Shown in pieces: positions 1 through 64,000 of a stretch of 64,000 nucleotides of DNA; positions within the stretch are counted from its first letter, which is position 1, and each line of letters opens with the position of its first letter. Source of the DNA: Methanobacteriota archaeon. Its GTDB lineage: Archaea > Undinarchaeota > Undinarchaeia > Undinarchaeales > Undinarchaeaceae. The translations under genes and the position numbers were made by a program. The DNA lies in NCBI GenBank assembly GCA_002687935.1, contig NZBN01000002.1:102592-166591 (forward strand), written 5' to 3'. The notes under the pieces are model-generated. The model saw only the letters and a program-made list of their open reading frames with translations. It had not been told where the DNA came from and did no database searches.

Positions 1-497
1 CTTTCAGGATCCATCGCACCAGTTTTCTCAACTCTGAAATTGAAATTGTTTTTATCTATACTGTATGAAGCTATCGCAGCCTGCCACTTGGCGTGGTCCT
101 TTCCAGTTCCTAGGCTTGCTGTAGCTTCCAGTTTGATGTTCTGACCTTCGAGTAGTTTTACTAGAGGTATTTTGTCATCAGAAGGTGCAAGTTTGGAATC
201 AGAAGATTTTATGTCCCCAGAATATACAGTGCAGGGACCTTTCTTTACAAGGGTGTATTTAACTTCTGTATCGGGCTTCAATCTTGCAGGTGTCTTCAAA
301 GGAACTAGACCAAGTCTGTGTGAAAGAACCTCATCATAAAGGGCTGAACCATTGTCAATAAAAGTTACATCCCTTATAGCAAGGACTGGAATTTCTGAAA
401 GAATAATTCTTCGTAGAGTGTTGGCAAAAGCAGCTGTACTTTCCTCAAGAGTAAACTCGAGAACATCTCCCTCTTTTTTTACATTGCTAATTTTCAT
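1..497 (-). CDS. rpoD: DNA-directed RNA polymerase subunit D (Rpo3), partial
   Basis: Runs off the left edge of the window, so only the first 165 codons are present. The N-terminus (MKISNVKKEGDVLEFTLEES, then a segment containing FANTLRRIILSEIPVLAI) is the alpha-like dimerisation domain that pairs with subunit L during RNA polymerase assembly. It is the last visible gene of the uS13-uS4-uS11-RpoD operon, the conserved archaeal order. The start ATG lies 1 nt past the uS11 stop, and its Shine-Dalgarno GGAGGG is embedded in the last uS11 codons, implying translational coupling. Whether the C-terminal part carries ferredoxin-like Fe-S cysteines cannot be seen. Confidence 0.95.
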   Translation of the reverse strand, partial: MKISNVKKEGDVLEFTLEESTAAFANTLRRIILSEIPVLAIRDVTFIDNGSALYDEVLSHRLGLVPLKTPARLKPDTEVKYTLVKKGPCTVYSGDIKSSDSKLAPSDDKIPLVKLLEGQNIKLEATASLGTGKDHAKWQAAIASYSIDKNNFNFRVEKTGAMDPE

Positions 498-498
498 C

Positions 499-891
499 TT
501 ATACCCTCCTCCCTCTCTTTCCGCCCTTCTTCCTGAGATGACCATGCTGAACCGGTGTTGAATCTTCTATTTTATTTATTTTAAGACTGCTTCTTGTAAG
601 AGTTCTTATCGCTGTTTTTGCACCCGGGCCCTGTGATCGGGACTTGTTTCCCCCTGGCGCTCTTACATGAACATCAGCTGAGGTGAAACCTTTTGCAACT
701 ATTTCCTCAGAAATCTGAGATGCCATTTGAACAGCAGCGTATTGTTTTGACTTGTCTTTACCAAGCCTGACAACCATCCCACCAGACATAGATGAAATTG
801 TTTCAGCTCCGGTAACATCAGTTGCTGTTATATGGGTGTTGTTAAATGATGAGTATATTCTGATTATTGCCTTCTTTCCTTCTTTTGCCAT
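499..891 (-). CDS. rps11: 30S ribosomal protein uS11
   Basis: 130 aa, full family length. It shows the typical uS11 core (IIRIYSSFNNTHITATDVTG) and the basic C-terminus ending KKGGKRGRRV. uS11 binds 16S rRNA at the platform, near the mRNA exit. The start codon shares one base with the uS4 stop (TAATG on the minus strand), so translation is probably coupled within the operon. Confidence 0.97.
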   Translation of the reverse strand: MAKEGKKAIIRIYSSFNNTHITATDVTGAETISSMSGGMVVRLGKDKSKQYAAVQMASQISEEIVAKGFTSADVHVRAPGGNKSRSQGPGAKTAIRTLTRSSLKINKIEDSTPVQHGHLRKKGGKRGRRV

Positions 892-1592
892 TATTCTGAG
901 TCTCCTTTCTTTTCTTCTGAAGCTTCTTCTTTTACTTCTGCGGGTGCTTCTTCTTTCTTTTCCTCATCCTGAGAAGATTCAGTTTTTACTTCTACGGGTG
1001 CTTCTTCTTTCTTTTCCTCATCCTGAGAAGATTCAGTTTTTTCTTCTGCGGGTGCTTCTTCTGTTGCATTTTCTTCGCTTGATTCTTCAGCTTTCTTAGG
1101 TTTCTGAACTTTCTGCTCTCTTGAAGGACCAACATAAGCTATTGAATCTTCTTCATCAAGAGACAAAAGAGAACCAGGAACCCTTCGCCTTTCGCCGTCT
1201 ACAGTAACAAAGCCGTGTAGAACAATCTGCCGTGCCTCTTTTGCAGTGCTCGACATTCCCTTTTTGTGAACTATAGTCTGAAGACGCCTTTCAAGGAAGT
1301 CTGTGGCATCCAGAGCAAGTATATCACTTAGTTTTGAATCCTTGCTAATTACGCCCATTTTAAGTAATGTTCCAAGAAGTCTCTCCTGTTCAGCAGATGA
1401 ATCACCCTTAATTCCTGCTATTTGTCTTGCCAGAGACCTGAACTTTTTAACGAGTGATTCTGCTCTCCAGATTTCCTGCCTCTTTTTTAGGCCATACTGT
1501 CCTGAAAGTTTTGTTTCACGAGTTATTCTTTCCTGAATCCACATATGAGAAGGTGTGGAATACTTTTTTCGTGTTTTGATTGGATCACCCAT
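891..1592 (-). CDS. rps4: 30S ribosomal protein uS4 with repetitive acidic C-terminal tail
   Basis: 233 aa. The first ~165 residues are a normal archaeal uS4, with the S4 RNA-binding domain around FLERRLQTIVHKKGMSSTAK. From about residue 170 the protein continues as a lysine/glutamate tail built from an 18-residue repeat (core EEAPxExKTESSQDEEKK), about 2.5 copies, encoded by a 54-bp tandem DNA repeat. Such tails are absent from most uS4 proteins, so this part is probably disordered and not needed for ribosome binding; that is inference. It sits 2 nt downstream of uS13 in the same operon. Confidence 0.96.
   Translation of the reverse strand: MGDPIKTRKKYSTPSHMWIQERITRETKLSGQYGLKKRQEIWRAESLVKKFRSLARQIAGIKGDSSAEQERLLGTLLKMGVISKDSKLSDILALDATDFLERRLQTIVHKKGMSSTAKEARQIVLHGFVTVDGERRRVPGSLLSLDEEDSIAYVGPSREQKVQKPKKAEESSEENATEEAPAEEKTESSQDEEKKEEAPVEVKTESSQDEEKKEEAPAEVKEEASEEKKGDSE
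930..1066 (-). repeat. 54-bp tandem repeat inside rps4 tail
   Basis: Two full and one partial copy of a 54-bp unit, with the anchor GGGTGCTTCTTCT (plus strand) starting at 942, 996 and 1050, so the period is exactly 54 bp (18 codons). The first two copies are almost identical, indicating recent duplication by slippage or unequal recombination. The reading frame is preserved. Confidence 0.9.
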
Positions 1593-1594
1593 TA

Positions 1595-2038
1595 TTAACT
1601 CTTAGAAACCCCCATTGACGTTCCCTTTCTCCCTGTTGAGCGGGTTCTCTGACCTCGGACTTTCAAACCGAACATATGTCTTAGACCGCGATAATTCTTT
1701 AGCTTCTTATATTTGATAAGATCATCCCTGTTTGCAAACATAAGATTTGTGTCAAGAAGATGAAGGTCCTTTCCGGTTTCATTGTCCTTCCTTCTGTTTC
1801 TCATCCAAACTGGAAGATTTAGTGTATCAGTTGACTCCAAAATATTGTTAAGCTCCTTTAACTGCGCGTCACTTAATTCAGAAAGCCTTATACTTCGAGG
1901 AAGTCCCAGTTTAAGGCGGACAGCACTGGCAATTGAGAAACCAATACCATTCACACGAGTAAGCGCAGTCTCTATAGTAAGCTCCCCTGGAACATCCTTT
2001 CGCAGGAGCCTGATAATTGTCTTTGCTTCATCTGCCAT
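1595..2038 (-). CDS. rps13: 30S ribosomal protein uS13
   Basis: 147 aa. It has the N-terminal core (TIIRLLRKDVPGELTIETAL, VNGIGFSIASAV) and the basic C-terminal segment RGLRHMFGLKVRGQRTRSTG that reaches the subunit interface and contacts tRNA. It is the first gene of the uS13-uS4-uS11-RpoD operon, with a clear TATA box upstream at 2096-2104. Confidence 0.97.
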   Translation of the reverse strand: MADEAKTIIRLLRKDVPGELTIETALTRVNGIGFSIASAVRLKLGLPRSIRLSELSDAQLKELNNILESTDTLNLPVWMRNRRKDNETGKDLHLLDTNLMFANRDDLIKYKKLKNYRGLRHMFGLKVRGQRTRSTGRKGTSMGVSKS

Positions 2039-2095
2039 ATATCAAAACCATGCGTTGTTATAAGAAGAACGCACTCTATTTAGACAGTTAATCTC

Positions 2096-2104
2096 TTATT
2101 TAAA
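2096..2104 (-). promoter_or_regulatory. Archaeal TATA box for the rps13 operon
   Basis: TTTAAATAA read on the minus strand, about 60 nt upstream of the uS13 start, in the only non-coding gap between rps13 and the upstream gene. The spacing implies a leader of about 30 nt, unlike the near-leaderless starts elsewhere in the window. Confidence 0.6.
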
Positions 2105-2117
2105 GGTTACGCGGGAC

Positions 2118-2708
2118 TTATGAAGGCATAGGCTTGAGCTTAAGTTTAAGTTCATGTAGACGCTTGTGAATCTCAGGCCAGTGCTCAAATTCCAATTCAT
2201 TAAAAGAAATAGTTAGATTTGGAAGCTCCTCTTCGAAGATTATAGTCTCAAGATATGAAAGCTGACTATCCAGATTAGAAAGAACTGTTCCGGCTTTTAT
2301 GTGGAGTTCTGATTTTTTCAAAATATCTGAAATTATATCCCGTATCAAGGTGTGGAGGTTGTACAGAAGATTTATCTGGTGGTCAATTGCCCGAGATAGT
2401 TCTTTCTCCTTTCCAAGTAAAAACTCCCCTTTCTTTCCGAAATGTGCGAGCTCTTCCTCAGACTCAATTGATTCCAAAAGACGGCGAGTCTCAACTTCCA
2501 CTGCAAGAAGAGCCGCCCTGAGTTCTTCCTCATCATCCTCAAGTGTGTTGACTAAATCAAGAAGGATATCAAGTTCTTTTTTTGGATTGTTTGCAGGCTG
2601 AGTAAGACCTTTAAAATTTCCTGATAGCCAGTCCTTCTTTTTATTTATTGCAACAAGAACTTCTTTAAAGTGCTTGTCCGCTTTTTTAGATAAAGCATTC
2701 TTTGCCAT
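2118..2708 (-). CDS. Uncharacterised coiled-coil protein
   Basis: 196 aa, no family recognised. The sequence is almost entirely helical and charged, with a lysine-rich N-terminus and heptad-like leucine spacing through about residues 45-150 (LLDLVNTLEDDEEELRAAL, NLLYNLHTLIRDII). There is no signal peptide or membrane segment. It abuts the following membrane protein gene (its start base is that gene's last stop base), so the two are probably co-transcribed and may act together. Confidence 0.75.
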   Translation of the reverse strand: MAKNALSKKADKHFKEVLVAINKKKDWLSGNFKGLTQPANNPKKELDILLDLVNTLEDDEEELRAALLAVEVETRRLLESIESEEELAHFGKKGEFLLGKEKELSRAIDHQINLLYNLHTLIRDIISDILKKSELHIKAGTVLSNLDSQLSYLETIIFEEELPNLTISFNELEFEHWPEIHKRLHELKLKLKPMPS

Positions 2709-4309
2709 TATAGTTTCTTCCTGTGCCTCTTAGCTTTCTTGTAGAGTCCCCTGACTTTCTTTCCTCTTACTTTGTGAAGGAGCTTCTTCTCCCTCTTTGT
2801 CAGCTTACCTTCTTCATCAAGTATTTCAAGAGACCTCATTGCATCCTTTGCATCGTGTATGGGTTTGAGGATTCTATCATATCTCTTCTTTGTCATCTTT
2901 GGATGTGGATATGCAGGGTCAGGATATTTCCTGAGATAATCCTGGATAAGATAGAGGAAGGCATAACCTGGACCAAGGAAAATCATAATCATTAGAAGAC
3001 CAAGAACGACACCAAGACCCCAGCTTGCAGTGATGAAGGCATACATTGTTCCCGCTGTTACAAGCATAAGCATTCCCCAGATATAGCCTGGTTTTATGAC
3101 AAGTTCATAGTTCCACCACATTGAAGCTATACCGTAAGTAACTTTCCGCATGAAGCTTACATACCTGTCACGACCAAGGAGACGCAGAAGAGACTTCTCC
3201 ATATAGTAGTAAATTATGTCTCTCTTGAAATGATAATTCTTCCACTGATTGAATATATCCCCAAATACTGCAGTCATTTTGATTCCGTAAAACTCTGTAT
3301 CTTCCCAGGCGTTTTTGACTATAGGTCTGTAGAAATAGAAGAACTTCCACCAAGGAGCGTAGATAAGCTCACGACTTGTTATGACAACATCTTCAGGTTT
3401 GACATCCTCAACATATGAAACCCACTGCATGGCCGCAAGCTTAGCTTCGTGTTTTTCCATAACAGGGCGAAGAACCTCGAAATGGACACCCACGGGAAGT
3501 TTTGGTTTCTTTATCTTTGTTCTTGGAGCCATATGCAGACTTTCAATCTGATAAATAATTTCATTATCAAAAATCGCCTCCTTCTTACTGCCTTTAATCT
3601 CTGCCCAGAGTTCCGGGTCAATATCTCTCCAGAGATCCAACTCACCAGTAACAGCATTTATGGCGAAGGTTCCCTCCTTCATATGACCATGGCTGGAAAC
3701 AGAATAGGAGAACTTCCAGTATGGCTCATAAACCAGCATCTTGGTCATAAACCAAATGGTATTGAAATTTATGAAAAGCATTTTCTCGAAGAACCATTTA
3801 AGCTTCCATCTTACCTTCTCATAATCCCACAATACAGGGAAGGCAGGAGCATTATGCCACCACTGTTCCTTCACCATTGCTTTTCCAAGAAGCTGTTGGA
3901 GCTTCTTGGGACCCATAAGAGTTACTGTACCAAGTGAGTCAGCAGCTTTTTTTGCAGCCTCTGTAAAACCTGTTGTTGAAAGAAGTATAGCAGAATAACC
4001 CTGTGCAGCCTTCATTACAGCATTTATATGATTTACATCTCCAGCGTCAGCCGGATCAGTTCCACGTGTATAGCGAACAACTACACGCCCAAAGGGCCTT
4101 TCAATATCTTTTTTCTCTGCAAGAATATCTACTTTGTAAAGAACACCAGCTTCTTCTTTTGCAGGAATAACTTCGCCTTCTCTTCCGGTTTCCTTTGCAA
4201 GCTCGGAGGTTAAAATTTTGCCTCCACGAACCCCGACACTCCTTCGAGTAACATAGCCATACATACTCAAAAGTTCGTCCGAGAAATCAAGAAGTGTGTT
4301 TACATCCAT
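2708..4309 (-). CDS. Membrane protein with N-terminal Mrr-like nuclease-fold domain
   Basis: 533 aa. Residues ~35-145 resemble a type IV restriction endonuclease (Mrr) fold: alternating strands and helices with a DVNHINAVMKAAQGYSAILL segment and a TTGFTEAAKKAA helix, like the family's late helix. The usual catalytic Q/E-x-K is replaced by VVVRYTR, so cleavage activity is doubtful. The middle is rich in aromatic residues. Around residues 410-460 there are two hydrophobic segments (WGMLMLVTAGTMYAFIT and LGVVLGLLMIMIFLGPGYAF), followed by a very basic C-terminus. Co-transcribed with the downstream coiled-coil gene. Function unknown. Confidence 0.7.
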   Translation of the reverse strand: MDVNTLLDFSDELLSMYGYVTRRSVGVRGGKILTSELAKETGREGEVIPAKEEAGVLYKVDILAEKKDIERPFGRVVVRYTRGTDPADAGDVNHINAVMKAAQGYSAILLSTTGFTEAAKKAADSLGTVTLMGPKKLQQLLGKAMVKEQWWHNAPAFPVLWDYEKVRWKLKWFFEKMLFINFNTIWFMTKMLVYEPYWKFSYSVSSHGHMKEGTFAINAVTGELDLWRDIDPELWAEIKGSKKEAIFDNEIIYQIESLHMAPRTKIKKPKLPVGVHFEVLRPVMEKHEAKLAAMQWVSYVEDVKPEDVVITSRELIYAPWWKFFYFYRPIVKNAWEDTEFYGIKMTAVFGDIFNQWKNYHFKRDIIYYYMEKSLLRLLGRDRYVSFMRKVTYGIASMWWNYELVIKPGYIWGMLMLVTAGTMYAFITASWGLGVVLGLLMIMIFLGPGYAFLYLIQDYLRKYPDPAYPHPKMTKKRYDRILKPIHDAKDAMRSLEILDEEGKLTKREKKLLHKVRGKKVRGLYKKAKRHRKKL

Positions 4310-4374
4310 AAACGGGCATCACCAAGGGAATTCATTGCATTTATTACTAACTTAGTAGTTATTTATATTTGTTT

Positions 4375-5442
4375 ATGGTCGCAAATAAGACAGAAATAAA
4401 GGAGAATGGAGCAAAAATCCTGGTTCAGGAAGGAGCGCACACGCCAGAAAAGACTGTTGGTTTCTATAATGCCCGTATGGAATTTAACAGAGATTTCACC
4501 ATAGCAACGCTTTCAGCAGAAGCTCAAAAAGGCTGGAAAGTACTTGATGCATTCGGAGCTTCAGGAGTAAGAGGGATAAGACTTGCCCAAGAAATAGAAG
4601 ACATTGAACTTACAATAAATGACATAAGCAAGGGAGCTGTTGAGCTGATAAAAAGGAATGTAAAACGAAATAAAGTAAGTGCTGAAATTCTTCAGAGAGA
4701 TGCCGCAGCTCTGATGAATGAGAGAAAGTTTGATTTTATAGACCTTGACCCCTTTGGAAGTCCCTCTCAATTTCTTGAACCGGCATTCAGGAGTATTCGC
4801 AATAAAGGAATTGTTGGAATGACCGCAACGGATATGACAGCACTCTGCGGAGTCTATCCAAAAGTGGCAGAACGAAATTATGGAGGAAGAAGTTTAAGAA
4901 CAGAATACTGCCATGAACTTGGAGCCAGACTTGTTATAGCTGCTACTGCCAGAGCAGCTGCCAGATTTGAAAAGAGAATAGAAGTATTGTCAGTTCTGAA
5001 TGCAGACCATTATTTGAGAATAACATTGCGGGCAAGAGATGGTGCAGAGGGTGCAAACAAGTGTTTGACAAATATAAAACAAGGATACCACTGTTTCAAA
5101 TGTAATGAGCATGGTTTTGAGAAGAAATGTAGGTGCAGACAAAAAATAACAGAATTCGGACCAGTATGGAGCGGTCCAATATTTGAAAAGAAATTTATTA
5201 ATGAATCTTTAAAAACTGTAAAAAGGAAAAACTTTGGAACAGAAAAAAGACTTCTAAAAACCTTGGAAGTGATGAAAGAAGAAATTAGGAGTCCGGCATT
5301 TTACTACGACCTTCATAAGCACTACAAGGGAAATGTTCCGAAAATTTCCGAGGCAATAGAAAAGCTAAAAAAACAGGGAATAAAGGCAACAAGAACTCAT
5401 TTCAGCCCGACGGCAATAAAATCAGAAAAATTCAAAAAATGA
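4375..5442 (+). CDS. trm1: tRNA (guanine(26)-N(2))-dimethyltransferase Trm1
   Basis: 355 aa, close to the usual archaeal length. The SAM-binding motif I is VLDAFGASGVRGIR, and IDLDPFGSPSQFLEPA is the characteristic motif IV of Trm1. A cysteine cluster (CFKCNEHGFEKKCRCR) lies about residue 240, as expected for the family's zinc site. The enzyme methylates G26 at the D-arm/anticodon-arm junction of tRNAs. The ATG at 4375 is preferred over an in-frame TTG two codons earlier. Transcribed divergently from the Mrr-like membrane protein gene, convergent with tfb. Confidence 0.95.
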   Translation: MVANKTEIKENGAKILVQEGAHTPEKTVGFYNARMEFNRDFTIATLSAEAQKGWKVLDAFGASGVRGIRLAQEIEDIELTINDISKGAVELIKRNVKRNKVSAEILQRDAAALMNERKFDFIDLDPFGSPSQFLEPAFRSIRNKGIVGMTATDMTALCGVYPKVAERNYGGRSLRTEYCHELGARLVIAATARAAARFEKRIEVLSVLNADHYLRITLRARDGAEGANKCLTNIKQGYHCFKCNEHGFEKKCRCRQKITEFGPVWSGPIFEKKFINESLKTVKRKNFGTEKRLLKTLEVMKEEIRSPAFYYDLHKHYKGNVPKISEAIEKLKKQGIKATRTHFSPTAIKSEKFKK

Positions 5443-6363
5443 TTACTCTTCTTTTGCTGAAGCTTCACTCATTTTATCTGCTATACCCAGCTCATCTATA
5501 AGTTCCTTGTAACGATTTCTTATTGTAACTTCAGTAACACCAGCAACCTCGGCGACTTCTCGCTGGGTCCTCTTTTCATTTGACAAAGTTGAAGAAACAT
5601 AAATTGCGGCTGCGGCAACACCGGTTGGACCTCTGCCCGAAACAAGGTCATGTTCCTGTGCCTGTTTTAGGATTTTTATTGCCTCTTCCTGAACAGAAGG
5701 AGAAAGTTTTAGGGAAGATGAAAATCTTGAAATGTAATCTATAGGTGAAGTCGGAAGAAGTTTTATTTTCAGCTCTCTTGTTATGAATCTGTAAGTTCTT
5801 CCTATCTCTCTTTTCTTGACATTTGAAGCCTCGGCAATTTCATCAAGAGTTCTTGGAACATTGTGCTTTCTGCAGGCTGCATAGAGTGCGGCGGCAACAA
5901 CGCTTTCCATTGAACGTCCGCGAACAAGACCCTTTGTAACAGCCTTTCTGTAAATAAGCGCTGTAGTTTCCCTGATGTTCTTGGGCAAACTCAGAGTGCT
6001 TGAAATTCTGTCTAATTCACTCAGAGCAAAGCGGAGGTTCCTTTCAGTAGCTGTTGAAACTTGCTTATGCCATCTCTTAAGCCTGTAGAAAGATGCCCTC
6101 TTAGAGGGAGATAGTTTATACAAGTCACTGTATCCCTGATCTCCGATAGAAGTTGAAAGTCCCTTGTCGTGCCTTGTGTAAGTGAGAAATGAACCGGTCC
6201 TGTCACGCTTCTTCCTCTGCTCATAATCAAAAGCGCGCCATTCCTGAGTTGTATCAATTTGTCGCTCATCTATAACAATTCCACATTTATTGCAGACAGT
6301 CTCCGCTCTCTTTGAGTCAAAGGACACATTTTCTGAATTGCACTCAGGACATTTTTCCGACAT
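5443..6363 (-). CDS. tfb: Transcription initiation factor IIB (TFB)
   Basis: 306 aa. N-terminal zinc ribbon with cysteines 5, 8, 24 and 27; a B-finger region ([15 protein letters not shown]); then two cyclin repeats (about 105-190 and 200-290) with the family phrase [17 protein letters not shown] in repeat 1 and [15 protein letters not shown] in repeat 2. TFB bridges TBP bound at the TATA box to RNA polymerase. The start codon touches the gar1 stop, and the two genes are likely co-transcribed, as in many archaea. Confidence 0.97.
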
Positions 6364-6590
6364 TATACATACACCATTTTACCGAGCAAAGTATCATTAT
6401 CTTTTTTTACGGGCTTCACTGAAATATATGGGCTTGAAACAGGACCAAAAACTTCTGAAATCTTGCCAACAGTATTCCTGTCAGAATCGAAAGTTTTTGC
6501 ACCAGTTCTTGGCAGTTTTCTTATTTTTGAAGAACTGACAATTATATTTCCACTTTTTGACAAGTGAAGAACTTTTCCAAGTAATCCCAT
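6363..6590 (-). CDS. gar1: H/ACA RNA-protein complex component Gar1
   Basis: 75 aa beta-barrel protein ([20 protein letters not shown], with [14 protein letters not shown] typical of Gar1). It assembles with Cbf5, Nop10 and L7Ae in RNA-guided pseudouridylation. The reading frame is open to an ATG 7 codons further upstream at 6611, but the TATA box at 6618-6624 leaves room only for the internal ATG at 6590, which also matches family length. It heads a gar1-tfb pair. Confidence 0.92.
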
Positions 6591-6617
6591 AGACTTAAAT
6601 AGTAGCATCAAAGGCAG

Positions 6618-6624
6618 TATATAA
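6618..6624 (-). promoter_or_regulatory. TATA box for gar1-tfb
   Basis: TTATATA on the minus strand, about 30 nt upstream of the Gar1 ATG at 6590; predicts a nearly leaderless transcript and fixes the gar1 start. Confidence 0.6.
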
Positions 6625-6634
6625 CCTTTTCTAA

Positions 6635-6859
6635 CTAGTTCTTATAATAAATAAGCCAAACAACGGCCCCAAGAAGGACGGTTACAGAGGCAAGAACGAC
6701 TGCATACAAGCCACCTGCAGGACCTAAGGATTCTGAAATTGAGAGGCCGCTAGTTGAATTTCCAGTATATACGAACATAAATAGAAGAAGTGAAAGTGCT
6801 GTTGCACTCAGGAAAAGTTTTACTAACCTTTCTTTTGAACTGGGTGTAGATTCTGACAT
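6635..6859 (-). CDS. Small two-helix membrane protein, unknown
   Basis: 74 aa (MSESTPSSKERLVKLFLSAT...). Two predicted membrane helices: LVKLFLSATALSLLLFMFVY and GLYAVVLASVTVLLGAVVWLIYY, with a short Ser/Gly-rich loop between. Not recognised. The frame stays open another 49 codons upstream into cobO, but the TATA box at 6881-6888 is 25 nt from the ATG at 6859, so that start is chosen. Confidence 0.75.
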   Translation of the reverse strand: MSESTPSSKERLVKLFLSATALSLLLFMFVYTGNSTSGLSISESLGPAGGLYAVVLASVTVLLGAVVWLIYYKN

Positions 6860-6880
6860 AGATAAATTGTGGATTACCAA

Positions 6881-6888
6881 ATATAAAT
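6881..6888 (-). promoter_or_regulatory. TATA box for the small membrane protein gene
   Basis: ATTTATAT on the minus strand, 25 nt upstream of the ATG at 6859; predicts a leaderless mRNA. Confidence 0.6.
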
Positions 6889-6899
6889 AGCTTGGCAAA

Positions 6900-7502
6900 T
6901 CAGTATTCCACACCCCAGCGACCCATAACACCGCGGTCAAATGGATGTTTTTCTCTTTGAAGAACTGTAACATAATCTGCCTCAGCTCGGATTTCTTCAG
7001 GAGCACCCCTACCTGTAAGAACTAGCTCAGTGGACTTGCTTTTGTTCTTTAACATTTCCAAAACATCCTCAGTTTTGATATATTTGAAACTGAGAGCAAC
7101 ATTTATTTCATCAAGAATAACAAGTCCAGAGTCTCCAGAGGATGTGACTTCTTTTGCGAGCTCAAGTGCGTCCTTGGAACTACTCACCATTTCAGTGCTA
7201 GTCATAAAACAATCTCTGCAGCTTCCACATGAATAATCCTTGTCCTTTTTGTACATCTCAGAGTAAGTACATTTTTTTCCAAATTGTTTTATTGTAAAAT
7301 TAGGCATAAAAGTCTCCGACGCCATGTACTCCCCAACATAAGTTCCCCCTTTCAGAAACTGTATCATGTAAACTTTTATGCCGTGTCCGATTGCACGTAA
7401 TGCCAATCCGAGAGCCGCAGTTGTTTTTCCCTTGCCATCTCCAGTATACACATGTACTAAACCAAGCCCAGTTTTTGCATCGCCTGTTTCCCCAAACCTC
7501 AT
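6900..7502 (-). CDS. cobO: Cob(I)alamin adenosyltransferase, CobO/BtuR type
   Basis: 200 aa. A P-loop GDGKGKTT at residues 21-28 (the inverted-orientation ATP site of this family) and the C-terminal ITVLQREKHPFD-type motif (VTVLQREKHPFDRGVMGRWG). It adenosylates corrinoids to make coenzyme B12. The start overlaps the stop of the class II ribonucleotide reductase gene by 4 bp (ATGA), so the two are translationally coupled: the enzyme making the cofactor is produced with an enzyme that uses it. A four-cysteine insertion (CTYSEMYKKDKDYSCGSCRDC, about residues 85-105) suggests a metal site seen in archaeal members. Confidence 0.93.
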   Translation of the reverse strand: MRFGETGDAKTGLGLVHVYTGDGKGKTTAALGLALRAIGHGIKVYMIQFLKGGTYVGEYMASETFMPNFTIKQFGKKCTYSEMYKKDKDYSCGSCRDCFMTSTEMVSSSKDALELAKEVTSSGDSGLVILDEINVALSFKYIKTEDVLEMLKNKSKSTELVLTGRGAPEEIRAEADYVTVLQREKHPFDRGVMGRWGVEY

Positions 7503-9550
7503 AGACTGTCGCCGGCAGATAAAACTTGATTCTGGTGACTTCCCTCCCGATATACGGTGATTCCCTTACATCCACTCTTCCATGCAAATACCAGAGAATC
7601 ATTTATTTCCTTCAGTGTTGCTGTGTTTTTCAAATTTGCCGTCTTTGAAACTGAATTGTCTACATATTTTTGAAGGGCTGCCTGAATTTTGATATGCCAT
7701 TCAGGGGGTATGTCAAGAGAACTAACAAAAACATCGTGAACCTTTTTTGGAACTTCGGTGAAATTTTGGATTGAGCCAGTCTTTGCAATCTCGGCCATCA
7801 AGGCAGGAGAATAGAAACCGCCATCCATAGCAATCTTCTCGAAGATTGGGTTCGTATATACAAAACGACTGTCCCCAAGAACAGTCATAACATATGAAAT
7901 CGCAAAATTTGGTTCACAGCCGGAAGACACACCTGCAAGAATACTGATAGTTCCCGTAGGTGCAATTGCAATGCAAGTTGCATTCCTCATACGCCTCTTA
8001 TTTTTATGATGAATAGAGCCTTCCCAGGCCGGAAAGGTTCCACGATCCTTTGCCAGTATTTCTGATGTATTATACGCAGTGTCTTTGATATATTTCATAA
8101 GTTTCTCAGCCATTGCAAGACCTTTTTTCGAATCGTATTTTATGTCAAGCATATAGAGCATGTCAGCAAACCCGAAGATGCCAAGACCTATCTTTCGTGT
8201 ACTCTTTGTCGCGAATTCTATGTCGTGATTTGCATAGCTGGCAACATCTATGGAATTGTCAAGGAATCTAACTGCTGTCCTGACTGTCTGCCGGAGAAGA
8301 CTCCAGTCAATATCACTCCAGTCAGACTTCACCATTGCAACCAAATTTATTGAACCCAGATTACAACTTTCATTGGGAAGAAGGGGAACCTCCCCACAGG
8401 GGCTTGTTGCTTCAATCTCCCCGAGGTGTTTGCAAGGATGTTTCTTATTTATCTGATCTATAAAAACAATGCCGGGATCCCCTGTGAGCCAGGCACTGTG
8501 AACTATTAAATCAAAAAGGTCCCTTGCCCGGACCTCTCTGTGCTTCTTTTTTGTGTTAGGGTCAATAAGGTTGAATTTTCCATCCTTCATAACAGCCTTC
8601 ATAAAATTGTCAGTTATAGCAACAGATATGTTAAAATTGCTGAGCCTTCCAAAGCGGTTCTTTGAGCTTATGAAATCGAAAATATCTGGATGGTCAATGC
8701 GGAGAATTCCCATATTGGCTCCTTTTCTTCTACCACCTTGTTTTATGGCATTTGCAGAACTGTCAAAAACATCCATAAAGGCAAGGGGACCAGCTGCAGT
8801 ATCTGCACCGCCTGCAACCATACCCCGTTTTCCACGAAGCCTTGTAAATGAGAAGCCAGTACCCCCACCATTCTTGTTTACAAGAGCAGCAGTCTGAAGA
8901 GTTCCGAATATACCGTTAATCGAATCCTCTATTGGAAGAACAAGGCAGGAAGATAATTGATTCATCTGAGTTCCTGCGTTTGTTATAAGTGTACTACTTG
9001 GGAGAAAGTAGAGATTTTTCATCATCTCATAAAATTCCGTCTCAGTTTTCTTTATAGATTTTGAGCCATATTCTTTTTCAGCCCCTGCAACGGCTTTTGA
9101 AACACGCTTGAGAAGCTGTTGAGGAGTCTCTGTAATTTTTCCTTTATAATCTTTGAGAAGACATCTTCCTTTAAGGACTTCGAGAGCGTAAGTTGAAAAG
9201 TTAAGATTGCTTTCCTTGAAACTCTCACCAAGAACAAATTCATGTTCAGTTCTTTCTTTCTCTCTCTCATGTCTGAAAAGAATATATGCCTTTGCCGTTC
9301 TGTAATGACCGCCCTCAACGAGAGCTTTCTCAACAACATCCTGTATAGCCTCAACACTTAGGACTTTTCCAGAATACTTAGTTCGAAGAGATTTTACAAC
9401 TTCCTGACCTATTGAATAGGCCATCTCCCGGTCTTTGCCGGCAACAGACTGTGCGGCATTCCAGATAGCGTCCTTAATCTTCCCTGGCTTAAAAGGGACA
9501 AGCTCCCCAGTTCTCTTCTTTACTCTGGATAACTTAGAAGTTTTTGCCAT
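7499..9550 (-). CDS. nrdJ: Adenosylcobalamin-dependent (class II) ribonucleotide reductase, ATP-cone type
   Basis: 683 aa from the ATG at 9550, chosen because a TATA box lies 25 nt upstream (an in-frame ATG at 9565 is too close). N-terminal ATP-cone at about residues 8-98, then the 10-stranded catalytic barrel. The reducing cysteine pair would be C202 (SSCLVLPIEDS) and C396 (NESCNLGSINL), and the thiyl-radical cysteine C385 within SPCGE. The residue two before C385 is Ser383, where Asn is usual in this family. PTGTISILAG marks the phosphate-binding loop. The protein ends shortly after GCKGITVYREGS and lacks the C-terminal zinc-ribbon/cysteine tail that normally re-reduces the active site. Followed by cobO with a 4-bp overlap. 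Confidence 0.93.
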   Translation of the reverse strand: MAKTSKLSRVKKRTGELVPFKPGKIKDAIWNAAQSVAGKDREMAYSIGQEVVKSLRTKYSGKVLSVEAIQDVVEKALVEGGHYRTAKAYILFRHEREKERTEHEFVLGESFKESNLNFSTYALEVLKGRCLLKDYKGKITETPQQLLKRVSKAVAGAEKEYGSKSIKKTETEFYEMMKNLYFLPSSTLITNAGTQMNQLSSCLVLPIEDSINGIFGTLQTAALVNKNGGGTGFSFTRLRGKRGMVAGGADTAAGPLAFMDVFDSSANAIKQGGRRKGANMGILRIDHPDIFDFISSKNRFGRLSNFNISVAITDNFMKAVMKDGKFNLIDPNTKKKHREVRARDLFDLIVHSAWLTGDPGIVFIDQINKKHPCKHLGEIEATSPCGEVPLLPNESCNLGSINLVAMVKSDWSDIDWSLLRQTVRTAVRFLDNSIDVASYANHDIEFATKSTRKIGLGIFGFADMLYMLDIKYDSKKGLAMAEKLMKYIKDTAYNTSEILAKDRGTFPAWEGSIHHKNKRRMRNATCIAIAPTGTISILAGVSSGCEPNFAISYVMTVLGDSRFVYTNPIFEKIAMDGGFYSPALMAEIAKTGSIQNFTEVPKKVHDVFVSSLDIPPEWHIKIQAALQKYVDNSVSKTANLKNTATLKEINDSLVFAWKSGCKGITVYREGSHQNQVLSAGDSL

Positions 9551-9570
9551 ATTTTGTATAGGCAATATTG

Positions 9571-9579
9571 ATATTTAAA
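9571..9579 (-). promoter_or_regulatory. TATA box for nrdJ-cobO
   Basis: TTTAAATAT on the minus strand, centred 25 nt upstream of the nrdJ ATG at 9550. It overlaps the space just after the zinc-ribbon gene, so nrdJ-cobO has its own promoter downstream of the upstream nrd genes. Confidence 0.6.
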
Positions 9580-9807
9580 CTAAGAGTCGCACTTGCTCAT
9601 TCCACACTCAGGATTTGTACAGGAAGAACAGCCCTGTTCAACTTTTAGAGTATTTTTTCCACAATTTGGACATTTTGCAAGGGAAGCTTCATCAGTAGAC
9701 TCTTCTCCATCAGCAGAATCTGTATCAGAAGTCACTTCTTCTATTTCAGAGAGACTTTCCACTTCCTGTAGAGAAATTGTAGCTTGTCCGAATTTAATCA
9801 CCATCAC
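9580..9807 (-). CDS. Stand-alone zinc-ribbon protein resembling the C-terminal tail of class II RNR
   Basis: 75 aa from GTG 9807 (or 74 from the ATG at 9804). The first 45 residues are acidic and probably flexible. The last 30 hold eight regularly placed cysteines or near-cysteines: KCPNCG, QGCSSC, PECGMSKC. This CPxCG...EGCxxCxxCGxSKC pattern is the C-terminal extension of class II reductases, which neither reductase in this window carries. The start overlaps the stop of the upstream reductase (TGATG), with a G-rich Shine-Dalgarno just upstream, indicating coupled translation. Inferred role: thiol-exchange arm acting in trans for one or both reductases. A generic zinc ribbon cannot be excluded. 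Confidence 0.75.
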   Translation of the reverse strand: MMVIKFGQATISLQEVESLSEIEEVTSDTDSADGEESTDEASLAKCPNCGKNTLKVEQGCSSCTNPECGMSKCDS

Positions 9808-12314
9808 TTAACACCCCCTAAGTCAATCTTTCCAGATTTTACTGCATGATAAACTGTAGTCAGCCGACCATCTGCAAGAGATATTATACTGTCTCCTTTG
9901 AGAGTCTGCTTCTTGCCATCTTCAGAAGCTATTTTGAAGATCTTGTTCTTGAAATCCTGGAATTCTGAAGATTTGCTTCCAATACTGAGAATGGGGTAAC
10001 GACTCCCTTCCCTGTATATTGTTATACCTTTGAGACCCTTTCTCCATGCCTCAAGATACATGTTTGAAATCACCTCAGGCTCTATATCCTCAGGAAGATT
10101 ACAAGTGGATGAAATGCTGTGGTCTATGTATTTCTGGCAAATGGACTGAACCTCTATTCTCTTCTGCGGAACAATGTTATGAGCTGTTCTAAAGAAATGT
10201 TCAGGAAGTAGCCCCTTCAGAGAATCATCCGATTCCAGATTTTCAACTTTGTCAGAAAGTCCTTTAATATCCAAATAAGCCTGAACAGTTCCATGAAATA
10301 CTTTGAAAATTTTATTTCCGAAGGATTCTGAACGTCTTGTATAGTAGAGAGCAAAGATTGGCTCAACTCCGCCACTTACACCCATATAGTTTTTATCTCC
10401 GTCTTTAAAACCAAGAACTATATTTGAAATTGAACCAGTGGGGGCTATTGAAAGAAGTGCAATATTTCTAAGACCTTTTTCCTTAATGATTTGTTTTGTT
10501 TCTTCATCCAAGCTTTCCTGGAAAAAGGGATTTTTAGAATATTTCTCATAGTCATAAATAGCTGAGCTTCCTTTTTCCTCTGCGAGATGTGCAGAAGTTC
10601 TGTAAATTGTATTTGCGATGCGGCACATAACTTTCTCTATAATTTCAAGAGCTTCATCAGAATCATATCCAAGGCCAAGCTGATTCAAAAGGTCTGCAAT
10701 CCCCATAACACCGATACCGAGTCTGCGGGTTTCTCCGGCGGCAATTCTCTGACTCTCGAGAGCATTGAGGCTCTCATTCCATGTAACAACATTGTCAAGG
10801 AATCTTGTCAGATTTTTTGCAGAATGGTCGAGTCTCTCAAAATTAATTGAGGCATTATCAGTATATCCCTTGTCCACCATTCTTGAGAGATTTATAGAAC
10901 CTAAGTTGCAGGCACCTCCATCTTCAAGAGGAACTTCGCCACAAGGATTCGTTGAGCTTATGGGACGTTCGACATAGTTTGAAGGAGAATACTTAGTCAT
11001 AGAAGACCAGAAAATAAGTCCTGGTTCAGCAGTCTGATAATTTCCCTCAATGAAAAGATCCCAGACTTCTCTTGCCTTAACCAAATTTCTTACTTCCCCT
11101 GTATCATCTGATGCAAAATATAGTAAGAAATCACCAGAGTATTTGACAGCCAAGTCATAATCTTTGTTTGTTTCTAGCGAGTAATCACCATAAATATCTC
11201 TCTTTTTGATATCTTCAAGATCTGAAACATTTACCTTAAGGTCGTAATCACTGTGCAGTTTTTCATTGAGTGAGTCTATAGAGTCGAAATCCCCGAGTAG
11301 CTCGTATTCAGAAACATCTTTTGAAGGCACCCCATGGGAATAATTAAGAGCAAGAGTCTGAGGAGCTTTCATAACCGTTCCCTTCGGCTTTTTATAAAGA
11401 AGTAATTTATCAGAATCATGACTTGTTTGCTCGTCAACTGCCTGCATAAATTCATCTGAAACTTTTATACTTATATTTGCGAAACGGATTTGAGTATTGT
11501 CACGGACTTGTTTCTCAATTATTTCCAGCTGAGCATCAGTAAACTTGCCTGACCAGCTACACTGCTCAACAATTTGCTTAGTAACCCAGTTAGAAACCTT
11601 CTTTACTTTTAGGAAGTCCATAATGTCCGGATGCTTGACATCCAGAGTAAGCATAAGAGCACCTCTTCTTCCAGACTGACCAATTAGACCAGTAGTTAGT
11701 GAATAAATATCCATAAAAGAGACTGCCCCTGTAGATGTGTCAGCGGCGTTGTGGACCACAGCTCCCTTTGGACGAAGGGTGGATACATCAATCCCGATTC
11801 CCCCTCCATAAGATTCAGTTCTCGCGCACTGATATGCGGCATCATATATTGACTCTATACTGTCTTTTTTAATGAGAGCAACAAAGCAATTTGCAAGTGT
11901 TTTCAGGCGATAAAGATCTCCGGCTCCTGCGAGAACTCTCCCACCAGGAACATAATAACCATTATATAAATCATTGTAAAATTCAGACGCCCATTTTTCT
12001 CGCCCCTCATCAGAATCTTCAAGGGAAGCAATGAAGGCAGAAAGTCTTGCATAAACATCCTCTGGCCTCTTATCAACAAGATTTATGTCCAAATCCTTTA
12101 GATAATATTTTTTCTCGAATATGTTTTTTGCAAGTTCATTTCCGCAAAGATAGTCTGTAGAGTGGAGGGGAAGTGTCCCGTCTGCCTGTTTTTCCTTGAC
12201 ATATGAAAGAAGTTTTTTATAAGTCTGAACCGGTTCTTCACCAACTTTTTTAGCAAGATTGCTATCAAAATCAAACATATTAGCATAGCCATTAAGTGTT
12301 TCAGATTTTTGCAT
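9804..12314 (-). CDS. nrdJ: Adenosylcobalamin-dependent (class II) ribonucleotide reductase, without ATP-cone
   Basis: 836 aa. Catalytic features: C143 (LANCFVAL) and C469 (GACNLGSINL) as the reducing pair, N456-C458-E460 in NPCGE as the radical site, SIAPTGSISNIV as the phosphate loop, and KGITIYREGS near the C-terminus. There is no N-terminal ATP-cone; the first 100 residues are a different helical region. An insertion of roughly 150 residues lies between about 255 and 420. The C-terminus ends LTTVYHAVKSGKIDLGGVK with no cysteines, so the redox tail is missing and probably supplied by the next gene. Stop overlaps that gene; start is 2 nt from the stop of the NrdD-like gene, forming a three-gene operon. 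Confidence 0.92.
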   Translation of the reverse strand: MQKSETLNGYANMFDFDSNLAKKVGEEPVQTYKKLLSYVKEKQADGTLPLHSTDYLCGNELAKNIFEKKYYLKDLDINLVDKRPEDVYARLSAFIASLEDSDEGREKWASEFYNDLYNGYYVPGGRVLAGAGDLYRLKTLANCFVALIKKDSIESIYDAAYQCARTESYGGGIGIDVSTLRPKGAVVHNAADTSTGAVSFMDIYSLTTGLIGQSGRRGALMLTLDVKHPDIMDFLKVKKVSNWVTKQIVEQCSWSGKFTDAQLEIIEKQVRDNTQIRFANISIKVSDEFMQAVDEQTSHDSDKLLLYKKPKGTVMKAPQTLALNYSHGVPSKDVSEYELLGDFDSIDSLNEKLHSDYDLKVNVSDLEDIKKRDIYGDYSLETNKDYDLAVKYSGDFLLYFASDDTGEVRNLVKAREVWDLFIEGNYQTAEPGLIFWSSMTKYSPSNYVERPISSTNPCGEVPLEDGGACNLGSINLSRMVDKGYTDNASINFERLDHSAKNLTRFLDNVVTWNESLNALESQRIAAGETRRLGIGVMGIADLLNQLGLGYDSDEALEIIEKVMCRIANTIYRTSAHLAEEKGSSAIYDYEKYSKNPFFQESLDEETKQIIKEKGLRNIALLSIAPTGSISNIVLGFKDGDKNYMGVSGGVEPIFALYYTRRSESFGNKIFKVFHGTVQAYLDIKGLSDKVENLESDDSLKGLLPEHFFRTAHNIVPQKRIEVQSICQKYIDHSISSTCNLPEDIEPEVISNMYLEAWRKGLKGITIYREGSRYPILSIGSKSSEFQDFKNKIFKIASEDGKKQTLKGDSIISLADGRLTTVYHAVKSGKIDLGGVK

Positions 12315-14125
12315 TATTTTTTCCTCCCCTCAAATTTGATATATTTTGAACCTGATTTCTGCGCCTTATCCAAAAGATTCTGAAGACCACCAGATTCTGG
12401 AACTGGAAGTGACTGTAAAGCTCCCCCCTCGAGAAATGGAAGTAAGCTAGACTCAGATAAAAGCTTATTGGATGCATCGAGCTCCGAGGAAGCCCAAAAG
12501 GAAGGAGTGTAAGCACCAATTTTTGATGCGGCATTATAATTTATTGAATCCACTTTAAAAAATCTCTCCAGAATTTGTGTAGCCGGGCACCCTGCTATTT
12601 GAAAATCCAGACCGCTTTGCGCTCTGTATTCTTCGGCATTTTCCTTCATCCTTCCAAGAACTTTGCGACCGAAGTCTTGGGCAGTTTTTTCAGATAACTG
12701 AGAACCAGTTACAAGTTCTACAAATTCATTCATCCCAGTTATTCCAAGTGAAAGTGGTTGGATATCCGGAATCAAATAAGACTCGTCGTCAAGAATTTTT
12801 TGCTGAAGAAACGGTAGAAGATTTCCTTCCATACTTCGATGAACGACTTCTCTTTTTAGGAAAAGTATGTCCTTTGCCGCCGCCATTCTCTGATCCAGAA
12901 TAGTAAAAATCCTAGCCTCATCACTGCCAGAATCATATGCAATTTTAGGAAGATTGAGAGTGACAGTTTGAAGAACTCCTCCACGTGAAACTTCACTCTT
13001 AGGATAATTGAAAACATACGATGAGTTTTGATATGTAAGACCTTCCTGATTTCCAAGAACGAAATGAGGAGTCTGGAATTTTTCTGCAAGTTCAAGTGCC
13101 TTGGAAAGTAAGTCCTCAGAAGGAGAATCCCCAAGGAAGAGATTAAGTTGAGGATAGTCAAAGGGCTTTCCTGCATAATCTCCCTGAATATAAATATCCA
13201 GGACAGCCATAGCAATGGATTTTGACTCTTCAGAATAGTCAGAGTAAACACCTTTAGTGGAACCGCCTGAAGAAACTGCATCAGAAGAGGCAAGATTTTT
13301 AGGAATCTCAAAATGCAAATCAATTGTAGAAGTCATAGTCTGACCCCCACGAGTTACATACATGTGGCTCATTTCAAAAACGAACATCTGAACCAGTTGT
13401 TTTATTTTTGTATAATCGAGACCTTTGACATATGGCGCAAGAAGAACATTGAAGGCTATGAGACCCTGACTCCCTGAGCAATTTATCTGTGCAGCAGATA
13501 GAACTCTAGAAGCCTGGAGGAAGGCCACATCAGAAGCCTTTGCAGGACCAGCGACAGGAGCGAAGAGTCCAAGTCCGTCAACTTTGAGACCATTTCTTAG
13601 GAAGGGTCTGAGATCATGTGAAAGGCAGTAAGGTCTTGTTGCAAAATAATTCAGCCGATGAATATGTAAATTCCCACTCATGTGGTCATCAACGCGAGTT
13701 GGCGGAAGTATATTCACATAGGTATATTCTCTTGAAACAAGGTCCGCCATCATTTTATGAACTGTTTCAGGATTATGTGGAATTTTTTCAGTCTCAGATG
13801 GACCTGTAAAAATTAGCTCACGGACATCATAGACAGGCATTCCAAGACGAGTGTACCTCATTCTGGCGGATTCGTAACCGTGTTCAAGAAGCTTCACGTT
13901 GACTATCTCCCTTATCAGAGGAGCAGTTAGATACTTTAAGTGCATTCTAGAGACATCGTGCTCAACTTCCTGAGAGATTGACTTGGCGATTGACTCATCT
14001 ATACTTGTCTCCTCCACCAGAGACCTTACAATCTTCTCCTTACTAAAGGGAACGAGAATATTTTGAGATGTCCTGACACGTACGGATTCAGGTTTTTCTA
14101 TTGAAGAGGAAACTTGCGCAGTCAT
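12314..14125 (-). CDS. NrdD-like protein with ATP-cone, lacking the glycyl-radical domain
   Basis: 603 aa. Residues ~13-105 form an ATP-cone (nucleotide-sensing) domain. The rest follows anaerobic class III reductase NrdD: HIHRLNYFATRPYCLSHDL (C167), RGGQTMTSTIDL, LQTVTLNLPKIAY, and a C-terminal GGALQSLPVPES strand-loop. It stops right after SGSKYIKFEGRKK, just where NrdD continues into its zinc site and RVxGY glycyl-radical loop. The segment before VTLNLP, where NrdD carries the catalytic cysteine, reads YVFNYPKSEVSRGG, without cysteine. It is therefore probably catalytically inactive. The ATG at 14125 is preferred over a GTG at 14134 because AAGGTGG lies just upstream. First gene of the operon with the cone-less class II reductase. 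Confidence 0.82.
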   Translation of the reverse strand: MTAQVSSSIEKPESVRVRTSQNILVPFSKEKIVRSLVEETSIDESIAKSISQEVEHDVSRMHLKYLTAPLIREIVNVKLLEHGYESARMRYTRLGMPVYDVRELIFTGPSETEKIPHNPETVHKMMADLVSREYTYVNILPPTRVDDHMSGNLHIHRLNYFATRPYCLSHDLRPFLRNGLKVDGLGLFAPVAGPAKASDVAFLQASRVLSAAQINCSGSQGLIAFNVLLAPYVKGLDYTKIKQLVQMFVFEMSHMYVTRGGQTMTSTIDLHFEIPKNLASSDAVSSGGSTKGVYSDYSEESKSIAMAVLDIYIQGDYAGKPFDYPQLNLFLGDSPSEDLLSKALELAEKFQTPHFVLGNQEGLTYQNSSYVFNYPKSEVSRGGVLQTVTLNLPKIAYDSGSDEARIFTILDQRMAAAKDILFLKREVVHRSMEGNLLPFLQQKILDDESYLIPDIQPLSLGITGMNEFVELVTGSQLSEKTAQDFGRKVLGRMKENAEEYRAQSGLDFQIAGCPATQILERFFKVDSINYNAASKIGAYTPSFWASSELDASNKLLSESSLLPFLEGGALQSLPVPESGGLQNLLDKAQKSGSKYIKFEGRKK

Positions 14126-14176
14126 TTCTACCACCTTAAAACTTTCTTATGTGTATTTTGTGATAATTCAAAAAGC

Positions 14177-14184
14177 TTTAAATA
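14177..14184 (+). promoter_or_regulatory. Shared divergent TATA region, trmB-like gene / nrd operon
   Basis: TTTAAATA on the plus strand inside AAAGCTTTAAATAC. The TTTAAA core is palindromic and reads as a TATA box on both strands, about 50 nt from each start (14125 minus, 14230 plus). Both genes then carry the same Shine-Dalgarno AAGGTGG. A regulator bound here could control both directions. Confidence 0.5.
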
Positions 14185-14229
14185 CATTTTTAAACCATAC
14201 ACACATTAAACCGATTAAAGGTGGGAAAT

Positions 14230-15114
14230 ATGCTAGACCCTGAATTCAGAACACTACTCAAAGAAGAATATGGTTTCAGAGAAAACCACTTAATTTTGCT
14301 AAGCCATTTTATGTCTAATAAAAAAAAGAAACTTTCAGCAGAAAGTCTTTGGACTGAAACTGAAGTTCCTAAAGGAAGGATTTACGAATTTTTAAACGAC
14401 CTTGTTGACTGGGGATTCCTTGAAGTTGAATACAAAAAACCAAAAACCTACTCAATACTAAACCTGAAGGAAGCTCTACAAAACGCCATAAGTAGGAAAG
14501 AACGAAAATTAACTGAGACAGAAAAAAAGACTCTTGAAATGGCAAACAAAATAGAAAAAAGCTGGCGTACAGAAGTCGGAGAAAAAACAGGGAGCATACA
14601 AATTATAAGCAGTCCTGAGGAATTTTACATAAAAGCCCGTGAAATGTTAATGGACAGTACAGAGGCGAAGGTTTCAGAAAGAACACCTCTCCTCTTCCTT
14701 TCTACAGAAAGGAACTCAACATGGAGGAGGAGAACTTATGAGAGCATGATAGATATGACAGAAGCAAAGCGCCTAGATTTGAAATATATATTCTCTCTTG
14801 AAAATATAATAAAAATTGCATCTGAAAATGAAAACGCAGATGAAGTAATAAACAGTTTAAAGGATTCTCTTGAAAACGGCAACCTAACATGCAGATATGT
14901 AGCAGGAACCGGAATTGAGAGCATGCTTATTGTAAAAGACAGAGCACTTCTTGGAATTGTTTCTCCTAAAAGCGGATCTGTGGAAAATGGATTATACACT
15001 GAATCGAAGGAAATGGTGGATTCACTCCACAAGATGTATGACCTTGTATTTGATGAAGCTGAAACCCTTGGAATTAAAACTCTGCAGATATTAGGAAAGG
15101 CCCTGGAAGAATAA
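14230..15114 (+). CDS. TrmB-family transcriptional regulator
   Basis: 294 aa. N-terminal winged helix (about residues 5-85) with recognition region ETEVPKGRIYEFLNDLVDWGFLEV, a helical linker, and a C-terminal effector-type domain like TrmB proteins (TSSPEEF-like SSPEEFYIKAREML, then LLFLSTERNS). The ATG at 14230 has AGGTGGGAA directly upstream; an in-frame GTG at 14221 lies within that Shine-Dalgarno. It is divergent from the NrdD-like/class II reductase operon with a shared TATA region, so control of nucleotide reduction or autoregulation is a reasonable inference. The effector ligand cannot be read from sequence. Confidence 0.85.
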   Translation: MLDPEFRTLLKEEYGFRENHLILLSHFMSNKKKKLSAESLWTETEVPKGRIYEFLNDLVDWGFLEVEYKKPKTYSILNLKEALQNAISRKERKLTETEKKTLEMANKIEKSWRTEVGEKTGSIQIISSPEEFYIKAREMLMDSTEAKVSERTPLLFLSTERNSTWRRRTYESMIDMTEAKRLDLKYIFSLENIIKIASENENADEVINSLKDSLENGNLTCRYVAGTGIESMLIVKDRALLGIVSPKSGSVENGLYTESKEMVDSLHKMYDLVFDEAETLGIKTLQILGKALEE

Positions 15115-15126
15115 ATTTATCTGGAT

Positions 15127-17973
15127 TTAATTATTTTCAGGGAAGGATTCTGAAAGCTCAATCTTTCTAAGCTTGCCCAGTTTGTATGTTTTAATTAGAC
15201 CCCTTCTTTCAAGGGTGTCGACCCAGCGAGACAGACTTGTAGTTGGAATGCCAGTTGCGTGGTAGATTTTTGCCTGAGTTGTTTTACCATCATTTTGTAA
15301 AATAAATTCTAGAATCTCCTTTGCCCGTGGATTGAGCATGTTCATCACTGAACTTGCTTCCTTTGACACAGTAATTTCGGACATGTTTGGCTTTGAAGGT
15401 TTCACCGAATCCTGAGATATCTTTCTGGAGAATTTTAGAGGACGTGGAATCTTTAACTCAGGAAGACCAGTTCTCATAACATAGGTAGATATTAAGAGAA
15501 ACATAAGAATTCCGCCAATCGACATAGTTGCGACACCTTTGTGGGCTCCTGACCAGACAACAAGACCGGAAACCCAGGAATTTGAATTGTCCTGCTCAGC
15601 ATCAACAGGGATATTTATCTTGTGAGTTTCTGCATCAGAAGAGTAGGAAAGTGAAGTATTATCTGAAATTAAATTTTCAGAAGAATTGACTTGCTCTTCT
15701 ACAGATACAGGTGCTTGTGCAGGAGCTGAATTAAAGCTTCCGCCACCTCCACCGCCTCCGCCGCCTCCAGCAGAGGAGCTTTGAGCTGGCTCATCTTTTT
15801 GGTATCTAAGGATGAAGATGAGGCTCTCATTTGAATCCATGTTTCTTGTGAAAGTGACTACACCTGAAGAGTGGGTGACACCATTAAGAGAACTATTATT
15901 ACCTGACTCAGAAACATTAAGTGAATCGTTGTGAGCATCACTAAGAGTAAATGAGATAACAACAGAATAGGACAGCAAAGAATCGGAATTTACAACGCTG
16001 AGATTCCTTGCAACAGAGAGAGTATCGCTTGGAGCTGAAACTGAAGTGGTGTATTCACTACCGAGTTCGAGGGAAACTAGATTGGACTTCATACAGGACT
16101 CTATATTCGATATATTAGACCAGTTCCCGGAATCAAGTGTAGTCTGATTTTGTGAAAGTGTACAATTCCAACCTGTTCTTCCAGTAAGAGGAATGGCAAT
16201 ATTGGAAAAGTTTGTAGAGCCAGTATTAAGGATACTAATATCTCTTGAAATTGATGTAGAGCCACCGGCGACGACGGAAGCTGAAGCCTGCCAAGCAGAA
16301 TAGGACTCATCGAGAGCATCTCCGGACCAGTTTGCACTGATTGTATAAGAAGTACCTGAATTAAAGGAAGACAAATTTCCAGAACAGAGAGTGCAGTTTA
16401 AAGAATCAGAAAAAGACCAGGAAATATTCGAATAATTTACTGAGCCACTATTGTTCAGAAGATAAGACAGAGAGGCATGCTGGACTGAGATGCTAGAAGT
16501 CCTGTTTAATTCCTGACTTGAGTTTAGAATTGATTTTGAGAGATGATTTGTTAGAAGATATGTTGTATTTGGAAGAGAGCTATTTGAAGGAAGTAGAATA
16601 CTTGAGTTTACTGAACAGACCTTTCTATTATTCAGTGTTGAAACAGTTCCGCTTATTCCACTGATACTGCAGGAGCTTGTTCCGCCGTCGACATAGAACT
16701 TAGTTATATTAAGTGAAAGTGAGGGAGACGAAGTAAAGGAGATTGCTTCTTCTAAGTTTGCAGTACTTCCAAAGGAGTTTGACAAGGAAATAATGTAAAC
16801 TGAGGAAATTGCACCACTGTGATTGTAAGTCAGATTGACATCCAGACGGTTCAGCTCCAGTATGGCTTCTGCTTCAGAATAAAATCGGAGAGGAACTTGG
16901 CAAGACGAATTCAAATAAGTACAGCTTCCAATATAGGAATTAATTGCAGATGAAAAATCTCCTGTTGAATTATTATCAGCGGCGTAAAAACCTGAGACAG
17001 ACCAGACCTGGGTGCTTCCAGCACGCAGATTTGGATTTTTTGGGGTCTTTGGAATTAAAACTGTGCTGGCGCCACCTTTTGTAAACTGGAAATAGTCCAT
17101 ATCCGCAAGAGCTGAGCCTCCGGAAACACCGAATTTGAACTCAGAAAAGGTTTGCCCTCCGCAGTTTGAATTCATACAAGTCATATGACTTGTCTGGAGA
17201 ACCTGCTTCCCATCAACATATATTGTATTCACTTTGCCGTTTTCTAGATAGGTATAACGATAAGTGTGCCACTCAGTAGCATCAAGACTGTAATTGTCCG
17301 TATGTGTGTATACGTCCCCTGGAGCATTAGCAGAATCTTTGAATTTTACATGATCTGTGTATATTTCCATTGCATTTCCTTTGAAATTATTATAGGAACC
17401 GCCACCTGCAAATTCTGAACCTCTGTGGAAACTAAAAATCATTTGTCCTGAAGAACTGTTAGAAATGCGGGCTCTGAACTCAACCGTAAAATTATCAAAT
17501 TGATCTGGTCTGTACTGAGAATTCAGATTCCAATAGCCACTTGAACCATTCATATTCAATATACCGGAACTTATTGAAGAACGTGTATTTCCACTTTCAG
17601 ACCAATTATAGAAAGTCTCATTAGGAAGCTGGCTGGCAGAGTAAGTCCAGTCCCAGTTCTCCCCTGCAAGAGACTGATGACCAATTAACCAGAGCTGTGC
17701 CCCTGAAACTGAGGTTCCGTTTGGAATACTGATATTAGAATATGTATAAATTGACTGGGAAAATGTATGATTTACGGGAAGATAGGAAGAACTTAGTGAA
17801 TTTTCATAAAAGGAAAACACAGGATTCTCCGTGTCAAGTGTAAAGCTTGTTTGGACAAGAGCAAATGAAGATGTTGAGAAAATGCACAAAAACACGAAAG
17901 ACATAGAAAATAATAGTCCATATCTAGCGAGTGCAGAACTTTTGTATATGTTTTTGTCCAAAAAACTGGACAT
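15127..17973 (-). CDS. Large surface protein with one membrane helix and cytoplasmic winged helix
   Basis: 948 aa from the ATG at 17973, which has GGGGGTGG just upstream and a TATA box at 18008-18015. Signal peptide RYGLLFSMSFVFLCIFSTSSFA near the N-terminus; residues ~75-300 look like a LamG/concanavalin-type beta-sandwich (FTVEFRARISN, EWHTYRYTYLENGKVNTIYV); then Asn/Ser-rich repeated beta domains full of N-x-S/T sites, a run of ten glycines, a membrane helix around 812-834 (GVATMSIGGILMFLLISTYVM), and a C-terminal winged helix at ~880-948 (AKEILEFILQNDGKTTQAKI, GIPTTSLSRWVDTLERRGLI). The order suggests a surface sensor or adhesin directly linked to DNA binding. Convergent with the TrmB-like gene. 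Confidence 0.8.
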   Translation of the reverse strand: MSSFLDKNIYKSSALARYGLLFSMSFVFLCIFSTSSFALVQTSFTLDTENPVFSFYENSLSSSYLPVNHTFSQSIYTYSNISIPNGTSVSGAQLWLIGHQSLAGENWDWTYSASQLPNETFYNWSESGNTRSSISSGILNMNGSSGYWNLNSQYRPDQFDNFTVEFRARISNSSSGQMIFSFHRGSEFAGGGSYNNFKGNAMEIYTDHVKFKDSANAPGDVYTHTDNYSLDATEWHTYRYTYLENGKVNTIYVDGKQVLQTSHMTCMNSNCGGQTFSEFKFGVSGGSALADMDYFQFTKGGASTVLIPKTPKNPNLRAGSTQVWSVSGFYAADNNSTGDFSSAINSYIGSCTYLNSSCQVPLRFYSEAEAILELNRLDVNLTYNHSGAISSVYIISLSNSFGSTANLEEAISFTSSPSLSLNITKFYVDGGTSSCSISGISGTVSTLNNRKVCSVNSSILLPSNSSLPNTTYLLTNHLSKSILNSSQELNRTSSISVQHASLSYLLNNSGSVNYSNISWSFSDSLNCTLCSGNLSSFNSGTSYTISANWSGDALDESYSAWQASASVVAGGSTSISRDISILNTGSTNFSNIAIPLTGRTGWNCTLSQNQTTLDSGNWSNISNIESCMKSNLVSLELGSEYTTSVSAPSDTLSVARNLSVVNSDSLLSYSVVISFTLSDAHNDSLNVSESGNNSSLNGVTHSSGVVTFTRNMDSNESLIFILRYQKDEPAQSSSAGGGGGGGGGGSFNSAPAQAPVSVEEQVNSSENLISDNTSLSYSSDAETHKINIPVDAEQDNSNSWVSGLVVWSGAHKGVATMSIGGILMFLLISTYVMRTGLPELKIPRPLKFSRKISQDSVKPSKPNMSEITVSKEASSVMNMLNPRAKEILEFILQNDGKTTQAKIYHATGIPTTSLSRWVDTLERRGLIKTYKLGKLRKIELSESFPENN
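15740..15768 (-). repeat. GGN codon run encoding poly-glycine
   Basis: Imperfect trinucleotide run (CCN on the plus strand) encoding ten consecutive glycines between the beta-rich ectodomain and the membrane-proximal region; likely a flexible linker and a slippage-prone site. Confidence 0.85.
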
Positions 17974-18007
17974 TTTACCACCCCCAAGTGCTCCGTGAAG
18001 GAGGCTG

Positions 18008-18015
18008 TATATAAA
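18008..18015 (-). promoter_or_regulatory. TATA box for the surface wHTH protein
   Basis: TTTATATA on the minus strand, 35-42 nt upstream of the ATG at 17973; leaves a leader of about 15 nt carrying the Shine-Dalgarno. Confidence 0.6.
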
Positions 18016-18146
18016 TATTCGGATATTGTTGTATATTGTTCCAAATTGGCTCAAATTACTGAACATTTCTCCACCTCTGTACTAAAATGTGTGTTTGACC
18101 TATTTAAAAAAAATCCCGCGAAGCCAAGGGAAGAACGCTTTAACAA

Positions 18147-18155
18147 TATATAAAA
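18147..18155 (+). promoter_or_regulatory. TATA box for kbl
   Basis: TATATAAAA, about 30 nt upstream of the KBL ATG at 18181. Confidence 0.6.
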
Positions 18156-18180
18156 AGGACAATTATCATCAAAGCCAGTT

Positions 18181-19359
18181 ATGACAGAGAGAACAAATTG
18201 GCTCAAAGACGAAGTACAAGGACTGAAAGACCAGAATCTTTTTGGAGAACTCCCTGTAATGGAAACACCAGCAGGTCCACGGATAAGAATCAATGGAAAG
18301 GATGTAATAACGCTTTCCTCAAATAATTATCTTAATTTTACAAATCACCCAAGAGTTATTGCCGCTGCAAAGAAGGCAATAGATGACTGGGGTTTCGGAA
18401 CCGGTGCTGTAAGACAGATAAACGGAACAATGCCAATACACAACGAGCTCGAGAAAGAGCTTGCTGAGTACAAGGGAACTGAATCTTCACTAGTTTTCGT
18501 CGCAGGAATTGCCGCAAATCGCGGGACAATACAGGCACTTATGGGACCTGAAGACGCGATTATATCCGACGAACTAAACCATGGCAGTATTATAGACGGA
18601 GTGCGACTGACGAAATCAGACAGAAAGATTTTTCCCCACAATGACATGGAGGGCCTGAGAAAGGCACTCCAGGAAACAAAAAATGCTCGAAGGCGACTTG
18701 TAGTTGCAGACGGAGTATTCTCAATGGACGGAGATATTTCTCCTCTGGACCAGATTGTCGAGCTTGCAGAGGAATTTGATGCGATGGTAATGGTTGACGA
18801 CGCTCACGGTGATGGTGTTCTCGGAAAAGAGGGTCGTGGAATTGTTGACCACTTCGGGCTTCACGGCCGCGTAGATATTGACATGGGAACTCTCTCGAAA
18901 GCTTTTGGATGTGTTGGAGGTTATATAGCAGGCGATCAGGAACTTAGAGATTATCTGACAAACAGAGCCCGCTCCTTCATTTTCACAACAGCTCACCCGC
19001 CGGCGATTGTACAGGCTTGCAGAGAAGCGATTAAGATTGTCCAGGAAGAGCCTGAGCATCACAAGCGGCTGTGGGATAACACTAAGCATTTCCAGGAGCA
19101 GATGAAGGACCTTGGCTTCAACACAGGAAGAACCCAGACACCAATAACTCCTGTAATTGTTGGAGAGGCCTCGAAGGCACAGGAACTTTCGAAGAGAATG
19201 TGGGACGAAGGAGTCTTCGTTAAACCAATAGTATTTCCTTTAGTTGCGAAGGACATGTCAAGAATCAGAGCAAACGTTACAGCAGGTCATACAAAGGAAG
19301 ATTTGGATGAGTGCGTAGAGAAGTTCGCGAAAGTCGGAAAGAGCATGGGACTAATATAA
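18181..19359 (+). CDS. kbl: Glycine C-acetyltransferase / 2-amino-3-ketobutyrate CoA ligase
   Basis: 392 aa, full length for the alpha-oxoamine synthase family. PLP-enzyme landmarks: ISDELNHGSIIDGVRL, the PLP-ring aspartate in VMVDDAHGDGVLG, and the Schiff-base lysine in TLSKAFGCVGGY. It cleaves 2-amino-3-ketobutyrate with CoA to glycine and acetyl-CoA (threonine catabolism) or the reverse. No threonine dehydrogenase is adjacent, and related synthases with other acyl-CoA substrates look alike, so the exact substrate is less certain than the family. Its codons look more GC-rich than its neighbours, which could reflect high expression or transfer from bacteria. Confidence 0.88.
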   Translation: MTERTNWLKDEVQGLKDQNLFGELPVMETPAGPRIRINGKDVITLSSNNYLNFTNHPRVIAAAKKAIDDWGFGTGAVRQINGTMPIHNELEKELAEYKGTESSLVFVAGIAANRGTIQALMGPEDAIISDELNHGSIIDGVRLTKSDRKIFPHNDMEGLRKALQETKNARRRLVVADGVFSMDGDISPLDQIVELAEEFDAMVMVDDAHGDGVLGKEGRGIVDHFGLHGRVDIDMGTLSKAFGCVGGYIAGDQELRDYLTNRARSFIFTTAHPPAIVQACREAIKIVQEEPEHHKRLWDNTKHFQEQMKDLGFNTGRTQTPITPVIVGEASKAQELSKRMWDEGVFVKPIVFPLVAKDMSRIRANVTAGHTKEDLDECVEKFAKVGKSMGLI

Positions 19360-19380
19360 TCCTACTTTAATCTAGGATTA
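19357..19380 (+). terminator. Hairpin at the end of kbl
   Basis: Perfect 8-bp inverted repeat TAATCCTA / TAGGATTA with an 8-nt loop, beginning within the kbl stop codon. It sits between convergent genes and could end transcripts in both directions. No long T-run follows. Confidence 0.45.
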
Positions 19381-19392
19381 GTTCAAAACCAC

Positions 19393-19566
19393 TCACTTCA
19401 TATAATGACTGGCAACTATTAGTCCACCGGCGATTATTTGAATTATCGAATGTATCTGCACCTGGTCCTGAGGTAGTCCCTTTAGCAGAGTAAAGATGTG
19501 CAACCCTATAACTGCGACTACTCCAATCCAGAACAAATACTTTGATGTCTGTGCTTCCTTTGCCAT
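19393..19566 (-). CDS. Small membrane protein, 57 aa, unknown
   Basis: 57 codons starting MAKEAQTSKYLFWIGVVAVI. Two hydrophobic helices (YLFWIGVVAVIGLHIFTLL and IHSIIQIIAGGLIVASHYM). A TATA box at 19589-19595 is 26 nt upstream of the ATG, the same spacing as other genes here, which supports real expression. Not recognised. Confidence 0.65.
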   Translation of the reverse strand: MAKEAQTSKYLFWIGVVAVIGLHIFTLLKGLPQDQVQIHSIIQIIAGGLIVASHYMK

Positions 19567-19588
19567 AAAAGTGGATAGGGAAGTTTAG

Positions 19589-19595
19589 TATATAA
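19589..19595 (-). promoter_or_regulatory. TATA box for the 57-aa membrane protein
   Basis: TTATATA on the minus strand, 26 nt upstream of the ATG at 19566, just before the nuclease gene ends. Confidence 0.55.
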
Positions 19596-19601
19596 TAGTA
19601 A

Positions 19602-20288
19602 TTATTTCAGCTTCTTCTGCTCTTCCAGTTTCGGAGTCTCCGCATAACAGCGGTCTTCATACTCACAAAATCTGCAGATATACCCTTTGTCCTCAATGCG
19701 CGCTTCAGGAACCGGAATAATATTATTTGTCAGACTTGTATGGAGAATTTTGAAACGCTCAATTATTTTATTTGCCATTTCTTCATCATAAGTAAGTGGG
19801 AAAACTTTTGACTTGAGATTTTGTTTGTCAATATACAGAATAACACCATCTTTTATATCAAGAGAATTCATATAAAGCTGTAACTGCATTTTGTGCTCAG
19901 GCTTCGCATCATCGAGACCATTGAGCTGTTTTATTGATTTTACCTCAATTAAGAGCTTCTTGCTGTCTTCCTTCAAAAGAATTAGATTGTCAATTCTTCC
20001 CGAGATTATGAAATCTTCCACTTCTCTGGTGAACGGAATTTCATCACCGATTGAATCTATATGTGCGTTTTTGTCGCTTTCCAGGACCTTGACAACAAAG
20101 TCATGAATCATATCTCCAAGTGCAAAAATCTTTATCAAGTCCTTGTCCTTTTCTTCGCTCGGGAAATTATAGCTGTACCAAATCTTGCGGAGACAGCTGC
20201 CTATCTCCGACGGATAGTAACGCCCAATTGTCTTCTTCTTACTTTCGCGCTTGAGGAAATTGTCCACAAGTTCATCAAAATCAATCAT
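19602..20288 (-). CDS. Cas4-like PD-(D/E)XK exonuclease with Fe-S cysteines
   Basis: 228 aa. An N-terminal cysteine in GSCLRKIWY and three C-terminal cysteines in CRFCEYEDRC form the Cas4/AddB-type iron-sulfur ligand set. The nuclease core shows a histidine (MIHDF), GRIDNL (metal-binding Asp), IEVKS (E-x-K) and the QLQLYM helix. Such RecB-family proteins process DNA ends. No cas genes or repeat-spacer array occur in the window, so this is more likely a solo repair nuclease than part of CRISPR adaptation. A TATA box lies at 20313-20320. Confidence 0.87.
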   Translation of the reverse strand: MIDFDELVDNFLKRESKKKTIGRYYPSEIGSCLRKIWYSYNFPSEEKDKDLIKIFALGDMIHDFVVKVLESDKNAHIDSIGDEIPFTREVEDFIISGRIDNLILLKEDSKKLLIEVKSIKQLNGLDDAKPEHKMQLQLYMNSLDIKDGVILYIDKQNLKSKVFPLTYDEEMANKIIERFKILHTSLTNNIIPVPEARIEDKGYICRFCEYEDRCYAETPKLEEQKKLK

Positions 20289-20312
20289 AAAAATAGCATT
20301 ATCTGAGCTAGG

Positions 20313-20320
20313 ATATATAA
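20313..20320 (-). promoter_or_regulatory. TATA box for the Cas4-like gene
   Basis: TTATATAT on the minus strand, 28 nt upstream of the ATG at 20288. Confidence 0.6.
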
Positions 20321-20350
20321 TTTTAATTAGCTGAGACGAGTTAATGAATT

Positions 20351-20734
20351 TTATTTCTCAAGAAGAACTGCATTGATGTAGCCTTCTTGTCCAGGTCTGT
20401 TAGTAACTTTTGCAGAACCTGCGCTTGTTTCAAGAACTGCACCCTTTGTTATTGTGTTTCGGCGGATATAGTGCTGATTAGCTTTATTATCACTGACAGA
20501 CAAAATCTCAGCCTTCTTGAACTTCTTAGTCTTCAAATCAAGAACATTGACTTCCTTTACAGTAATTGCCCGAGATTTTATGTTTCCGCCACATCCTCGG
20601 ACAGACTGTGTCTTGCCTGCACCGATTCGGACCTCAATTTGATCACGTCCAAGAGCGTGAAAACGCTTCTTTCGGTAGGCGATATACCTTCCGCCTGTGT
20701 TCTTCCTCTTTGGTCTTTCCTGTAGTCTTGCCAT
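20351..20734 (-). CDS. rps8e: 30S ribosomal protein eS8
   Basis: 127 aa, full length for the archaeal form. Typical basic N-terminus (RPKRKNTGGRYIAYRKKR) and the conserved VRGCGGNIKSRA loop, with C-terminal GAVLETSAGSAKVTNRPGQEG. TATTTAAA at 20761-20768 on the minus strand serves as promoter. Confidence 0.96.
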   Translation of the reverse strand: MARLQERPKRKNTGGRYIAYRKKRFHALGRDQIEVRIGAGKTQSVRGCGGNIKSRAITVKEVNVLDLKTKKFKKAEILSVSDNKANQHYIRRNTITKGAVLETSAGSAKVTNRPGQEGYINAVLLEK

Positions 20735-20760
20735 TTGCCTTCTTATAGGAAACTTCTTGC

Positions 20761-20768
20761 TTTAAATA
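20761..20768 (-). promoter_or_regulatory. TATA box for rps8e
   Basis: TATTTAAA on the minus strand, about 30 nt upstream of the eS8 ATG. Confidence 0.55.
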
Positions 20769-20819
20769 ATTATCTAAGTCCTCCTGACAGCGTTTAAAAG
20801 AGGCTCCAGCAAGCAATAA

Positions 20820-20828
20820 TTATAAATA
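20820..20828 (+). promoter_or_regulatory. TATA box for the LSm-eL37 operon
   Basis: TTATAAATA about 30 nt upstream of the ATG at 20854; too close to the earlier ATG at 20836 to serve it. Confidence 0.6.
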
Positions 20829-20853
20829 GTCGTTTATGGGTAGAGAAGGCACT

Positions 20854-21081
20854 ATGGGAGAAAGACCTTTTGATTCTCTGAATCAATCATTGGGAAATCC
20901 GGTTATTTTGCGTCTTAAAGACGGAGGAGAAATCCGCGGAATTTTGAAAGCTTTCGATGTTCACATGAATGTCGTGCTTGAAGATACAGAGGAGACAGAC
21001 TCAGAGAGCACAAAGAGATTTGGAACCCTCATTGTCAGAGGAGACAATATTATTTTCATAAGCCCGAACAACAAGAAGTGA
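20854..21081 (+). CDS. Sm-like archaeal RNA-binding protein (LSm)
   Basis: 75 aa (MGERPFDSLNQSLGNPVILR). Sm1 motif LKDGGEIRGILKAFDVHMNVVLED and Sm2 motif FGTLIVRGDNIIFISP, the two halves of the Sm fold, which forms heptameric rings on U-rich RNA. The ATG at 20854 is chosen over 20836 from TATA spacing and a better family length. It is followed 6 nt later by eL37, the pairing found in many archaea. Confidence 0.93.
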   Translation: MGERPFDSLNQSLGNPVILRLKDGGEIRGILKAFDVHMNVVLEDTEETDSESTKRFGTLIVRGDNIIFISPNNKK

Positions 21082-21087
21082 GGAAAG

Positions 21088-21249
21088 ATGGGAAAAGGAA
21101 CACCTTCAAGGGGAAAACATAACAAAAGAACGCACATTCGCTGCAGACGCTGCGGAAAGCATGCATACCATGCAACGCATGAAGTCTGTGCCAGCTGTGG
21201 CTTCGGAAAGAGTTCAAAACTCAGAAGCTTCGCCTGGCAAAATAGGTAA
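21088..21249 (+). CDS. rpl37e: 50S ribosomal protein eL37
   Basis: 53 aa ([20 protein letters not shown]). Zinc site with CRRCG and CASCG pairs and the C-terminal LRSFAWQN motif of eL37, which binds 23S rRNA. A Shine-Dalgarno GAGGAAAG lies between the LSm stop and this ATG. Confidence 0.95.
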
Positions 21250-21250
21250 A

Positions 21251-21257
21251 TTTATAA
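21251..21257 (+). promoter_or_regulatory. TATA box for the secreted coiled-coil protein
   Basis: TTTATAA, centred 26 nt upstream of the GTG start at 21280. Confidence 0.55.
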
Positions 21258-21279
21258 CCGCAGTACCTTATTCCTACTT

Positions 21280-22848
21280 GTGAAAAGATTAATTATCATC
21301 TTGATTGCGCTGATTTTGATAGCCCCTGGTGTTTATGCTCACCACAGCAGTGTAAATTTGGAGAGTATAACAGATAACTCAAAGATTGTGGAAGAAGGAG
21401 AACTTGTTGAAGAAACAGATGACAATGATTCTGATGATGACCCACTTACAAGAGGAGAAGTGGCGAAGAAGATGGTAGATGAATTAGGGATGATTCCTGA
21501 ATACGATGACACTGGTTTTGAAGACACAGAAATTGATTGGGATGCAGATTCTATAGAAGCTCTTGATGACGCGGGAGTAGTCAAGGGTTATGATGATGAG
21601 GGTATATTCAAACCTGAAACAGAAACTGCCCTTAAGGAGTTAAATTTAATTTTGACGGATTTTGGAATGGCTGAGAAAACCAGCGGAATTATAAGAGATT
21701 TGAGTTCCTCAATTGATGCAAGTTCCGAAGGAATATCAGAATTTGAGAAGGAGATGCAGATGAGGAATTTGGAAGACCTGCGAAGCCTGATTTCTAACTC
21801 CAGAGAAAGTGATGAAGAAAGGGAAAGTGCTCTGGCCCTTGTTGAGCAGGTGCGGATATTTTTTATTGCCATTCCATCAATTTCAGATGACCTTTCTCAA
21901 GCCTTGCAAGAACCCCGTGAGACATTTCGTGGAATACAAGAAGTAGACTCTGTGCAGAGAATAAGGCAGGGAATTTCAGAAGTCAGACAGATTCTAGATC
22001 AGATAAATTCCGAGAACAAGGAAGCCACACAGTTTGAGGCAATGTCACTTTTGAAAGAAATAAAAAGTTTTACAGATTCGGCAAAGCTTGACGAGGAGGA
22101 GAGGGAAAGTTTTGATAGCCAGATAGAGAAACTAAAATTCCTGATAAGAAGCGCAGAAAGTCCTGATGTAAAGAAAGCAAGACTGATAAAAAAGAAGGCT
22201 ACAGTACTTTCAACAGACGAACTCAAAGTAATAAAGAGGAAAATAAGGGATATTTCTGAAGATGCAGATTGTGAAGAAAGTGATGACCGAGAAGAAAGAA
22301 TACGTTGTAGACTCGCGGTTGTAAAGGAACATGGAACTTACCTTGTTTCAGAAGAAGAGTATGACAGTGATGAGTGCCGGGATCTGAAAGGAGAGCAAAA
22401 AGAATCCTGCAACCTGAAGTATACCTCATATAGAAAATGTTCTGAAATTAATGAAGAGAGGGAAGAAGTCCTATCTTGCGTTAGGAAAGCACTTGGAACC
22501 GAAAATAATGTTAAAGAAGATGTTTCTGAATGCAAACAAATGGAAGGCGAAGACAGAACAAAGTGCGAGATTGAAGTAAAGGATAGAGTTTATGACACAA
22601 TAAAAATAAGACTTCAAGGACTGCAAGATAAGGCCGAGGAATATCTTTCACGAGGATATGTAAGTGAAGAGCTGGCTTCGAGACTCATAAATTCAATTGA
22701 ATTAAAGAAGGGAGAATTTGACTCTGCTGAAACTCTTTGGGAAAAGAGAGAAATCATTAATCAGGTGAAGCGGATTTGGAGCGCATTTGTTGAAACTGGA
22801 AAAGCAGAATACCAAAAACAGCAGGAGGTCGGAATAAATGAAATATAA
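21280..22848 (+). CDS. Secreted coiled-coil protein with S-layer-homology-like N-terminus
   Basis: 522 aa from a GTG start supported by the TATA box 26 nt upstream. Signal peptide KRLIIILIALILIAPGVYAHH. After an acidic stretch, residues ~52-115 (TRGEVAKKMVDELGMI ... DDAGVVKGYDDEGIFKPETE) resemble an SLH motif with its R-G-E-x-A and F-x-P/P-x-x elements. The remaining ~400 residues are acidic helices, including paired cysteines at about 330-440 (DADCEESDDREERIRCR, SDECRDLKGEQKESC). Not recognised further; probably cell-surface. Its stop overlaps the start of the next lipoprotein gene. Confidence 0.7.
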   Translation: MKRLIIILIALILIAPGVYAHHSSVNLESITDNSKIVEEGELVEETDDNDSDDDPLTRGEVAKKMVDELGMIPEYDDTGFEDTEIDWDADSIEALDDAGVVKGYDDEGIFKPETETALKELNLILTDFGMAEKTSGIIRDLSSSIDASSEGISEFEKEMQMRNLEDLRSLISNSRESDEERESALALVEQVRIFFIAIPSISDDLSQALQEPRETFRGIQEVDSVQRIRQGISEVRQILDQINSENKEATQFEAMSLLKEIKSFTDSAKLDEEERESFDSQIEKLKFLIRSAESPDVKKARLIKKKATVLSTDELKVIKRKIRDISEDADCEESDDREERIRCRLAVVKEHGTYLVSEEEYDSDECRDLKGEQKESCNLKYTSYRKCSEINEEREEVLSCVRKALGTENNVKEDVSECKQMEGEDRTKCEIEVKDRVYDTIKIRLQGLQDKAEEYLSRGYVSEELASRLINSIELKKGEFDSAETLWEKREIINQVKRIWSAFVETGKAEYQKQQEVGINEI

Positions 22849-23035
22849 AATAATTGCACTTGTTCTTGCAGTTTTCGTAAGTGGGTGCACAGCGATAGAT
22901 GGTGGAGCAGGAGAAATTTCTGAAGAGGAAAAACAGGAACGTCAGGATGTCGAAGAACTCTTTGAAGATGACTTAGATGAGGCTCATGAAGATTTGGATG
23001 AGCTTGAAGAACTCTTTGAAGATGACTTAGATTAG
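22838..23035 (+). CDS. Small acidic lipoprotein, apparently truncated by an in-frame TAG
   Basis: 65 aa. Lipoprotein signal MKYKIIALVLAVFVSGC (lipobox VSGC), then an acidic tail of an 18-residue repeat (EELFEDDLDEAHEDLDEL). The TAG at 23033-23035 replaces a GAG in the corresponding position of the previous repeat copy. The same frame continues for 18 more codons of matching repeat (VHEDLDELEEREYISKLK) to a TAA at 23090-23092, with a fitting basic end. Either a recent nonsense mutation, a sequencing error, or readthrough. Start overlaps the upstream gene by 11 bp. Confidence 0.7.
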   Translation: MKYKIIALVLAVFVSGCTAIDGGAGEISEEEKQERQDVEELFEDDLDEAHEDLDELEELFEDDLD

Positions 23036-23067
23036 GTTCATGAAGATTTGGACGAGCTTGAAGAACG
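22952..23067 (+). repeat. 54-bp tandem repeat spanning the lipoprotein stop codon
   Basis: GAAGAACTC-type anchors start at 22952, 23006 and 23060, giving a 54-bp period. The second copy contains the GAG-to-TAG change that ends the lipoprotein reading frame. Confidence 0.85.
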
Positions 23068-23119
23068 AGAGTATATCAGCAAACTTAAATAAAAGGAAGT
23101 TTCTATAAAGCTCTACTGC

Positions 23120-23192
<73 letters not shown>

Positions 23193-23193
<1 letters not shown>

Positions 23194-23199
23194 TTTTTT
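23193..23199 (+). terminator. T-run terminator after tRNA-Lys
   Basis: Seven consecutive T residues begin at the discriminator position, a usual archaeal termination signal. Confidence 0.5.
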
Positions 23200-23210
23200 A
23201 TTATTGTATA

Positions 23211-23504
23211 TTATGATGAGGCACGTGTAGCTTTGTAAATGAGATCACTCATTTCTCTGAACTGAGTTCTTTCCATACTATCGAGCTTGCTCAATATATC
23301 TAAAATGGATAGCCTCTCACCATCAATATCAAAACACATTGCCCCAACTGTGCTCTCTTTTTCAATTAATCTTCGAAGTTTTTTAGTACTGGAATCGTAT
23401 TTTTTCCAGCGTGGCGCCCCGTGTTTATTTTTAGCAGTAATGGCAGAGTACATATCTATAAATAAATGCATGACTTTTTTACTATGGTCTTTTTTCCAGA
23501 ACAT
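23211..23504 (-). CDS. Uncharacterised 97-aa protein
   Basis: 97 aa, helical and basic at the N-terminus (MFWKKDHSKKVMHLFIDMYS), with a single cysteine in VGAMCFDIDGERLSI. No signal peptide or membrane segment, family not recognised. A TTTAAATAA box at 23531-23539 on the minus strand would place transcription start a few nt before the ATG. Confidence 0.6.
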   Translation of the reverse strand: MFWKKDHSKKVMHLFIDMYSAITAKNKHGAPRWKKYDSSTKKLRRLIEKESTVGAMCFDIDGERLSILDILSKLDSMERTQFREMSDLIYKATRASS

Positions 23505-23588
23505 CTTAACAATAACAATATAATTTAATTTTATTTAAAACTTAGGCTGTCCGATTTATTTATAAGAGAGGTAAGCATCTTATCAAGA

Positions 23589-24044
23589 ATGTTCACCCAA
23601 GTCATAACATTGATTGGCATTGTAATATTGGGATCCTTCATAAGCATAGGCGCCAGAAGAGCTGACCTACAGGGAATCGAACTATGGCTGCCTTTCGGAC
23701 TGCTTATATCATATGCATATTCACCACTCTGGGGTTTCCTCATCGCCTTTCTGATGCTTTTGATATCCTGGATTGTATTCCCCTATGGAGTACAATACCT
23801 AGCTCTGACTTCAGCATTCCTTATTCCAACTTTCGCGATAACTAATTTCTTCCCGATAAGTGAGGCAAGCTTCTTTAGCACAATAATGGGGATTGTTGTA
23901 GCCTACAACATAATTTCAAATGTAGCCTATGTATTGTTCGGGGCAAATATAGTCCGAATAATAAAGTTCGCAGTTTTCTCTGTGGCATTTAACTGGATAA
24001 TAATGTATTATTTTGGATGGACCTTCATCCAATGGCTAGCTTGA
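23589..24044 (+). CDS. Polytopic membrane protein, unknown
   Basis: 151 aa with four to five predicted membrane helices (TQVITLIGIVILGSFISIGA, GIELWLPFGLLISYAYS, LIAFLMLLISWIVFPYG, then two more) and few charges. It ends in an aromatic-rich segment (WIIMYYFGWTFIQWLA). No family recognised. It precedes the MgtE-like gene but with a separate TATA-like element between them. Confidence 0.7.
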   Translation: MFTQVITLIGIVILGSFISIGARRADLQGIELWLPFGLLISYAYSPLWGFLIAFLMLLISWIVFPYGVQYLALTSAFLIPTFAITNFFPISEASFFSTIMGIVVAYNIISNVAYVLFGANIVRIIKFAVFSVAFNWIIMYYFGWTFIQWLA

Positions 24045-24051
24045 GGAAGAT

Positions 24052-24059
24052 TAATATAA
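24052..24059 (+). promoter_or_regulatory. TATA box for the MgtE-like gene
   Basis: TAATATAA; predicted transcription start near 24081, followed by AGGTGAGGAG at 24085-24094 that best positions an ATG at 24096, which is out of frame with the transporter. Confidence 0.5.
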
Positions 24060-24114
24060 GCACATATTCAAGAAAATTGTAAACAGGTGAGGAGAATGGC
24101 AGAAAAAACAACAG

Positions 24115-25365
24115 GTGATCCAAGTGACGCGGGTGGAGAACCAAACCATAGGTATGAAGTTCCTGCTCAGCTTCATATACGAGAACACGAAAGAGCTTAA
24201 GGAGAGCTCAGCTGCACTTTTTTTATCCATATTTGCTTCTGCTGTAGCAGGTGCCTTTCTGAGCAGTTCAAAGGAAATGCTCCTAATTATACCTGGACTT
24301 ATAATTCTGGTTCCAGGCGCAACGAATATGAGAGGGGCAATTTTTGGCGCTGTTGGTGCAAGGCTTGGCTCGGCATTTCATCTCGGACAAATAAAATCCT
24401 TTGGTCTGAAAAATGATGTAGTAAAAACCAATGTTCTTTCTTCTGCGTATCTGAGTATTATTTTTCCAGTAATACTTGCATCACTTGCCTCTCTCTTCTC
24501 CACCGTTCTTGGCTTAGAAGGTGCAACAATATCAACTTTCATAACAATAGCCTTCATGGGAAGTATATTTGCAGGCTCAATCCTGCTTCTTGTAACATTC
24601 TTTATAGCATTTACAGCATATGGAAGGGGCTGGGATCCAGACAATGTTACGTCTCCACTAATTGCTTCAATCGGAGACATAATTACCCTGCCTTCACTTC
24701 TTGCTGCTGCCTGGCTGACACTTCGTTTTTCAAATTTTTCTGATTATTTTTCACTTGGAGTTATTGGACTCCTAATTATATTGATAATAACAATCATTCT
24801 CGGAAAAGACTCTAAAACACGTGTAATAGTTGTACAGAGTTCTGCAGTCCTTTTAGTAACAACACTTCTGAACACAATATCAGGTCTTCTTCTACAAGAC
24901 ACCCTCGGAACTCTGATTGCAATACCTAGTGTTTTGGTTCTTCTACCGGCCTTTCTCTCACAAGGAGGAAATATCGGAAGTATATTCGCATCGCGTTTCA
25001 CAACAAAACTGCATCTTGGAATAATTCATGAAGAATATAGGGGAGGATTTGAAACACTTAAAGAAATGTTTGGAGCTTACACATTTGCACTTTTAATATT
25101 CCCAGTAGTAGGTGCAATTTCAATTGGAATTTCAGGATTTATTGGAATACCAAATATACTTGGAACTAAGCTTATTCTGATAAGCCTCATTGGAGGATTG
25201 ATTGTTACAACAGTTGTGGTTCTTTCTTCCTTTTTCATCTCCATATTTTTCATGCGACGCTCAATTGACCCGGACAATGTGATAGTGCCAATAATAACCA
25301 GTATGGCAGATATATTTGGAGTAATTTCTCTTGTAATTGTCCTGACACTTTTCGGAGCAGTATAA
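24115..25365 (+). CDS. MgtE/SLC41-like divalent cation transporter, two-repeat form
   Basis: 416 aa with ten or so membrane helices in two homologous halves. Each half carries the pore motif: LVPGATNMRGAIFGAVGARL in the first, LLPAFLSQGGNIGSIFASRF in the second, and a DPDNV signature (WDPDNVTSPLIAS, IDPDNVIVPIITS). No N-terminal CBS or MgtE_N domain, as in archaeal and SLC41 forms that move Mg2+ or related ions. The start is uncertain: GTG 24115 or ATG 24154 in this frame, while the best Shine-Dalgarno serves an overlapping 34-codon frame at 24096-24200. Confidence 0.85.
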   Translation: MIQVTRVENQTIGMKFLLSFIYENTKELKESSAALFLSIFASAVAGAFLSSSKEMLLIIPGLIILVPGATNMRGAIFGAVGARLGSAFHLGQIKSFGLKNDVVKTNVLSSAYLSIIFPVILASLASLFSTVLGLEGATISTFITIAFMGSIFAGSILLLVTFFIAFTAYGRGWDPDNVTSPLIASIGDIITLPSLLAAAWLTLRFSNFSDYFSLGVIGLLIILIITIILGKDSKTRVIVVQSSAVLLVTTLLNTISGLLLQDTLGTLIAIPSVLVLLPAFLSQGGNIGSIFASRFTTKLHLGIIHEEYRGGFETLKEMFGAYTFALLIFPVVGAISIGISGFIGIPNILGTKLILISLIGGLIVTTVVVLSSFFISIFFMRRSIDPDNVIVPIITSMADIFGVISLVIVLTLFGAV

Positions 25366-25416
25366 ACACAAGAAATAAAAAGAGTTGAATTCAAACATAG
25401 AGAGCCAGACACAAGT

Positions 25417-25555
25417 GCCGGCGTAGCTCAGTCTGGTTAGAGCGCTAGACTCATAAGCATCTTATGAGTGATGATCCTTTCTTGAGCAAGAAGGGAAGTG
25501 ACTTATGTGGCGCTAAGACATCTAGAAGTCGCGTGTTCAAATCACGCCGCCGGCA
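25417..25555 (+). tRNA. tRNA-Met (CAT), elongator type, with 64-nt intron
   Basis: Acceptor GCCGGCG/CGCCGGC, D-arm GCTC...GAGC, T-arm GCGTG TTCAAAT CACGC, discriminator A. Anticodon stem CTAGA pairs with TCTAG only after removing 25456-25519, an intron between positions 37 and 38 (boundary ambiguous by one A). The anticodon is CAT. A G1-C72 pair rather than A1-T72 argues against the initiator; tRNA-Ile2 cannot be excluded. The intron begins with a segment (CTTATGAG) complementary to the anticodon loop region (CTCATAAG) and contains a second hairpin. Splicing would be done by EndA encoded at 62443. Confidence 0.9.
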
Positions 25556-25587
25556 CTCATATTTATCACGCAATACAATAAGTCCCG

Positions 25588-26379
25588 ATGAAACTGAAGA
25601 TACTATCCTGGAATGTATGGGTTGGAAATAGGAAAGCACAGGAAGTTGTTGATTTTATTTTTTCGCAAAAGGCCGATATAATATGCCTTCAGGAAGTTCC
25701 TTCAGATATATTTGAGCTTCTTCAAACGAGTTCACTACAAGAAAACTACTATTTTTATCAGGCAGTGGACCACCTGGAAGTGAAGAAACATGGGACTGCA
25801 AGTCACCTAGTAACTATGTTTAAGAAGGATTTTAGGAGAGGACGATCAAATACCTTTGAACTTGGGGAAGGAGGTATCAGAAGAATTTACCAGAGAATAA
25901 TGAAATGGCACGAGAGTGTTGAGGGTTCGTTTGTAGATATAGAAAGAAGGAGAAGAAAATACAGAATTTTCAATGTACATCTGGAGGCTGTTGCCCCGCC
26001 AAGAAACCGAGAGAAGCAATTTAAAAAAATGTTGAAACAGAGAGAGCCAATTGGAGTAAATATTGTGTGTGGAGATTTTAATATAATAGGTGGAGGAAAA
26101 ATTAAAAACTTCTTTCTTGCACCACTTTTTACAGTAATTTATGGTTTCAGGGGAAGAGACCTTGTAAAAAATGAAAAAAAAGAATTCAAAGAAGTATGTA
26201 GGAAATATGGTTTGAAAGATCCTTTTCTAGGAAAGAAAACTTACGCAGCTTTGGGACATACAAAATCTTTGGACAAAATATTAATCCCAGATAGTTTTGA
26301 AGTACTTGAAAAGGAGGTTATTAAAAAACTCTATGGCTCCGACCACTATCCTATTATTCTGGAAGTAAAAGAAAAGTAG
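25588..26379 (+). CDS. Endonuclease/exonuclease/phosphatase family protein
   Basis: 263 aa. EEP-fold motifs in order: LSWNVWVGN, ICLQEVP (metal-binding Glu), FNVHLEAV, CGDFNIIGG (Asp/Asn), and GSDHYPIILEV at the C-terminus (catalytic Asp-His). These metal-dependent enzymes hydrolyse phosphodiesters in DNA, RNA or lipids; the substrate is not evident. A CATATTTATC box 25 nt upstream of the ATG indicates a leaderless transcript starting just after tRNA-Met. Confidence 0.87.
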   Translation: MKLKILSWNVWVGNRKAQEVVDFIFSQKADIICLQEVPSDIFELLQTSSLQENYYFYQAVDHLEVKKHGTASHLVTMFKKDFRRGRSNTFELGEGGIRRIYQRIMKWHESVEGSFVDIERRRRKYRIFNVHLEAVAPPRNREKQFKKMLKQREPIGVNIVCGDFNIIGGGKIKNFFLAPLFTVIYGFRGRDLVKNEKKEFKEVCRKYGLKDPFLGKKTYAALGHTKSLDKILIPDSFEVLEKEVIKKLYGSDHYPIILEVKEK

Positions 26380-26424
26380 CCTATAGCAAGAAATAAAAAG
26401 AGATTATTTCATCAATACTTTTAT

Positions 26425-26445
26425 GCCTCGGTAGCTCAGATGGCA
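26425..26445 (+). pseudogene. Partial tRNA-Thr 5' end copy
   Basis: GCCTCGGTAGCTCAGATGGC matches the first 20 nt of the tRNA-Thr at 26515 with one inserted base. The sequence after it (CAAACAGGTTG) faintly resembles the tRNA anticodon/variable region (TAAACAGAAGGTTG), but the arms cannot fold, and AACCTG-CAAA-CAGGTT makes a simple hairpin instead. Interpreted as a decayed partial duplicate of the tRNA gene. Confidence 0.65.
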
Positions 26446-26514
26446 ACCTGCAAACAGGTTGATCATTTTGACTACATGAGCCCATCTAAAGAGGGGCTAA
26501 ATAGGCAGAATACC

Positions 26515-26586
26515 GCCTCGGTAGCTCAATGGCAGAGCGTCTGTTTTGTAAACAGAAGGTTGGGAGTTCAAATCTCCTCCGAGGCT
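26515..26586 (+). tRNA. tRNA-Thr (anticodon TGT)
   Basis: Acceptor GCCTCGG/CCGAGGC, D-arm GCTC...GAGC, anticodon stem TCTGT/ACAGA with loop TTTGTAA (anticodon TGT), T-arm GGGAG TTCAAAT CTCCT, discriminator T as expected for archaeal threonine tRNA. No CCA encoded. Confidence 0.95.
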
Positions 26587-26618
26587 TTCCCCTTTTAGTT
26601 CAAATCACCTACTAACTC

Positions 26619-26627
26619 TATATATAC
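26619..26627 (+). promoter_or_regulatory. TATA box upstream of the integrase-like fragment
   Basis: TATATATAC, 40 nt upstream of the ATG at 26663; the region just before it (AGTTCAAATCACCT at 26597) resembles a degraded tRNA T-arm. Confidence 0.5.
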
Positions 26628-26662
26628 TCGCCAAAATGCAAGTATACCATATAGGGACACAT

Positions 26663-26779
26663 ATGAACAATCTATACCCAACAAAAAGGGCATACAAAAG
26701 TGCAAAAGAGAAGCTAAAGAATAATAAAAAGATTATTCCTGAGAATAAAGAGAAAATATTGAATTATGAGAAAAATTAA
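26663..26779 (+). pseudogene. Truncated integrase-like N-terminal fragment
   Basis: 38 codons (in-frame ATG at 26636 would make 47). The sequence SAKEKLKNNKKIIPENKEKI resembles the start of the SAM-like N-terminal domain of archaeal tyrosine recombinases, where helix-NxxxI-x-x-F segments are common. The frame ends at TAA immediately before the next ATG. Placement just downstream of a tRNA gene is where such integrases insert. Without a search the family call is tentative. Confidence 0.5.
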
Positions 26780-26986
26780 ATGAAACAAAAACAACTAATT
26801 CAGATTGAGGATATTTGGAAAGTATACCAAATAGGCAGCATTAAGGTAGAGGCATTGCGGGGGGTGACCCTCTCAATAAAACAGGGAGAGTTTGTGGCAA
26901 TAACTGGCCCCAGCGGCAGCGGCAAGAGTACAATAATGAATATGGTCGGGGCTTTGGATATTCCTTCTAAAATCTATTTATACTAA
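26780..26986 (+). pseudogene. Truncated ABC transporter ATP-binding protein (LolD/MacB type)
   Basis: 68 codons matching the N-terminus of a LolD/MacB-type ATPase: [20 protein letters not shown], then Walker [19 protein letters not shown]. It stops after DIPSKIYLY, where the family continues for ~160 more residues with the Q-loop, signature motif and Walker B. No downstream continuation exists in any frame. The last codons form the TATA box of the next gene, so the truncation is probably a deletion joint. Confidence 0.85.
26975..26983 (+). promoter_or_regulatory. TATA box for glutaredoxin gene
   Basis: TATTTATAC centred 25 nt upstream of the ATG at 27004; it lies inside the last codons of the truncated ABC ATPase. 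Confidence 0.6.
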
Positions 26987-27003
26987 GATTAATTATTCTA
27001 ATT

Positions 27004-27282
27004 ATGACCAAAGTAACAATTTATACAACTCCAACTTGCGCTTACTGCGCAACGGCGAAGGACTTTTTTGACAAAAATAATATTGAATATGAAGCAATTG
27101 ATATAACAACAAATGTTGAAGGAATGAAGTGGATGCAGGAACGCGGTTTCCAGGGAGTCCCAGTTATTGTGTTAGGAGAAGGTGACAAAGAAGAAATACT
27201 CCAAGGATTTAATGAGGAAGTGCAGGCACAGATAGAAGAAGAACTGGGAATGCGGGGTGACTCAGGAAAAGGATATGGCTGA
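27004..27282 (+). CDS. Glutaredoxin-like (NrdH-type) protein
   Basis: 92 aa thioredoxin fold. Active site CAYC at about residues 12-15 (TTPTCAYCATAKDFF), cis-proline in GFQGVPVIVLG. Small redoxins of this kind reduce protein disulfides, ribonucleotide reductase among possible partners; two class II reductases are encoded at 7.5-12.3 kb, but no direct link is visible. First gene of a short operon with three downstream genes at overlapping or near-zero spacing. Confidence 0.88.
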   Translation: MTKVTIYTTPTCAYCATAKDFFDKNNIEYEAIDITTNVEGMKWMQERGFQGVPVIVLGEGDKEEILQGFNEEVQAQIEEELGMRGDSGKGYG

Positions 27283-27478
27283 AGGAATAATAACTTGCCC
27301 GAAGTGCGGGCACAAGCAAGGGGCAGAAATACCGGAGGCAGTATGTCAATTTTCCTACCTTTGCTTCGGATGTAAGGAAACAATTTTATCAGAAACAAAG
27401 TGCTGTGTTTTCTGTGATTATGGTGACAGGTCCTGCCACACTGAGAAGAAAGAAACTGAAGTGACGATAGTAGAATGA
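27275..27478 (+). CDS. GDCCVxC-domain small zinc-binding protein
   Basis: 67 aa from the ATG at 27275, which overlaps the end of the glutaredoxin gene. Pattern: ITCPKCGHK, VCQFSYLCFGCK, TKCCVFCDYGDRSC. This matches the GDCCVxC small-protein family, whose members often occur near thiol or metal-related genes; here the GD is TK. Nine cysteines suggest zinc or redox chemistry. No selenocysteine codon is seen. Function of the family is not known to me. Confidence 0.75.
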   Translation: MAEGIITCPKCGHKQGAEIPEAVCQFSYLCFGCKETILSETKCCVFCDYGDRSCHTEKKETEVTIVE

Positions 27479-27744
27479 AGAGAGTTCATTTATTTATATC
27501 GGGAAAGGTCCAAGGTGTCTATTTCAGAGCTTTTGTAAAAGAAAACGCAGAAAATATGGATGTAAAGGGGTGGGTTCGGAACACAGACAAGGGAGTGGAA
27601 GTTCTGGCAGAAGGAACTGAAGAGAATATTGAAGTTCTCTTAAAAAACTGCGAAGAAGGTTCACCCACCTCTCTTGTTGAAAACCTTGAAATCACAGAGG
27701 GGAAATATACAGGTGAATTCAACAAATTTGCAATACTGCGCTGA
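27475..27744 (+). CDS. acyP: Acylphosphatase
   Basis: 89 aa, full length. The phosphate-binding loop GKVQGVYFRAF (catalytic Arg) and the catalytic Asn in GWVRNTDKGVEVLAEG are both present. Hydrolyses acyl phosphates such as acetyl or carbamoyl phosphate. ATGA overlap with the upstream gene. Confidence 0.93.
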   Translation: MKRVHLFISGKVQGVYFRAFVKENAENMDVKGWVRNTDKGVEVLAEGTEENIEVLLKNCEEGSPTSLVENLEITEGKYTGEFNKFAILR

Positions 27745-27755
27745 AAGGAGGGAAA

Positions 27756-27902
27756 ATGGACGAAGAAGAAAAGGCACGAAGATATGTGAAGAAGCTTGAG
27801 TCGGGAGAAGAAGTGGGCGAGCACACTGAAAAGCTTGAGATACGCGACTCGATTGAAGACAAAAAGCCAAAGAAAGCCAATAAAGAAAGAATACAAGACT
27901 AA
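27756..27902 (+). CDS. Small charged hypothetical protein
   Basis: 48 aa (MDEEEKARRYVKKLESGEEV), helical and highly charged. A good Shine-Dalgarno AAAGGAGGG sits 7 nt upstream, 11 nt after the acylphosphatase stop, supporting expression as the last operon gene. Not recognised. Confidence 0.6.
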   Translation: MDEEEKARRYVKKLESGEEVGEHTEKLEIRDSIEDKKPKKANKERIQD

Positions 27903-27982
27903 ATTTTACTCTGAACGCCATAAAGCTTAATAAGATAGCAAGCTTATGGAAAGTAGACTTCTTAGACTGGGAATTATTTTGT

Positions 27983-28450
27983 ATGAAAAAAGACCTTGAA
28001 AAGATTGAAGAAGAGCTTAAAGAAGGTGCTGACCTCGAGGCAATACTTGAAAAATATGACTGGAAGGATTTTGAAAGCCTTGTAGCATCTATATTTGCTG
28101 AGAAAAATTACAGAGTAAAGACTGCTCACAGATTTAAGCACGATGGAAGACATCAAGTTGATGTTCTAGCCCAGGGATTCGGAGAAGTTTTTTGTGTAGA
28201 TTGCAAAAAGTGGTCTGACAGAAAAGGAAAAGTATCTGCCTTGAAAAAATCTGTTCTTGAGCAGAAACTGAGAACACAGGCTCTGAAAAATAGTGAAGGG
28301 CACAAAACTGATGTCTACCCCCTTATAGTAACCTTACTCCAGGAAGAAATCGAGACACATGGAAATATTCCTGTGATTCCTGTGTGGAAGCTTAACAGCT
28401 TTCTTGATGAGTTTCCTCAAAATAGAAAGAACCTGCACAAGGCAGATTAG
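27983..28450 (+). CDS. Mrr-like restriction endonuclease-fold protein
   Basis: 155 aa. PD-(D/E)XK features of the Mrr/Hjc superfamily: FESLVASIFAEKNYRV (helix Glu), HQVDVLAQG (catalytic Asp), VDCKKW (x-K motif). The catalytic set appears intact, unlike the membrane protein at 2708-4309. Such proteins can be repair nucleases, Holliday-junction-like nucleases or restriction enzymes; no methylase is nearby, so restriction is unlikely. Confidence 0.8.
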   Translation: MKKDLEKIEEELKEGADLEAILEKYDWKDFESLVASIFAEKNYRVKTAHRFKHDGRHQVDVLAQGFGEVFCVDCKKWSDRKGKVSALKKSVLEQKLRTQALKNSEGHKTDVYPLIVTLLQEEIETHGNIPVIPVWKLNSFLDEFPQNRKNLHKAD

Positions 28451-28494
28451 GAGCGCGAAACATTATTATAAGAACTTAGGCATTTTTACCCGAT

Positions 28495-31335
28495 ATGTTT
28501 GAGAAGGAAAACCTGGAAGAAGAAGTCCGAAAATTTTGGGATAAAAACAAGACTGACAAGAAGGCACTTTCGCTCAATAACGAGGCTAAACCCTATTATT
28601 TTCTTGATGGTCCCCCATATGCAACAGGGCATATTCATATGGGAACTGCCTGGAATAAGATACTGAAGGATTTCTACTTAAGATATAATAGAATGCTTGG
28701 AAAGAATGTCTGGGCAAGACCAGGATATGACTGCCACGGATTACCAACTGAGCTAAAAGTTGAAAAAAAACTCGGAATACGAGATAAAAAGGAGATTGAA
28801 AGCCGTGTTGGAATTGCAAAGTTCAACGAGGAATGTTACAAATTTTCTACAGAATTTATAGGAACGATGAACGAGGAGTTCGAAAACCTTGGAGTCTGGA
28901 TGGATTGGGACAATCCTTACAGAACTCTGGACAAAGGATATATTGAAGCAGGTTGGTTTACTTTCAAAACAGCATATGACAAAGGTCTGGTTTACAAAGA
29001 CAAGTACACAGTACATGTATGTTCAAGCTGCGAGACTGTTGTTTCAAATAATGAAGTTGAATATCAAAAAGTAAGTGATGAATCTGTTTATGTTAAATTG
29101 AAAGTGAAGGGAACAGACAATGAGTACCTGATTATATGGACAACGACTCCATGGACACTGCCGAGCAATGCAGGTGTAATAGCACATCCTGATTTTGACT
29201 ATGTAAAGGTTGAGCTTAATAATGGTGAAAAATGGATTCTTGCAAAAGACTTGGTTGAAAATTTGATGGGAAAAATAGAAGCCAGTTACAAAACTCTTGA
29301 AGAATTTAAAGGGAAAAAGCTCAAGGACCTTGAATATGAAACACCCTTCAGTGATCTTCCACTACAGGAAGGTGTAAATGCGAAAGTCGTTCTCAATGAA
29401 GAGTATGTAAATCTTGAACAGGGGACAGGACTCGTTCACTGTGCCCCCGGCCATGGAACTGAAGACTTTCTTGTTGGAAAGGAAAACAAACTCTCAACGC
29501 TCTGCCCTCTGACAATGACAGGGGAATATACGGAAGAAGCTGGAAAATACGCAGGAAAATACGTAAAAGATGCTGACAGTGAGCTCACAGAAGAACTCAG
29601 GGAAAAGAGTCTTCTTGTAACGACAGAGAAAATAAAACACGATTATCCTATGTGCTGGCGCTGCAAAACACCACTACTTTTCATGGCAATGCCACAATGG
29701 TTCATAAAAGTCAGTGCAATAAGAAAGAAGATTATAGCTGACAATAAGAAAAATGTTAACTGGCCTTATGATTGGGCAGGCAAGCGTTTTGAAGACTGGC
29801 TTCAGAATATGGGAGACTGGCCAATTTCAAGGCAGAGATATTGGGGAATTCCTGTTCCAATATGGGAATGTCAGAAAGAAGATTGCGACGAAGTAAAGGT
29901 TATTGGCTCAATAAAGGAGCTTGGAAAAGACACAGAGAATCTGCATCGCCAGTTTGTTGACCCGATAGAATTCGACTGCAAATGCGGCGGAAGAATGAAA
30001 AGGATAGAAGATATTCTTGATGTCTGGTTTGATTCAGGAATAGCACCTTGGGGCTCTGTCGGCTATCCACAGAAAGAAGAGCCTTTTAAGACTTTGTGGC
30101 CTGTTGATTTTATATTGGAGGGTTCAGATCAGACAAGGGGTTGGTTTAACTCACTTGCAGTTTGTGGAATGCTAACTTTTGACAGAATTCCCTACATAAA
30201 TGTTGTTCAGCACGCATTGGTTCTTGCAGAAGGTGGACTTAAAATGAGCAAGTCTCTCGGAAACATAGTTTCTCCAGATGAAGTTGTTGAAAAATACGGA
30301 AGAGACCATATACGACATTATCTGCTCTACTACGACCCTGCCGAGGACTTTGTATTCTCCTGGGAAAAAATGAATGATGTAAAGAGATTTTTCAATACCT
30401 GGAAAAACACAGTGAAATTCCAGGAACTTTACGGAAGCAAGAAGGAACTCCCAAGTAAAATTGCGCTGGAGGACAAGTGGGTACTCTCCAAATTAAACTC
30501 ACTTATAGAAAAAGTCAGGGAATCTAATGAAAAATACTATGGATTCAAATCAGTTCAGGCAATACAGGAATTCATTGTAAATGACCTGAGCAGATGGTAC
30601 ATCAAACTAATACGAGAACGATTGTGGCCAACTTATACTGGTGAGGACAAAGAAGCAGCCCAAGCAACCTTGTACCACGTTCTCGACAGTGTAAACACAC
30701 TGATGGCACCCGTTCTTGTTCATATGTCTGAAGCAGCATATCAGGACATTTTCAAAGGAGATGGGGATGAAGAAAGCGTACATTTCAGAGAATTTCCAGA
30801 CTTTAATAAGAAGGGCATAGACAAGAAGCTAGAGGAAGCAATGACAGAAGTCAGAATGATTACAGAAGCATCAGCCTCGGCAAGACAGGAAAGTGGTATA
30901 AAGTTAAGATGGCCGGTGAAGAAAATAAGTATTTCAACAAAAAATGACTATCTTAAAAAGAATTTTGATAAAATCCTTATGTTTGTTCTCAATGCAAAGG
31001 AAATTAAATTTGCAGATTCGGCAAAGGGTTCAGTAAAAGCAGAACATGTAAAAGGAGCAATTTTCCTCGACAGTAGTGTGGATGATTCCCTGGAGAAGGA
31101 GTGGCTGATAAAGGAACTTGGAAAGCACGTACAAGGACAGAGAAAGAAAGCCGGTTTCAATATTGAAGATAAAATAAACCTAAGTGTAGACTCTGATATA
31201 AACAGCCAACTTGAAAATGCCGACGAATTGCTTTCTGAAAAGATAGGAATTGGAACATACAGCCTTGGAAAGCTTACAGGAAAGAACAAAAGTGAGTTTG
31301 AATTCCGCGGAAAGAAAGTAAGAATCGCATTCTAG
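28495..31335 (+). CDS. ileS: Isoleucyl-tRNA synthetase
   Basis: 946 aa, somewhat short for the family, mainly at the C-terminus. Class I signatures: GPPYATGHIHMG (HIGH motif) near residue 45 and KMSKS at ~583-587. RPGYDCHGLPTE and WTTTPWTLPSNAGV (editing domain) identify IleRS over LeuRS and ValRS. Zinc-binding cysteine pairs occur at CWRCKTP and CDC-KCGG. Charges tRNA-Ile. An ATTATTATAAG element ends 24 nt before the ATG. Confidence 0.96.
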   Translation: MFEKENLEEEVRKFWDKNKTDKKALSLNNEAKPYYFLDGPPYATGHIHMGTAWNKILKDFYLRYNRMLGKNVWARPGYDCHGLPTELKVEKKLGIRDKKEIESRVGIAKFNEECYKFSTEFIGTMNEEFENLGVWMDWDNPYRTLDKGYIEAGWFTFKTAYDKGLVYKDKYTVHVCSSCETVVSNNEVEYQKVSDESVYVKLKVKGTDNEYLIIWTTTPWTLPSNAGVIAHPDFDYVKVELNNGEKWILAKDLVENLMGKIEASYKTLEEFKGKKLKDLEYETPFSDLPLQEGVNAKVVLNEEYVNLEQGTGLVHCAPGHGTEDFLVGKENKLSTLCPLTMTGEYTEEAGKYAGKYVKDADSELTEELREKSLLVTTEKIKHDYPMCWRCKTPLLFMAMPQWFIKVSAIRKKIIADNKKNVNWPYDWAGKRFEDWLQNMGDWPISRQRYWGIPVPIWECQKEDCDEVKVIGSIKELGKDTENLHRQFVDPIEFDCKCGGRMKRIEDILDVWFDSGIAPWGSVGYPQKEEPFKTLWPVDFILEGSDQTRGWFNSLAVCGMLTFDRIPYINVVQHALVLAEGGLKMSKSLGNIVSPDEVVEKYGRDHIRHYLLYYDPAEDFVFSWEKMNDVKRFFNTWKNTVKFQELYGSKKELPSKIALEDKWVLSKLNSLIEKVRESNEKYYGFKSVQAIQEFIVNDLSRWYIKLIRERLWPTYTGEDKEAAQATLYHVLDSVNTLMAPVLVHMSEAAYQDIFKGDGDEESVHFREFPDFNKKGIDKKLEEAMTEVRMITEASASARQESGIKLRWPVKKISISTKNDYLKKNFDKILMFVLNAKEIKFADSAKGSVKAEHVKGAIFLDSSVDDSLEKEWLIKELGKHVQGQRKKAGFNIEDKINLSVDSDINSQLENADELLSEKIGIGTYSLGKLTGKNKSEFEFRGKKVRIAF

Positions 31336-31369
31336 GAAAGTAATTAAAGACAGTAGGATATTTTATTTT

Positions 31370-31534
31370 ATGGACTGTGCAAAATGCAAAGAGCAGACTG
31401 ATGATGGATTTCAGTGCGAGAGTTGTGACTCAAGTCTGCACAGAAAGTGTGGAAGAAAGTACGGTGGACGATTCCTCTGCAAAAAATGCCTCAAAAATGC
31501 CCGTTTTGAAACAACAATGTCCTCAGGATTCTGA
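31370..31534 (+). CDS. Small PHD/RING-like zinc-finger protein
   Basis: 54 aa (MDCAKCKEQTDDGFQCESCD). The eight ligands form C-x2-C-x9-C-x2-C-x4-H-x2-C-x9-C-x2-C, a C4HC3 cross-brace pattern as in PHD or C1-type fingers, occupying nearly the whole protein. Its TGA overlaps the start of the Rpr2 gene (TGATG), so the two are coupled. Not recognised beyond the ligand pattern; could be an RNA- or protein-binding adaptor. Confidence 0.75.
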   Translation: MDCAKCKEQTDDGFQCESCDSSLHRKCGRKYGGRFLCKKCLKNARFETTMSSGF

Positions 31535-31863
31535 TGGGGAAAAGGCAGAAAAAGGGAGATAAACTTGTTGTACAGGAACGTATAAGTCGCCTTTTTAGTT
31601 TATCTAGACGAGTGTTCAAAGAAAGTCCTGAGCTTTCTAATAGATATGTAAAACTGGCACGAGACTTGGGAATGCGTTTCCGTGTTAAAATACCGACAAA
31701 ATATAAGAAAGAGTATTGCAAGAAATGTCACACATATCTAAAACCAGGAGTAAGCTCAAAAATAAGACTTAGCCAGAATAGGCAATCAAAGGTAATGGTA
31801 AGCTGTCTTGCATGTGGAAATATAATGCGCTACCCATATTCCAGAGAGAAAGAAAAAGCTTAA
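31534..31863 (+). CDS. rnp4: Ribonuclease P protein component 4 (Rpr2/Rpp21)
   Basis: 109 aa. N-terminal helices (RISRLFSLSRRVFKESPELS, RYVKLARDLGMRFRVKIP) and a zinc ribbon (YCKKCHTYLKPG, CLACGNIMRYPY) match archaeal Rpr2, which with Rpp29 forms the RNase P specificity module for tRNA 5' maturation. Confidence 0.92.
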   Translation: MGKRQKKGDKLVVQERISRLFSLSRRVFKESPELSNRYVKLARDLGMRFRVKIPTKYKKEYCKKCHTYLKPGVSSKIRLSQNRQSKVMVSCLACGNIMRYPYSREKEKA

Positions 31864-31883
31864 TAAAGCAATTATTCATAGAG

Positions 31884-32411
31884 ATGTCCGTTCAAATGGT
31901 AAGCACACTTGATATAAACACAAACGCCTTGATTGATGCAGCAAAGGAAGAGCTGAAGACAGTTGAAGCACTAAAAAAGCCTGAGTGGGCACACTATGCA
32001 AAGAGTGGGGCTCACAAAGAAAGACCACCTCAGAATGACGATTTCTGGCAAATTCGCGCAGCTGCTTTAATGAGAAAGCTATACAAGAAAGGACCTATCG
32101 GAGTTTCAAGACTAAGAAAGGAATATGGCGGAAGGAAGAACAGAGGAGCAAAGCCAGAGAAACACTACGATGGTTCAGGAAATGTTATAAGAACAATTCT
32201 TCAGCAGCTTGAGACTGCAGGTTATGTAAAGAAAGTAAAAAGTGGGAGAGAACTTACCGCAACAGGTATGAAATTTTTGGACGGAATATCGCACAAAGTA
32301 GAGAATTTAGAGCAGGATTCTGAAAAGGCTCCAATAGAAAACAAGAAGGAAGTAGCAGAAGAAAAGATTGAAGTTCCGGAAGCAAAGGAAGACAAAACTT
32401 CTGAAGAATAA
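31884..32411 (+). CDS. rps19e: 30S ribosomal protein eS19
   Basis: 175 aa from the ATG at 31884; the frame extends upstream into rnp4, but family length and a TTAATAAAG element ending 16 nt before support this start. Core: LKKPEWAHYAKSGAHKERPP, FWQIRAAALMRKLYKKGPIG, VSRLRKEYGGRKNRG. After about residue 140 an acidic/lysine-rich tail (KEVAEEKIEVPEAKEDKTSE) is added beyond the usual family end, as in the uS4 of this genome. Confidence 0.95.
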   Translation: MSVQMVSTLDINTNALIDAAKEELKTVEALKKPEWAHYAKSGAHKERPPQNDDFWQIRAAALMRKLYKKGPIGVSRLRKEYGGRKNRGAKPEKHYDGSGNVIRTILQQLETAGYVKKVKSGRELTATGMKFLDGISHKVENLEQDSEKAPIENKKEVAEEKIEVPEAKEDKTSEE

Positions 32412-32440
32412 TTTATACAGAGCAGAGTAGTAGACTAATT

Positions 32441-32770
32441 ATGAACGATTCTGAACTTGATAAAATAAGAAAGAAAAAGCTTGCTGAGATGCAGACAGCG
32501 TCAGAGCAGGAAGAAGCTAATGCACGACAGGAAGCTCAAGCAAAAGATCAGGTCGAATCAGCCCTGAAATTAATACTAACAAATGAAGCCTGGGACCGAT
32601 GGAACAATGCGAAGGTGGCAAATCAAAATATTGCTTACTCGGCGGCGATGGCATTGCTTCAGCAGACAGGTGGAAAGGTTTCCCAAAAAATAACTGAGGA
32701 ACAATTGAAGCAAATACTTTCACAAGTAGCTAGCTCGCAGAGACGTGAATTTAATATACGAAGAAAATAA
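32441..32770 (+). CDS. DNA-binding protein, PDCD5 family
   Basis: 109 aa. Charged N-terminal helix (LDKIRKKKLAEMQ) then the three-helix core (AWDRWNNAKVANQNIAYSAA, LLQQTGGKVSQKITEEQLKQ, FNIRRK), the archaeal PDCD5/TFAR19 family, which follows eS19 in many archaea. Confidence 0.93.
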   Translation: MNDSELDKIRKKKLAEMQTASEQEEANARQEAQAKDQVESALKLILTNEAWDRWNNAKVANQNIAYSAAMALLQQTGGKVSQKITEEQLKQILSQVASSQRREFNIRRK

Positions 32771-32775
32771 TTGAA

Positions 32776-33930
32776 CTAAAACAGCTTCCTTTGTTTGCTG
32801 AACATTTGACCGACAATTCTTTCTAAATCTTCTTTTGAAATTACGCCACCCCTTAATTCACGGTCACGGAATCCTGAGCTGATTTGGTGGAAATTTTCTG
32901 CTAGAAAACTACCTTCATCATAATAAATATGGAATTTTGCTTTTTTTGATTTTCTGAAAACTGCATCTTCGAGAACGTCCCTTGTATCACGTGGACCTTT
33001 GAGTTTGAATAAAACCAATTTATTTGTTGCCGTAGGAATACCATAAACAGGGGACTGTCTACTTCCAATGGAAGTCAAAATGTTGCCGACAGTGCAGTTG
33101 TTAACAACAATATCATTTGTCAGAAGAGTAGCCGCCGAAAAAAGTCTGTCTGCAACAAGATCTTTTATATAGATTTTTCCCTTCACGAGAGCGACTACGA
33201 ATGCTTCAGAAATTTTTGAATTTTTTATTATAACACTGACATCGACATCTTTTCCTCCATCTAGAGTTCCAAGAACTGCCCTCTTGAACAGCACAGGAGA
33301 TCTGCGCTTGTAATCAGAAATTTCTGTGATTTCTACACGGCCAGATACATGAGCACGTTCAAAGGCAATTGAGATAGAGCTGTTCTCAATAGTAGCTCCT
33401 TCTATTTGGGAGACATTTTGATTTGAACCAGTTGCACTGAATAGGGTTTCACACTCTACATTTCTGAGAATCATTTTTCTCAGGTAAGAACTGTCGCCAA
33501 TAGACTTGCAACGGACTCCACTGATTGTATATGAGCCTGCAAGCTGTGTTCCTTCGAGAGCATGAGAGCCTTTGAGAAGTTCACAGTTTTCAATAAGTTC
33601 ATTGAATGTGTTGCGTTGCTGTCTAGTCCAGTTTGAGACATTCAAGAGTTCCACAGGACCGGAGCTTCCTTGACTGAGTAAGAACTCAGACTCTATTTCA
33701 AGGAGAGCGCTTATGTACACACCTCTTAAAAGTAGTGTTTGATTCTCAAACGAACGCAAATCTGAGAAGAAGTTTCTCTTGTTGTCAACTCTGTCACGTT
33801 TAAATTCACCCCAGTCTTCGTGGCGCAAAATTCGCTTTACCTTCTGAACTTTCTTGTTAAACTCTACAGAGTTTGCAAAACGCCGGTCAGTGGCCCTTTC
33901 GAGAACTTTTGGGATGATAGAATCTACCAT
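32776..33930 (-). CDS. Uncharacterised protein, probable beta-helix
   Basis: 384 aa, family not recognised. The middle (about residues 110-300) consists of short strands of similar register (MILRNVECETLFSA, IEGATIENSSISIAF, VIIKNSKISEAFVVA, VVNNCTVGNILTSI), suggesting a right-handed beta-solenoid. The N-terminus is basic and helical (KKVQKVKRILRHEDWGEFKR). No signal peptide, so likely cytoplasmic. Its mRNA would start with two tandem hairpins. Confidence 0.65.
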   Translation of the reverse strand: MVDSIIPKVLERATDRRFANSVEFNKKVQKVKRILRHEDWGEFKRDRVDNKRNFFSDLRSFENQTLLLRGVYISALLEIESEFLLSQGSSGPVELLNVSNWTRQQRNTFNELIENCELLKGSHALEGTQLAGSYTISGVRCKSIGDSSYLRKMILRNVECETLFSATGSNQNVSQIEGATIENSSISIAFERAHVSGRVEITEISDYKRRSPVLFKRAVLGTLDGGKDVDVSVIIKNSKISEAFVVALVKGKIYIKDLVADRLFSAATLLTNDIVVNNCTVGNILTSIGSRQSPVYGIPTATNKLVLFKLKGPRDTRDVLEDAVFRKSKKAKFHIYYDEGSFLAENFHQISSGFRDRELRGGVISKEDLERIVGQMFSKQRKLF

Positions 33931-33940
33931 GAGTATGAGC

Positions 33941-33959
33941 GGGGGCAGATTTTGCCCCC
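33941..33959 (-). promoter_or_regulatory. Leader hairpin 2 of the beta-helix gene
   Basis: Perfect 7-bp stem GGGGGCA/TGCCCCC with a 5-nt loop, ending about 10 nt before the ATG at 33930. A second hairpin of identical geometry lies just upstream. Confidence 0.65.
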
Positions 33960-33966
33960 AGAGTCA

Positions 33967-33985
33967 ATTAAGGTTCTCCCTTAAT
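33967..33985 (-). promoter_or_regulatory. Leader hairpin 1 of the beta-helix gene
   Basis: Perfect 7-bp stem ATTAAGG/CCTTAAT with a 5-nt loop. A CTTAAATAA element near 34013-34021 (minus strand) would start transcription just upstream of it, so the whole leader would consist of the two hairpins. Confidence 0.6.
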
Positions 33986-34121
33986 CACCTCAGAAAATGT
34001 TTAGCATTAAGATTATTTAAGTTTTGAAGAAACATGATTTACTCACTCAGAAAGCGCCCTTCCAAGAAGGTTGGCTACAGGGGATTTATAATATAAATAG
34101 ATGAAGAACAACAATATTCGC

Positions 34122-34745
34122 ATGGAACGCAAGTACATTTCTATATGGATTGTTGCAATAACTTCAGGAGCATTTTTGCTGCAAATGAATGCCCCGATAA
34201 CAGACAGTTTTGCTCTTATTTCTAGTCAGGTCGCCATTCACCCATGGACCCTCATAACACATATGTTTATGCACGGTGGAGCGACACACTTACTTTACAA
34301 TATGTTCGCCCTGGCTCTGTTCGGAACAATTCTTGAAGTAACAATTGGATGGAGAAAATTCTTGGTCATATATTTTGTTGGGGGATTAGTTGCCGGGCTT
34401 GCAGCAATACCATTTTACAATGCGTCAATAGGAGCGAGTGGTGCAGTTTTCGCAGTAATGGGAGCACTTGCTGTCCTGAAGCCAAAAATGATAGTTTACG
34501 TTGGCTGGATACCGATGCCGATGGCAGTTGCTGCTGCAGTATGGGCGATGGGAGATCTAATCGGAATGTTCGCCCCAAGTGGAATAGCAAATGCGGCACA
34601 TCTTGGAGGTCTTGTTTTTGGACTTGGCTATGCATTTTTACTCTTGAAGGAATTCCACGAGTGGGGAAATAAAAACAAGCGTCACAGCGCAGAAGACGAA
34701 TGGGAAGATTCCTATTTTGATAAGGATGAGATGCGCTGGTACTAG
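34122..34745 (+). CDS. Rhomboid family intramembrane serine protease
   Basis: 207 aa. Six membrane helices with HMFMHGGATHLLYNMFAL, the nucleophile serine in GASGAVFAVMGAL and the partner histidine in AAHLGGLVFGLGYAF. The C-terminal tail is cytoplasmic and charged. The ATG at 34122 is chosen because ATATAAATA (34091-34099) is 27 nt upstream; an earlier ATG at 34101 directly follows that TATA box. Overlaps endonuclease III at its 3' end by 4 bp. Confidence 0.94.
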   Translation: MERKYISIWIVAITSGAFLLQMNAPITDSFALISSQVAIHPWTLITHMFMHGGATHLLYNMFALALFGTILEVTIGWRKFLVIYFVGGLVAGLAAIPFYNASIGASGAVFAVMGALAVLKPKMIVYVGWIPMPMAVAAAVWAMGDLIGMFAPSGIANAAHLGGLVFGLGYAFLLLKEFHEWGNKNKRHSAEDEWEDSYFDKDEMRWY

Positions 34746-35410
34746 GAAGAATTTACAAGTCCGTTTTTTGGACATATTTTTTTGAAAGGACATTCAGAAC
34801 ATTTTGGTTTTCTTGCAGAGCAAGTGTCCCTGCCGTGATAAATAAGAAGTAATGAAAATTTGTCCCAGTCGGCTTTTGGAATTAATTTTACCAAGTCCTG
34901 TTCAATTTTTACAGGATTTTTATGCTCAGTCAGACCAAGCCTGTAGGAAACACGTTTAACATGAGTGTCGACAGCAATTCCATCATTTATGCCGAAGGCG
35001 CTGGAGAGAACTATATTCGCTGTTTTTCTCGCGACTCCGGGCAAAGTTATCAAGTCCTCCATTGTTTGAGGGACCTTTCCTCCGAAATCTGAAATGATTT
35101 TCAAGGAGGAGCCTTTAATGTAATGAGCCTTACTCTTGTAAAACCCTGTACTTTTTACAAGGTTCTCGAGCTCCGTCTGCTCAGATTCAGCAAAATCTTT
35201 TACTGTTCTATATTTCTTAAATAAAGCAGGAGTAACCTTGTTTACCTGCTTGTCTGTACACTGTGCAGAAAGAATTGTTGCAACAAGAAGTTGGAGAGGA
35301 TTTTTATGACGGAGTGCAGTTCTGCTGACAGGATGTATTTTATTAAGAGTTTTATAGACTTTTGAGGCTCTTTTTTTAATAATCTGAAGAGAATCTTTTT
35401 TTCCTTCCAT
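34742..35410 (-). CDS. nth: Endonuclease III (DNA glycosylase/AP lyase)
   Basis: 222 aa. Helix-hairpin-helix LPGVARKTANIVLS with the catalytic lysine, catalytic aspartate in AVDTHVKRVSYRLGL, and the [4Fe-4S] loop C-x6-C-x2-C-x5-C (CSARKPKCSECPFKKIC). Removes oxidised pyrimidines in base-excision repair. Confidence 0.95.
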   Translation of the reverse strand: MEGKKDSLQIIKKRASKVYKTLNKIHPVSRTALRHKNPLQLLVATILSAQCTDKQVNKVTPALFKKYRTVKDFAESEQTELENLVKSTGFYKSKAHYIKGSSLKIISDFGGKVPQTMEDLITLPGVARKTANIVLSSAFGINDGIAVDTHVKRVSYRLGLTEHKNPVKIEQDLVKLIPKADWDKFSLLLIYHGRDTCSARKPKCSECPFKKICPKNGLVNSS

Positions 35411-35464
35411 CTTAGCACTTATGACTCCCGCGAATATTTATACATAGGGAAACATAAGCAAGAT

Positions 35465-36319
35465 ATGTTTGGACGAAAGATTACGAAGCTCACAGGAGGA
35501 GTTGGAGTTCAGGAATATCCATACATAGATGGGCGGCTCAGAACGCTTTTCAGGGAAAACGGAGTTTTGGACACAGGAGATAATAGAATACGGAATGTTC
35601 TTCTCGTTGACCCGTGGTGGAATGATGATGCAGACACTATTTTTGGAACACCTTTTCTACTGAATCATTTGCTTCAAGGACAGACCAACATATACGCACT
35701 TTATTCCAAGCCAGTTGATATGAAATATTTTGAAAATCTGAAGAAAACTGCAAATAAAGGATATAATGACGAGAACGCAGGATTTGACGCTGAAAATATT
35801 TTCGTTGCCGGAGGCGTTAATCCTGAAGACGGAAGAAGGGGTTTTGGAAAAACTGGATGGCGCCTCGAAGAAAACTCTTTTCAGCTGGTTTTCAAACCAA
35901 AACAGCAGAACCTCATAACAAATGGGGCATTCGAACTCTATAATTATATTCTCGAAGAAGGTGGAGTTCTCTTCGCAACCTTGGAAGGTGGTATTGTAAG
36001 AAGAACTGAAAATATAATGTGCGGATGGAACTATAGGAGGCGAAGGGCAGAGCCTGAAGAGAGGCTGGAGCCAAGAGAAAGAGCATTCAGAGTGGCGCCG
36101 GAGCTGTCAGAAGTGGAGAGGTATGCAGGAGGACCATTCGCTGGAGATGAGAGAAATTTCATACAAAGAGCAAGACATTGGAAAATTTATGTAAAGTGTG
36201 ACAGAAGACGGCTGAGAAGAGGAAATGAGGAAATATGGAGATTTTTGCGAGATAAGAGAACAGAATTAAAACCCCTGAGGATACTTCCACCTCAAAATTA
36301 TCCAGGTGGAGAAAACTAA
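35465..36319 (+). CDS. Uncharacterised 284-aa protein
   Basis: Not recognised. The first ~190 residues look alpha/beta (RNVLLVDPWWNDDADTIFG, NIYALYSKPVDMKYF, EEGGVLFATLEGGI), with a Rossmann-like look, but no SAM or nucleotide motif is clear. After residue ~195 the composition shifts to strongly arginine/glutamate-rich (RRRRAEPEERLEPRERAFR), suggesting a disordered or nucleic-acid-contacting tail. Leaderless start supported by ATTTATACAT about 25 nt upstream. Confidence 0.6.
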   Translation: MFGRKITKLTGGVGVQEYPYIDGRLRTLFRENGVLDTGDNRIRNVLLVDPWWNDDADTIFGTPFLLNHLLQGQTNIYALYSKPVDMKYFENLKKTANKGYNDENAGFDAENIFVAGGVNPEDGRRGFGKTGWRLEENSFQLVFKPKQQNLITNGAFELYNYILEEGGVLFATLEGGIVRRTENIMCGWNYRRRRAEPEERLEPRERAFRVAPELSEVERYAGGPFAGDERNFIQRARHWKIYVKCDRRRLRRGNEEIWRFLRDKRTELKPLRILPPQNYPGGEN

Positions 36320-37513
36320 CTACTTTTTTGACTTACAGAAATCCTCAAGTTTATCAAATGCATTTTCAAGGGTTTCCATTGGAGGCAAAAACACAATACG
36401 GAAGTGGTCTCCTCCGTACTGCTCACCAAAGCCAGAGCCGTGAACGGTTAGGACGTGCTTCTCTTCAAGAAGGTCGAGGACGAATTTTTTGTCTCTTCCT
36501 TTATAGGAGTCTAGCTCGATTTTAGGGAACATATACATCGCGCCGTGGGCCTCTGTTACCGAAATTCCCTCAATTTCATTGAGCCTTTTAAAACTGAATT
36601 TTGCCCTTTCCTTAAGTTTTGATAAATAGCCCTCAAGATAACTATGATCTGACTCCATTGCTGTTTTCAGAGCCAGTTGTGCAGGAGTATTTGTACTGAG
36701 ACGGCCACGGGCCATTTTGTAGCAGGCTTCTTTCAGTTTATTTATCTCATCATCCGGACCTTTGAAACCCATGTAACCTATTCTCCAACCAGGGGCAAAA
36801 TAGACTTTTGAAAGACCACCAATAACAATAAAGTTGACATCATCTGCAAGACTTGCAGTGCTCACGAATTTTCTGTCAAAGGTTATCAAATCATATATCT
36901 CATCACATATTATTGGAACATCATTCTCAGCAGCGATGTCAGTTATTTCCTTCAGAGTCTTTTCAGGATAAAGTGCCCCAGTTGGATTGTTGGGATTTAT
37001 GACAACAATAGCTTTGGTGTTTTCGTTCACCTTGCTTCGAATATCGTCAATATCAGGTTGCCAACCTTCCTCTTCAATAGTTCTGTATTCAACAGGACTT
37101 CCACCGTAGAAATTTGTCAATGAAATATAAAGAGGATAAGAAGGTCCGGGCATCACAACATCATCCCCTAAACCGACAAGGGAGGCGAAAACCATATTCA
37201 TCCCCTCAGACGCTCCGGATGTCGGAAGATACTGCTCAGGTGCAATGTCTATATTCTTGTACTTTTTTTCGCGATTCGCTATAGCCTCACAAACGGCAGG
37301 AATACCTTCAGAATCGCCATAGTAATTGTTTCCATTAAGGGCTGCATCGGAGAGGGACTGTTTAAGAAAATCAGGTGTATCAAAATCATATTTGTTTGGG
37401 TCTCCGATGTTTAACTTCAGAACTTCGTGACCCTGTTTTTCGACTTCACGTGCGTTGACAACAATTTCTCGAATTGCATAAGTCATACCCTTAGTTCTCT
37501 TGTTTATTTCCAT
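36320..37513 (-). CDS. Class I/II aminotransferase (alanine/aspartate type)
   Basis: 397 aa from the ATG at 37513 (an upstream in-frame ATG at 37567 falls across the TATATATC promoter element). PLP-enzyme landmarks: LNIGDPNKYDF, NPNNPTGALYP, ICDEIYDLITF, the Schiff-base lysine in GGLSKVYFAPGWRIGY, and the carboxylate-binding arginine in FRIVFLPP. Most like the AlaA/AspC group. The exact amino-donor specificity cannot be determined here. Confidence 0.9.
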   Translation of the reverse strand: MEINKRTKGMTYAIREIVVNAREVEKQGHEVLKLNIGDPNKYDFDTPDFLKQSLSDAALNGNNYYGDSEGIPAVCEAIANREKKYKNIDIAPEQYLPTSGASEGMNMVFASLVGLGDDVVMPGPSYPLYISLTNFYGGSPVEYRTIEEEGWQPDIDDIRSKVNENTKAIVVINPNNPTGALYPEKTLKEITDIAAENDVPIICDEIYDLITFDRKFVSTASLADDVNFIVIGGLSKVYFAPGWRIGYMGFKGPDDEINKLKEACYKMARGRLSTNTPAQLALKTAMESDHSYLEGYLSKLKERAKFSFKRLNEIEGISVTEAHGAMYMFPKIELDSYKGRDKKFVLDLLEEKHVLTVHGSGFGEQYGGDHFRIVFLPPMETLENAFDKLEDFCKSKK

Positions 37514-37606
37514 GCAACCCTGCCTCTTTTCGAACTTATTCTCGAAGATATATAAAGATTCGCGCAAGGAGAATAGCTTATATATTGGTAAATGTTAGAG
37601 CAAGAT

Positions 37607-38230
37607 ATGAGTAAAAGACTCAAAATTAATCTGAATAATATTATACTTTTAGCCGTCGTTTTTGGGGCGCTTTCTGGGGCTCTAACGACCTACTATATTA
37701 CAAGTGTACAGACACCGACACAGGAAGATTTGATAAAATCACATTACGATACAGAAACTGCAGTTCTTGTAAGCCCCCATGGACTAAGGAAACACTTAGG
37801 AGACGGAACAACAGTTCTTGTGGATGTTAGAAGTCAGGAAGAATATGAGGAAGAGCATATAACTGGGGCACTTAATGTCCCGGCTTATAAAGATAGAGAC
37901 CATTCAGACTACGGGGCTGTTGAAAGAATAGCCACATCTTTTGCAGAAATTAAAGCCGACAATCCGAACAAGGATATTATAATTTATTGCTACAGCATGC
38001 CATGTATGACTGGAAGAAAGGTTGGTAAGATGCTCGCTGACAGAGGAATATTTGTAAAGGAACTTGGAATCGGCTGGAATGAATGGAGATACTTTTGGAC
38101 GCTCTGGAATCACGCGCATGAGTGGAATCAGACCAAACCAGAAGACTTCATAACATCAGGTCCTGAACCAGGAGAAATGCTGATAGAAAGTGGGACAGGA
38201 TGTCCGATTGAAGGCGACTTTGGCTGCTAA
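37607..38230 (+). CDS. Membrane-anchored rhodanese-domain protein
   Basis: 207 aa from the ATG at 37607, 25 nt after a TTATATATT element. One N-terminal membrane helix (NIILLAVVFGALSGALTTYYI) then a rhodanese fold: VLVDVRSQEEYEEEHITGALN, and an active-site loop CYSMPCM. The domain would face outside the cytoplasm. The C-terminus ends TGCPIEGDFGC with two further cysteines. Overlaps the next gene (TAATG), starting a three-gene thiol-redox operon. Confidence 0.87.
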   Translation: MSKRLKINLNNIILLAVVFGALSGALTTYYITSVQTPTQEDLIKSHYDTETAVLVSPHGLRKHLGDGTTVLVDVRSQEEYEEEHITGALNVPAYKDRDHSDYGAVERIATSFAEIKADNPNKDIIIYCYSMPCMTGRKVGKMLADRGIFVKELGIGWNEWRYFWTLWNHAHEWNQTKPEDFITSGPEPGEMLIESGTGCPIEGDFGC

Positions 38231-38613
38231 TGAAAATATTAACAAGCACACTCGTATTGGCCACAGTAATATTGATTAGTGGATGTACAGGCTCAGTTGA
38301 AACTGCGCCTTCCGAGCTAGACAGTTTTGCTGAATGTATAGACAATAATGAAGTCAAGATGTTTGGAGCCTATACTTGCTCTGTTTGTGCAAAACAAAAA
38401 GCACTTTTTGGTACATCTTTTGAAAAAATAGAAGAAGTTGAGTGTCATCCCCGTGGAGAAAACGCACAGACTGATTGGTGCCTTGAACTCAACATTGAGA
38501 AAACTCCGACTTGGATGATGTTTGAAAATGGAGACTTAGTAAAAACCGCAGTAGGATTCCAGACACTGGAAGAACTTTCTGAATTTTCCGGTTGCCCGCT
38601 GGAGGTAGTATAA
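38230..38613 (+). CDS. Thioredoxin-like lipoprotein
   Basis: 127 aa. Lipobox LISGC in the signal MKILTSTLVLATVILISGC, then a short thioredoxin fold with active site CSVC (GAYTCSVCAKQKALFG), extra cysteines (VECHPRG, DWCLEL) and cis-Pro region KTPTWMMFENGD. Resembles the thioredoxin domain linked to VKOR-type proteins. Likely extracytoplasmic partner of the CcdA-like protein encoded next. Confidence 0.85.
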   Translation: MKILTSTLVLATVILISGCTGSVETAPSELDSFAECIDNNEVKMFGAYTCSVCAKQKALFGTSFEKIEEVECHPRGENAQTDWCLELNIEKTPTWMMFENGDLVKTAVGFQTLEELSEFSGCPLEVV

Positions 38614-39320
38614 TGGCAAGCCAGCTGACCATAGGAATAGTTATTGCGGCCGCCCTTGCAGACAGTATAAATCCCTGTGTTTTTGGAGTTCTTATTTTCC
38701 TGATGGGATATATGCTGACCGCCTTCAAAAGTAAGGCGCGGCTTTTGGTAGGAGGATTAATCTATATAGCAACTGTGTATGTGACCTACTTTTTGATAGG
38801 TCTTGGAATTTTGTCCGCGGCTTACAGTGCGAATCTTACAAACACATTATACACCATAGCCGCAGTAATAGCAATATTTGCAGGAATTCTTGAAGTAAAG
38901 GATTTCTTCTGGTATGGTAAAGGACCAAGCCTTCAGATTATACCCGGAGGCGCGGAAAGGATAAAGAAATACACTTACAAGTTTAGTGAATTCAATAACA
39001 AACATCCTGCGTTCAATATGGCTCTTGCAGTTGGCCTCGGAGTTCTTGTAGTATTCGTTGAACTGCCCTGCACTGGAGCTCCCTACCTTGCAATAATCGG
39101 TCTACTTGCAGCAGGAGAATATTCAAACGGAGTTCCACTTCTACTCTTCTATAATTTGATATTCATACTTCCTCTGCTTGTAATCCTGGGACTGGTTTAC
39201 ACTGGAAAAGCTTCCAAGCAACTTGAAGCCTGGAGAAAGAAGCACAGAGGACTTATGAGATTATTCATAGGAATATTCCTGCTGACTCTGGGAACTTATA
39301 TGTTCTGGTTAGTTTCTTAA
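38613..39320 (+). CDS. CcdA/DsbD-like thiol-disulfide membrane protein
   Basis: 235 aa from the ATG at 38613, which overlaps the previous stop (TAATG) and has GGAGG upstream. Six membrane helices with the conserved transmembrane cysteines in SINPCVFGVL and ELPCTGAPYL. Such proteins carry electrons from cytoplasmic thioredoxin across the membrane. With the rhodanese and thioredoxin lipoprotein it forms a plausible extracytoplasmic reduction pathway. Confidence 0.9.
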   Translation: MASQLTIGIVIAAALADSINPCVFGVLIFLMGYMLTAFKSKARLLVGGLIYIATVYVTYFLIGLGILSAAYSANLTNTLYTIAAVIAIFAGILEVKDFFWYGKGPSLQIIPGGAERIKKYTYKFSEFNNKHPAFNMALAVGLGVLVVFVELPCTGAPYLAIIGLLAAGEYSNGVPLLLFYNLIFILPLLVILGLVYTGKASKQLEAWRKKHRGLMRLFIGIFLLTLGTYMFWLVS

Positions 39321-39378
39321 AGTTGCTTGCAAAAACTTTTTAAATCAGAAGGGTTTAGAGAAGCTGTAAGGAGGAAAA

Positions 39379-39816
39379 ATGGCAATAATAAGTACAAGAT
39401 TAACAAAGATATCGGCTAGTGTTAACAAGCCAAAGAAGGGTAAGTCAGACTCTATAGAGATATCAAACAAAAACAGTATAGAGAGTGTAAAAAGGGAAAC
39501 GATAAAGGGAATTGGAGATGTTATTGAAGTTGATTTTTCCCTTGAAACTCAATATGAACCAAATATCGGAAATATTGAAATAGAAGGAACTGTTGTTTAC
39601 CACGACAAGGATTTGAAAAAACAATACGAAGAAAAGGATGGAAAAATAGTTCTTCTTGAAGACGCTTTTTTGGAAGTCAACAACACAATACTGGCAATAG
39701 GCTCAGTGCAATCACTTCTTATGGCAAAGGAGATGAATCTCCCCTCACCAATACAACTGCCAATGGTTGAAGCCAGCAAAAAGGCAAAGGACAAGGGCGG
39801 AAAGGGCTACGCTTAA
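39379..39816 (+). CDS. Uncharacterised conserved-looking 145-aa protein
   Basis: 145 aa with a basic N-terminus, beta-rich middle (SLETQYEPNIGNIEIEGTVVY) and C-terminal helix (LLMAKEMNLPSPIQLPMVEA) before a Lys/Gly-rich end. The combination resembles small archaeal proteins of unknown function. Strong Shine-Dalgarno AAGGAGG 6 nt upstream of the ATG and a TTTTTAAATC element at ~39338, so this mRNA has a leader of about 20 nt. Confidence 0.6.
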   Translation: MAIISTRLTKISASVNKPKKGKSDSIEISNKNSIESVKRETIKGIGDVIEVDFSLETQYEPNIGNIEIEGTVVYHDKDLKKQYEEKDGKIVLLEDAFLEVNNTILAIGSVQSLLMAKEMNLPSPIQLPMVEASKKAKDKGGKGYA

Positions 39817-39835
39817 TTAAGAAAACTTTCTGAAA

Positions 39836-40621
39836 TTAACCAAGTATAACAATACTTTCTACGAAGGCGCCTGCAAATATAAAGGCTATTCCGAAGACTA
39901 TTAGGTAGAGGCTATCCGTTATTGTCTGCCAGAATTGTTCAGAGTGCCAATCTACTCGAAGGAATGCTATTGAGAGGAGACCTCCTGCCACCGCAGCCAG
40001 GAAAAAGCCTGTAAACTCTATAATTATGTGTGGTATTGAGGACACCAAGAGACCTGCTCTGGAAAAGAGTGAGGTCACAAAGACACCGAGAACTGATGCA
40101 TTCCAGACAAGAATTATCATAGAGCCTGCTCCATATATGACTGAGAGAAGCATTAGAGTGAAAAGAACACGCATATTATTCATGAATATTGACTTGAAAA
40201 CACTAGTCCCCATAACAAACTGCCCAAGCGTTGTTGTATATGTTCCGCCTGAGAAGGCTGCAAACTGTTTTGAGAATACCAGACCAAGCATCCAATCAGG
40301 AAGAATTAGTGCCCAAACAAGATAAGAAGCCGCCATCCCCATAAAGAACATGAAAAATATAAGCATAAGGTGGGCGTTCCTCTTAATGAAGGACTCTGTG
40401 CCTGACATATAGGAGCCGACCTGCTGCTCTATTCGCATTATCTTGTGGAGAAATGGAAGACCTGCAATAGTCGTTAAAAGAACACCGGCAAGACTGGCGT
40501 CATTTGGGAAAATCATGGGTCCAAGGAAAATTCCAATCGTCGAGATACAGGCTCCGAGTACGAAGCCGTACAGTGGATTTTTTTCAACCCACTCAGGACG
40601 TATTATGTTTTCAATGACCAT
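39836..40621 (-). CDS. SpoIIM-like (stage II sporulation protein M) membrane protein
   Basis: 261 aa from the ATG at 40621, giving the archaeal N-terminus MVIENIIRPEWVEKNPLYGF. Several membrane helices, with SIFMNNMRVLFTLMLLSVIYGAGSM and IPHIIIEFTGFFLAAVAGG typical of the SpoIIM/DUF95 family. Archaeal homologues have no role in sporulation and their function is unclear. An earlier in-frame ATG at 40669 would overlap the TATA-like CTTTTATAC. Confidence 0.87.
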   Translation of the reverse strand: MVIENIIRPEWVEKNPLYGFVLGACISTIGIFLGPMIFPNDASLAGVLLTTIAGLPFLHKIMRIEQQVGSYMSGTESFIKRNAHLMLIFFMFFMGMAASYLVWALILPDWMLGLVFSKQFAAFSGGTYTTTLGQFVMGTSVFKSIFMNNMRVLFTLMLLSVIYGAGSMIILVWNASVLGVFVTSLFSRAGLLVSSIPHIIIEFTGFFLAAVAGGLLSIAFLRVDWHSEQFWQTITDSLYLIVFGIAFIFAGAFVESIVILG

Positions 40622-40692
40622 AAACGCTGTAGGGAGGGAGAGTATAAAAGTTATATAGGTCGAAGGCAACTAAGACCTTAACAAAAGTAATT

Positions 40693-40767
40693 GCGGAGGT
40701 GGCAGAACCCGGTTAATGCGCGCGCCTGCAAAGCGTGTTTTTGTGAGTTCAAATCTCACCCTCCGCT
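40693..40767 (+). tRNA. tRNA-Cys (anticodon GCA)
   Basis: Acceptor GCGGAGG/CCTCCGC, anticodon stem CGCGC/GCGTG with loop CTGCAAA (anticodon GCA), T-arm GTGAG TTCAAAT CTCAC, discriminator T as required for cysteine identity. The cysteinyl-tRNA synthetase gene lies about 2.5 kb downstream. Confidence 0.94.
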
Positions 40768-40780
40768 TCGTTTTTGGAAT

Positions 40781-42811
40781 TTAATCAGATTCTTCCCAGA
40801 TTAGATGTGACATTCTTCGAGGATATTCAGTATAGCTAGTCTCTGTATACTCTCCCCTGAAATTCTGGATATAGCAATAATCACCAGGCCATTTTATGTG
40901 AGTCCATTCAAGTTTTTCGAGGAAAAATTTTAGTCTTTCAACAAAATTCCATTTAGGAAAACGCTTGAATTTCAACTGATTAAGAAAATCAGGATAATTT
41001 ATTTTGTCAAGAGAATCGAGTTCGATGGCTTTCCCGTATGAATTCTTGACATCATCCACAAACCACTGTCTTCCGCTTATGTAGTCATCAAGAACCACCT
41101 TTTTGAAGCCACATGCTTTTGCATACGTTATAATGGCAGACATAACACTCTCCATAGTTCCTGTGCGATAAGGAAATTTGGGAGATATTTCAACAGAATC
41201 TATCAAGAGGACCGGCTTCTTCTTTTCAAACATTGCATTCAGATAAATAATTCCAACTGGTTTCAGTTTGTTGCCTAGGTGCATCAAAAGTCTGCAATGT
41301 CCTGCGTCCAGATTATGAGAAAGTGCAGTAACAAAATGAGCTCCGTGCTCCGCACTAAGACAATCCTCAACGCAGTCACTCAGAAAGAGATTAGCCGGAA
41401 GTTTTCTCTGCCATATCTTGAAACGCAGGTCAACTTTCTCATACTCTCCTGAGCCAATAATTTTCAGGTTTTGAAGTTCTTTTATGCGGCGTTTATAGAA
41501 TCCTTCAAGAATTTTACTTCTACCATATCTATCTGGATCACCATAATATTCCAGCATTACAGAATGGGATTTAGAAAGAGCTCCTAAATCAGCTCGGCGA
41601 ACCATACCTTCTACATACAAAGAGGACTCCCCAAGGTAGCCTTTTCTGCCATTAATGAAGCTCCCGCGATAATATACATCAACAATATTTCTCATTTTTG
41701 AGAGATGTCCCTTCAACCTTGAAACATAATCATAGAAAGGTCCTTGTATATTTCCGAGATCTTCTACAGATACGCCATAAGCAGAAGAAAGTTGTTCGTC
41801 GAAGTTTTTTTTCCACTTCCTCCTCTCTGCAGGTCTCAATCTCCTTTCAGAGCCATTTTCAGAAATTGTTTTTGGGGCAGTTGGACTTATGAGACCTTCA
41901 TCTATCAAAAGTTCAACCGACTCACTGACAGCTTTTGAAATAAGTTGCAAATATATTGGAGGACTTTTGTTTGCAACATCAAGCTCCTGTATTTTTGCCT
42001 TAACTTTTGCAAATGTACCATCAGGAGCAAGAAGACGTCTTCTCGACTGAATAGATACAGACGGAGGAAGCTCAGAAAGCTCATCCACTATATTTTCAAG
42101 ATCCATTTGCCTTTTTATTACCTGAAAGCGACCGTAAAGTGTGGGTTTGTTTATAGATTCTGTAGGATAAAAATCACCCATAGTGGAAAGAAGTCGTTCC
42201 TTTTTACTTACTCTTCTTCCCCTGAAATTAACTTTTGCATCACTGAGTTCAGAACGGGGCATCCCAAGAAGATGTGACTGAAATTCACTGTTAAACTCCT
42301 TTGGCTTGTAGTGGAAATTATCCCAGATATCAAGATCTATTCCTATCTTTTCGAGTTTTTCATTAGTTTTTGCTGTGGCAGGATTTTTTGAAACGGCATT
42401 ATTGAATGATTTTTCCTTTGTATAGCCTGAACGAACAAGAAACTCATAGAGCAATATACCATAGACACTGGCATTTTCTATTGCCTCTCTTTGCTCCTTT
42501 GAATTTAATATTGAACATCGTGCAAAAACAGCTGTCAAAAGTTCCACATGAATATCAAGGTTCTTATCATTAGAAGAAAGAATGTAATCCAGACCCTCTG
42601 TAATGTGAGATTTGAGTTTCTTAGCTCTTCTTGGATTCAAATGGTCAACCAAGAATTCTGCTGCCTTTGTAAGATATATCAATTTGTCACTGTCTTTGAA
42701 AGTTTTTTCCCGAGTAGATGCGGCAAGATATCGCTTCCCAGCAAGAAGTTCATTTCCAGCCTCTGCGGCCTCTTCAGCAGACTTGGCCAACTCTTCAGGA
42801 CTTTTAACCAT
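40781..42811 (-). CDS. Large uncharacterised protein, possible GNAT-like C-terminal domain
   Basis: 676 aa, not recognised. N-terminus helical (SAEEAAEAGNELLAGKRYL). Residues ~470-590 hint at an acetyltransferase-like fold: strand CRLLMHLGNKLKPVGIIYLN, LLIDSVEISPKFPYRTGTME (position of the acetyl-CoA loop), helix SAIITYAKACGFKKVVLDDY. The extreme C-terminus is rich in Trp, Tyr and Lys. No signal peptide. A CATTTTTATTC element 26 nt upstream of the ATG supports the start. Confidence 0.6.
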   Translation of the reverse strand: MVKSPEELAKSAEEAAEAGNELLAGKRYLAASTREKTFKDSDKLIYLTKAAEFLVDHLNPRRAKKLKSHITEGLDYILSSNDKNLDIHVELLTAVFARCSILNSKEQREAIENASVYGILLYEFLVRSGYTKEKSFNNAVSKNPATAKTNEKLEKIGIDLDIWDNFHYKPKEFNSEFQSHLLGMPRSELSDAKVNFRGRRVSKKERLLSTMGDFYPTESINKPTLYGRFQVIKRQMDLENIVDELSELPPSVSIQSRRRLLAPDGTFAKVKAKIQELDVANKSPPIYLQLISKAVSESVELLIDEGLISPTAPKTISENGSERRLRPAERRKWKKNFDEQLSSAYGVSVEDLGNIQGPFYDYVSRLKGHLSKMRNIVDVYYRGSFINGRKGYLGESSLYVEGMVRRADLGALSKSHSVMLEYYGDPDRYGRSKILEGFYKRRIKELQNLKIIGSGEYEKVDLRFKIWQRKLPANLFLSDCVEDCLSAEHGAHFVTALSHNLDAGHCRLLMHLGNKLKPVGIIYLNAMFEKKKPVLLIDSVEISPKFPYRTGTMESVMSAIITYAKACGFKKVVLDDYISGRQWFVDDVKNSYGKAIELDSLDKINYPDFLNQLKFKRFPKWNFVERLKFFLEKLEWTHIKWPGDYCYIQNFRGEYTETSYTEYPRRMSHLIWEESD

Positions 42812-42876
42812 ACTAGACAGTGGTTCCTGTTGAATAAAAATGTTTGGAAGCTGGAAAATCTCTTAACTAAAAAAAA

Positions 42877-43023
42877 TTACGAACAGGAACACTCACTTGG
42901 TTCGAGCTCCTCTAAAAGAACGCCTTTCCTGTATTTTTTCAGTTCCTTTGAGACCTCCTTGAAGGGGTCTTTGGAGCTCTTTGACTTCTTGTCTCCCTTT
43001 TTTTTCTTTGAGTTTTCAGCCAT
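42877..43023 (-). CDS. Small lysine-rich hypothetical protein
   Basis: 48 aa (MAENSKKKKGDKKSKSSKDP), basic N-terminal half, acidic end with a CSC motif (EPSECSCS). A TATA-like GTTTATAG at ~43046-43053 is 26 nt upstream. Not recognised; could be a nucleic-acid-binding or disordered protein. Confidence 0.55.
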   Translation of the reverse strand: MAENSKKKKGDKKSKSSKDPFKEVSKELKKYRKGVLLEELEPSECSCS

Positions 43024-43101
43024 GTAAAAAGGGATTCTACTTTTCCAGCTATAAACTTATCTAAACGCAATATAGTTATATTACTCAGAATTAGGAACAC
43101 T

Positions 43102-43296
43102 ATGGAAGCCAAGACTGTAGAAGAAATCACTGCACTTGCTTTGTCGCTTGTGGTTTTTGTTCACGTAATTAGGGCAATAATGGGAATACCAGTAAGCATT
43201 GGAAGTGTAGAAATTCCAATCTGGGCGAGTATTGCCGCAGCAGGAGTAGTAGGATATTTAGCATACCTTAACTGGAATGTATACAGAGAAAATTGA
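43102..43296 (+). CDS. Small two-helix membrane protein
   Basis: 64 aa. Helices ITALALSLVVFVHVIRAIM and IPIWASIAAAGVVGYLAYLN with a short loop. Starts at an ATG about 24 nt after TTATATTAC. It directly precedes cysS (13-nt gap), so the two may be co-transcribed. Not recognised. Confidence 0.7.
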   Translation: MEAKTVEEITALALSLVVFVHVIRAIMGIPVSIGSVEIPIWASIAAAGVVGYLAYLNWNVYREN

Positions 43297-43309
43297 ATAG
43301 AGAGAAGCA

Positions 43310-44794
43310 ATGGCACAGAGAATATACAATACTTTAAGCGGAAAGAGAGAGAATTTAGAATCTAGAGAGAAAGGGAAACTCCACATCTATGTCTGTGGAC
43401 CGACTGTATATGATTACTCCCATCTTGGTCACGCCCGCGTATATGTAGTGTTTGATGTGATAAGGCGCTATCTTGAGCACAGTGGGAATGAGGTAATTTA
43501 TATCAATAATTTAACGGACGTAAACGACAAGATAATTAAAAGAGCTGAAGAGACTGGAGATACTCCAGAATCTGTAGCAGAACGCTTCTCGGAAGAATTT
43601 TTTATAGATATGGACTCATTGGGGGTAAAGCGAGCAGACTTCTACCCTAAAGTTAGTGAACACATCACAGAAATAACAGGAATGATTGCAGGTCTTGTTG
43701 AAAAGGGCTATGCCTATGAATCGGCAGGAGATGTCTATTTTAACACGAGTAAAGTAAATGAGTACGGAAAACTTTCAAGACAGAATCTGGAAAAAATAAT
43801 TGCAGGAATAAGAGTTGACGCAAATGAGAAGAAGAAAAATCAAGAAGATTTTGCACTTTGGAAAAGCGCCGGTGATAATGAACAGGGCTGGGACAGTCCT
43901 TGGGGGCGGGGAAGACCAGGCTGGCATATTGAGTGTAGTGCTATGGCGATGAAGTATTTTGGAGAAAGTCTTGACATACACGGTGGAGGTCAGGACCTTG
44001 TTTTCCCACATCATGAAAATGAAATAGCACAAAGCGAGGCATACAGTGGAAAGGAATTCGCAAAATACTGGATGCACAACGGCTTTGTAACTGTCGACAA
44101 AGAAAAAATGGGAAAATCACTTGGAAATTTCTTTACTGTAAGAGAGATACTAAAGAAACACAGACCTGAAGTTGTTCGCTACTTCCTGCTTTCAACGCAG
44201 TACAGGAAGCCAATAGACTTCACAGAGGAGGCGATAAACGAGGCAAAATCTTCTTTGGAAGGAATAGAGAATTCTCTCTCGAATCTGAAGCATGCAATCA
44301 CAGTAAAAGAAGGAACAGAAAAAACAAAAGATGACAAAGAGGTTCTGAAGAAAATAGACTACTATAGAACACAGTTCTTTGCGGCGATGGATGACGATTT
44401 TAACACACGTGAGGCAATAAGCTCGGTCCACCAGATGTGCACAGTCCTCAATTCATATATCGTAGAAAATCCAAATAATGAAGTCCTTCGGGAGGCACTG
44501 GACAATTTTGAAGAATTCAGCCAGATACTCAATCTTTTCGAGGAGCAAGACATAGACCAGAATGAGGAAATAATTGCCCATCTTAGAAAACTTATGAGAG
44601 AGTTAGAAGTCAAAAAGCTAAAGGACGACTATACTGTTTCCGGTCTGATGAGGCTTGTTCTACTAGAACGTGAGAAAGCGAGAAAAGAAAACGATTATGA
44701 AAAATCTGATAAAATAAGAGAGGGTCTGAGCCACATGGGAATAGTGATTGAAGATACAGAAGAAGGACCACGCTGGCAGTTCAGACGAAGTTAA
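43310..44794 (+). CDS. cysS: Cysteinyl-tRNA synthetase
   Basis: 494 aa, normal length. Class I signatures SHLGHARV (HIGH) near residue 38 and KMGKSLGNF near residue 266; zinc ligands include the cysteine in [11 protein letters not shown]-x in HIECSAMAM, and [10 protein letters not shown]. Charges tRNA-Cys, so this organism does not rely only on the SepRS/SepCysS route. Confidence 0.96.
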
Positions 44795-44846
44795 GACCAG
44801 AAAAGTTAAGCAAGGTTTATATAGCTAGGAGGAGAACAGAAGCAGC

Positions 44847-45665
44847 ATGGCTAAGGGAGACAAGACAATTACATTGAAATTCAAGGAGGCAACTTTGTGG
44901 AAAGTTGCAACAGCGGTTCTCGCAATAATATTACTCTTTTCATTCCAAGGTGGCGAAGTTGAAGTGCAGGAAGAAGGAAGTGTTGCCGCAGCGACAATAA
45001 AAACAATTGACCTCAGCATCGATGACGACCCAGTTCTGGGAAATGATAATGCAGAAATAACTGTAATAGAATTTTCTGATTTCCAGTGCCAATTCTGTAA
45101 CAGACTGTGGGCAGATGCAGTAAATGGAATAAAAACGAATTTTGTTGAGGACGGAACTGTGAAATTCGTATATCGTGATTTCCCGCTTAATTTCCACCCA
45201 AGCGCTGCAAAAGCAGCAACAGCTGCCAACTGTGCAGAGGAACAAGGACAGTACTGGGAAATGCACGACAAACTCTTTGAAAACCAGCAAAGTGACTGGG
45301 GATATTACGTACAGGAAGAGCGAAAATATCTCGCTCTTGAAGATGCCATGCCTTTCTTCAGGCAATACGCTTCTGAGCTTGGACTGGACACAGACAAGTT
45401 TAATGACTGCCTTGACTCTGACAAGTATGACAGCGAGATAAGCAAGGACCTTGTTGATGGCCAGACCGCAGGAGTTACCGGAACTCCATCAGTATTTGTT
45501 ATGATGAGCAAGAAGAAGGCTCCAAAAGCAGAGCTTCAGGCTCTTGATGACGGAAGCAACATATTCTACTTTGAAACTTCAGACGGCAAGTACGCAGGTA
45601 TACAGGTGGCAGGTGCTTTGCCATATGGAGCCTTTGAGCAAATTATAAACATAATGCTTACATAA
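44847..45665 (+). CDS. DsbA-like thiol-disulfide oxidoreductase
   Basis: 272 aa. N-terminal membrane anchor (ATLWKVATAVLAIILLFSF), then a DsbA fold with active site CQFC (EFSDFQCQFCNRLW) and cis-Pro in GVTGTPSVFVM. Extracytoplasmic disulfide formation or isomerisation is likely. Followed 8 nt later by a MerT-like transporter fusion, a link seen for metal and thiol handling. Confidence 0.92.
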   Translation: MAKGDKTITLKFKEATLWKVATAVLAIILLFSFQGGEVEVQEEGSVAAATIKTIDLSIDDDPVLGNDNAEITVIEFSDFQCQFCNRLWADAVNGIKTNFVEDGTVKFVYRDFPLNFHPSAAKAATAANCAEEQGQYWEMHDKLFENQQSDWGYYVQEERKYLALEDAMPFFRQYASELGLDTDKFNDCLDSDKYDSEISKDLVDGQTAGVTGTPSVFVMMSKKKAPKAELQALDDGSNIFYFETSDGKYAGIQVAGALPYGAFEQIINIMLT

Positions 45666-45673
45666 TAATTATT

Positions 45674-46294
45674 ATGTCTGATAAAGAAATTGAAGTCCAG
45701 GTTGATAAGCAGAGTCTAAAAAGTGGAATTTTTGGAGGTTTAATAGCATCTATGTGCTGTATCAGTCCTCTAGTTATAGTCATGTTCAGTCTCGGAAGCG
45801 TGACTTTTGCCCTGGCGATTGCGACGTATAAAATATGGTTTATTGTTGCAGGAGCTCTGTTTTCAGGAACTGTCATTTTGTACCAGCTTCAGAAAAGAAA
45901 TAGCTGCAATATAAAAGGAATCAAACGAAATAAGTCACTAATAATAACAGCATTTTTGACTTTTGCAGTGGTGTATTCAATTTCCATTTATGGTATTGTA
46001 CCTGTTGTCGCTCCACTTGTTTTTGAATCAGGAGGAGTTGAATTAGATAAAGAAAGTGGTGAGCTCTATGAGATGACATTCACAGTAGGAGAACTGAATT
46101 GTGCAAGTTGTGAGTCAGGAATCAAGTGGTATCTTGAAAATCAAGTGGATGGAGTCTTCAGTGCAGAAGTGACACCTTCAGGAGCAGTTAAGGTAATCTA
46201 TGATTCAGAGACAATTGATGCAGAAGGAATAATTGAATCTGAAGTCTTTGACAATTACCCGCCAATGGAAATAAATGAAAACAAAAGACTATAG
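45674..46294 (+). CDS. MerT-like mercuric/heavy-metal transporter fused to HMA domain
   Basis: 206 aa. Three membrane helices with a vicinal cysteine pair and proline (ASMCCISPLVIVMF), as in MerT, then a C-terminal heavy-metal-associated domain with the ligand motif NCASCESG. Combined MerT and HMA (MerP-like) suggests transfer of Hg2+ or another soft metal. No mercuric reductase or MerR is visible, so detoxification as such is not shown. Confidence 0.82.
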   Translation: MSDKEIEVQVDKQSLKSGIFGGLIASMCCISPLVIVMFSLGSVTFALAIATYKIWFIVAGALFSGTVILYQLQKRNSCNIKGIKRNKSLIITAFLTFAVVYSISIYGIVPVVAPLVFESGGVELDKESGELYEMTFTVGELNCASCESGIKWYLENQVDGVFSAEVTPSGAVKVIYDSETIDAEGIIESEVFDNYPPMEINENKRL

Positions 46295-46514
46295 TGGAAC
46301 AGAAAGGCAGTGGCTTGTTTTAGCTGCTATTTTTTCTTTATCTGTTTTTTCTCTTCATTTTTTTACCGGAGTTCCGTCCTCCTTTGAAGCAGAATCCATA
46401 GATGATGCTCTTTTTATGAGCGAAAACTGTCCAGCTTATGAAAGGTTTTTCTATGAGGAGAGTAATATAAAGTGGCAGGAAAGTGAACGCAAAAATATAC
46501 CGCAAATCTCTTGA
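46275..46514 (+). CDS. Small membrane protein, unknown
   Basis: 79 aa. One hydrophobic segment (WLVLAAIFSLSVFSLHFFTG) followed by a charged, cysteine-containing tail (ALFMSENCPAYERFFYEE). Overlaps the MerT-HMA gene by 20 bp and the next gene by 32 bp, so it is likely part of the same transcript. Not recognised. Confidence 0.6.
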   Translation: MKTKDYSGTERQWLVLAAIFSLSVFSLHFFTGVPSSFEAESIDDALFMSENCPAYERFFYEESNIKWQESERKNIPQIS

Positions 46515-47454
46515 AGAGTACAAGATAAAGAAATTCTTTGATACTCTGGAGAGATATGAAAATGATACACATCTTCTTCCAATTGGGGAAAGAATAGAAA
46601 ATCTTCAGGAACTCAGTAGAGTTGGAAGCGTCTCGCTTGAAGTTCTCAAAGGAGAAAAAAACTGGAAAGGATATTTACGAGAAACACGAGGAAGAGGAAG
46701 GAAGTATTACAAACATTTCCCGCGGATAAAAAGATTTTTGAATATAGAAAAAGTTGCATACAGGCTTAAAAAATTTCTCTTGGAAATAGAAGAGGAACTC
46801 AAGCTAGCAAACGAGATTCTGGAGGATATGGAGCGTATTTTTTTGAAATATGGAGCAAGACTTAAGAAACGGAAAATAGAAGAAATAACTGTTCCGCCTT
46901 CTCTCAGGTCGGTAAAACTTCCTATAGGAAAACACCTGCCACAGAGCGAATTGGTAAAGAGGAACATACTGTGCCTTTCCAGTAAAGATACCGATGAGTG
47001 GTACGAGAAGGTTATAAAAAAGTTTGAGACGAATATGAGGAAAACTCATGGGAGATTTTCACTTTCTTCTTCAAAGATTCCACTGACAGATATTGAGCAT
47101 AGACACGTTAAAGAACACAAAGCCTTCGCATTCACACAATACGGAATTGCCAAAAAACTTATGACTGTAGATTATATTCAGCTTGTAATATATTACTTAA
47201 AGGGAGTAAAACCGTCAAATACAGGGTACCTTTACGCTGGCTCAAGATCACCAAGAAAAGCGAATATTCACAAAGCAGAATTATTGCTTCTGTATCATTT
47301 ATTAAAAATTGCTGAGGAAGGCAAAGTAAAGGAAATTAAAATAAGCCTGCATACAAGAAGAGAAGGGCAGGGGGAAGGAATTTTTCCTGTGTACGAGGAA
47401 GTAAAAACAGCCGCTACAGAGATAGAGGGAAATTGGGTAATTTTTAGGACCTGA
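46483..47454 (+). CDS. Uncharacterised basic protein
   Basis: 323 aa from a GTG within the previous gene; a later start is possible. Strongly basic and helical (KKFLLEIEEELKLANEILED), with motifs TRGRGRKYYKHFPRIKRF and KEHKAFAFTQYGIAKKLMT. No signal peptide. Possibly nucleic-acid binding, but family not recognised. Confidence 0.55.
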   Translation: MNAKIYRKSLEEYKIKKFFDTLERYENDTHLLPIGERIENLQELSRVGSVSLEVLKGEKNWKGYLRETRGRGRKYYKHFPRIKRFLNIEKVAYRLKKFLLEIEEELKLANEILEDMERIFLKYGARLKKRKIEEITVPPSLRSVKLPIGKHLPQSELVKRNILCLSSKDTDEWYEKVIKKFETNMRKTHGRFSLSSSKIPLTDIEHRHVKEHKAFAFTQYGIAKKLMTVDYIQLVIYYLKGVKPSNTGYLYAGSRSPRKANIHKAELLLLYHLLKIAEEGKVKEIKISLHTRREGQGEGIFPVYEEVKTAATEIEGNWVIFRT

Positions 47455-47490
47455 GCAAAGCATTATAAATTATATCACTTTAGTCCAGAT

Positions 47491-47610
47491 ATGACAGGAA
47501 AGCATTATGTCTGCGAAGACTGTGAATATCAAGGAGACGGTCCCGGAGATTGTGCAAAATGTGGAAAGTCCCTGCAAGAAAAGAAAGGGGAAATCTGCGA
47601 ATTTTGCTGA
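47491..47610 (+). CDS. Small zinc-ribbon protein, 39 aa
   Basis: MTGKHYVCEDCEYQGDGPGD followed by CAKCG and ending CEFC: three C-x2-C pairs (one rubredoxin/zinc-ribbon-like). A TATA-like TTATAAATT element is about 26 nt upstream of the ATG, supporting a leaderless gene. Not recognised as a named family. Confidence 0.6.
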   Translation: MTGKHYVCEDCEYQGDGPGDCAKCGKSLQEKKGEICEFC

Positions 47611-47690
47611 AGGAGCTTCACTAAAGCCAAATAAAGGCTATTCTTAATTTAAGGCGTAATTAATATAAAACTCAAATTCTTAGTGGATTT

Positions 47691-47942
47691 ATGGAAGAAA
47701 CTGAAAAAGTAACTGAGCCGACAATGTTTGTCGAGGTAGAAGTAAAGTGCAAGAACTGTAATCATCTCGACAAGGTTCACGTGCCAGTAGTTTGTGGAGT
47801 CGATAAAACAAGTAGTGACAAAACTCTGTACTGTGATTTAGCCGGAGATTTGAAAGACTATGCACCTAAGTGCACAGAATGTGGCAAAAGGGATTACGCA
47901 GTAGAGAAAGAACCTATATTTATCGGAGCAGGCGGCTCCTAA
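47691..47942 (+). CDS. Small zinc-binding protein
   Basis: 83 aa. Two cysteine pairs (VKCKNCNHLDKVH and PKCTECGKRDY) around two further cysteines, consistent with one or two zinc sites. No signal peptide. Its stop overlaps the cupredoxin gene end by 4 bp. Not recognised. Confidence 0.65.
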   Translation: MEETEKVTEPTMFVEVEVKCKNCNHLDKVHVPVVCGVDKTSSDKTLYCDLAGDLKDYAPKCTECGKRDYAVEKEPIFIGAGGS

Positions 47943-48370
47943 TCCCGAACTATAAGAGTTCCACTCATTCCGCCGTGACCAGAGCCACAGAATACTGAGC
48001 AACGGAATGTGAACTCCCCAGATTTGTCAGCGATAAATTCGACACTTAGTGTTTCTCCGGAAGGAATTTGCTCATTTACACCAAAATCGGGCAGACTGAA
48101 ACCGTGTGTTGTGTCCTCACTTGTTATTGTGAGACGAACTGTATCTCCTTTCTTGATGGTTATTTCTCCGGGGGTGAAACTAAACTTCTTTGCAGTCAGT
48201 GAAAACTCTTTTACTTCTCCTTGGAAAGTTGCTTCTTCAGACGGTGAATCTGAAACAGGCGCAACTTCTTGTATATTTTGAGTACTTTGTGACTCCGTCG
48301 AAGAGCCAGTACATCCGCTTACAATAAGTACAATAGAAAGAATAAGAACCATTAATATTTTATTTGCCAT
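47939..48370 (-). CDS. Cupredoxin lipoprotein with CuA-type ligand motif
   Basis: 143 aa from the ATG at 48370; the upstream open frame overlaps the eL40 gene and is not used. Lipobox IVSGC in MANKILMVLILSIVLIVSGC. Cupredoxin domain with a histidine in TTHGFSLPDFGVNEQI and the C-terminal CSVFCGSGHGGM, which matches the COX2/NosZ CuA arrangement Cx3CxxxHxxM. Tethered outside the cytoplasm. No other oxidase subunit is in the window, so it may be an electron carrier or a copper-handling protein. Confidence 0.85.
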   Translation of the reverse strand: MANKILMVLILSIVLIVSGCTGSSTESQSTQNIQEVAPVSDSPSEEATFQGEVKEFSLTAKKFSFTPGEITIKKGDTVRLTITSEDTTHGFSLPDFGVNEQIPSGETLSVEFIADKSGEFTFRCSVFCGSGHGGMSGTLIVRD

Positions 48371-48405
48371 AAATTTTGAAATACAGCATAGGTTTAGATA
48401 ATTAA

Positions 48406-48573
48406 CTACTTGTTCCCGCGCTTCTTTGGCCTTAATTGCTTTCTCTTGCATTCCCTGCACTTTGCCTTTCCAAGCCTGAAGCGTCTTATATCAACACGGT
48501 TAGTTGCATTGCAATTCATGCATATGTAGACATTGTCAAAAAGGGCTTTCATAGCCTCTGGGAACTTTGCCAT
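48406..48573 (-). CDS. rpl40e: 50S ribosomal protein eL40
   Basis: 55 aa (MAKFPEAMKALFDNVYICMN). Zinc ligands CMNC and CREC with the basic end KRKQLRPKKRGNK match archaeal eL40. It lies between the cupredoxin and HtpX genes. Confidence 0.95.
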   Translation of the reverse strand: MAKFPEAMKALFDNVYICMNCNATNRVDIRRFRLGKAKCRECKRKQLRPKKRGNK

Positions 48574-48616
48574 AACTCTATTTTACTGTAAGAGGAGCCT
48601 TTTAAAGCTTTCTGAC

Positions 48617-51051
<2,435 letters not shown>

Positions 51052-51111
51052 CTATAAGATGCCTACAAACAAAACTACCACTCCCACGCATATAATTAAG
51101 AGTTCAGAGAG

Positions 51112-52605
51112 CTATTTAAGTTTAGTGGCTTTTCTGTTGAAAGGAAGTGACATTATAGATTTGAAAAGGTCTTTTTCCTTCCTGTTAAAAACACCGATTA
51201 CATATGCTGAAGCCCCAAACACTGCACAGCCAAGTAAGATTGTCAGAAGTTTTGAAACTACATTAACAGGGTGTATGAAAGCGATAGATAGTGCCATTAT
51301 TCCTGCAGAAACAAGTATGTGTGGAATTTTCATATACTTATAGTCAAATCTTACCAAGGTCCTCGAAGGATAAAAGACCAAGACCGCTATTACGAAATAG
51401 CTGATTACTGTCGCAATCGCAGCACCATGCATTCCATAGAGAGGTATCAGAAACAAGTTAAATGCTATATTGAGAAGAGCTCCAAAGGTATATGCAAGAC
51501 CTATAAATTTCGTCCTGCCATTTATCATCAAAACATTGGTTCCGATTGCTCCGATAAGAGCGAATAGAGGGAAGGCCATCAGACTTGCAACAAGCGGTAC
51601 AGAGGCGAGGAAGGCTTTTCCGGAAAGAAGTGTTATAAGTTCAGAACCGAGTAGGTAAGCTCCGACAGTTCCAGGAACGAGAACGAGAAGTCCATATTTC
51701 AGCGCAGCACTTACATAGAGGGCATATTTTTTCCCATTTGTAACTCTACTCTCAGAAAAATAAGGGAGAAGAACATTATTGGGAGCATTTCCGAGATTGA
51801 ATATCAGACTGAAAAGCGCATAAGGAACTGCATAGAGTCCGACGAGCTCAACTGAGCCAAGATAATTCAGTATGTATCTGTCACTCGTCATTATGACCCA
51901 GGTCATAACAGACATCAGTATCAGAGGCATACCGAAAAGGAAACCTTGTTTTGCAGCGCCAAAATTAATTCCACCATCTCCGATAAATAAAGCAATATCT
52001 GAACGGCTTTCCCATATAAAGATAAAAAGTACAGCCAGATTAGAGAAGAGCCATATCATAAGGACATCTGTCAAAGAAATAGACCTGTATACGGCAAAGA
52101 AAGCCAAGAGGAAAACAACCCATCCTTTTCCTCGCATAAAACCCAGAAAATTTGAGAAATTTATTCTTTGTTTTGCCTTGAAATAGAATTCATATACAAC
52201 AATAAGAGTTGCAGTGAAGGTGATGAAAAGACTGAGTGAGAATAGTTCGGAATGCCCGCTCAGTTTGTTAAATTCAAGGAACCAGGACCGGAGAGGAGTA
52301 AAATAGAAGACCAGCAGAACCGAAGATAGGAAAAGAAGTTCAAACGCCAGAATTGAATGAAAAACCTGTGACCACTTCTTTTTTGGCAGTTCCGGAAGAC
52401 GCGCGACAAGATATTGAGACAATCCCGGCTGAAGCAAAAGAGAAAGCAGGGAAATTAGAGCAACAAGGAGCATGAAAACTCCATAGAGCTCAACCCCAAG
52501 TGTCCTTGTTAAAAGGATTATTAAAATTGGACTTAGAACAAGATTGAGAGCTATGATAAAATAGGAAAAGGCAACTTCTCCGCTTATTTTTTGGGATTTA
52601 CTCAT
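51112..52605 (-). CDS. Polysaccharide/oligosaccharide flippase (MOP/Wzx-like)
   Basis: 497 aa, twelve to fourteen membrane helices. N-terminal features of the MOP exporter family: LVLSPILIILLTRTLGVELYG, LLQPGLSQYLVARLPE. Such proteins move lipid-linked sugars across the membrane for glycoprotein or surface polysaccharide assembly; the many N-x-S/T sequons in the surface proteins of this window would need such a pathway. TTTTTATAC 27 nt upstream. Confidence 0.88.
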   Translation of the reverse strand: MSKSQKISGEVAFSYFIIALNLVLSPILIILLTRTLGVELYGVFMLLVALISLLSLLLQPGLSQYLVARLPELPKKKWSQVFHSILAFELLFLSSVLLVFYFTPLRSWFLEFNKLSGHSELFSLSLFITFTATLIVVYEFYFKAKQRINFSNFLGFMRGKGWVVFLLAFFAVYRSISLTDVLMIWLFSNLAVLFIFIWESRSDIALFIGDGGINFGAAKQGFLFGMPLILMSVMTWVIMTSDRYILNYLGSVELVGLYAVPYALFSLIFNLGNAPNNVLLPYFSESRVTNGKKYALYVSAALKYGLLVLVPGTVGAYLLGSELITLLSGKAFLASVPLVASLMAFPLFALIGAIGTNVLMINGRTKFIGLAYTFGALLNIAFNLFLIPLYGMHGAAIATVISYFVIAVLVFYPSRTLVRFDYKYMKIPHILVSAGIMALSIAFIHPVNVVSKLLTILLGCAVFGASAYVIGVFNRKEKDLFKSIMSLPFNRKATKLK

Positions 52606-52697
52606 CGCAAATTGTTAAGGAAGCGTAGTATAAAAATGATAGGATACCGTAGCCTCGCGGGATTTCGTTTAAAATATTTAGGATGCCACATATCAAT

Positions 52698-53810
52698 ATG
52701 AAGCTAGTGTTATTGTTGCTACTCGCCATTGTTGCAGTCAGTGGCTGTATATCTTATTCAGAAGATATTGAAAATGCAGAGCAAGAAATTGCCTTAGTCC
52801 TTGAAGAAATTGACATCAGTATAGATGTAGGTTCTTGTTGGAAAACAGAGGAAAGTTTGGAAGTAAGTTATTTTGGAAAGTACGCAATTATTGAAGAGGA
52901 AATAAACCTATATTTTAAAGGAGAGCCTGCGAACAACAATTATATTGATATTCTTGAAAAGGAGGAGAGATTGGAAAATATACTGCTCAAAGAGATAGCA
53001 AAGAAAGGATTTTTTGGATTGGGGCTAAAAAAAGACTATGAGATATATGGAAAGACTGAACATTATATTGACCTGGAACAGGGGAAATTTGTAACAAAGT
53101 CAGGAGAATTTTTAGAAAATAGCCCAAAGAAAGGTGAATTAGGAAAGGAAGATTGGAGACCTATGTTCTCCCTACTTCTTGGATGTTATGATCTTTCAGA
53201 ATGTTCTCCGAAAAGAAACGCAAGGTGCGTAGATGCACTTTTGAATGATAGTTTCTTTGTAAACAAACTTGAAATTATTGAGCCAAATTATAAAAAAATA
53301 TTAAATAAGCCATTTGGATGTTGGACAGATGACGAATGCAAAGGAGGAGAGACCTGCATAAGCAGGGCAGATTCTATGTGGCTTTATGGAAAGTGTAAGG
53401 AAATAAAAAAACAAAGAGGAATAAGAAATCCTGTTAAAGGTCAGAGTAAAATTGAAGAATGGATATACAGCACCGGAGAGCTCACAGCAAACAGTATGCC
53501 TTTGCTTGAACTCTATGTAGATGACAGAGATATAATTGAATGTGACTCACTTGAAAATCAGACTTCGGCAGAAAGGCTTTATTGTGGAATTGCCCGCTTT
53601 GCAGGAGTATACGACGTACTTGGAACCACCCTATCTGTCCTTACACTTGGGCACAGCACAGGTCCTGTCGAACTCATCGACGGACTCCTATCTAAAATAA
53701 AGATATTTACAAAACAACGCGCTAAGCAGAGCAGAAGTCATCAGAATCAAACTAAGAGCAATCATAACTTTCAGAATTATCGAAAAACCCTGCAATTTCA
53801 TAATGTGTAG
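52698..53810 (+). CDS. Uncharacterised lipoprotein
   Basis: 370 aa from the ATG at 52698, with an AAATATTTAGG element 25 nt upstream. Lipobox VSGC (MKLVLLLLLAIVAVSGC). The body has several cysteine-bearing segments (CYDLSECSPKRNARCVDALL, CWTDDECKGGETC), the latter resembling Dickkopf- or knottin-like C-rich modules. The last ~30 residues (KQRAKQSRSHQNQTKSNHN) are basic, odd in composition, and antisense to the next gene over 59 bp, suggesting a lost original stop. Confidence 0.65.
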   Translation: MKLVLLLLLAIVAVSGCISYSEDIENAEQEIALVLEEIDISIDVGSCWKTEESLEVSYFGKYAIIEEEINLYFKGEPANNNYIDILEKEERLENILLKEIAKKGFFGLGLKKDYEIYGKTEHYIDLEQGKFVTKSGEFLENSPKKGELGKEDWRPMFSLLLGCYDLSECSPKRNARCVDALLNDSFFVNKLEIIEPNYKKILNKPFGCWTDDECKGGETCISRADSMWLYGKCKEIKKQRGIRNPVKGQSKIEEWIYSTGELTANSMPLLELYVDDRDIIECDSLENQTSAERLYCGIARFAGVYDVLGTTLSVLTLGHSTGPVELIDGLLSKIKIFTKQRAKQSRSHQNQTKSNHNFQNYRKTLQFHNV

Positions 53811-54390
53811 AGAAGTCGCACCCTTCCTCAATACATCTGTAAATTGAGAACATATCATTTGTAGTTGGATCCAGCTGTAGCCAGTATCCATCTATATTTA
53901 CAGACACCCATGCATGACTGTAATCATCGATTTCATTTCCATAAACAACATAAGATTCGAAACCTGCTCCCTTAAGAAGGGAAACAAGAGCAACTGATTT
54001 GTCAGCACAGTCTCCATCCATAGACTTTAAAATATCCTCTGTTTCTCTCCACTCTGAATATCGTACGTAGGGCATGTTTGAAATATAGTCAAACATACCT
54101 TCCACATTCTCCATCTGAGAGCCTGTTGATAGTTCAGATGCGACCATTAATGCAGTTGGTCCTGAAAGATGGATATTTTTTGTTCTTGAGCGGAATATGC
54201 CGCCAGACTCACAGTCCTCTGTCTGTTCAAGATAAAGTGAACTAAAGGCCTCTTTGTTTGCAGACCATTCATATTCCGCTTCTGATACTGAATTTGTAAT
54301 TGGTGCTATAGCTGCCGATTTCTCCACAGAAATTCCAAAAAACAACATAGGAGCTACCAATAAAGCGACGATTAACAGTATATTCTTCAT
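53752..54390 (-). CDS. Secreted transglutaminase-like cysteine peptidase-fold protein
   Basis: 212 aa. Signal peptide MKNILLIVALLVAPMLFFGI. The transglutaminase-core triad appears as Cys in DGDCADKSVALVSLL, His in YSHAWVSVN and Asp in LQLDPTTND. Family members are peptidases or cross-linkers acting outside the cell. Additional cysteines (YRCIEEGCDF) may form a disulfide. Overlaps the lipoprotein gene tail to tail. Confidence 0.85.
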   Translation of the reverse strand: MKNILLIVALLVAPMLFFGISVEKSAAIAPITNSVSEAEYEWSANKEAFSSLYLEQTEDCESGGIFRSRTKNIHLSGPTALMVASELSTGSQMENVEGMFDYISNMPYVRYSEWRETEDILKSMDGDCADKSVALVSLLKGAGFESYVVYGNEIDDYSHAWVSVNIDGYWLQLDPTTNDMFSIYRCIEEGCDFSTHYEIAGFFDNSESYDCS

Positions 54391-54454
54391 TTGTTACTAC
54401 TCCAGAGTGATTAATACCTTATAAGCATTTCTATAAAGGAAAAATAGAAGAAAA

Positions 54455-55369
54455 TTATTCCAAAAACTCAAGAGAATCCACAGTTCCGTCGGAGTCGGCA
54501 TCTATGCCCTCTACGACTTTTGCGAAAATTTTCGGCTTTGAGGCATTGCCTTTTTCTATTGTTTCAAGATGCTCAACAAGTGCAATAGTTGCGGCTCTTG
54601 TTCCAGAATATCGCTTTCCTGCAAGAACAAGAACATGCTTATCTTTCTTATAGGGGTTGGGAAAACGGACTATCAGACCTGTTTCATCTGCAGAATATTT
54701 TTTCTTTGTTATTGATGAATAGATATCCTTTGTCTTGAAATCGAATCTTATTGGCATTTTTGCATTGAAACGCTCCGTTATTTTATTGACTACAGGACCT
54801 CCAAGGAGAATAAGATTTTTCCGCAAATCCTCTGACCGAAGTTCAGTATCCAGACGGACATTTGTCTTGCTGGCATAATTAAGGAAGGTCCCCAAAAAGA
54901 GAGCCACATCTATTCCGTAAAAACCGTCTCGGCTCCGTGACCTTTCAGGACCGTGTGCGTGTGGGCTACCGATTATTATATTGGCATTTAGAGAACCATC
55001 TTTGATGAAGGGTTCGAGAAATTCGCTTTTGCGTTCTTCTGAAAGCTTTCCAGTCCGAACTGGATCCTTGAAGCGAACAAAAAAGGAAGGGCGAGATAGA
55101 GTATAGTACTTTGCAGTTGCACCCTGACGAGATTCTTCACCACTTACATCAACAACTCCATTTTTAAGAAAATTCTTTATATGGTAGTAAACTTTTTGCT
55201 CGTGAACGCCAAGGCGCTCCGCTATTTCCTTTGGATAACTGGAACCTTCAGAGAGAAGGTTTAATATTTTAGACGCTAGAGGGGAGCCCATTACCTTCAG
55301 ATTTTCACAACTGAGCTCCTTTGCAGGAAGCGTATAAAGGCCCCCATCTTTCTTTTCTACAAGGTACAT
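54455..55369 (-). CDS. ArsR-like winged-helix protein with S-layer-domain-like C-terminus
   Basis: 304 aa. Residues ~28-95 form a winged helix (ASKILNLLSEGSSYPKEIAE, LGVHEQKVYYHIKNFLKNGVVDV). The C-terminal region (FLNYASKTNVRLDTE, NLILLGGPVVNKITERFN, RIRF-type strands) resembles the archaeal S-layer protein core with its GGPVxN motif, usually extracellular, here in a protein with no signal peptide. Divergent from glmS with twin TATAAATTTTTTA sequences between the starts. May sense or regulate amino-sugar or surface synthesis; inference. Confidence 0.75.
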   Translation of the reverse strand: MYLVEKKDGGLYTLPAKELSCENLKVMGSPLASKILNLLSEGSSYPKEIAERLGVHEQKVYYHIKNFLKNGVVDVSGEESRQGATAKYYTLSRPSFFVRFKDPVRTGKLSEERKSEFLEPFIKDGSLNANIIIGSPHAHGPERSRSRDGFYGIDVALFLGTFLNYASKTNVRLDTELRSEDLRKNLILLGGPVVNKITERFNAKMPIRFDFKTKDIYSSITKKKYSADETGLIVRFPNPYKKDKHVLVLAGKRYSGTRAATIALVEHLETIEKGNASKPKIFAKVVEGIDADSDGTVDSLEFLE

Positions 55370-55393
55370 GAAGGCTATATTTCAGAAGTAGTA

Positions 55394-55426
55394 TATAAAT
55401 TTTTTAGTGGTGTTATAAATTTTTTA
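55394..55426. repeat. Direct repeat in the wHTH/glmS divergent promoter region
   Basis: TATAAATTTTTTA occurs at 55394-55406 and 55414-55426, 20 bp apart start to start. One copy overlaps the TATA box of the minus-strand gene (ATTTATATAC, 55391-55400). Spacing of two helical turns fits a regulator dimer site. Confidence 0.5.
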
Positions 55427-55431
55427 ATAAT

Positions 55432-55440
55432 GCTTATAAG
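55432..55440 (+). promoter_or_regulatory. TATA box for glmS
   Basis: GCTTATAAG centred 28 nt upstream of the glmS ATG at 55464; predicts a leaderless mRNA. Confidence 0.6.
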
Positions 55441-55463
55441 GAGCCCCAGAGTAAGCTAAGAAT

Positions 55464-57185
55464 ATGTGCGGAATAATAGGCTATATTGGAAAGAGGAAGG
55501 CTTCAGAATTGCTTCTGAAAGCTCTGGAGCGCCTGGAATACCGCGGTTATGATTCCATAGGGATTGCAGTGGTGGGAGAGGGCTTGGAAATACTTAAAGA
55601 CCGAGGAGAAGTCTCAGAGGTTTCCAAGACCCTCAATTTCACCACATTAGAAGGTAATTCAGGGATAGGTCATACAAGGTGGGCCACACATGGAGCACCG
55701 ACACAGGAAAACGCACACCCACTAACAGACTGCAATGAAAAAATTGCAGTAGTTCATAATGGGATTATAGAGAATTACTCTGAATTGAGAAAAGAACTTG
55801 AAGATAATGGTCACAAATTTAAATCAGAAACAGACACGGAAGTAATTGCGCACCTTCTTGAAAATAAGAACTTGCCAGAAGTTCTCGATATGTTAAAAGG
55901 TTCTTATGCAATCGTTGCAATTAAGAAAGATGAGCCCGATAAACTTCTTTTCGCAAGAAACAGGTCACCCTTAATAATAGGCTTAGGAGCTGGAGAAAAT
56001 TTCATCGCCTCAGACATACCAGCTTTTCTGAAGGAAACTAATAAAGTAGTGGTACTCGAAAATGGTGACTATGGATATGTCAAGAAAGAGTCCTATGAAA
56101 TAAATAATGTAGAAGGTTCAGCAGACAGGAAAGTTCAGGAAATAAACTGGAATTCGGAAGCTGCAGAGAAGGAGGGGTATGAGTATTTTGCCCTCAAGGA
56201 AATTCACGAAATACCGAGAACTACTGAAAACACTATGAAAGCACTGGAGGATTTGAAACCATATGCTGAAGAAATACGAAAATACAGCAGAATTATGTTT
56301 ACTGCATGTGGAACTTCCTACCACACGGCTCTTTATGGAAAATATCTTTTCAACAGTATTGGAATCAGGACGGAAGCAGTCATAGGTTCTGAATTTTCTT
56401 CTGTGACGATTGGAAAAGATGACCTAGTTATAGCAATATCACAATCAGGAGAAACCGCAGATACACTGTCTGCAGTTGAAAAGGCAAAACAGAGAGGCGC
56501 CAAAATTTTGTCCATATCTAATGTTCTTGGAAGTTCTCTTGAGCGAGAGGCAGATTTTTCAATACATACTCTTGCAGGTCCGGAAATAGCAGTTATAGCA
56601 ACGAAGACTTTCTCTGCACAGATGCTTAGTCTATACTTACTCTATAAAATGATAAAGGGAGAAAAACCTGAAACAGGACTTGAAAAAATGCAGAGAACTG
56701 TTCTGAAACTCGACGCTGAAATCAAGAAAATTGCAGAGAAAATACAGAAAAAAGAAAATGCATATTTCATAGGCAGGGGAATTGGTTATCCACTCGCTAT
56801 GGAAGGTGCGCTTAAACTAAAAGAAATCAGCTATATGCATGCGGAAGGAATGCCGGCAGGAGAACTGAAACATGGGACGCTTTCCCTCATAGAAAAGGGA
56901 ACACCTGTAATTGTCCCACTTCTCCCCGAAATGTATGACAAAACGATTTCAAATATGGAAGAAGTTAAGGCACGGGGAGGACTTATAATAGCACTCTCCT
57001 GGGAAGGGGATGAAAGAGTAGGAGATGTGGCCTCAGAAGTTCTCAGAGTTCCCAAAACAGGGAACGAAGAATATCCGCTTCTTTATATTCTGATTCTGCA
57101 ACTGCTTGCATACCACGTAACTGTCTTGAGAGAGCTGTCGCCGGACAAACCAAGAAATCTTGCCAAATGTGTAACAGTGGAATAA
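55464..57185 (+). CDS. glmS: Glutamine-fructose-6-phosphate aminotransferase (isomerizing)
   Basis: 573 aa, close to the full family length. The N-terminal glutaminase has the nucleophile Cys2 (MCGIIGYIG) and HTRWATHGAP; two SIS domains bind fructose-6-phosphate (CGTSYHTALYGKYLF, SQSGETADTLSAVEKAK); ends LAKCVTVE as GlmS does. First step of amino-sugar synthesis (UDP-GlcNAc) for surface glycans. Confidence 0.97.
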   Translation: MCGIIGYIGKRKASELLLKALERLEYRGYDSIGIAVVGEGLEILKDRGEVSEVSKTLNFTTLEGNSGIGHTRWATHGAPTQENAHPLTDCNEKIAVVHNGIIENYSELRKELEDNGHKFKSETDTEVIAHLLENKNLPEVLDMLKGSYAIVAIKKDEPDKLLFARNRSPLIIGLGAGENFIASDIPAFLKETNKVVVLENGDYGYVKKESYEINNVEGSADRKVQEINWNSEAAEKEGYEYFALKEIHEIPRTTENTMKALEDLKPYAEEIRKYSRIMFTACGTSYHTALYGKYLFNSIGIRTEAVIGSEFSSVTIGKDDLVIAISQSGETADTLSAVEKAKQRGAKILSISNVLGSSLEREADFSIHTLAGPEIAVIATKTFSAQMLSLYLLYKMIKGEKPETGLEKMQRTVLKLDAEIKKIAEKIQKKENAYFIGRGIGYPLAMEGALKLKEISYMHAEGMPAGELKHGTLSLIEKGTPVIVPLLPEMYDKTISNMEEVKARGGLIIALSWEGDERVGDVASEVLRVPKTGNEEYPLLYILILQLLAYHVTVLRELSPDKPRNLAKCVTVE

Positions 57186-57222
57186 GACAAGTTATTTAAC
57201 ATAAACGAGTTTATGCAATTTT

Positions 57223-58425
57223 ATGGCAACCGACCTACTGCTAGCGGTAACTTATTTCGCAACCCTTCTTGGATTTGGAGTATTTGTCATGGGATATGCA
57301 GAACGCTGGAAAATACCTCCTGCCTTTTTTCTGCTTCTTGTGGGACTGTTTTTTGGACCGACAATTCTGAATCTTGTCAGCGTCCCGAAGATGGGAGATG
57401 TACCTGACTTTCTGAGAATTCTTTCCTTGGTAATAATAGTCTTTGCTGGAAGCTTCCATCTTAAATTGAGCACTTTTAAAAAAGTGTCCAGAATGGCAAT
57501 AAAATTGGCATTTGTAGGATTTGTAGTATCTGTAATATCTCTTGGAGCTGCCGCGCACTGGATATTTGATATGAGCTGGGCGTCCAGCCTCATTTTGGCT
57601 TCAATAGTAGGAGGAACCTCATCCGCTGCTATATTTACATTTAAGAAGGCACTTGGGGGTTCTGAAGCACTTTCCATACTAACGGTTGAATCCATATTCA
57701 CAGACCCACTTACAGTTCTTGTTCCTGTACTTCTAATGAATGCATTTATGTCAGGTGCAATACAGAGCTCGACACAATTCCTTGGCAGTTTCTGGCAGAT
57801 GATTTCAGCAGGAATTGGAACAGGAATAATTATTGGTTTCCTTGCAGCAGAGCTCTTCAAGCGAGAGGAGCGGGAGCTTTCACCAATATTGAGCTTCGCT
57901 ATAGCAATGATAACTTATTCTCTGGCAAGAAATGTTGGAGGCTCAGGAATACTTGCTGTCGCAATATGTGCAATAATACTCGGTAACAGGAATATACCAT
58001 TCAAAAAGGACATACTGAAATTTGAAGACTCTATGTCTACAATACTGACAATATCTGTATTCACCTTACTTGGAGCTCAGATAGACCTGATTTTAGAGAG
58101 TGCTATTTTACTGAAGAGCCTTCTGTTCATAATTATAACAATATTCGTAGTCAGACCAATTATGACCTATACAATACTTTACAAAGACAAAGTTCCGAAA
58201 CGAGATCTTTTCCTGATAGCATTTACAGGTCCAAGGGGAGCGGCTTCAGCGGCCGTCGCTGCAATGCCAATAGCATATGCAGCCCAGTATGGAGCAGAGG
58301 CTTTTGTAACTGAAGCCCAGACCATATTACTTGTGACCTTCCTTGTGATACTGGCGACACTATTTTCAAGCACAGTGGTTGATTATGTTTATTCAAAAAT
58401 TTTCGGACACAGGACTAAGCCCTAA
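57223..58425 (+). CDS. Cation:proton antiporter, CPA1/NhaP type
   Basis: 400 aa, about twelve membrane helices (AFFLLLVGLFFGPTIL, IVIFAGSFHLKLSTF). The transport-site helix reads VESIFTDPLTVL, with Asp but Thr in place of the usual Asn of the ND motif; the later FTGPRGAASAAVAAMP is typical. Exchanges Na+ or K+ for H+. A TATTTAAC element 25 nt upstream. The 3' end overlaps the nuclease gene by 11 bp. Confidence 0.9.
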   Translation: MATDLLLAVTYFATLLGFGVFVMGYAERWKIPPAFFLLLVGLFFGPTILNLVSVPKMGDVPDFLRILSLVIIVFAGSFHLKLSTFKKVSRMAIKLAFVGFVVSVISLGAAAHWIFDMSWASSLILASIVGGTSSAAIFTFKKALGGSEALSILTVESIFTDPLTVLVPVLLMNAFMSGAIQSSTQFLGSFWQMISAGIGTGIIIGFLAAELFKREERELSPILSFAIAMITYSLARNVGGSGILAVAICAIILGNRNIPFKKDILKFEDSMSTILTISVFTLLGAQIDLILESAILLKSLLFIIITIFVVRPIMTYTILYKDKVPKRDLFLIAFTGPRGAASAAVAAMPIAYAAQYGAEAFVTEAQTILLVTFLVILATLFSSTVVDYVYSKIFGHRTKP

Positions 58426-59239
58426 GTAATGATTTAGCTTTTTCAACAAGCTCTTCTGCGCGTGACTTTTTAAGACCGGTCTTTTTACTTAGAGAGTCCG
58501 GTCTGCAGGAAGCAAGCTCTTTGACAAGAAGTATATTATTAGCCATTATGAGCTTGCGCTCTTTTGCACTCATAGAAATAATATTTGCAGGATAAGCCTG
58601 TGTTTTTTCAATTAGTTCGGGAAGAGAGCCACCTTTAGGAAAATTCCAGCCAATTAATTTCATTTTCTTAGCGGCAGAATATTTTTTTGCGTGATTTGAA
58701 AATTTTGTATTGTTAACAAGCCAGATGTTGTTGTAAGGATTTGGACCTTTTCGAATGTCGTCGAGAACTGCCCAAGTAGTCAGAACAGTTCCGAGACCGG
58801 TAAGACGGTGGGGATTTATGTGATGTTTACACTCTATCAGAAGTTTTCGCCCATCCTTTTCAAGAAGAGAATCTATCTGATGCTCAATAACTTCCCCCTG
58901 AACAATTACATTCCATCGAGTTTTATAGCCGAGCTCTCTGAAAAGATGTGTAACAAATCGTTCAAACTGACTGTGTTCAGGATCGAGTTCTGCTATTGCC
59001 TGCTTCAAATTATATTTGTATTTATGTTGTTTAGATTCGTGCTTGTCAATAAGAGTCAGTGTCTTTTTCAGAATTTCTCTGGTTCGCATCCCCTCATAAA
59101 CACCACGAGCAACTTCATCCGCGATTTTGACTGCTACATCTTTTGAAAGACCTGAACGAAGGCAGGTCCCGACGATTTTGCTTTTTTTGAAAACTGCGCG
59201 ACTTCCATCCGCCTTTGTAATCTGAACCATACTAGCCAT
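58415..59239 (-). CDS. ATP-cone / Mrr-like endonuclease / HhH fusion protein
   Basis: 274 aa. N-terminal ATP-cone (VQITKADGSRAVFKKSKIVG, residues ~5-90), then a PD-(D/E)XK nuclease with catalytic Asp in EHQIDSLLEKDG and E-x-K in LLIECKHH, then a C-terminal helix-hairpin-helix (SLSKKTGLKKSRAEELVEKA). The ATP-cone normally senses dATP/ATP in ribonucleotide reductase; here it may gate a nuclease by nucleotide level. Known domain pairing in archaea, function not established to me. Start may be ATG 59239 or 59230. Confidence 0.85.
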   Translation of the reverse strand: MASMVQITKADGSRAVFKKSKIVGTCLRSGLSKDVAVKIADEVARGVYEGMRTREILKKTLTLIDKHESKQHKYKYNLKQAIAELDPEHSQFERFVTHLFRELGYKTRWNVIVQGEVIEHQIDSLLEKDGRKLLIECKHHINPHRLTGLGTVLTTWAVLDDIRKGPNPYNNIWLVNNTKFSNHAKKYSAAKKMKLIGWNFPKGGSLPELIEKTQAYPANIISMSAKERKLIMANNILLVKELASCRPDSLSKKTGLKKSRAEELVEKAKSLLRA

Positions 59240-59310
59240 AGGAAATTGAACTTAAAAGCTTTAGTGCAGAAACGTTTTATAGGGATATTGCAATAAGATA
59301 GCCACAACGT

Positions 59311-59384
59311 GGGACTGTAGCTCAGCCTGGGAGAGCACCAGACTGAAGATCTGGGTGTCGCTGGTTCAAATCCGGCCAGTCCCA
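59311..59384 (+). tRNA. tRNA-Phe (anticodon GAA)
   Basis: Acceptor GGGACTG/CAGTCCC, D-arm GCTC...GAGC, anticodon stem CCAGA/TCTGG with loop CTGAAGA (anticodon GAA), T-arm with TTCAAAT, discriminator A. No CCA encoded. Confidence 0.95.
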
Positions 59385-59441
59385 CTTTTATTCACAGAAG
59401 CAAAGCTTATATATCAAAATTATCACTGCAAAGTAGTGAAT

Positions 59442-61565
59442 ATGAAAGGCATTAAAATCGTGGGAATGGTGGTCTTGTTTTTTGCACTTATAGCAGCGCC
59501 TGCTCACGCTTTTGTTGATATAGAAATTACTTCCTTATCTATCAATAACTCTGAAATACGCTCAGGTGAGCCTCTTGAGGTTCAGACAACGCTGAAAAAC
59601 CTTGGAAATGAGACAGTTGGAAATATCAGTGTTTATTTCAATATAGTAAATTCAAATTCATCAGTAAACTGGACAAAAACTGATGACAATAACGGTTTTT
59701 CAGCAGGAGAAAGCAGAACATACTCACAGAGCTGGACAGCCGGAATCCCCGGAGATTACACTTTTACAGCATCCTACAATATTAATGATACTGGCAACAG
59801 CATAAATGACACTAATCTAAGCAACAATGAGCTTCAGATGAATTTTTCGGTACTCAAGGACCTTGAATTTGTAAACCTTGACATATATCCACGAAATATT
59901 ACATTCGGAGCAGACAGTAAGGCAGAACAGAGCATTTCAATAACCGGATATTTGAAAGAGAACGGAACAGGGGCGAATTACAGTATTCTTGTATATCTAA
60001 ACGAGGCTTTGAAAGAATACTTGATTCCAGATACCAATGACAGCGGAAGATTTACAGCAACTCTTACACCGGACGAGCTCGGTTTCCTTCAGGAGGGCAA
60101 TTACACCCTAAGCCTGAATGTCACAGAGGGGGGCACAGTTCTTCTTAATCACAGTGAAACCATCAAAGTTGAAAGCTCCTATCTTTATCAGGTTGATACA
60201 GCAGGTGCAGGTTCTGCGAACTATGACGACATAGAACTAAGAAACCCTTCTGTTGATTCTGATAAAACACGCAGTACAATGGGAGAAGAAATGTTATTTT
60301 CAGTAGATGTGTACTTCAGAGATTTTCAGAATGACTATCCTACAAATGCTAAAGTTTATCTTAATATAAATGGTGAAAGAGCTGCAGAGCAAAATGTCAC
60401 ATTGGTAAGCGGTAAAACCAAGAAACTTGATTTCCCGATAAAAACGGATAATGATAAAATACAGGACAAACTTGGAACATACAGTGTTCGTTTTGAGGCA
60501 GAAGTTATCGGCTCATCTGAAAGGGACGTAAGCAGTGAAATAAACTTCATTGTAGTTGAGAAGCAGGGAGAATTTTCCCCTGAAATTGACACACTTACTC
60601 CTGAAGTATTTATCAATGGAATAGGCTCAGTTAACATTAGCCTCAGAGTGTACAACAAGGACACAGTTACGAAAACTTTCAGCATCTATATTGACAAAAT
60701 AAATGCAACGATTAGCCCTGAGAATGTAACACTCGGATTCGGACAGGAAGCGGATATAACAGCAACCATAAGTTTCGGAAACAACACGATTGGAAACCAC
60801 ACAATGAGAGTCTATATCAAGAGCTCTGACGGAGACTACGATTACACAAATGTAAATGTAGATGTTCGCTCTGAAACGGGAGAAGGCGCGTCCCCAGGAG
60901 GGTTTGTTACAGGACTCTTCACATTTATGAAGGGTGGAAAGGGACTGCTTTCTGTGATAGTTGGAATATCAATTCTTGCACTCATAATGACATATTATAT
61001 AAGGTCTCAGAGAGGAGATAGGCAGAATATGAAAAGTGAAAAGGAATCTGAAGACTCAGAAGAAATGGCAATAATTAAGGAAGCTTTGGAACTGGCTGAT
61101 ACAGAGCAGGGCGAAAATGAAAGAAAATCACATTTCGCAGGAATTTCTAAGATTCTAGATCCAGGCGAAATGCAGAAAGGGGAAAATGAGGAAAGTCAAG
61201 GAAGAGGTAGACTTGATCTAAGCAGAATAGAAGTGAAGAATTTCGAGAAGAATATTGAGTCATCTAAAACTGGTGACAAGGAAGACACAAAAAACACATC
61301 CCCTGAAGAAGTTGAGACACTGATTAATAATCTTGAGGAAGTGATTTCCTCCTTTAACAAAACTCACAGTGAGGCTCTTGAGCTCAGGAAGGTTATGGAA
61401 GGCCTGACCGGAAAAGTTCAGGGCTTTGAAAAGACAGAGGAAACCAAAGCAGTGGAGACTGGCAAGAAAGTTGCAAAGGCAGGAAGGGCCAGGAAAAAGG
61501 CTAAGAAGACGAAGAAACCTGAGAGCGATTATATAGAAAGTGTCATTGACACAATAGACGAGTAG
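59442..61565 (+). CDS. CARDB-like surface protein with membrane helix and long cytoplasmic tail
   Basis: 707 aa from the ATG at 59442; a CTTATATATC element is about 30 nt upstream. Signal peptide KGIKIVGMVVLFFALIAAPAHA. Repeated Ig-like/CARDB beta-sandwich domains (SLSINNSEIRSGEPLEVQTT and later copies around 160, 275 and 390), rich in N-x-S/T sequons, one membrane helix near residue 515 (GLLSVIVGISILALIMTYYI), then ~190 charged cytoplasmic residues ending in a Lys/Ala-rich basic end (KKVAKAGRARKKAKKTKK). The cytoplasmic tail is unusually long for such proteins. Confidence 0.8.
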   Translation: MKGIKIVGMVVLFFALIAAPAHAFVDIEITSLSINNSEIRSGEPLEVQTTLKNLGNETVGNISVYFNIVNSNSSVNWTKTDDNNGFSAGESRTYSQSWTAGIPGDYTFTASYNINDTGNSINDTNLSNNELQMNFSVLKDLEFVNLDIYPRNITFGADSKAEQSISITGYLKENGTGANYSILVYLNEALKEYLIPDTNDSGRFTATLTPDELGFLQEGNYTLSLNVTEGGTVLLNHSETIKVESSYLYQVDTAGAGSANYDDIELRNPSVDSDKTRSTMGEEMLFSVDVYFRDFQNDYPTNAKVYLNINGERAAEQNVTLVSGKTKKLDFPIKTDNDKIQDKLGTYSVRFEAEVIGSSERDVSSEINFIVVEKQGEFSPEIDTLTPEVFINGIGSVNISLRVYNKDTVTKTFSIYIDKINATISPENVTLGFGQEADITATISFGNNTIGNHTMRVYIKSSDGDYDYTNVNVDVRSETGEGASPGGFVTGLFTFMKGGKGLLSVIVGISILALIMTYYIRSQRGDRQNMKSEKESEDSEEMAIIKEALELADTEQGENERKSHFAGISKILDPGEMQKGENEESQGRGRLDLSRIEVKNFEKNIESSKTGDKEDTKNTSPEEVETLINNLEEVISSFNKTHSEALELRKVMEGLTGKVQGFEKTEETKAVETGKKVAKAGRARKKAKKTKKPESDYIESVIDTIDE

Positions 61566-61636
61566 TGCGGACAAAAGCTTAAATATCTCTTCCGTAATCT
61601 AAGAGAGTTTTCAGAAATAAACAAAGGTGAATTGTA

Positions 61637-62404
61637 ATTACAAAATACATAGTAGTTTTATCAGGAAAAGGTGGAGTCGGAAAGACCACAACAGCAGTTA
61701 ATCTCGCGGCCACATTAAATGATATTGGACAAAAAGTAGTCGTGATAGATGCCAATATAATAACCCCGAATGTTGCTCTGCAGTTGGGACTTCCGCCAAG
61801 ACCGAACAACAATCTTAACGGAGCTTTGAAGCACGATTATAGTATATTTGATGCAATATCCCAGCACGCCTCAGGACTTGATGTAATACCTGCAGGCCTT
61901 TCTATATTCGGAACAAAGAATGGATTCTCAGGAAGTATGCGAGATGCTCTGACTCCGCTTGAGGAAAAGTATGAAATAGTCATAATGGACTGTGGAATTG
62001 GATTATGGGGAAGCGACATCAAGACATTGAATGCGGCAGATGAAGTTCTTATTGTTACAAATCCGGAGCTTCCTGCACTTATAGATTCACTAAAGGCACT
62101 AAAAATGGCGGAGAAAATGAGCATCCCAGTTAGAGGAATAATACTTAATAAGGTAACCGGCTCAAGTTATGAACTCAAGGATGAAACAGTCAAGGGAATA
62201 CTTAACAACTATCCGATTATTGCAAAAATACCCTTCGACAAGAATGTAAGCAAAAGCCTTGGAGCCAGAAACCCAATAGTTCTTAATAAACCCAATTCCC
62301 CTGCCGCTCATGCCTTCAAGAGACTTGCTGGCGATTTAATTGGAGAAAAGTACAAAGAAAATATTTTCTGGAAAACTGTAAATAAATTCAGAGGCGTCGC
62401 CTAA
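61637..62404 (+). CDS. MinD/ParA-like P-loop ATPase, apparent ATT start
   Basis: 255 aa if translation begins at ATT 61637. Deviant Walker A SGKGGVGKTTTAVNLAATL, then VVVIDANIITPNVA and VIMDCGIGLW (switch/Walker B region): MinD family. No ATG, GTG or TTG precedes the Walker A in frame; a TGA closes the frame at 61628-61630. AAAGGTGA at 61623-61630 places ATT 61637 at ideal spacing, giving ITKYIVVLSGKGGVGKTT, where family members have MTKYIVVLSGKGG. A start at 61742 would lose the P-loop. Likely a cell-division or positioning ATPase. Confidence 0.85.
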   Translation: MTKYIVVLSGKGGVGKTTTAVNLAATLNDIGQKVVVIDANIITPNVALQLGLPPRPNNNLNGALKHDYSIFDAISQHASGLDVIPAGLSIFGTKNGFSGSMRDALTPLEEKYEIVIMDCGIGLWGSDIKTLNAADEVLIVTNPELPALIDSLKALKMAEKMSIPVRGIILNKVTGSSYELKDETVKGILNNYPIIAKIPFDKNVSKSLGARNPIVLNKPNSPAAHAFKRLAGDLIGEKYKENIFWKTVNKFRGVA

Positions 62405-62442
62405 ACCTAAGCTTTATAATAAAGACAATACAGTAATTGACT

Positions 62443-62976
62443 ATGCCATCTAACAAAGCTGCAAGCGGTACGCTTGTAGGAGGGAATATAGTTGTCTCCA
62501 ATCAGAAGGAGGCAAGTACCCTGAATCAGAAGGGTTATTTCGGGGAAATTGGAAAAGGGGGGAAGCTCGTAATTCCATTAGTCGAAGCTCTTTATCTTGT
62601 GGAAAATGGGAAACTGAAAGTTAAGAAAGGCAAGAAGGAAATTGATTTTGATTCTCTTCTAGCTCACGCTGAGGAGAGAGACCCTGGAAGTTTTGTACAG
62701 TATGTCGCTTTCAGTGATATCAGAGACCGCGGTTACATTGTAAAATCCGGATTCAAATTTGGAGCACATTTTAGAATATATGAAAGAGGTTGTGTCCCCG
62801 GTGATGACCATGCAAAATACCTTATCCACGCACTCCCCGAGAATTTCAGCATGACGCTGACAGAATTCTCCAGGCTTGTCAGACTTGGACACTCTGTAAA
62901 GAAAGAGCTTTGGATTGCAGTAGTGGACAACGATAATGGAGTAACATATTACACACTTGGGAGAGTAAAACCCTGA
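62443..62976 (+). CDS. endA: tRNA-splicing endonuclease EndA
   Basis: 177 aa, the compact homotetrameric-type length, from ATG 62443 with TTTATAATA about 28 nt upstream. Catalytic triad Tyr in FRIYERG, His in GDDHAKYLIHALPE, Lys in HSVKKELWIAV. Cleaves bulge-helix-bulge introns such as that predicted in tRNA-Met at 25417. Confidence 0.95.
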   Translation: MPSNKAASGTLVGGNIVVSNQKEASTLNQKGYFGEIGKGGKLVIPLVEALYLVENGKLKVKKGKKEIDFDSLLAHAEERDPGSFVQYVAFSDIRDRGYIVKSGFKFGAHFRIYERGCVPGDDHAKYLIHALPENFSMTLTEFSRLVRLGHSVKKELWIAVVDNDNGVTYYTLGRVKP

Positions 62977-63410
62977 TGGCAAAAAGACCAATAAAAGAAA
63001 AGGGATTTGTTATTTTCGGAGTAAGAATGAACTCTCAGGCATGGGTTCTTTTCGGTCTCGTGGCAATGTTCCTCTTCGCAACACTTGGGTATTATGTAAC
63101 TGGCGCAGGCAATGCAGAAGAAACGAACCAGGACTTTGTTCAGGCTTCAGTAGTATTTGGAATTGAAGGAAGTATAACAAGAGTAGTCACACTGGAAGAA
63201 GGAGAAAGTGCTATTGATTTATTCAGAGAAATTGCTTCAGTAAGCGCTGACCTCTCCACAATAACGATTGGTAATGTTAGTAAATCATCAAACAATACTC
63301 ACGCCTGGAAATATTATGTAAACGGTGCCCTAAGACTGGACAACCCAGCATCTCACTTCCCAGCAAGTGGAGACTATTTAGAACTCAGAATGAGCGAGAG
63401 ATTTTACTAA
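62976..63410 (+). CDS. Membrane-anchored DUF4430-like protein
   Basis: 144 aa. One N-terminal membrane helix (AWVLFGLVAMFLFATLGYYV), then a small beta domain with TLEEGESAIDLF and HAWKYYVNGALRL, similar to the DUF4430/transcobalamin-like C-terminal domain. Starts where endA stops (TGATGG overlap) and ends where the next gene begins, forming an operon with endA and deoxyhypusine synthase. Confidence 0.75.
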   Translation: MAKRPIKEKGFVIFGVRMNSQAWVLFGLVAMFLFATLGYYVTGAGNAEETNQDFVQASVVFGIEGSITRVVTLEEGESAIDLFREIASVSADLSTITIGNVSKSSNNTHAWKYYVNGALRLDNPASHFPASGDYLELRMSERFY

Positions 63411-64000
63411 TGGGCGAAAAAACTTCCTATTCAAAGCCGGTCAAAGACATATGTATTGAAGCAAATGAGGGGGCAGACAGCATAGTGAGGCAGATGTTTG
63501 AATCTGGTGGTTTCGTTGCGAAAAAGATGGCAGTAGGAGTCGATATACTTGAAACAATGAGCCGTGAAGAAGGGTGTGTAAAGTTCTTCTCCAGTCCTTC
63601 ATCACCAGTATCTACTGGCTGCAGAGGAATTTACAAGGTCCTTGTAAAAAACAAATTTATTGATGTTTTCATAACAACCAGCGGAATGGTTGACCACGAT
63701 TATGCAAGAGTATGGAGAGATTACTATCACGGAGATTTTGAAATGGATGATGCAAAACTCTACAAAGAGGGAATAAATAGGGAGGGTAATGTTCTGATTC
63801 CGAATGAGTGTTATGGAGAAATACTTGAAGACCGGATACAACCACTTCTTGAAAAACTCTACAAGGAAAAAAAGGAATACAGCACGAAGGAACTCTGCTG
63901 GGCACTCGGAGAGAGCCTGAAAGACGAAGAAAATAAAGAAAGCTCAATACTTTACTGGGCATGGAAGAATAAGATACCAATATATATACCGGGACCTACA
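63410..64000 (+). CDS. dys: Deoxyhypusine synthase, partial
   Basis: First 197 codons; the gene runs off the right edge. Family motifs FESGGFVAKKMAVGVDIL, SPSSPVSTGCRGIY and FITTSGMVDHDYARVW. It makes the deoxyhypusine on aIF5A using spermidine and NAD. The catalytic lysine is beyond the window. The start overlaps the previous stop (TAATG). Confidence 0.93.
   Translation, partial: MGEKTSYSKPVKDICIEANEGADSIVRQMFESGGFVAKKMAVGVDILETMSREEGCVKFFSSPSSPVSTGCRGIYKVLVKNKFIDVFITTSGMVDHDYARVWRDYYHGDFEMDDAKLYKEGINREGNVLIPNECYGEILEDRIQPLLEKLYKEKKEYSTKELCWALGESLKDEENKESSILYWAWKNKIPIYIPGPT

Follow-up and report, generated by a model that had tools for sequence, protein, structure and literature searches.

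The window analysed here, i.e. the whole stretch of 64,000 nucleotides, comes from an archaeon of Undinarchaeota type and contains an operon on its reverse strand that begins with the gene for a 603-aa protein related to class III ribonucleotide reductases (RNRs), the pseudo-NrdD P0001 (12314..14125). It is followed by NrdJ P0002 (9804..12314, 836 aa), a class II, i.e. B12-dependent, RNR, by a 74-aa Cys-rich open reading frame (ORF; 9580..9804), by a second class II RNR, NrdJ P0003 (7499..9565, 688 aa), and by the ATP:corrinoid adenosyltransferase BtuR/CobO (6900..7502; PF02572, E 2.9e-54). The stop codon of P0001 and the start codon of P0002 share 1 nt (TAATG). In the two congeners that we compared with the window genome, Undinarchaeales SRR5007147.bin71 and UBA55, these genes overlap by ~20 nt, such that 3/3 congeneric genomes couple the pseudo-NrdD gene to that of NrdJ. 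Both NrdJ genes, the Cys-rich ORF and BtuR are part of this coupled operon in all three. BtuR/CobO overlaps P0003 by 4 nt.

Both NrdJ proteins score above the cut-off of the NrdJ_Z profile for class II RNRs and carry the finger loop (NPCGE in P0002, SPCGE in P0003), the CNLGSINL motif and the redox cysteine pair (NCFV and SCLV motifs). P0003 has an ATP-cone of its own (E 8.5e-20). P0002 has none according to Pfam, which agrees with the description of this gene in an earlier note on the same DNA. The 74-aa ORF overlaps P0002 as TGATG, is conserved in the 3 species and reads CPNC...GCSSC..PEC...KC, which resembles the C-terminal redox domain of class II enzymes encoded as a gene of its own. Such an arrangement is known from the split NrdJa/NrdJb and its C-terminal CRD (PMC4520616, PMC5704485; CRD/NrdJb are described in the latter). 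The operon differs from it by the extra pseudo-NrdD gene upstream and by the unusual shortness of the CRD-like ORF. Since the ORF has no Pfam match, its assignment as NrdJb rests on the cysteine pattern and the gene order; it lacks a TSCPD domain, and a search of the phylum for TSCPD-type NrdJb gave nothing over the cut-off.

Divergent from P0001 lies a gene for a TrmB-type helix-turn-helix (HTH) regulator (14221..15114, forward strand), which occupies the same position in both congeners. As the three congeners are closely related, this could be passive synteny. The divergent intergenic region holds an imperfect inverted repeat (14131..14224) with 31-nt arms at 71% identity, which is a possible operator candidate and could also have arisen by chance.

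The frame of P0001 comprises 603 codons with zero internal stops. Pfam places an ATP-cone at residues 17-91 (13853..14077, reverse strand; E 1.5e-6), with a score of 29 bits that exceeds the cut-off of 25.8 by a modest margin (33 bits in the genome-wide search). Residues 114-597 match the NRDD family (PF13597, E 3.1e-80) up to profile position 503 of 562, which implies that the Zn/glycyl-radical part is absent; the protein ends with SKYIKFEGRKK. The score against the NCBIfam NrdD equivalog model is 244.7 bits and thus below its cut-off of 326.35 bits. An AF2 model, for which 36 window and locus proteins were aligned, was confident (pLDDT 86.5, pTM 0.84). Its best Foldseek matches in the PDB were class III RNRs (9dca, E 1.6e-27), whereas class I RNR matches were weaker by ~20 orders of magnitude. 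P0001 shares 41-47% identity with live archaeal NrdDs, and its nearest live relatives belong to a subgroup with a QCC finger loop from Altiarchaeota. Neither an HTH nor, in the Pfam search, a Zn ribbon was found in P0001, such that its layout differs from that of NrdR. Viral contigs, considered as a possible source of P0001, gave distant relatives only (25-32% identity), and a viral origin was rejected.

We compared the catalytic and regulatory motifs of P0001 with those of 25 canonical archaeal NrdDs. The register was taken from a profile alignment to PcNrdD, and the functional roles of the motifs were taken from PMC9669993 and PMC11226230. The invariant finger-loop QCC of the canonical enzymes aligns with QNS in P0001 (loop residues 361-386, 12968..13045, reverse strand), where N367-S368 replace the catalytic CC; both congeners likewise carry NS at these columns. 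Two elements that act at the substrate in NrdD (PMC11226230) are also lost. At the site of the NxN flap (residues 110-120, 13766..13798, reverse strand) the ENAN motif is replaced by SETEK, SESEG and SEREE in the three species, and the TPAE glutamate is gone in P0001, which reads CPAT (T516). The aspartate of HxHD is missing (HIHR), and the Zn/glycyl-radical domain is absent altogether. The loop-2 motif of the specificity site, E251...R259-G-G-Q-T (13334..13375, reverse strand; aligned to loop 2 of PcNrdD), is kept. It is unchanged across the three species, as are ten of ten near-invariant positions of the cone. The beta-A cysteine C167 is retained within the genus as well. By its sequence P0001 is thus a class III RNR stripped of its chemistry. 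The earlier note had described a 603-aa NrdD-like protein with an ATP-cone that stops before the glycyl-radical region and lacks the catalytic cysteine, which the profile, alignment and fold comparisons bear out. It did not include the lost NxN flap, TPAE glutamate and HxHD aspartate, nor the 74-aa ORF, P0003 and BtuR/CobO.

Despite these losses the protein is maintained by purifying selection and is no pseudogene. The intact frame is present in three species, and dN/dS between the window genome and the congeners is 0.076-0.084 at a dS of about 1.2; the values of the RNR and BtuR neighbours are 0.04-0.06. Within P0001 the cone evolves most slowly (dN 0.039) and the C-terminal half fastest (dN 0.12).

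We also searched the window genome, which is 87% complete, for genes that could complement P0001. With the separate glycyl domain of genome G003 as query, no homologue was found in the window genome or in the two congeners (G000, G004, G005), and NrdG was not found among the radical-SAM matches of the window genome, within the limits set by its completeness. Besides lipoyl synthase (LipA), these matches comprised only a SPASM-like protein and, below the threshold, a fragment that looks like an incomplete version of that protein. Only two ATP-cones exceeded the cut-off genome-wide, those of P0001 and P0003, such that no NrdR was detected. A 274-aa protein elsewhere in the window (58415-59239, reverse strand) seems to consist of a degenerate ATP-cone ahead of a restriction-endonuclease-like domain; in the genome-wide search its cone stayed under the Pfam cut-off.

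P0002 is a member of a small archaeal NrdJ family with 52-62% identity. In three relatives at 60-62% identity an ATP-cone is fused to the enzyme (E 2e-19 to 3e-22), and in a quick tree P0002 clusters with them (SH-aLRT 94), a grouping that would be compatible with transfer of the cone onto a separate protein. Five further relatives (L098, L125-L128) lack a cone, and no NrdD-like gene adjoins them, which shows that this type of NrdJ can manage without a neighbouring pseudo-NrdD. Read from the sequence, the Cys-rich ending of these five lies on a downstream gene, which in L125-L128 has the same pattern as the 74-aa ORF and in L098 runs off the contig. In the unrelated genome G181, the single genome of its family, the genes for NrdJ, BtuR and a pseudo-NrdD follow each other consecutively, the final one being cut by the contig end. 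Separately, an insertion that resembles an intein interrupts the catalytic NPC/GE site of the NrdJ at L129:1059-4478.

Dead NrdDs are not confined to the window genus. In a survey of up to 394 archaeal genomes plus genome_contigs, in which ORFs were sorted by a strict test for the finger-loop cysteine and by the glycyl domain, we found 32 non-redundant archaeal pseudo-NrdDs. All 32 keep the cone, and each of the ten that were scanned exceeded the Pfam cone cut-off. A tree of 58 sequences requires five changes between live and dead forms, each forced by strongly supported branches, which indicates that pseudo-NrdDs arose at least five times in archaea as conserved class III pseudoenzymes that retain the allosteric domain. 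P0001 clusters with the N. limnaeum homologue and with the pseudo-NrdDs L137, L146 and L151, which belong to one family (SH-aLRT 93). The N. limnaeum homologue has kept the second cysteine (QNCSY) and has no glycyl domain, whereas the window genus has lost both cysteines. A vestigial glycyl domain is still present in L146 and L151, which makes the loss look stepwise.

The neighbourhoods of the pseudo-NrdDs frequently contain regulators. Directly upstream of 17 of the 32 we found a divergent gene of Lrp/AsnC type, whose identity was confirmed by Pfam, compared with 2 of the 24 NrdDs that have the cysteine (Fisher p 5e-4, with no correction for common descent). In two lineages, Bathyarchaeota and genome G116, an HTH is fused to the cone, and the Bathyarchaeota fusion lies upstream of a live nrdD. 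Behind the N. limnaeum homologue, a spacer of 3 bases leads to a DUF4443/HTH gene. Outside the window lineage, pseudo-NrdDs are associated with HTH regulators or live NrdDs and not with class II RNRs, G181 being the exception. The nearest ones from outside Undinarchaeota, L137, L146 and L151, adjoin Nre and TiaS genes, i.e. neither an HTH gene nor an RNR.

Taken together, P0001 is probably a selectively kept nucleotide-sensing regulator of B12-dependent dNTP synthesis, where sensing and regulation are derived from homology and gene context. By analogy with its relatives, ATP or dATP would bind to the N-terminal cone and a dNTP probably to the retained loop-2/specificity site. Binding would then shift the conformation or the oligomeric state of P0001, as in NrdD and NrdR. 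The output could be either control of operon transcription through a DNA-binding partner, e.g. the divergent TrmB-type protein, or action in trans as an allosteric subunit on the co-translated, cone-less P0002. The two outputs carry similar weight: the family-level data lean towards transcription and the local gene order towards P0002. We narrowly favour transcriptional output because archaeal pseudo-NrdDs repeatedly have an HTH regulator adjoining or fused to them.

For the transcriptional output, P0001 would control RNR transcription like NrdR together with an HTH protein, which acts in trans here and is fused elsewhere. We consider this possible, though only tentatively so. The fusions in Bathyarchaeota and G116, the frequent Lrp/AsnC genes, the HTH gene next to the N. 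limnaeum homologue and the lack of a detected NrdR cone in the window genome all point in this direction. Against it, P0001 has no HTH of its own, TrmB proteins usually bring their own ligand domain, and the Lrp/AsnC association was counted with shared ancestry ignored. The Nre/TiaS neighbourhoods of the nearest relatives and the modest margin of the cone match argue against a regulator reading in general.

The allosteric subunit in trans, which the earlier note had proposed, would lend its cone to P0002 within a complex kept inactive by dATP. We regard this as a slightly more doubtful possibility. It fits the ORF overlaps of 1 nt or ~20 nt in three species, the fused cones of the closest P0002 relatives and the operon of G181. 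However, the gene pairing seen in 3/3 congeners is not shared by the five cone-less relatives, which have no NrdD-like gene next to them, the second NrdJ of the operon has its own cone, and pseudo-NrdDs elsewhere keep other company. In addition, class III barrels dimerise in a geometry other than that of class I and II (PMC9669993), which makes a homologous P0001-P0002 heterodimer unlikely. Well supported in the proposal is the more general part, a dead NrdD paralogue that does not decay and is probably regulatory, as judged from the purifying selection, the cone in 32/32 pseudo-NrdDs and the coupling in all congeners.

Two further readings fared worse; the earlier note had named decay and a radical acceptor. 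A decaying gene, left over after class II reduction had taken over from class III, would agree with the visible stepwise loss and with the failure to find an activase, but is very improbable given a frame that stayed intact in three species at a dS of about 1.2, a dN/dS of 0.08 near that of the working neighbours and a cone that is the slowest-evolving part. Least probable of all is residual catalysis or a role as radical acceptor that relies on some other residue or on a separately encoded glycyl subunit, for which the conserved C167 and the split glycyl-domain ORFs of related archaea (G003) could be quoted, since the finger-loop cysteine, the flap and the TPAE glutamate are absent and no glycyl ORF or NrdG occurs in the available sequence.

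How does the probable sensor P0001 compare with known systems? With class III NrdD (PF13597) it shares the ATP-cone, the barrel, the loop-2 motif and the fold; it differs by the lack of the thiyl cysteine, the NxN flap, the TPAE glutamate, the Zn site and the glycyl loop, and no activase was found. NrdR is an RNR repressor composed of a Zn-ribbon and an ATP-cone (PMC9110341). Its likeness to P0001 lies in the proposed role of a cone-based sensor that controls RNR genes, and the HTH-fused pseudo-NrdDs show an analogous layout of DNA-binding domain plus cone. Pseudo-NrdDs are, however, built on a dead RNR barrel, their DNA-binding part is an HTH instead of a Zn ribbon and often a separate gene, and beyond the cone there is no sequence relation to NrdR.

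Catalytically dead subunits are known among class I RNRs, namely the R1 homologues of betaherpesviruses and yeast Rnr4. They resemble P0001 as RNR pseudoenzymes retained for a non-catalytic role and differ from it in class. We found no paper that describes a class III RNR pseudoenzyme, and a literature search on RNRs of Undinarchaeota gave nothing.

More broadly, and with less confidence than for P0001 itself, we suggest that archaea may repeatedly have turned dead class III RNRs into ATP-cone sensors that control dNTP synthesis with a fused or adjoining HTH protein. They would constitute a counterpart of NrdR, which in the window lineage would be translationally coupled to B12-dependent RNRs. 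The presence of similar dead copies in many archaea is suggestive of a widespread, undescribed nucleotide sensor, which would have been overlooked because databases file such proteins as NrdD. If pseudo-NrdDs sense ATP/dATP, this would explain dNTP balance in archaea without NrdR and offer a case in nature where the allostery of RNRs can be studied apart from their catalysis. An NrdD annotation in an archaeal genome can also not be taken as anaerobic nucleotide reduction.

The survey yielded a number of further observations. Four pseudo-NrdDs of one family (L217, L218, L220, L227) lie between the genes for TiaS and Nre, an archaeal DNA-repair protein family. Downstream of pseudo-NrdDs from three archaeal families we found a small DUF5615/Mut7-C (PIN-like) ORF (L222:5335-5652, L226:6074-6499, L228:8453-8773). 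Several archaea and two viral contigs have a split class III RNR, in which the glycyl-radical domain of NrdD forms a separate small ORF (L005:3153-3332 in G003; L082, i.e. G003:C19:55766-55930; L056:2472-2879; L076:12692-12895; L164:645-1202; L090:4258-4719; L094:4340-4783). In G003 the NrdD and the glycyl ORF are in the same frame with TAA-AAA between them, and a second, free glycyl copy occurs elsewhere in the genome. Some NrdDs from Methanomicrobiales/Methanoregula (L057-L061, L070, L071) keep the QCC loop and, where inspected, also ENAN and TPAE. They end with '...TRDITVSLKQFHEMRPGKKS' and have no Zn/glycyl domain; a glycyl domain was not detected on the fetched DNA of these loci either. 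Apparently live NrdDs occur as tandem pairs in one Altiarchaeales genome (L027:5302-7611 and 7692-10121) and in Jingweiarchaeum (L053:7647-10010 and 10014-12074). Finally, the length of certain NrdD ORFs from Archaeoglobaceae and further archaea (1100-1900 aa; L063-L067, L069, L073, L076) suggests the presence of inteins.
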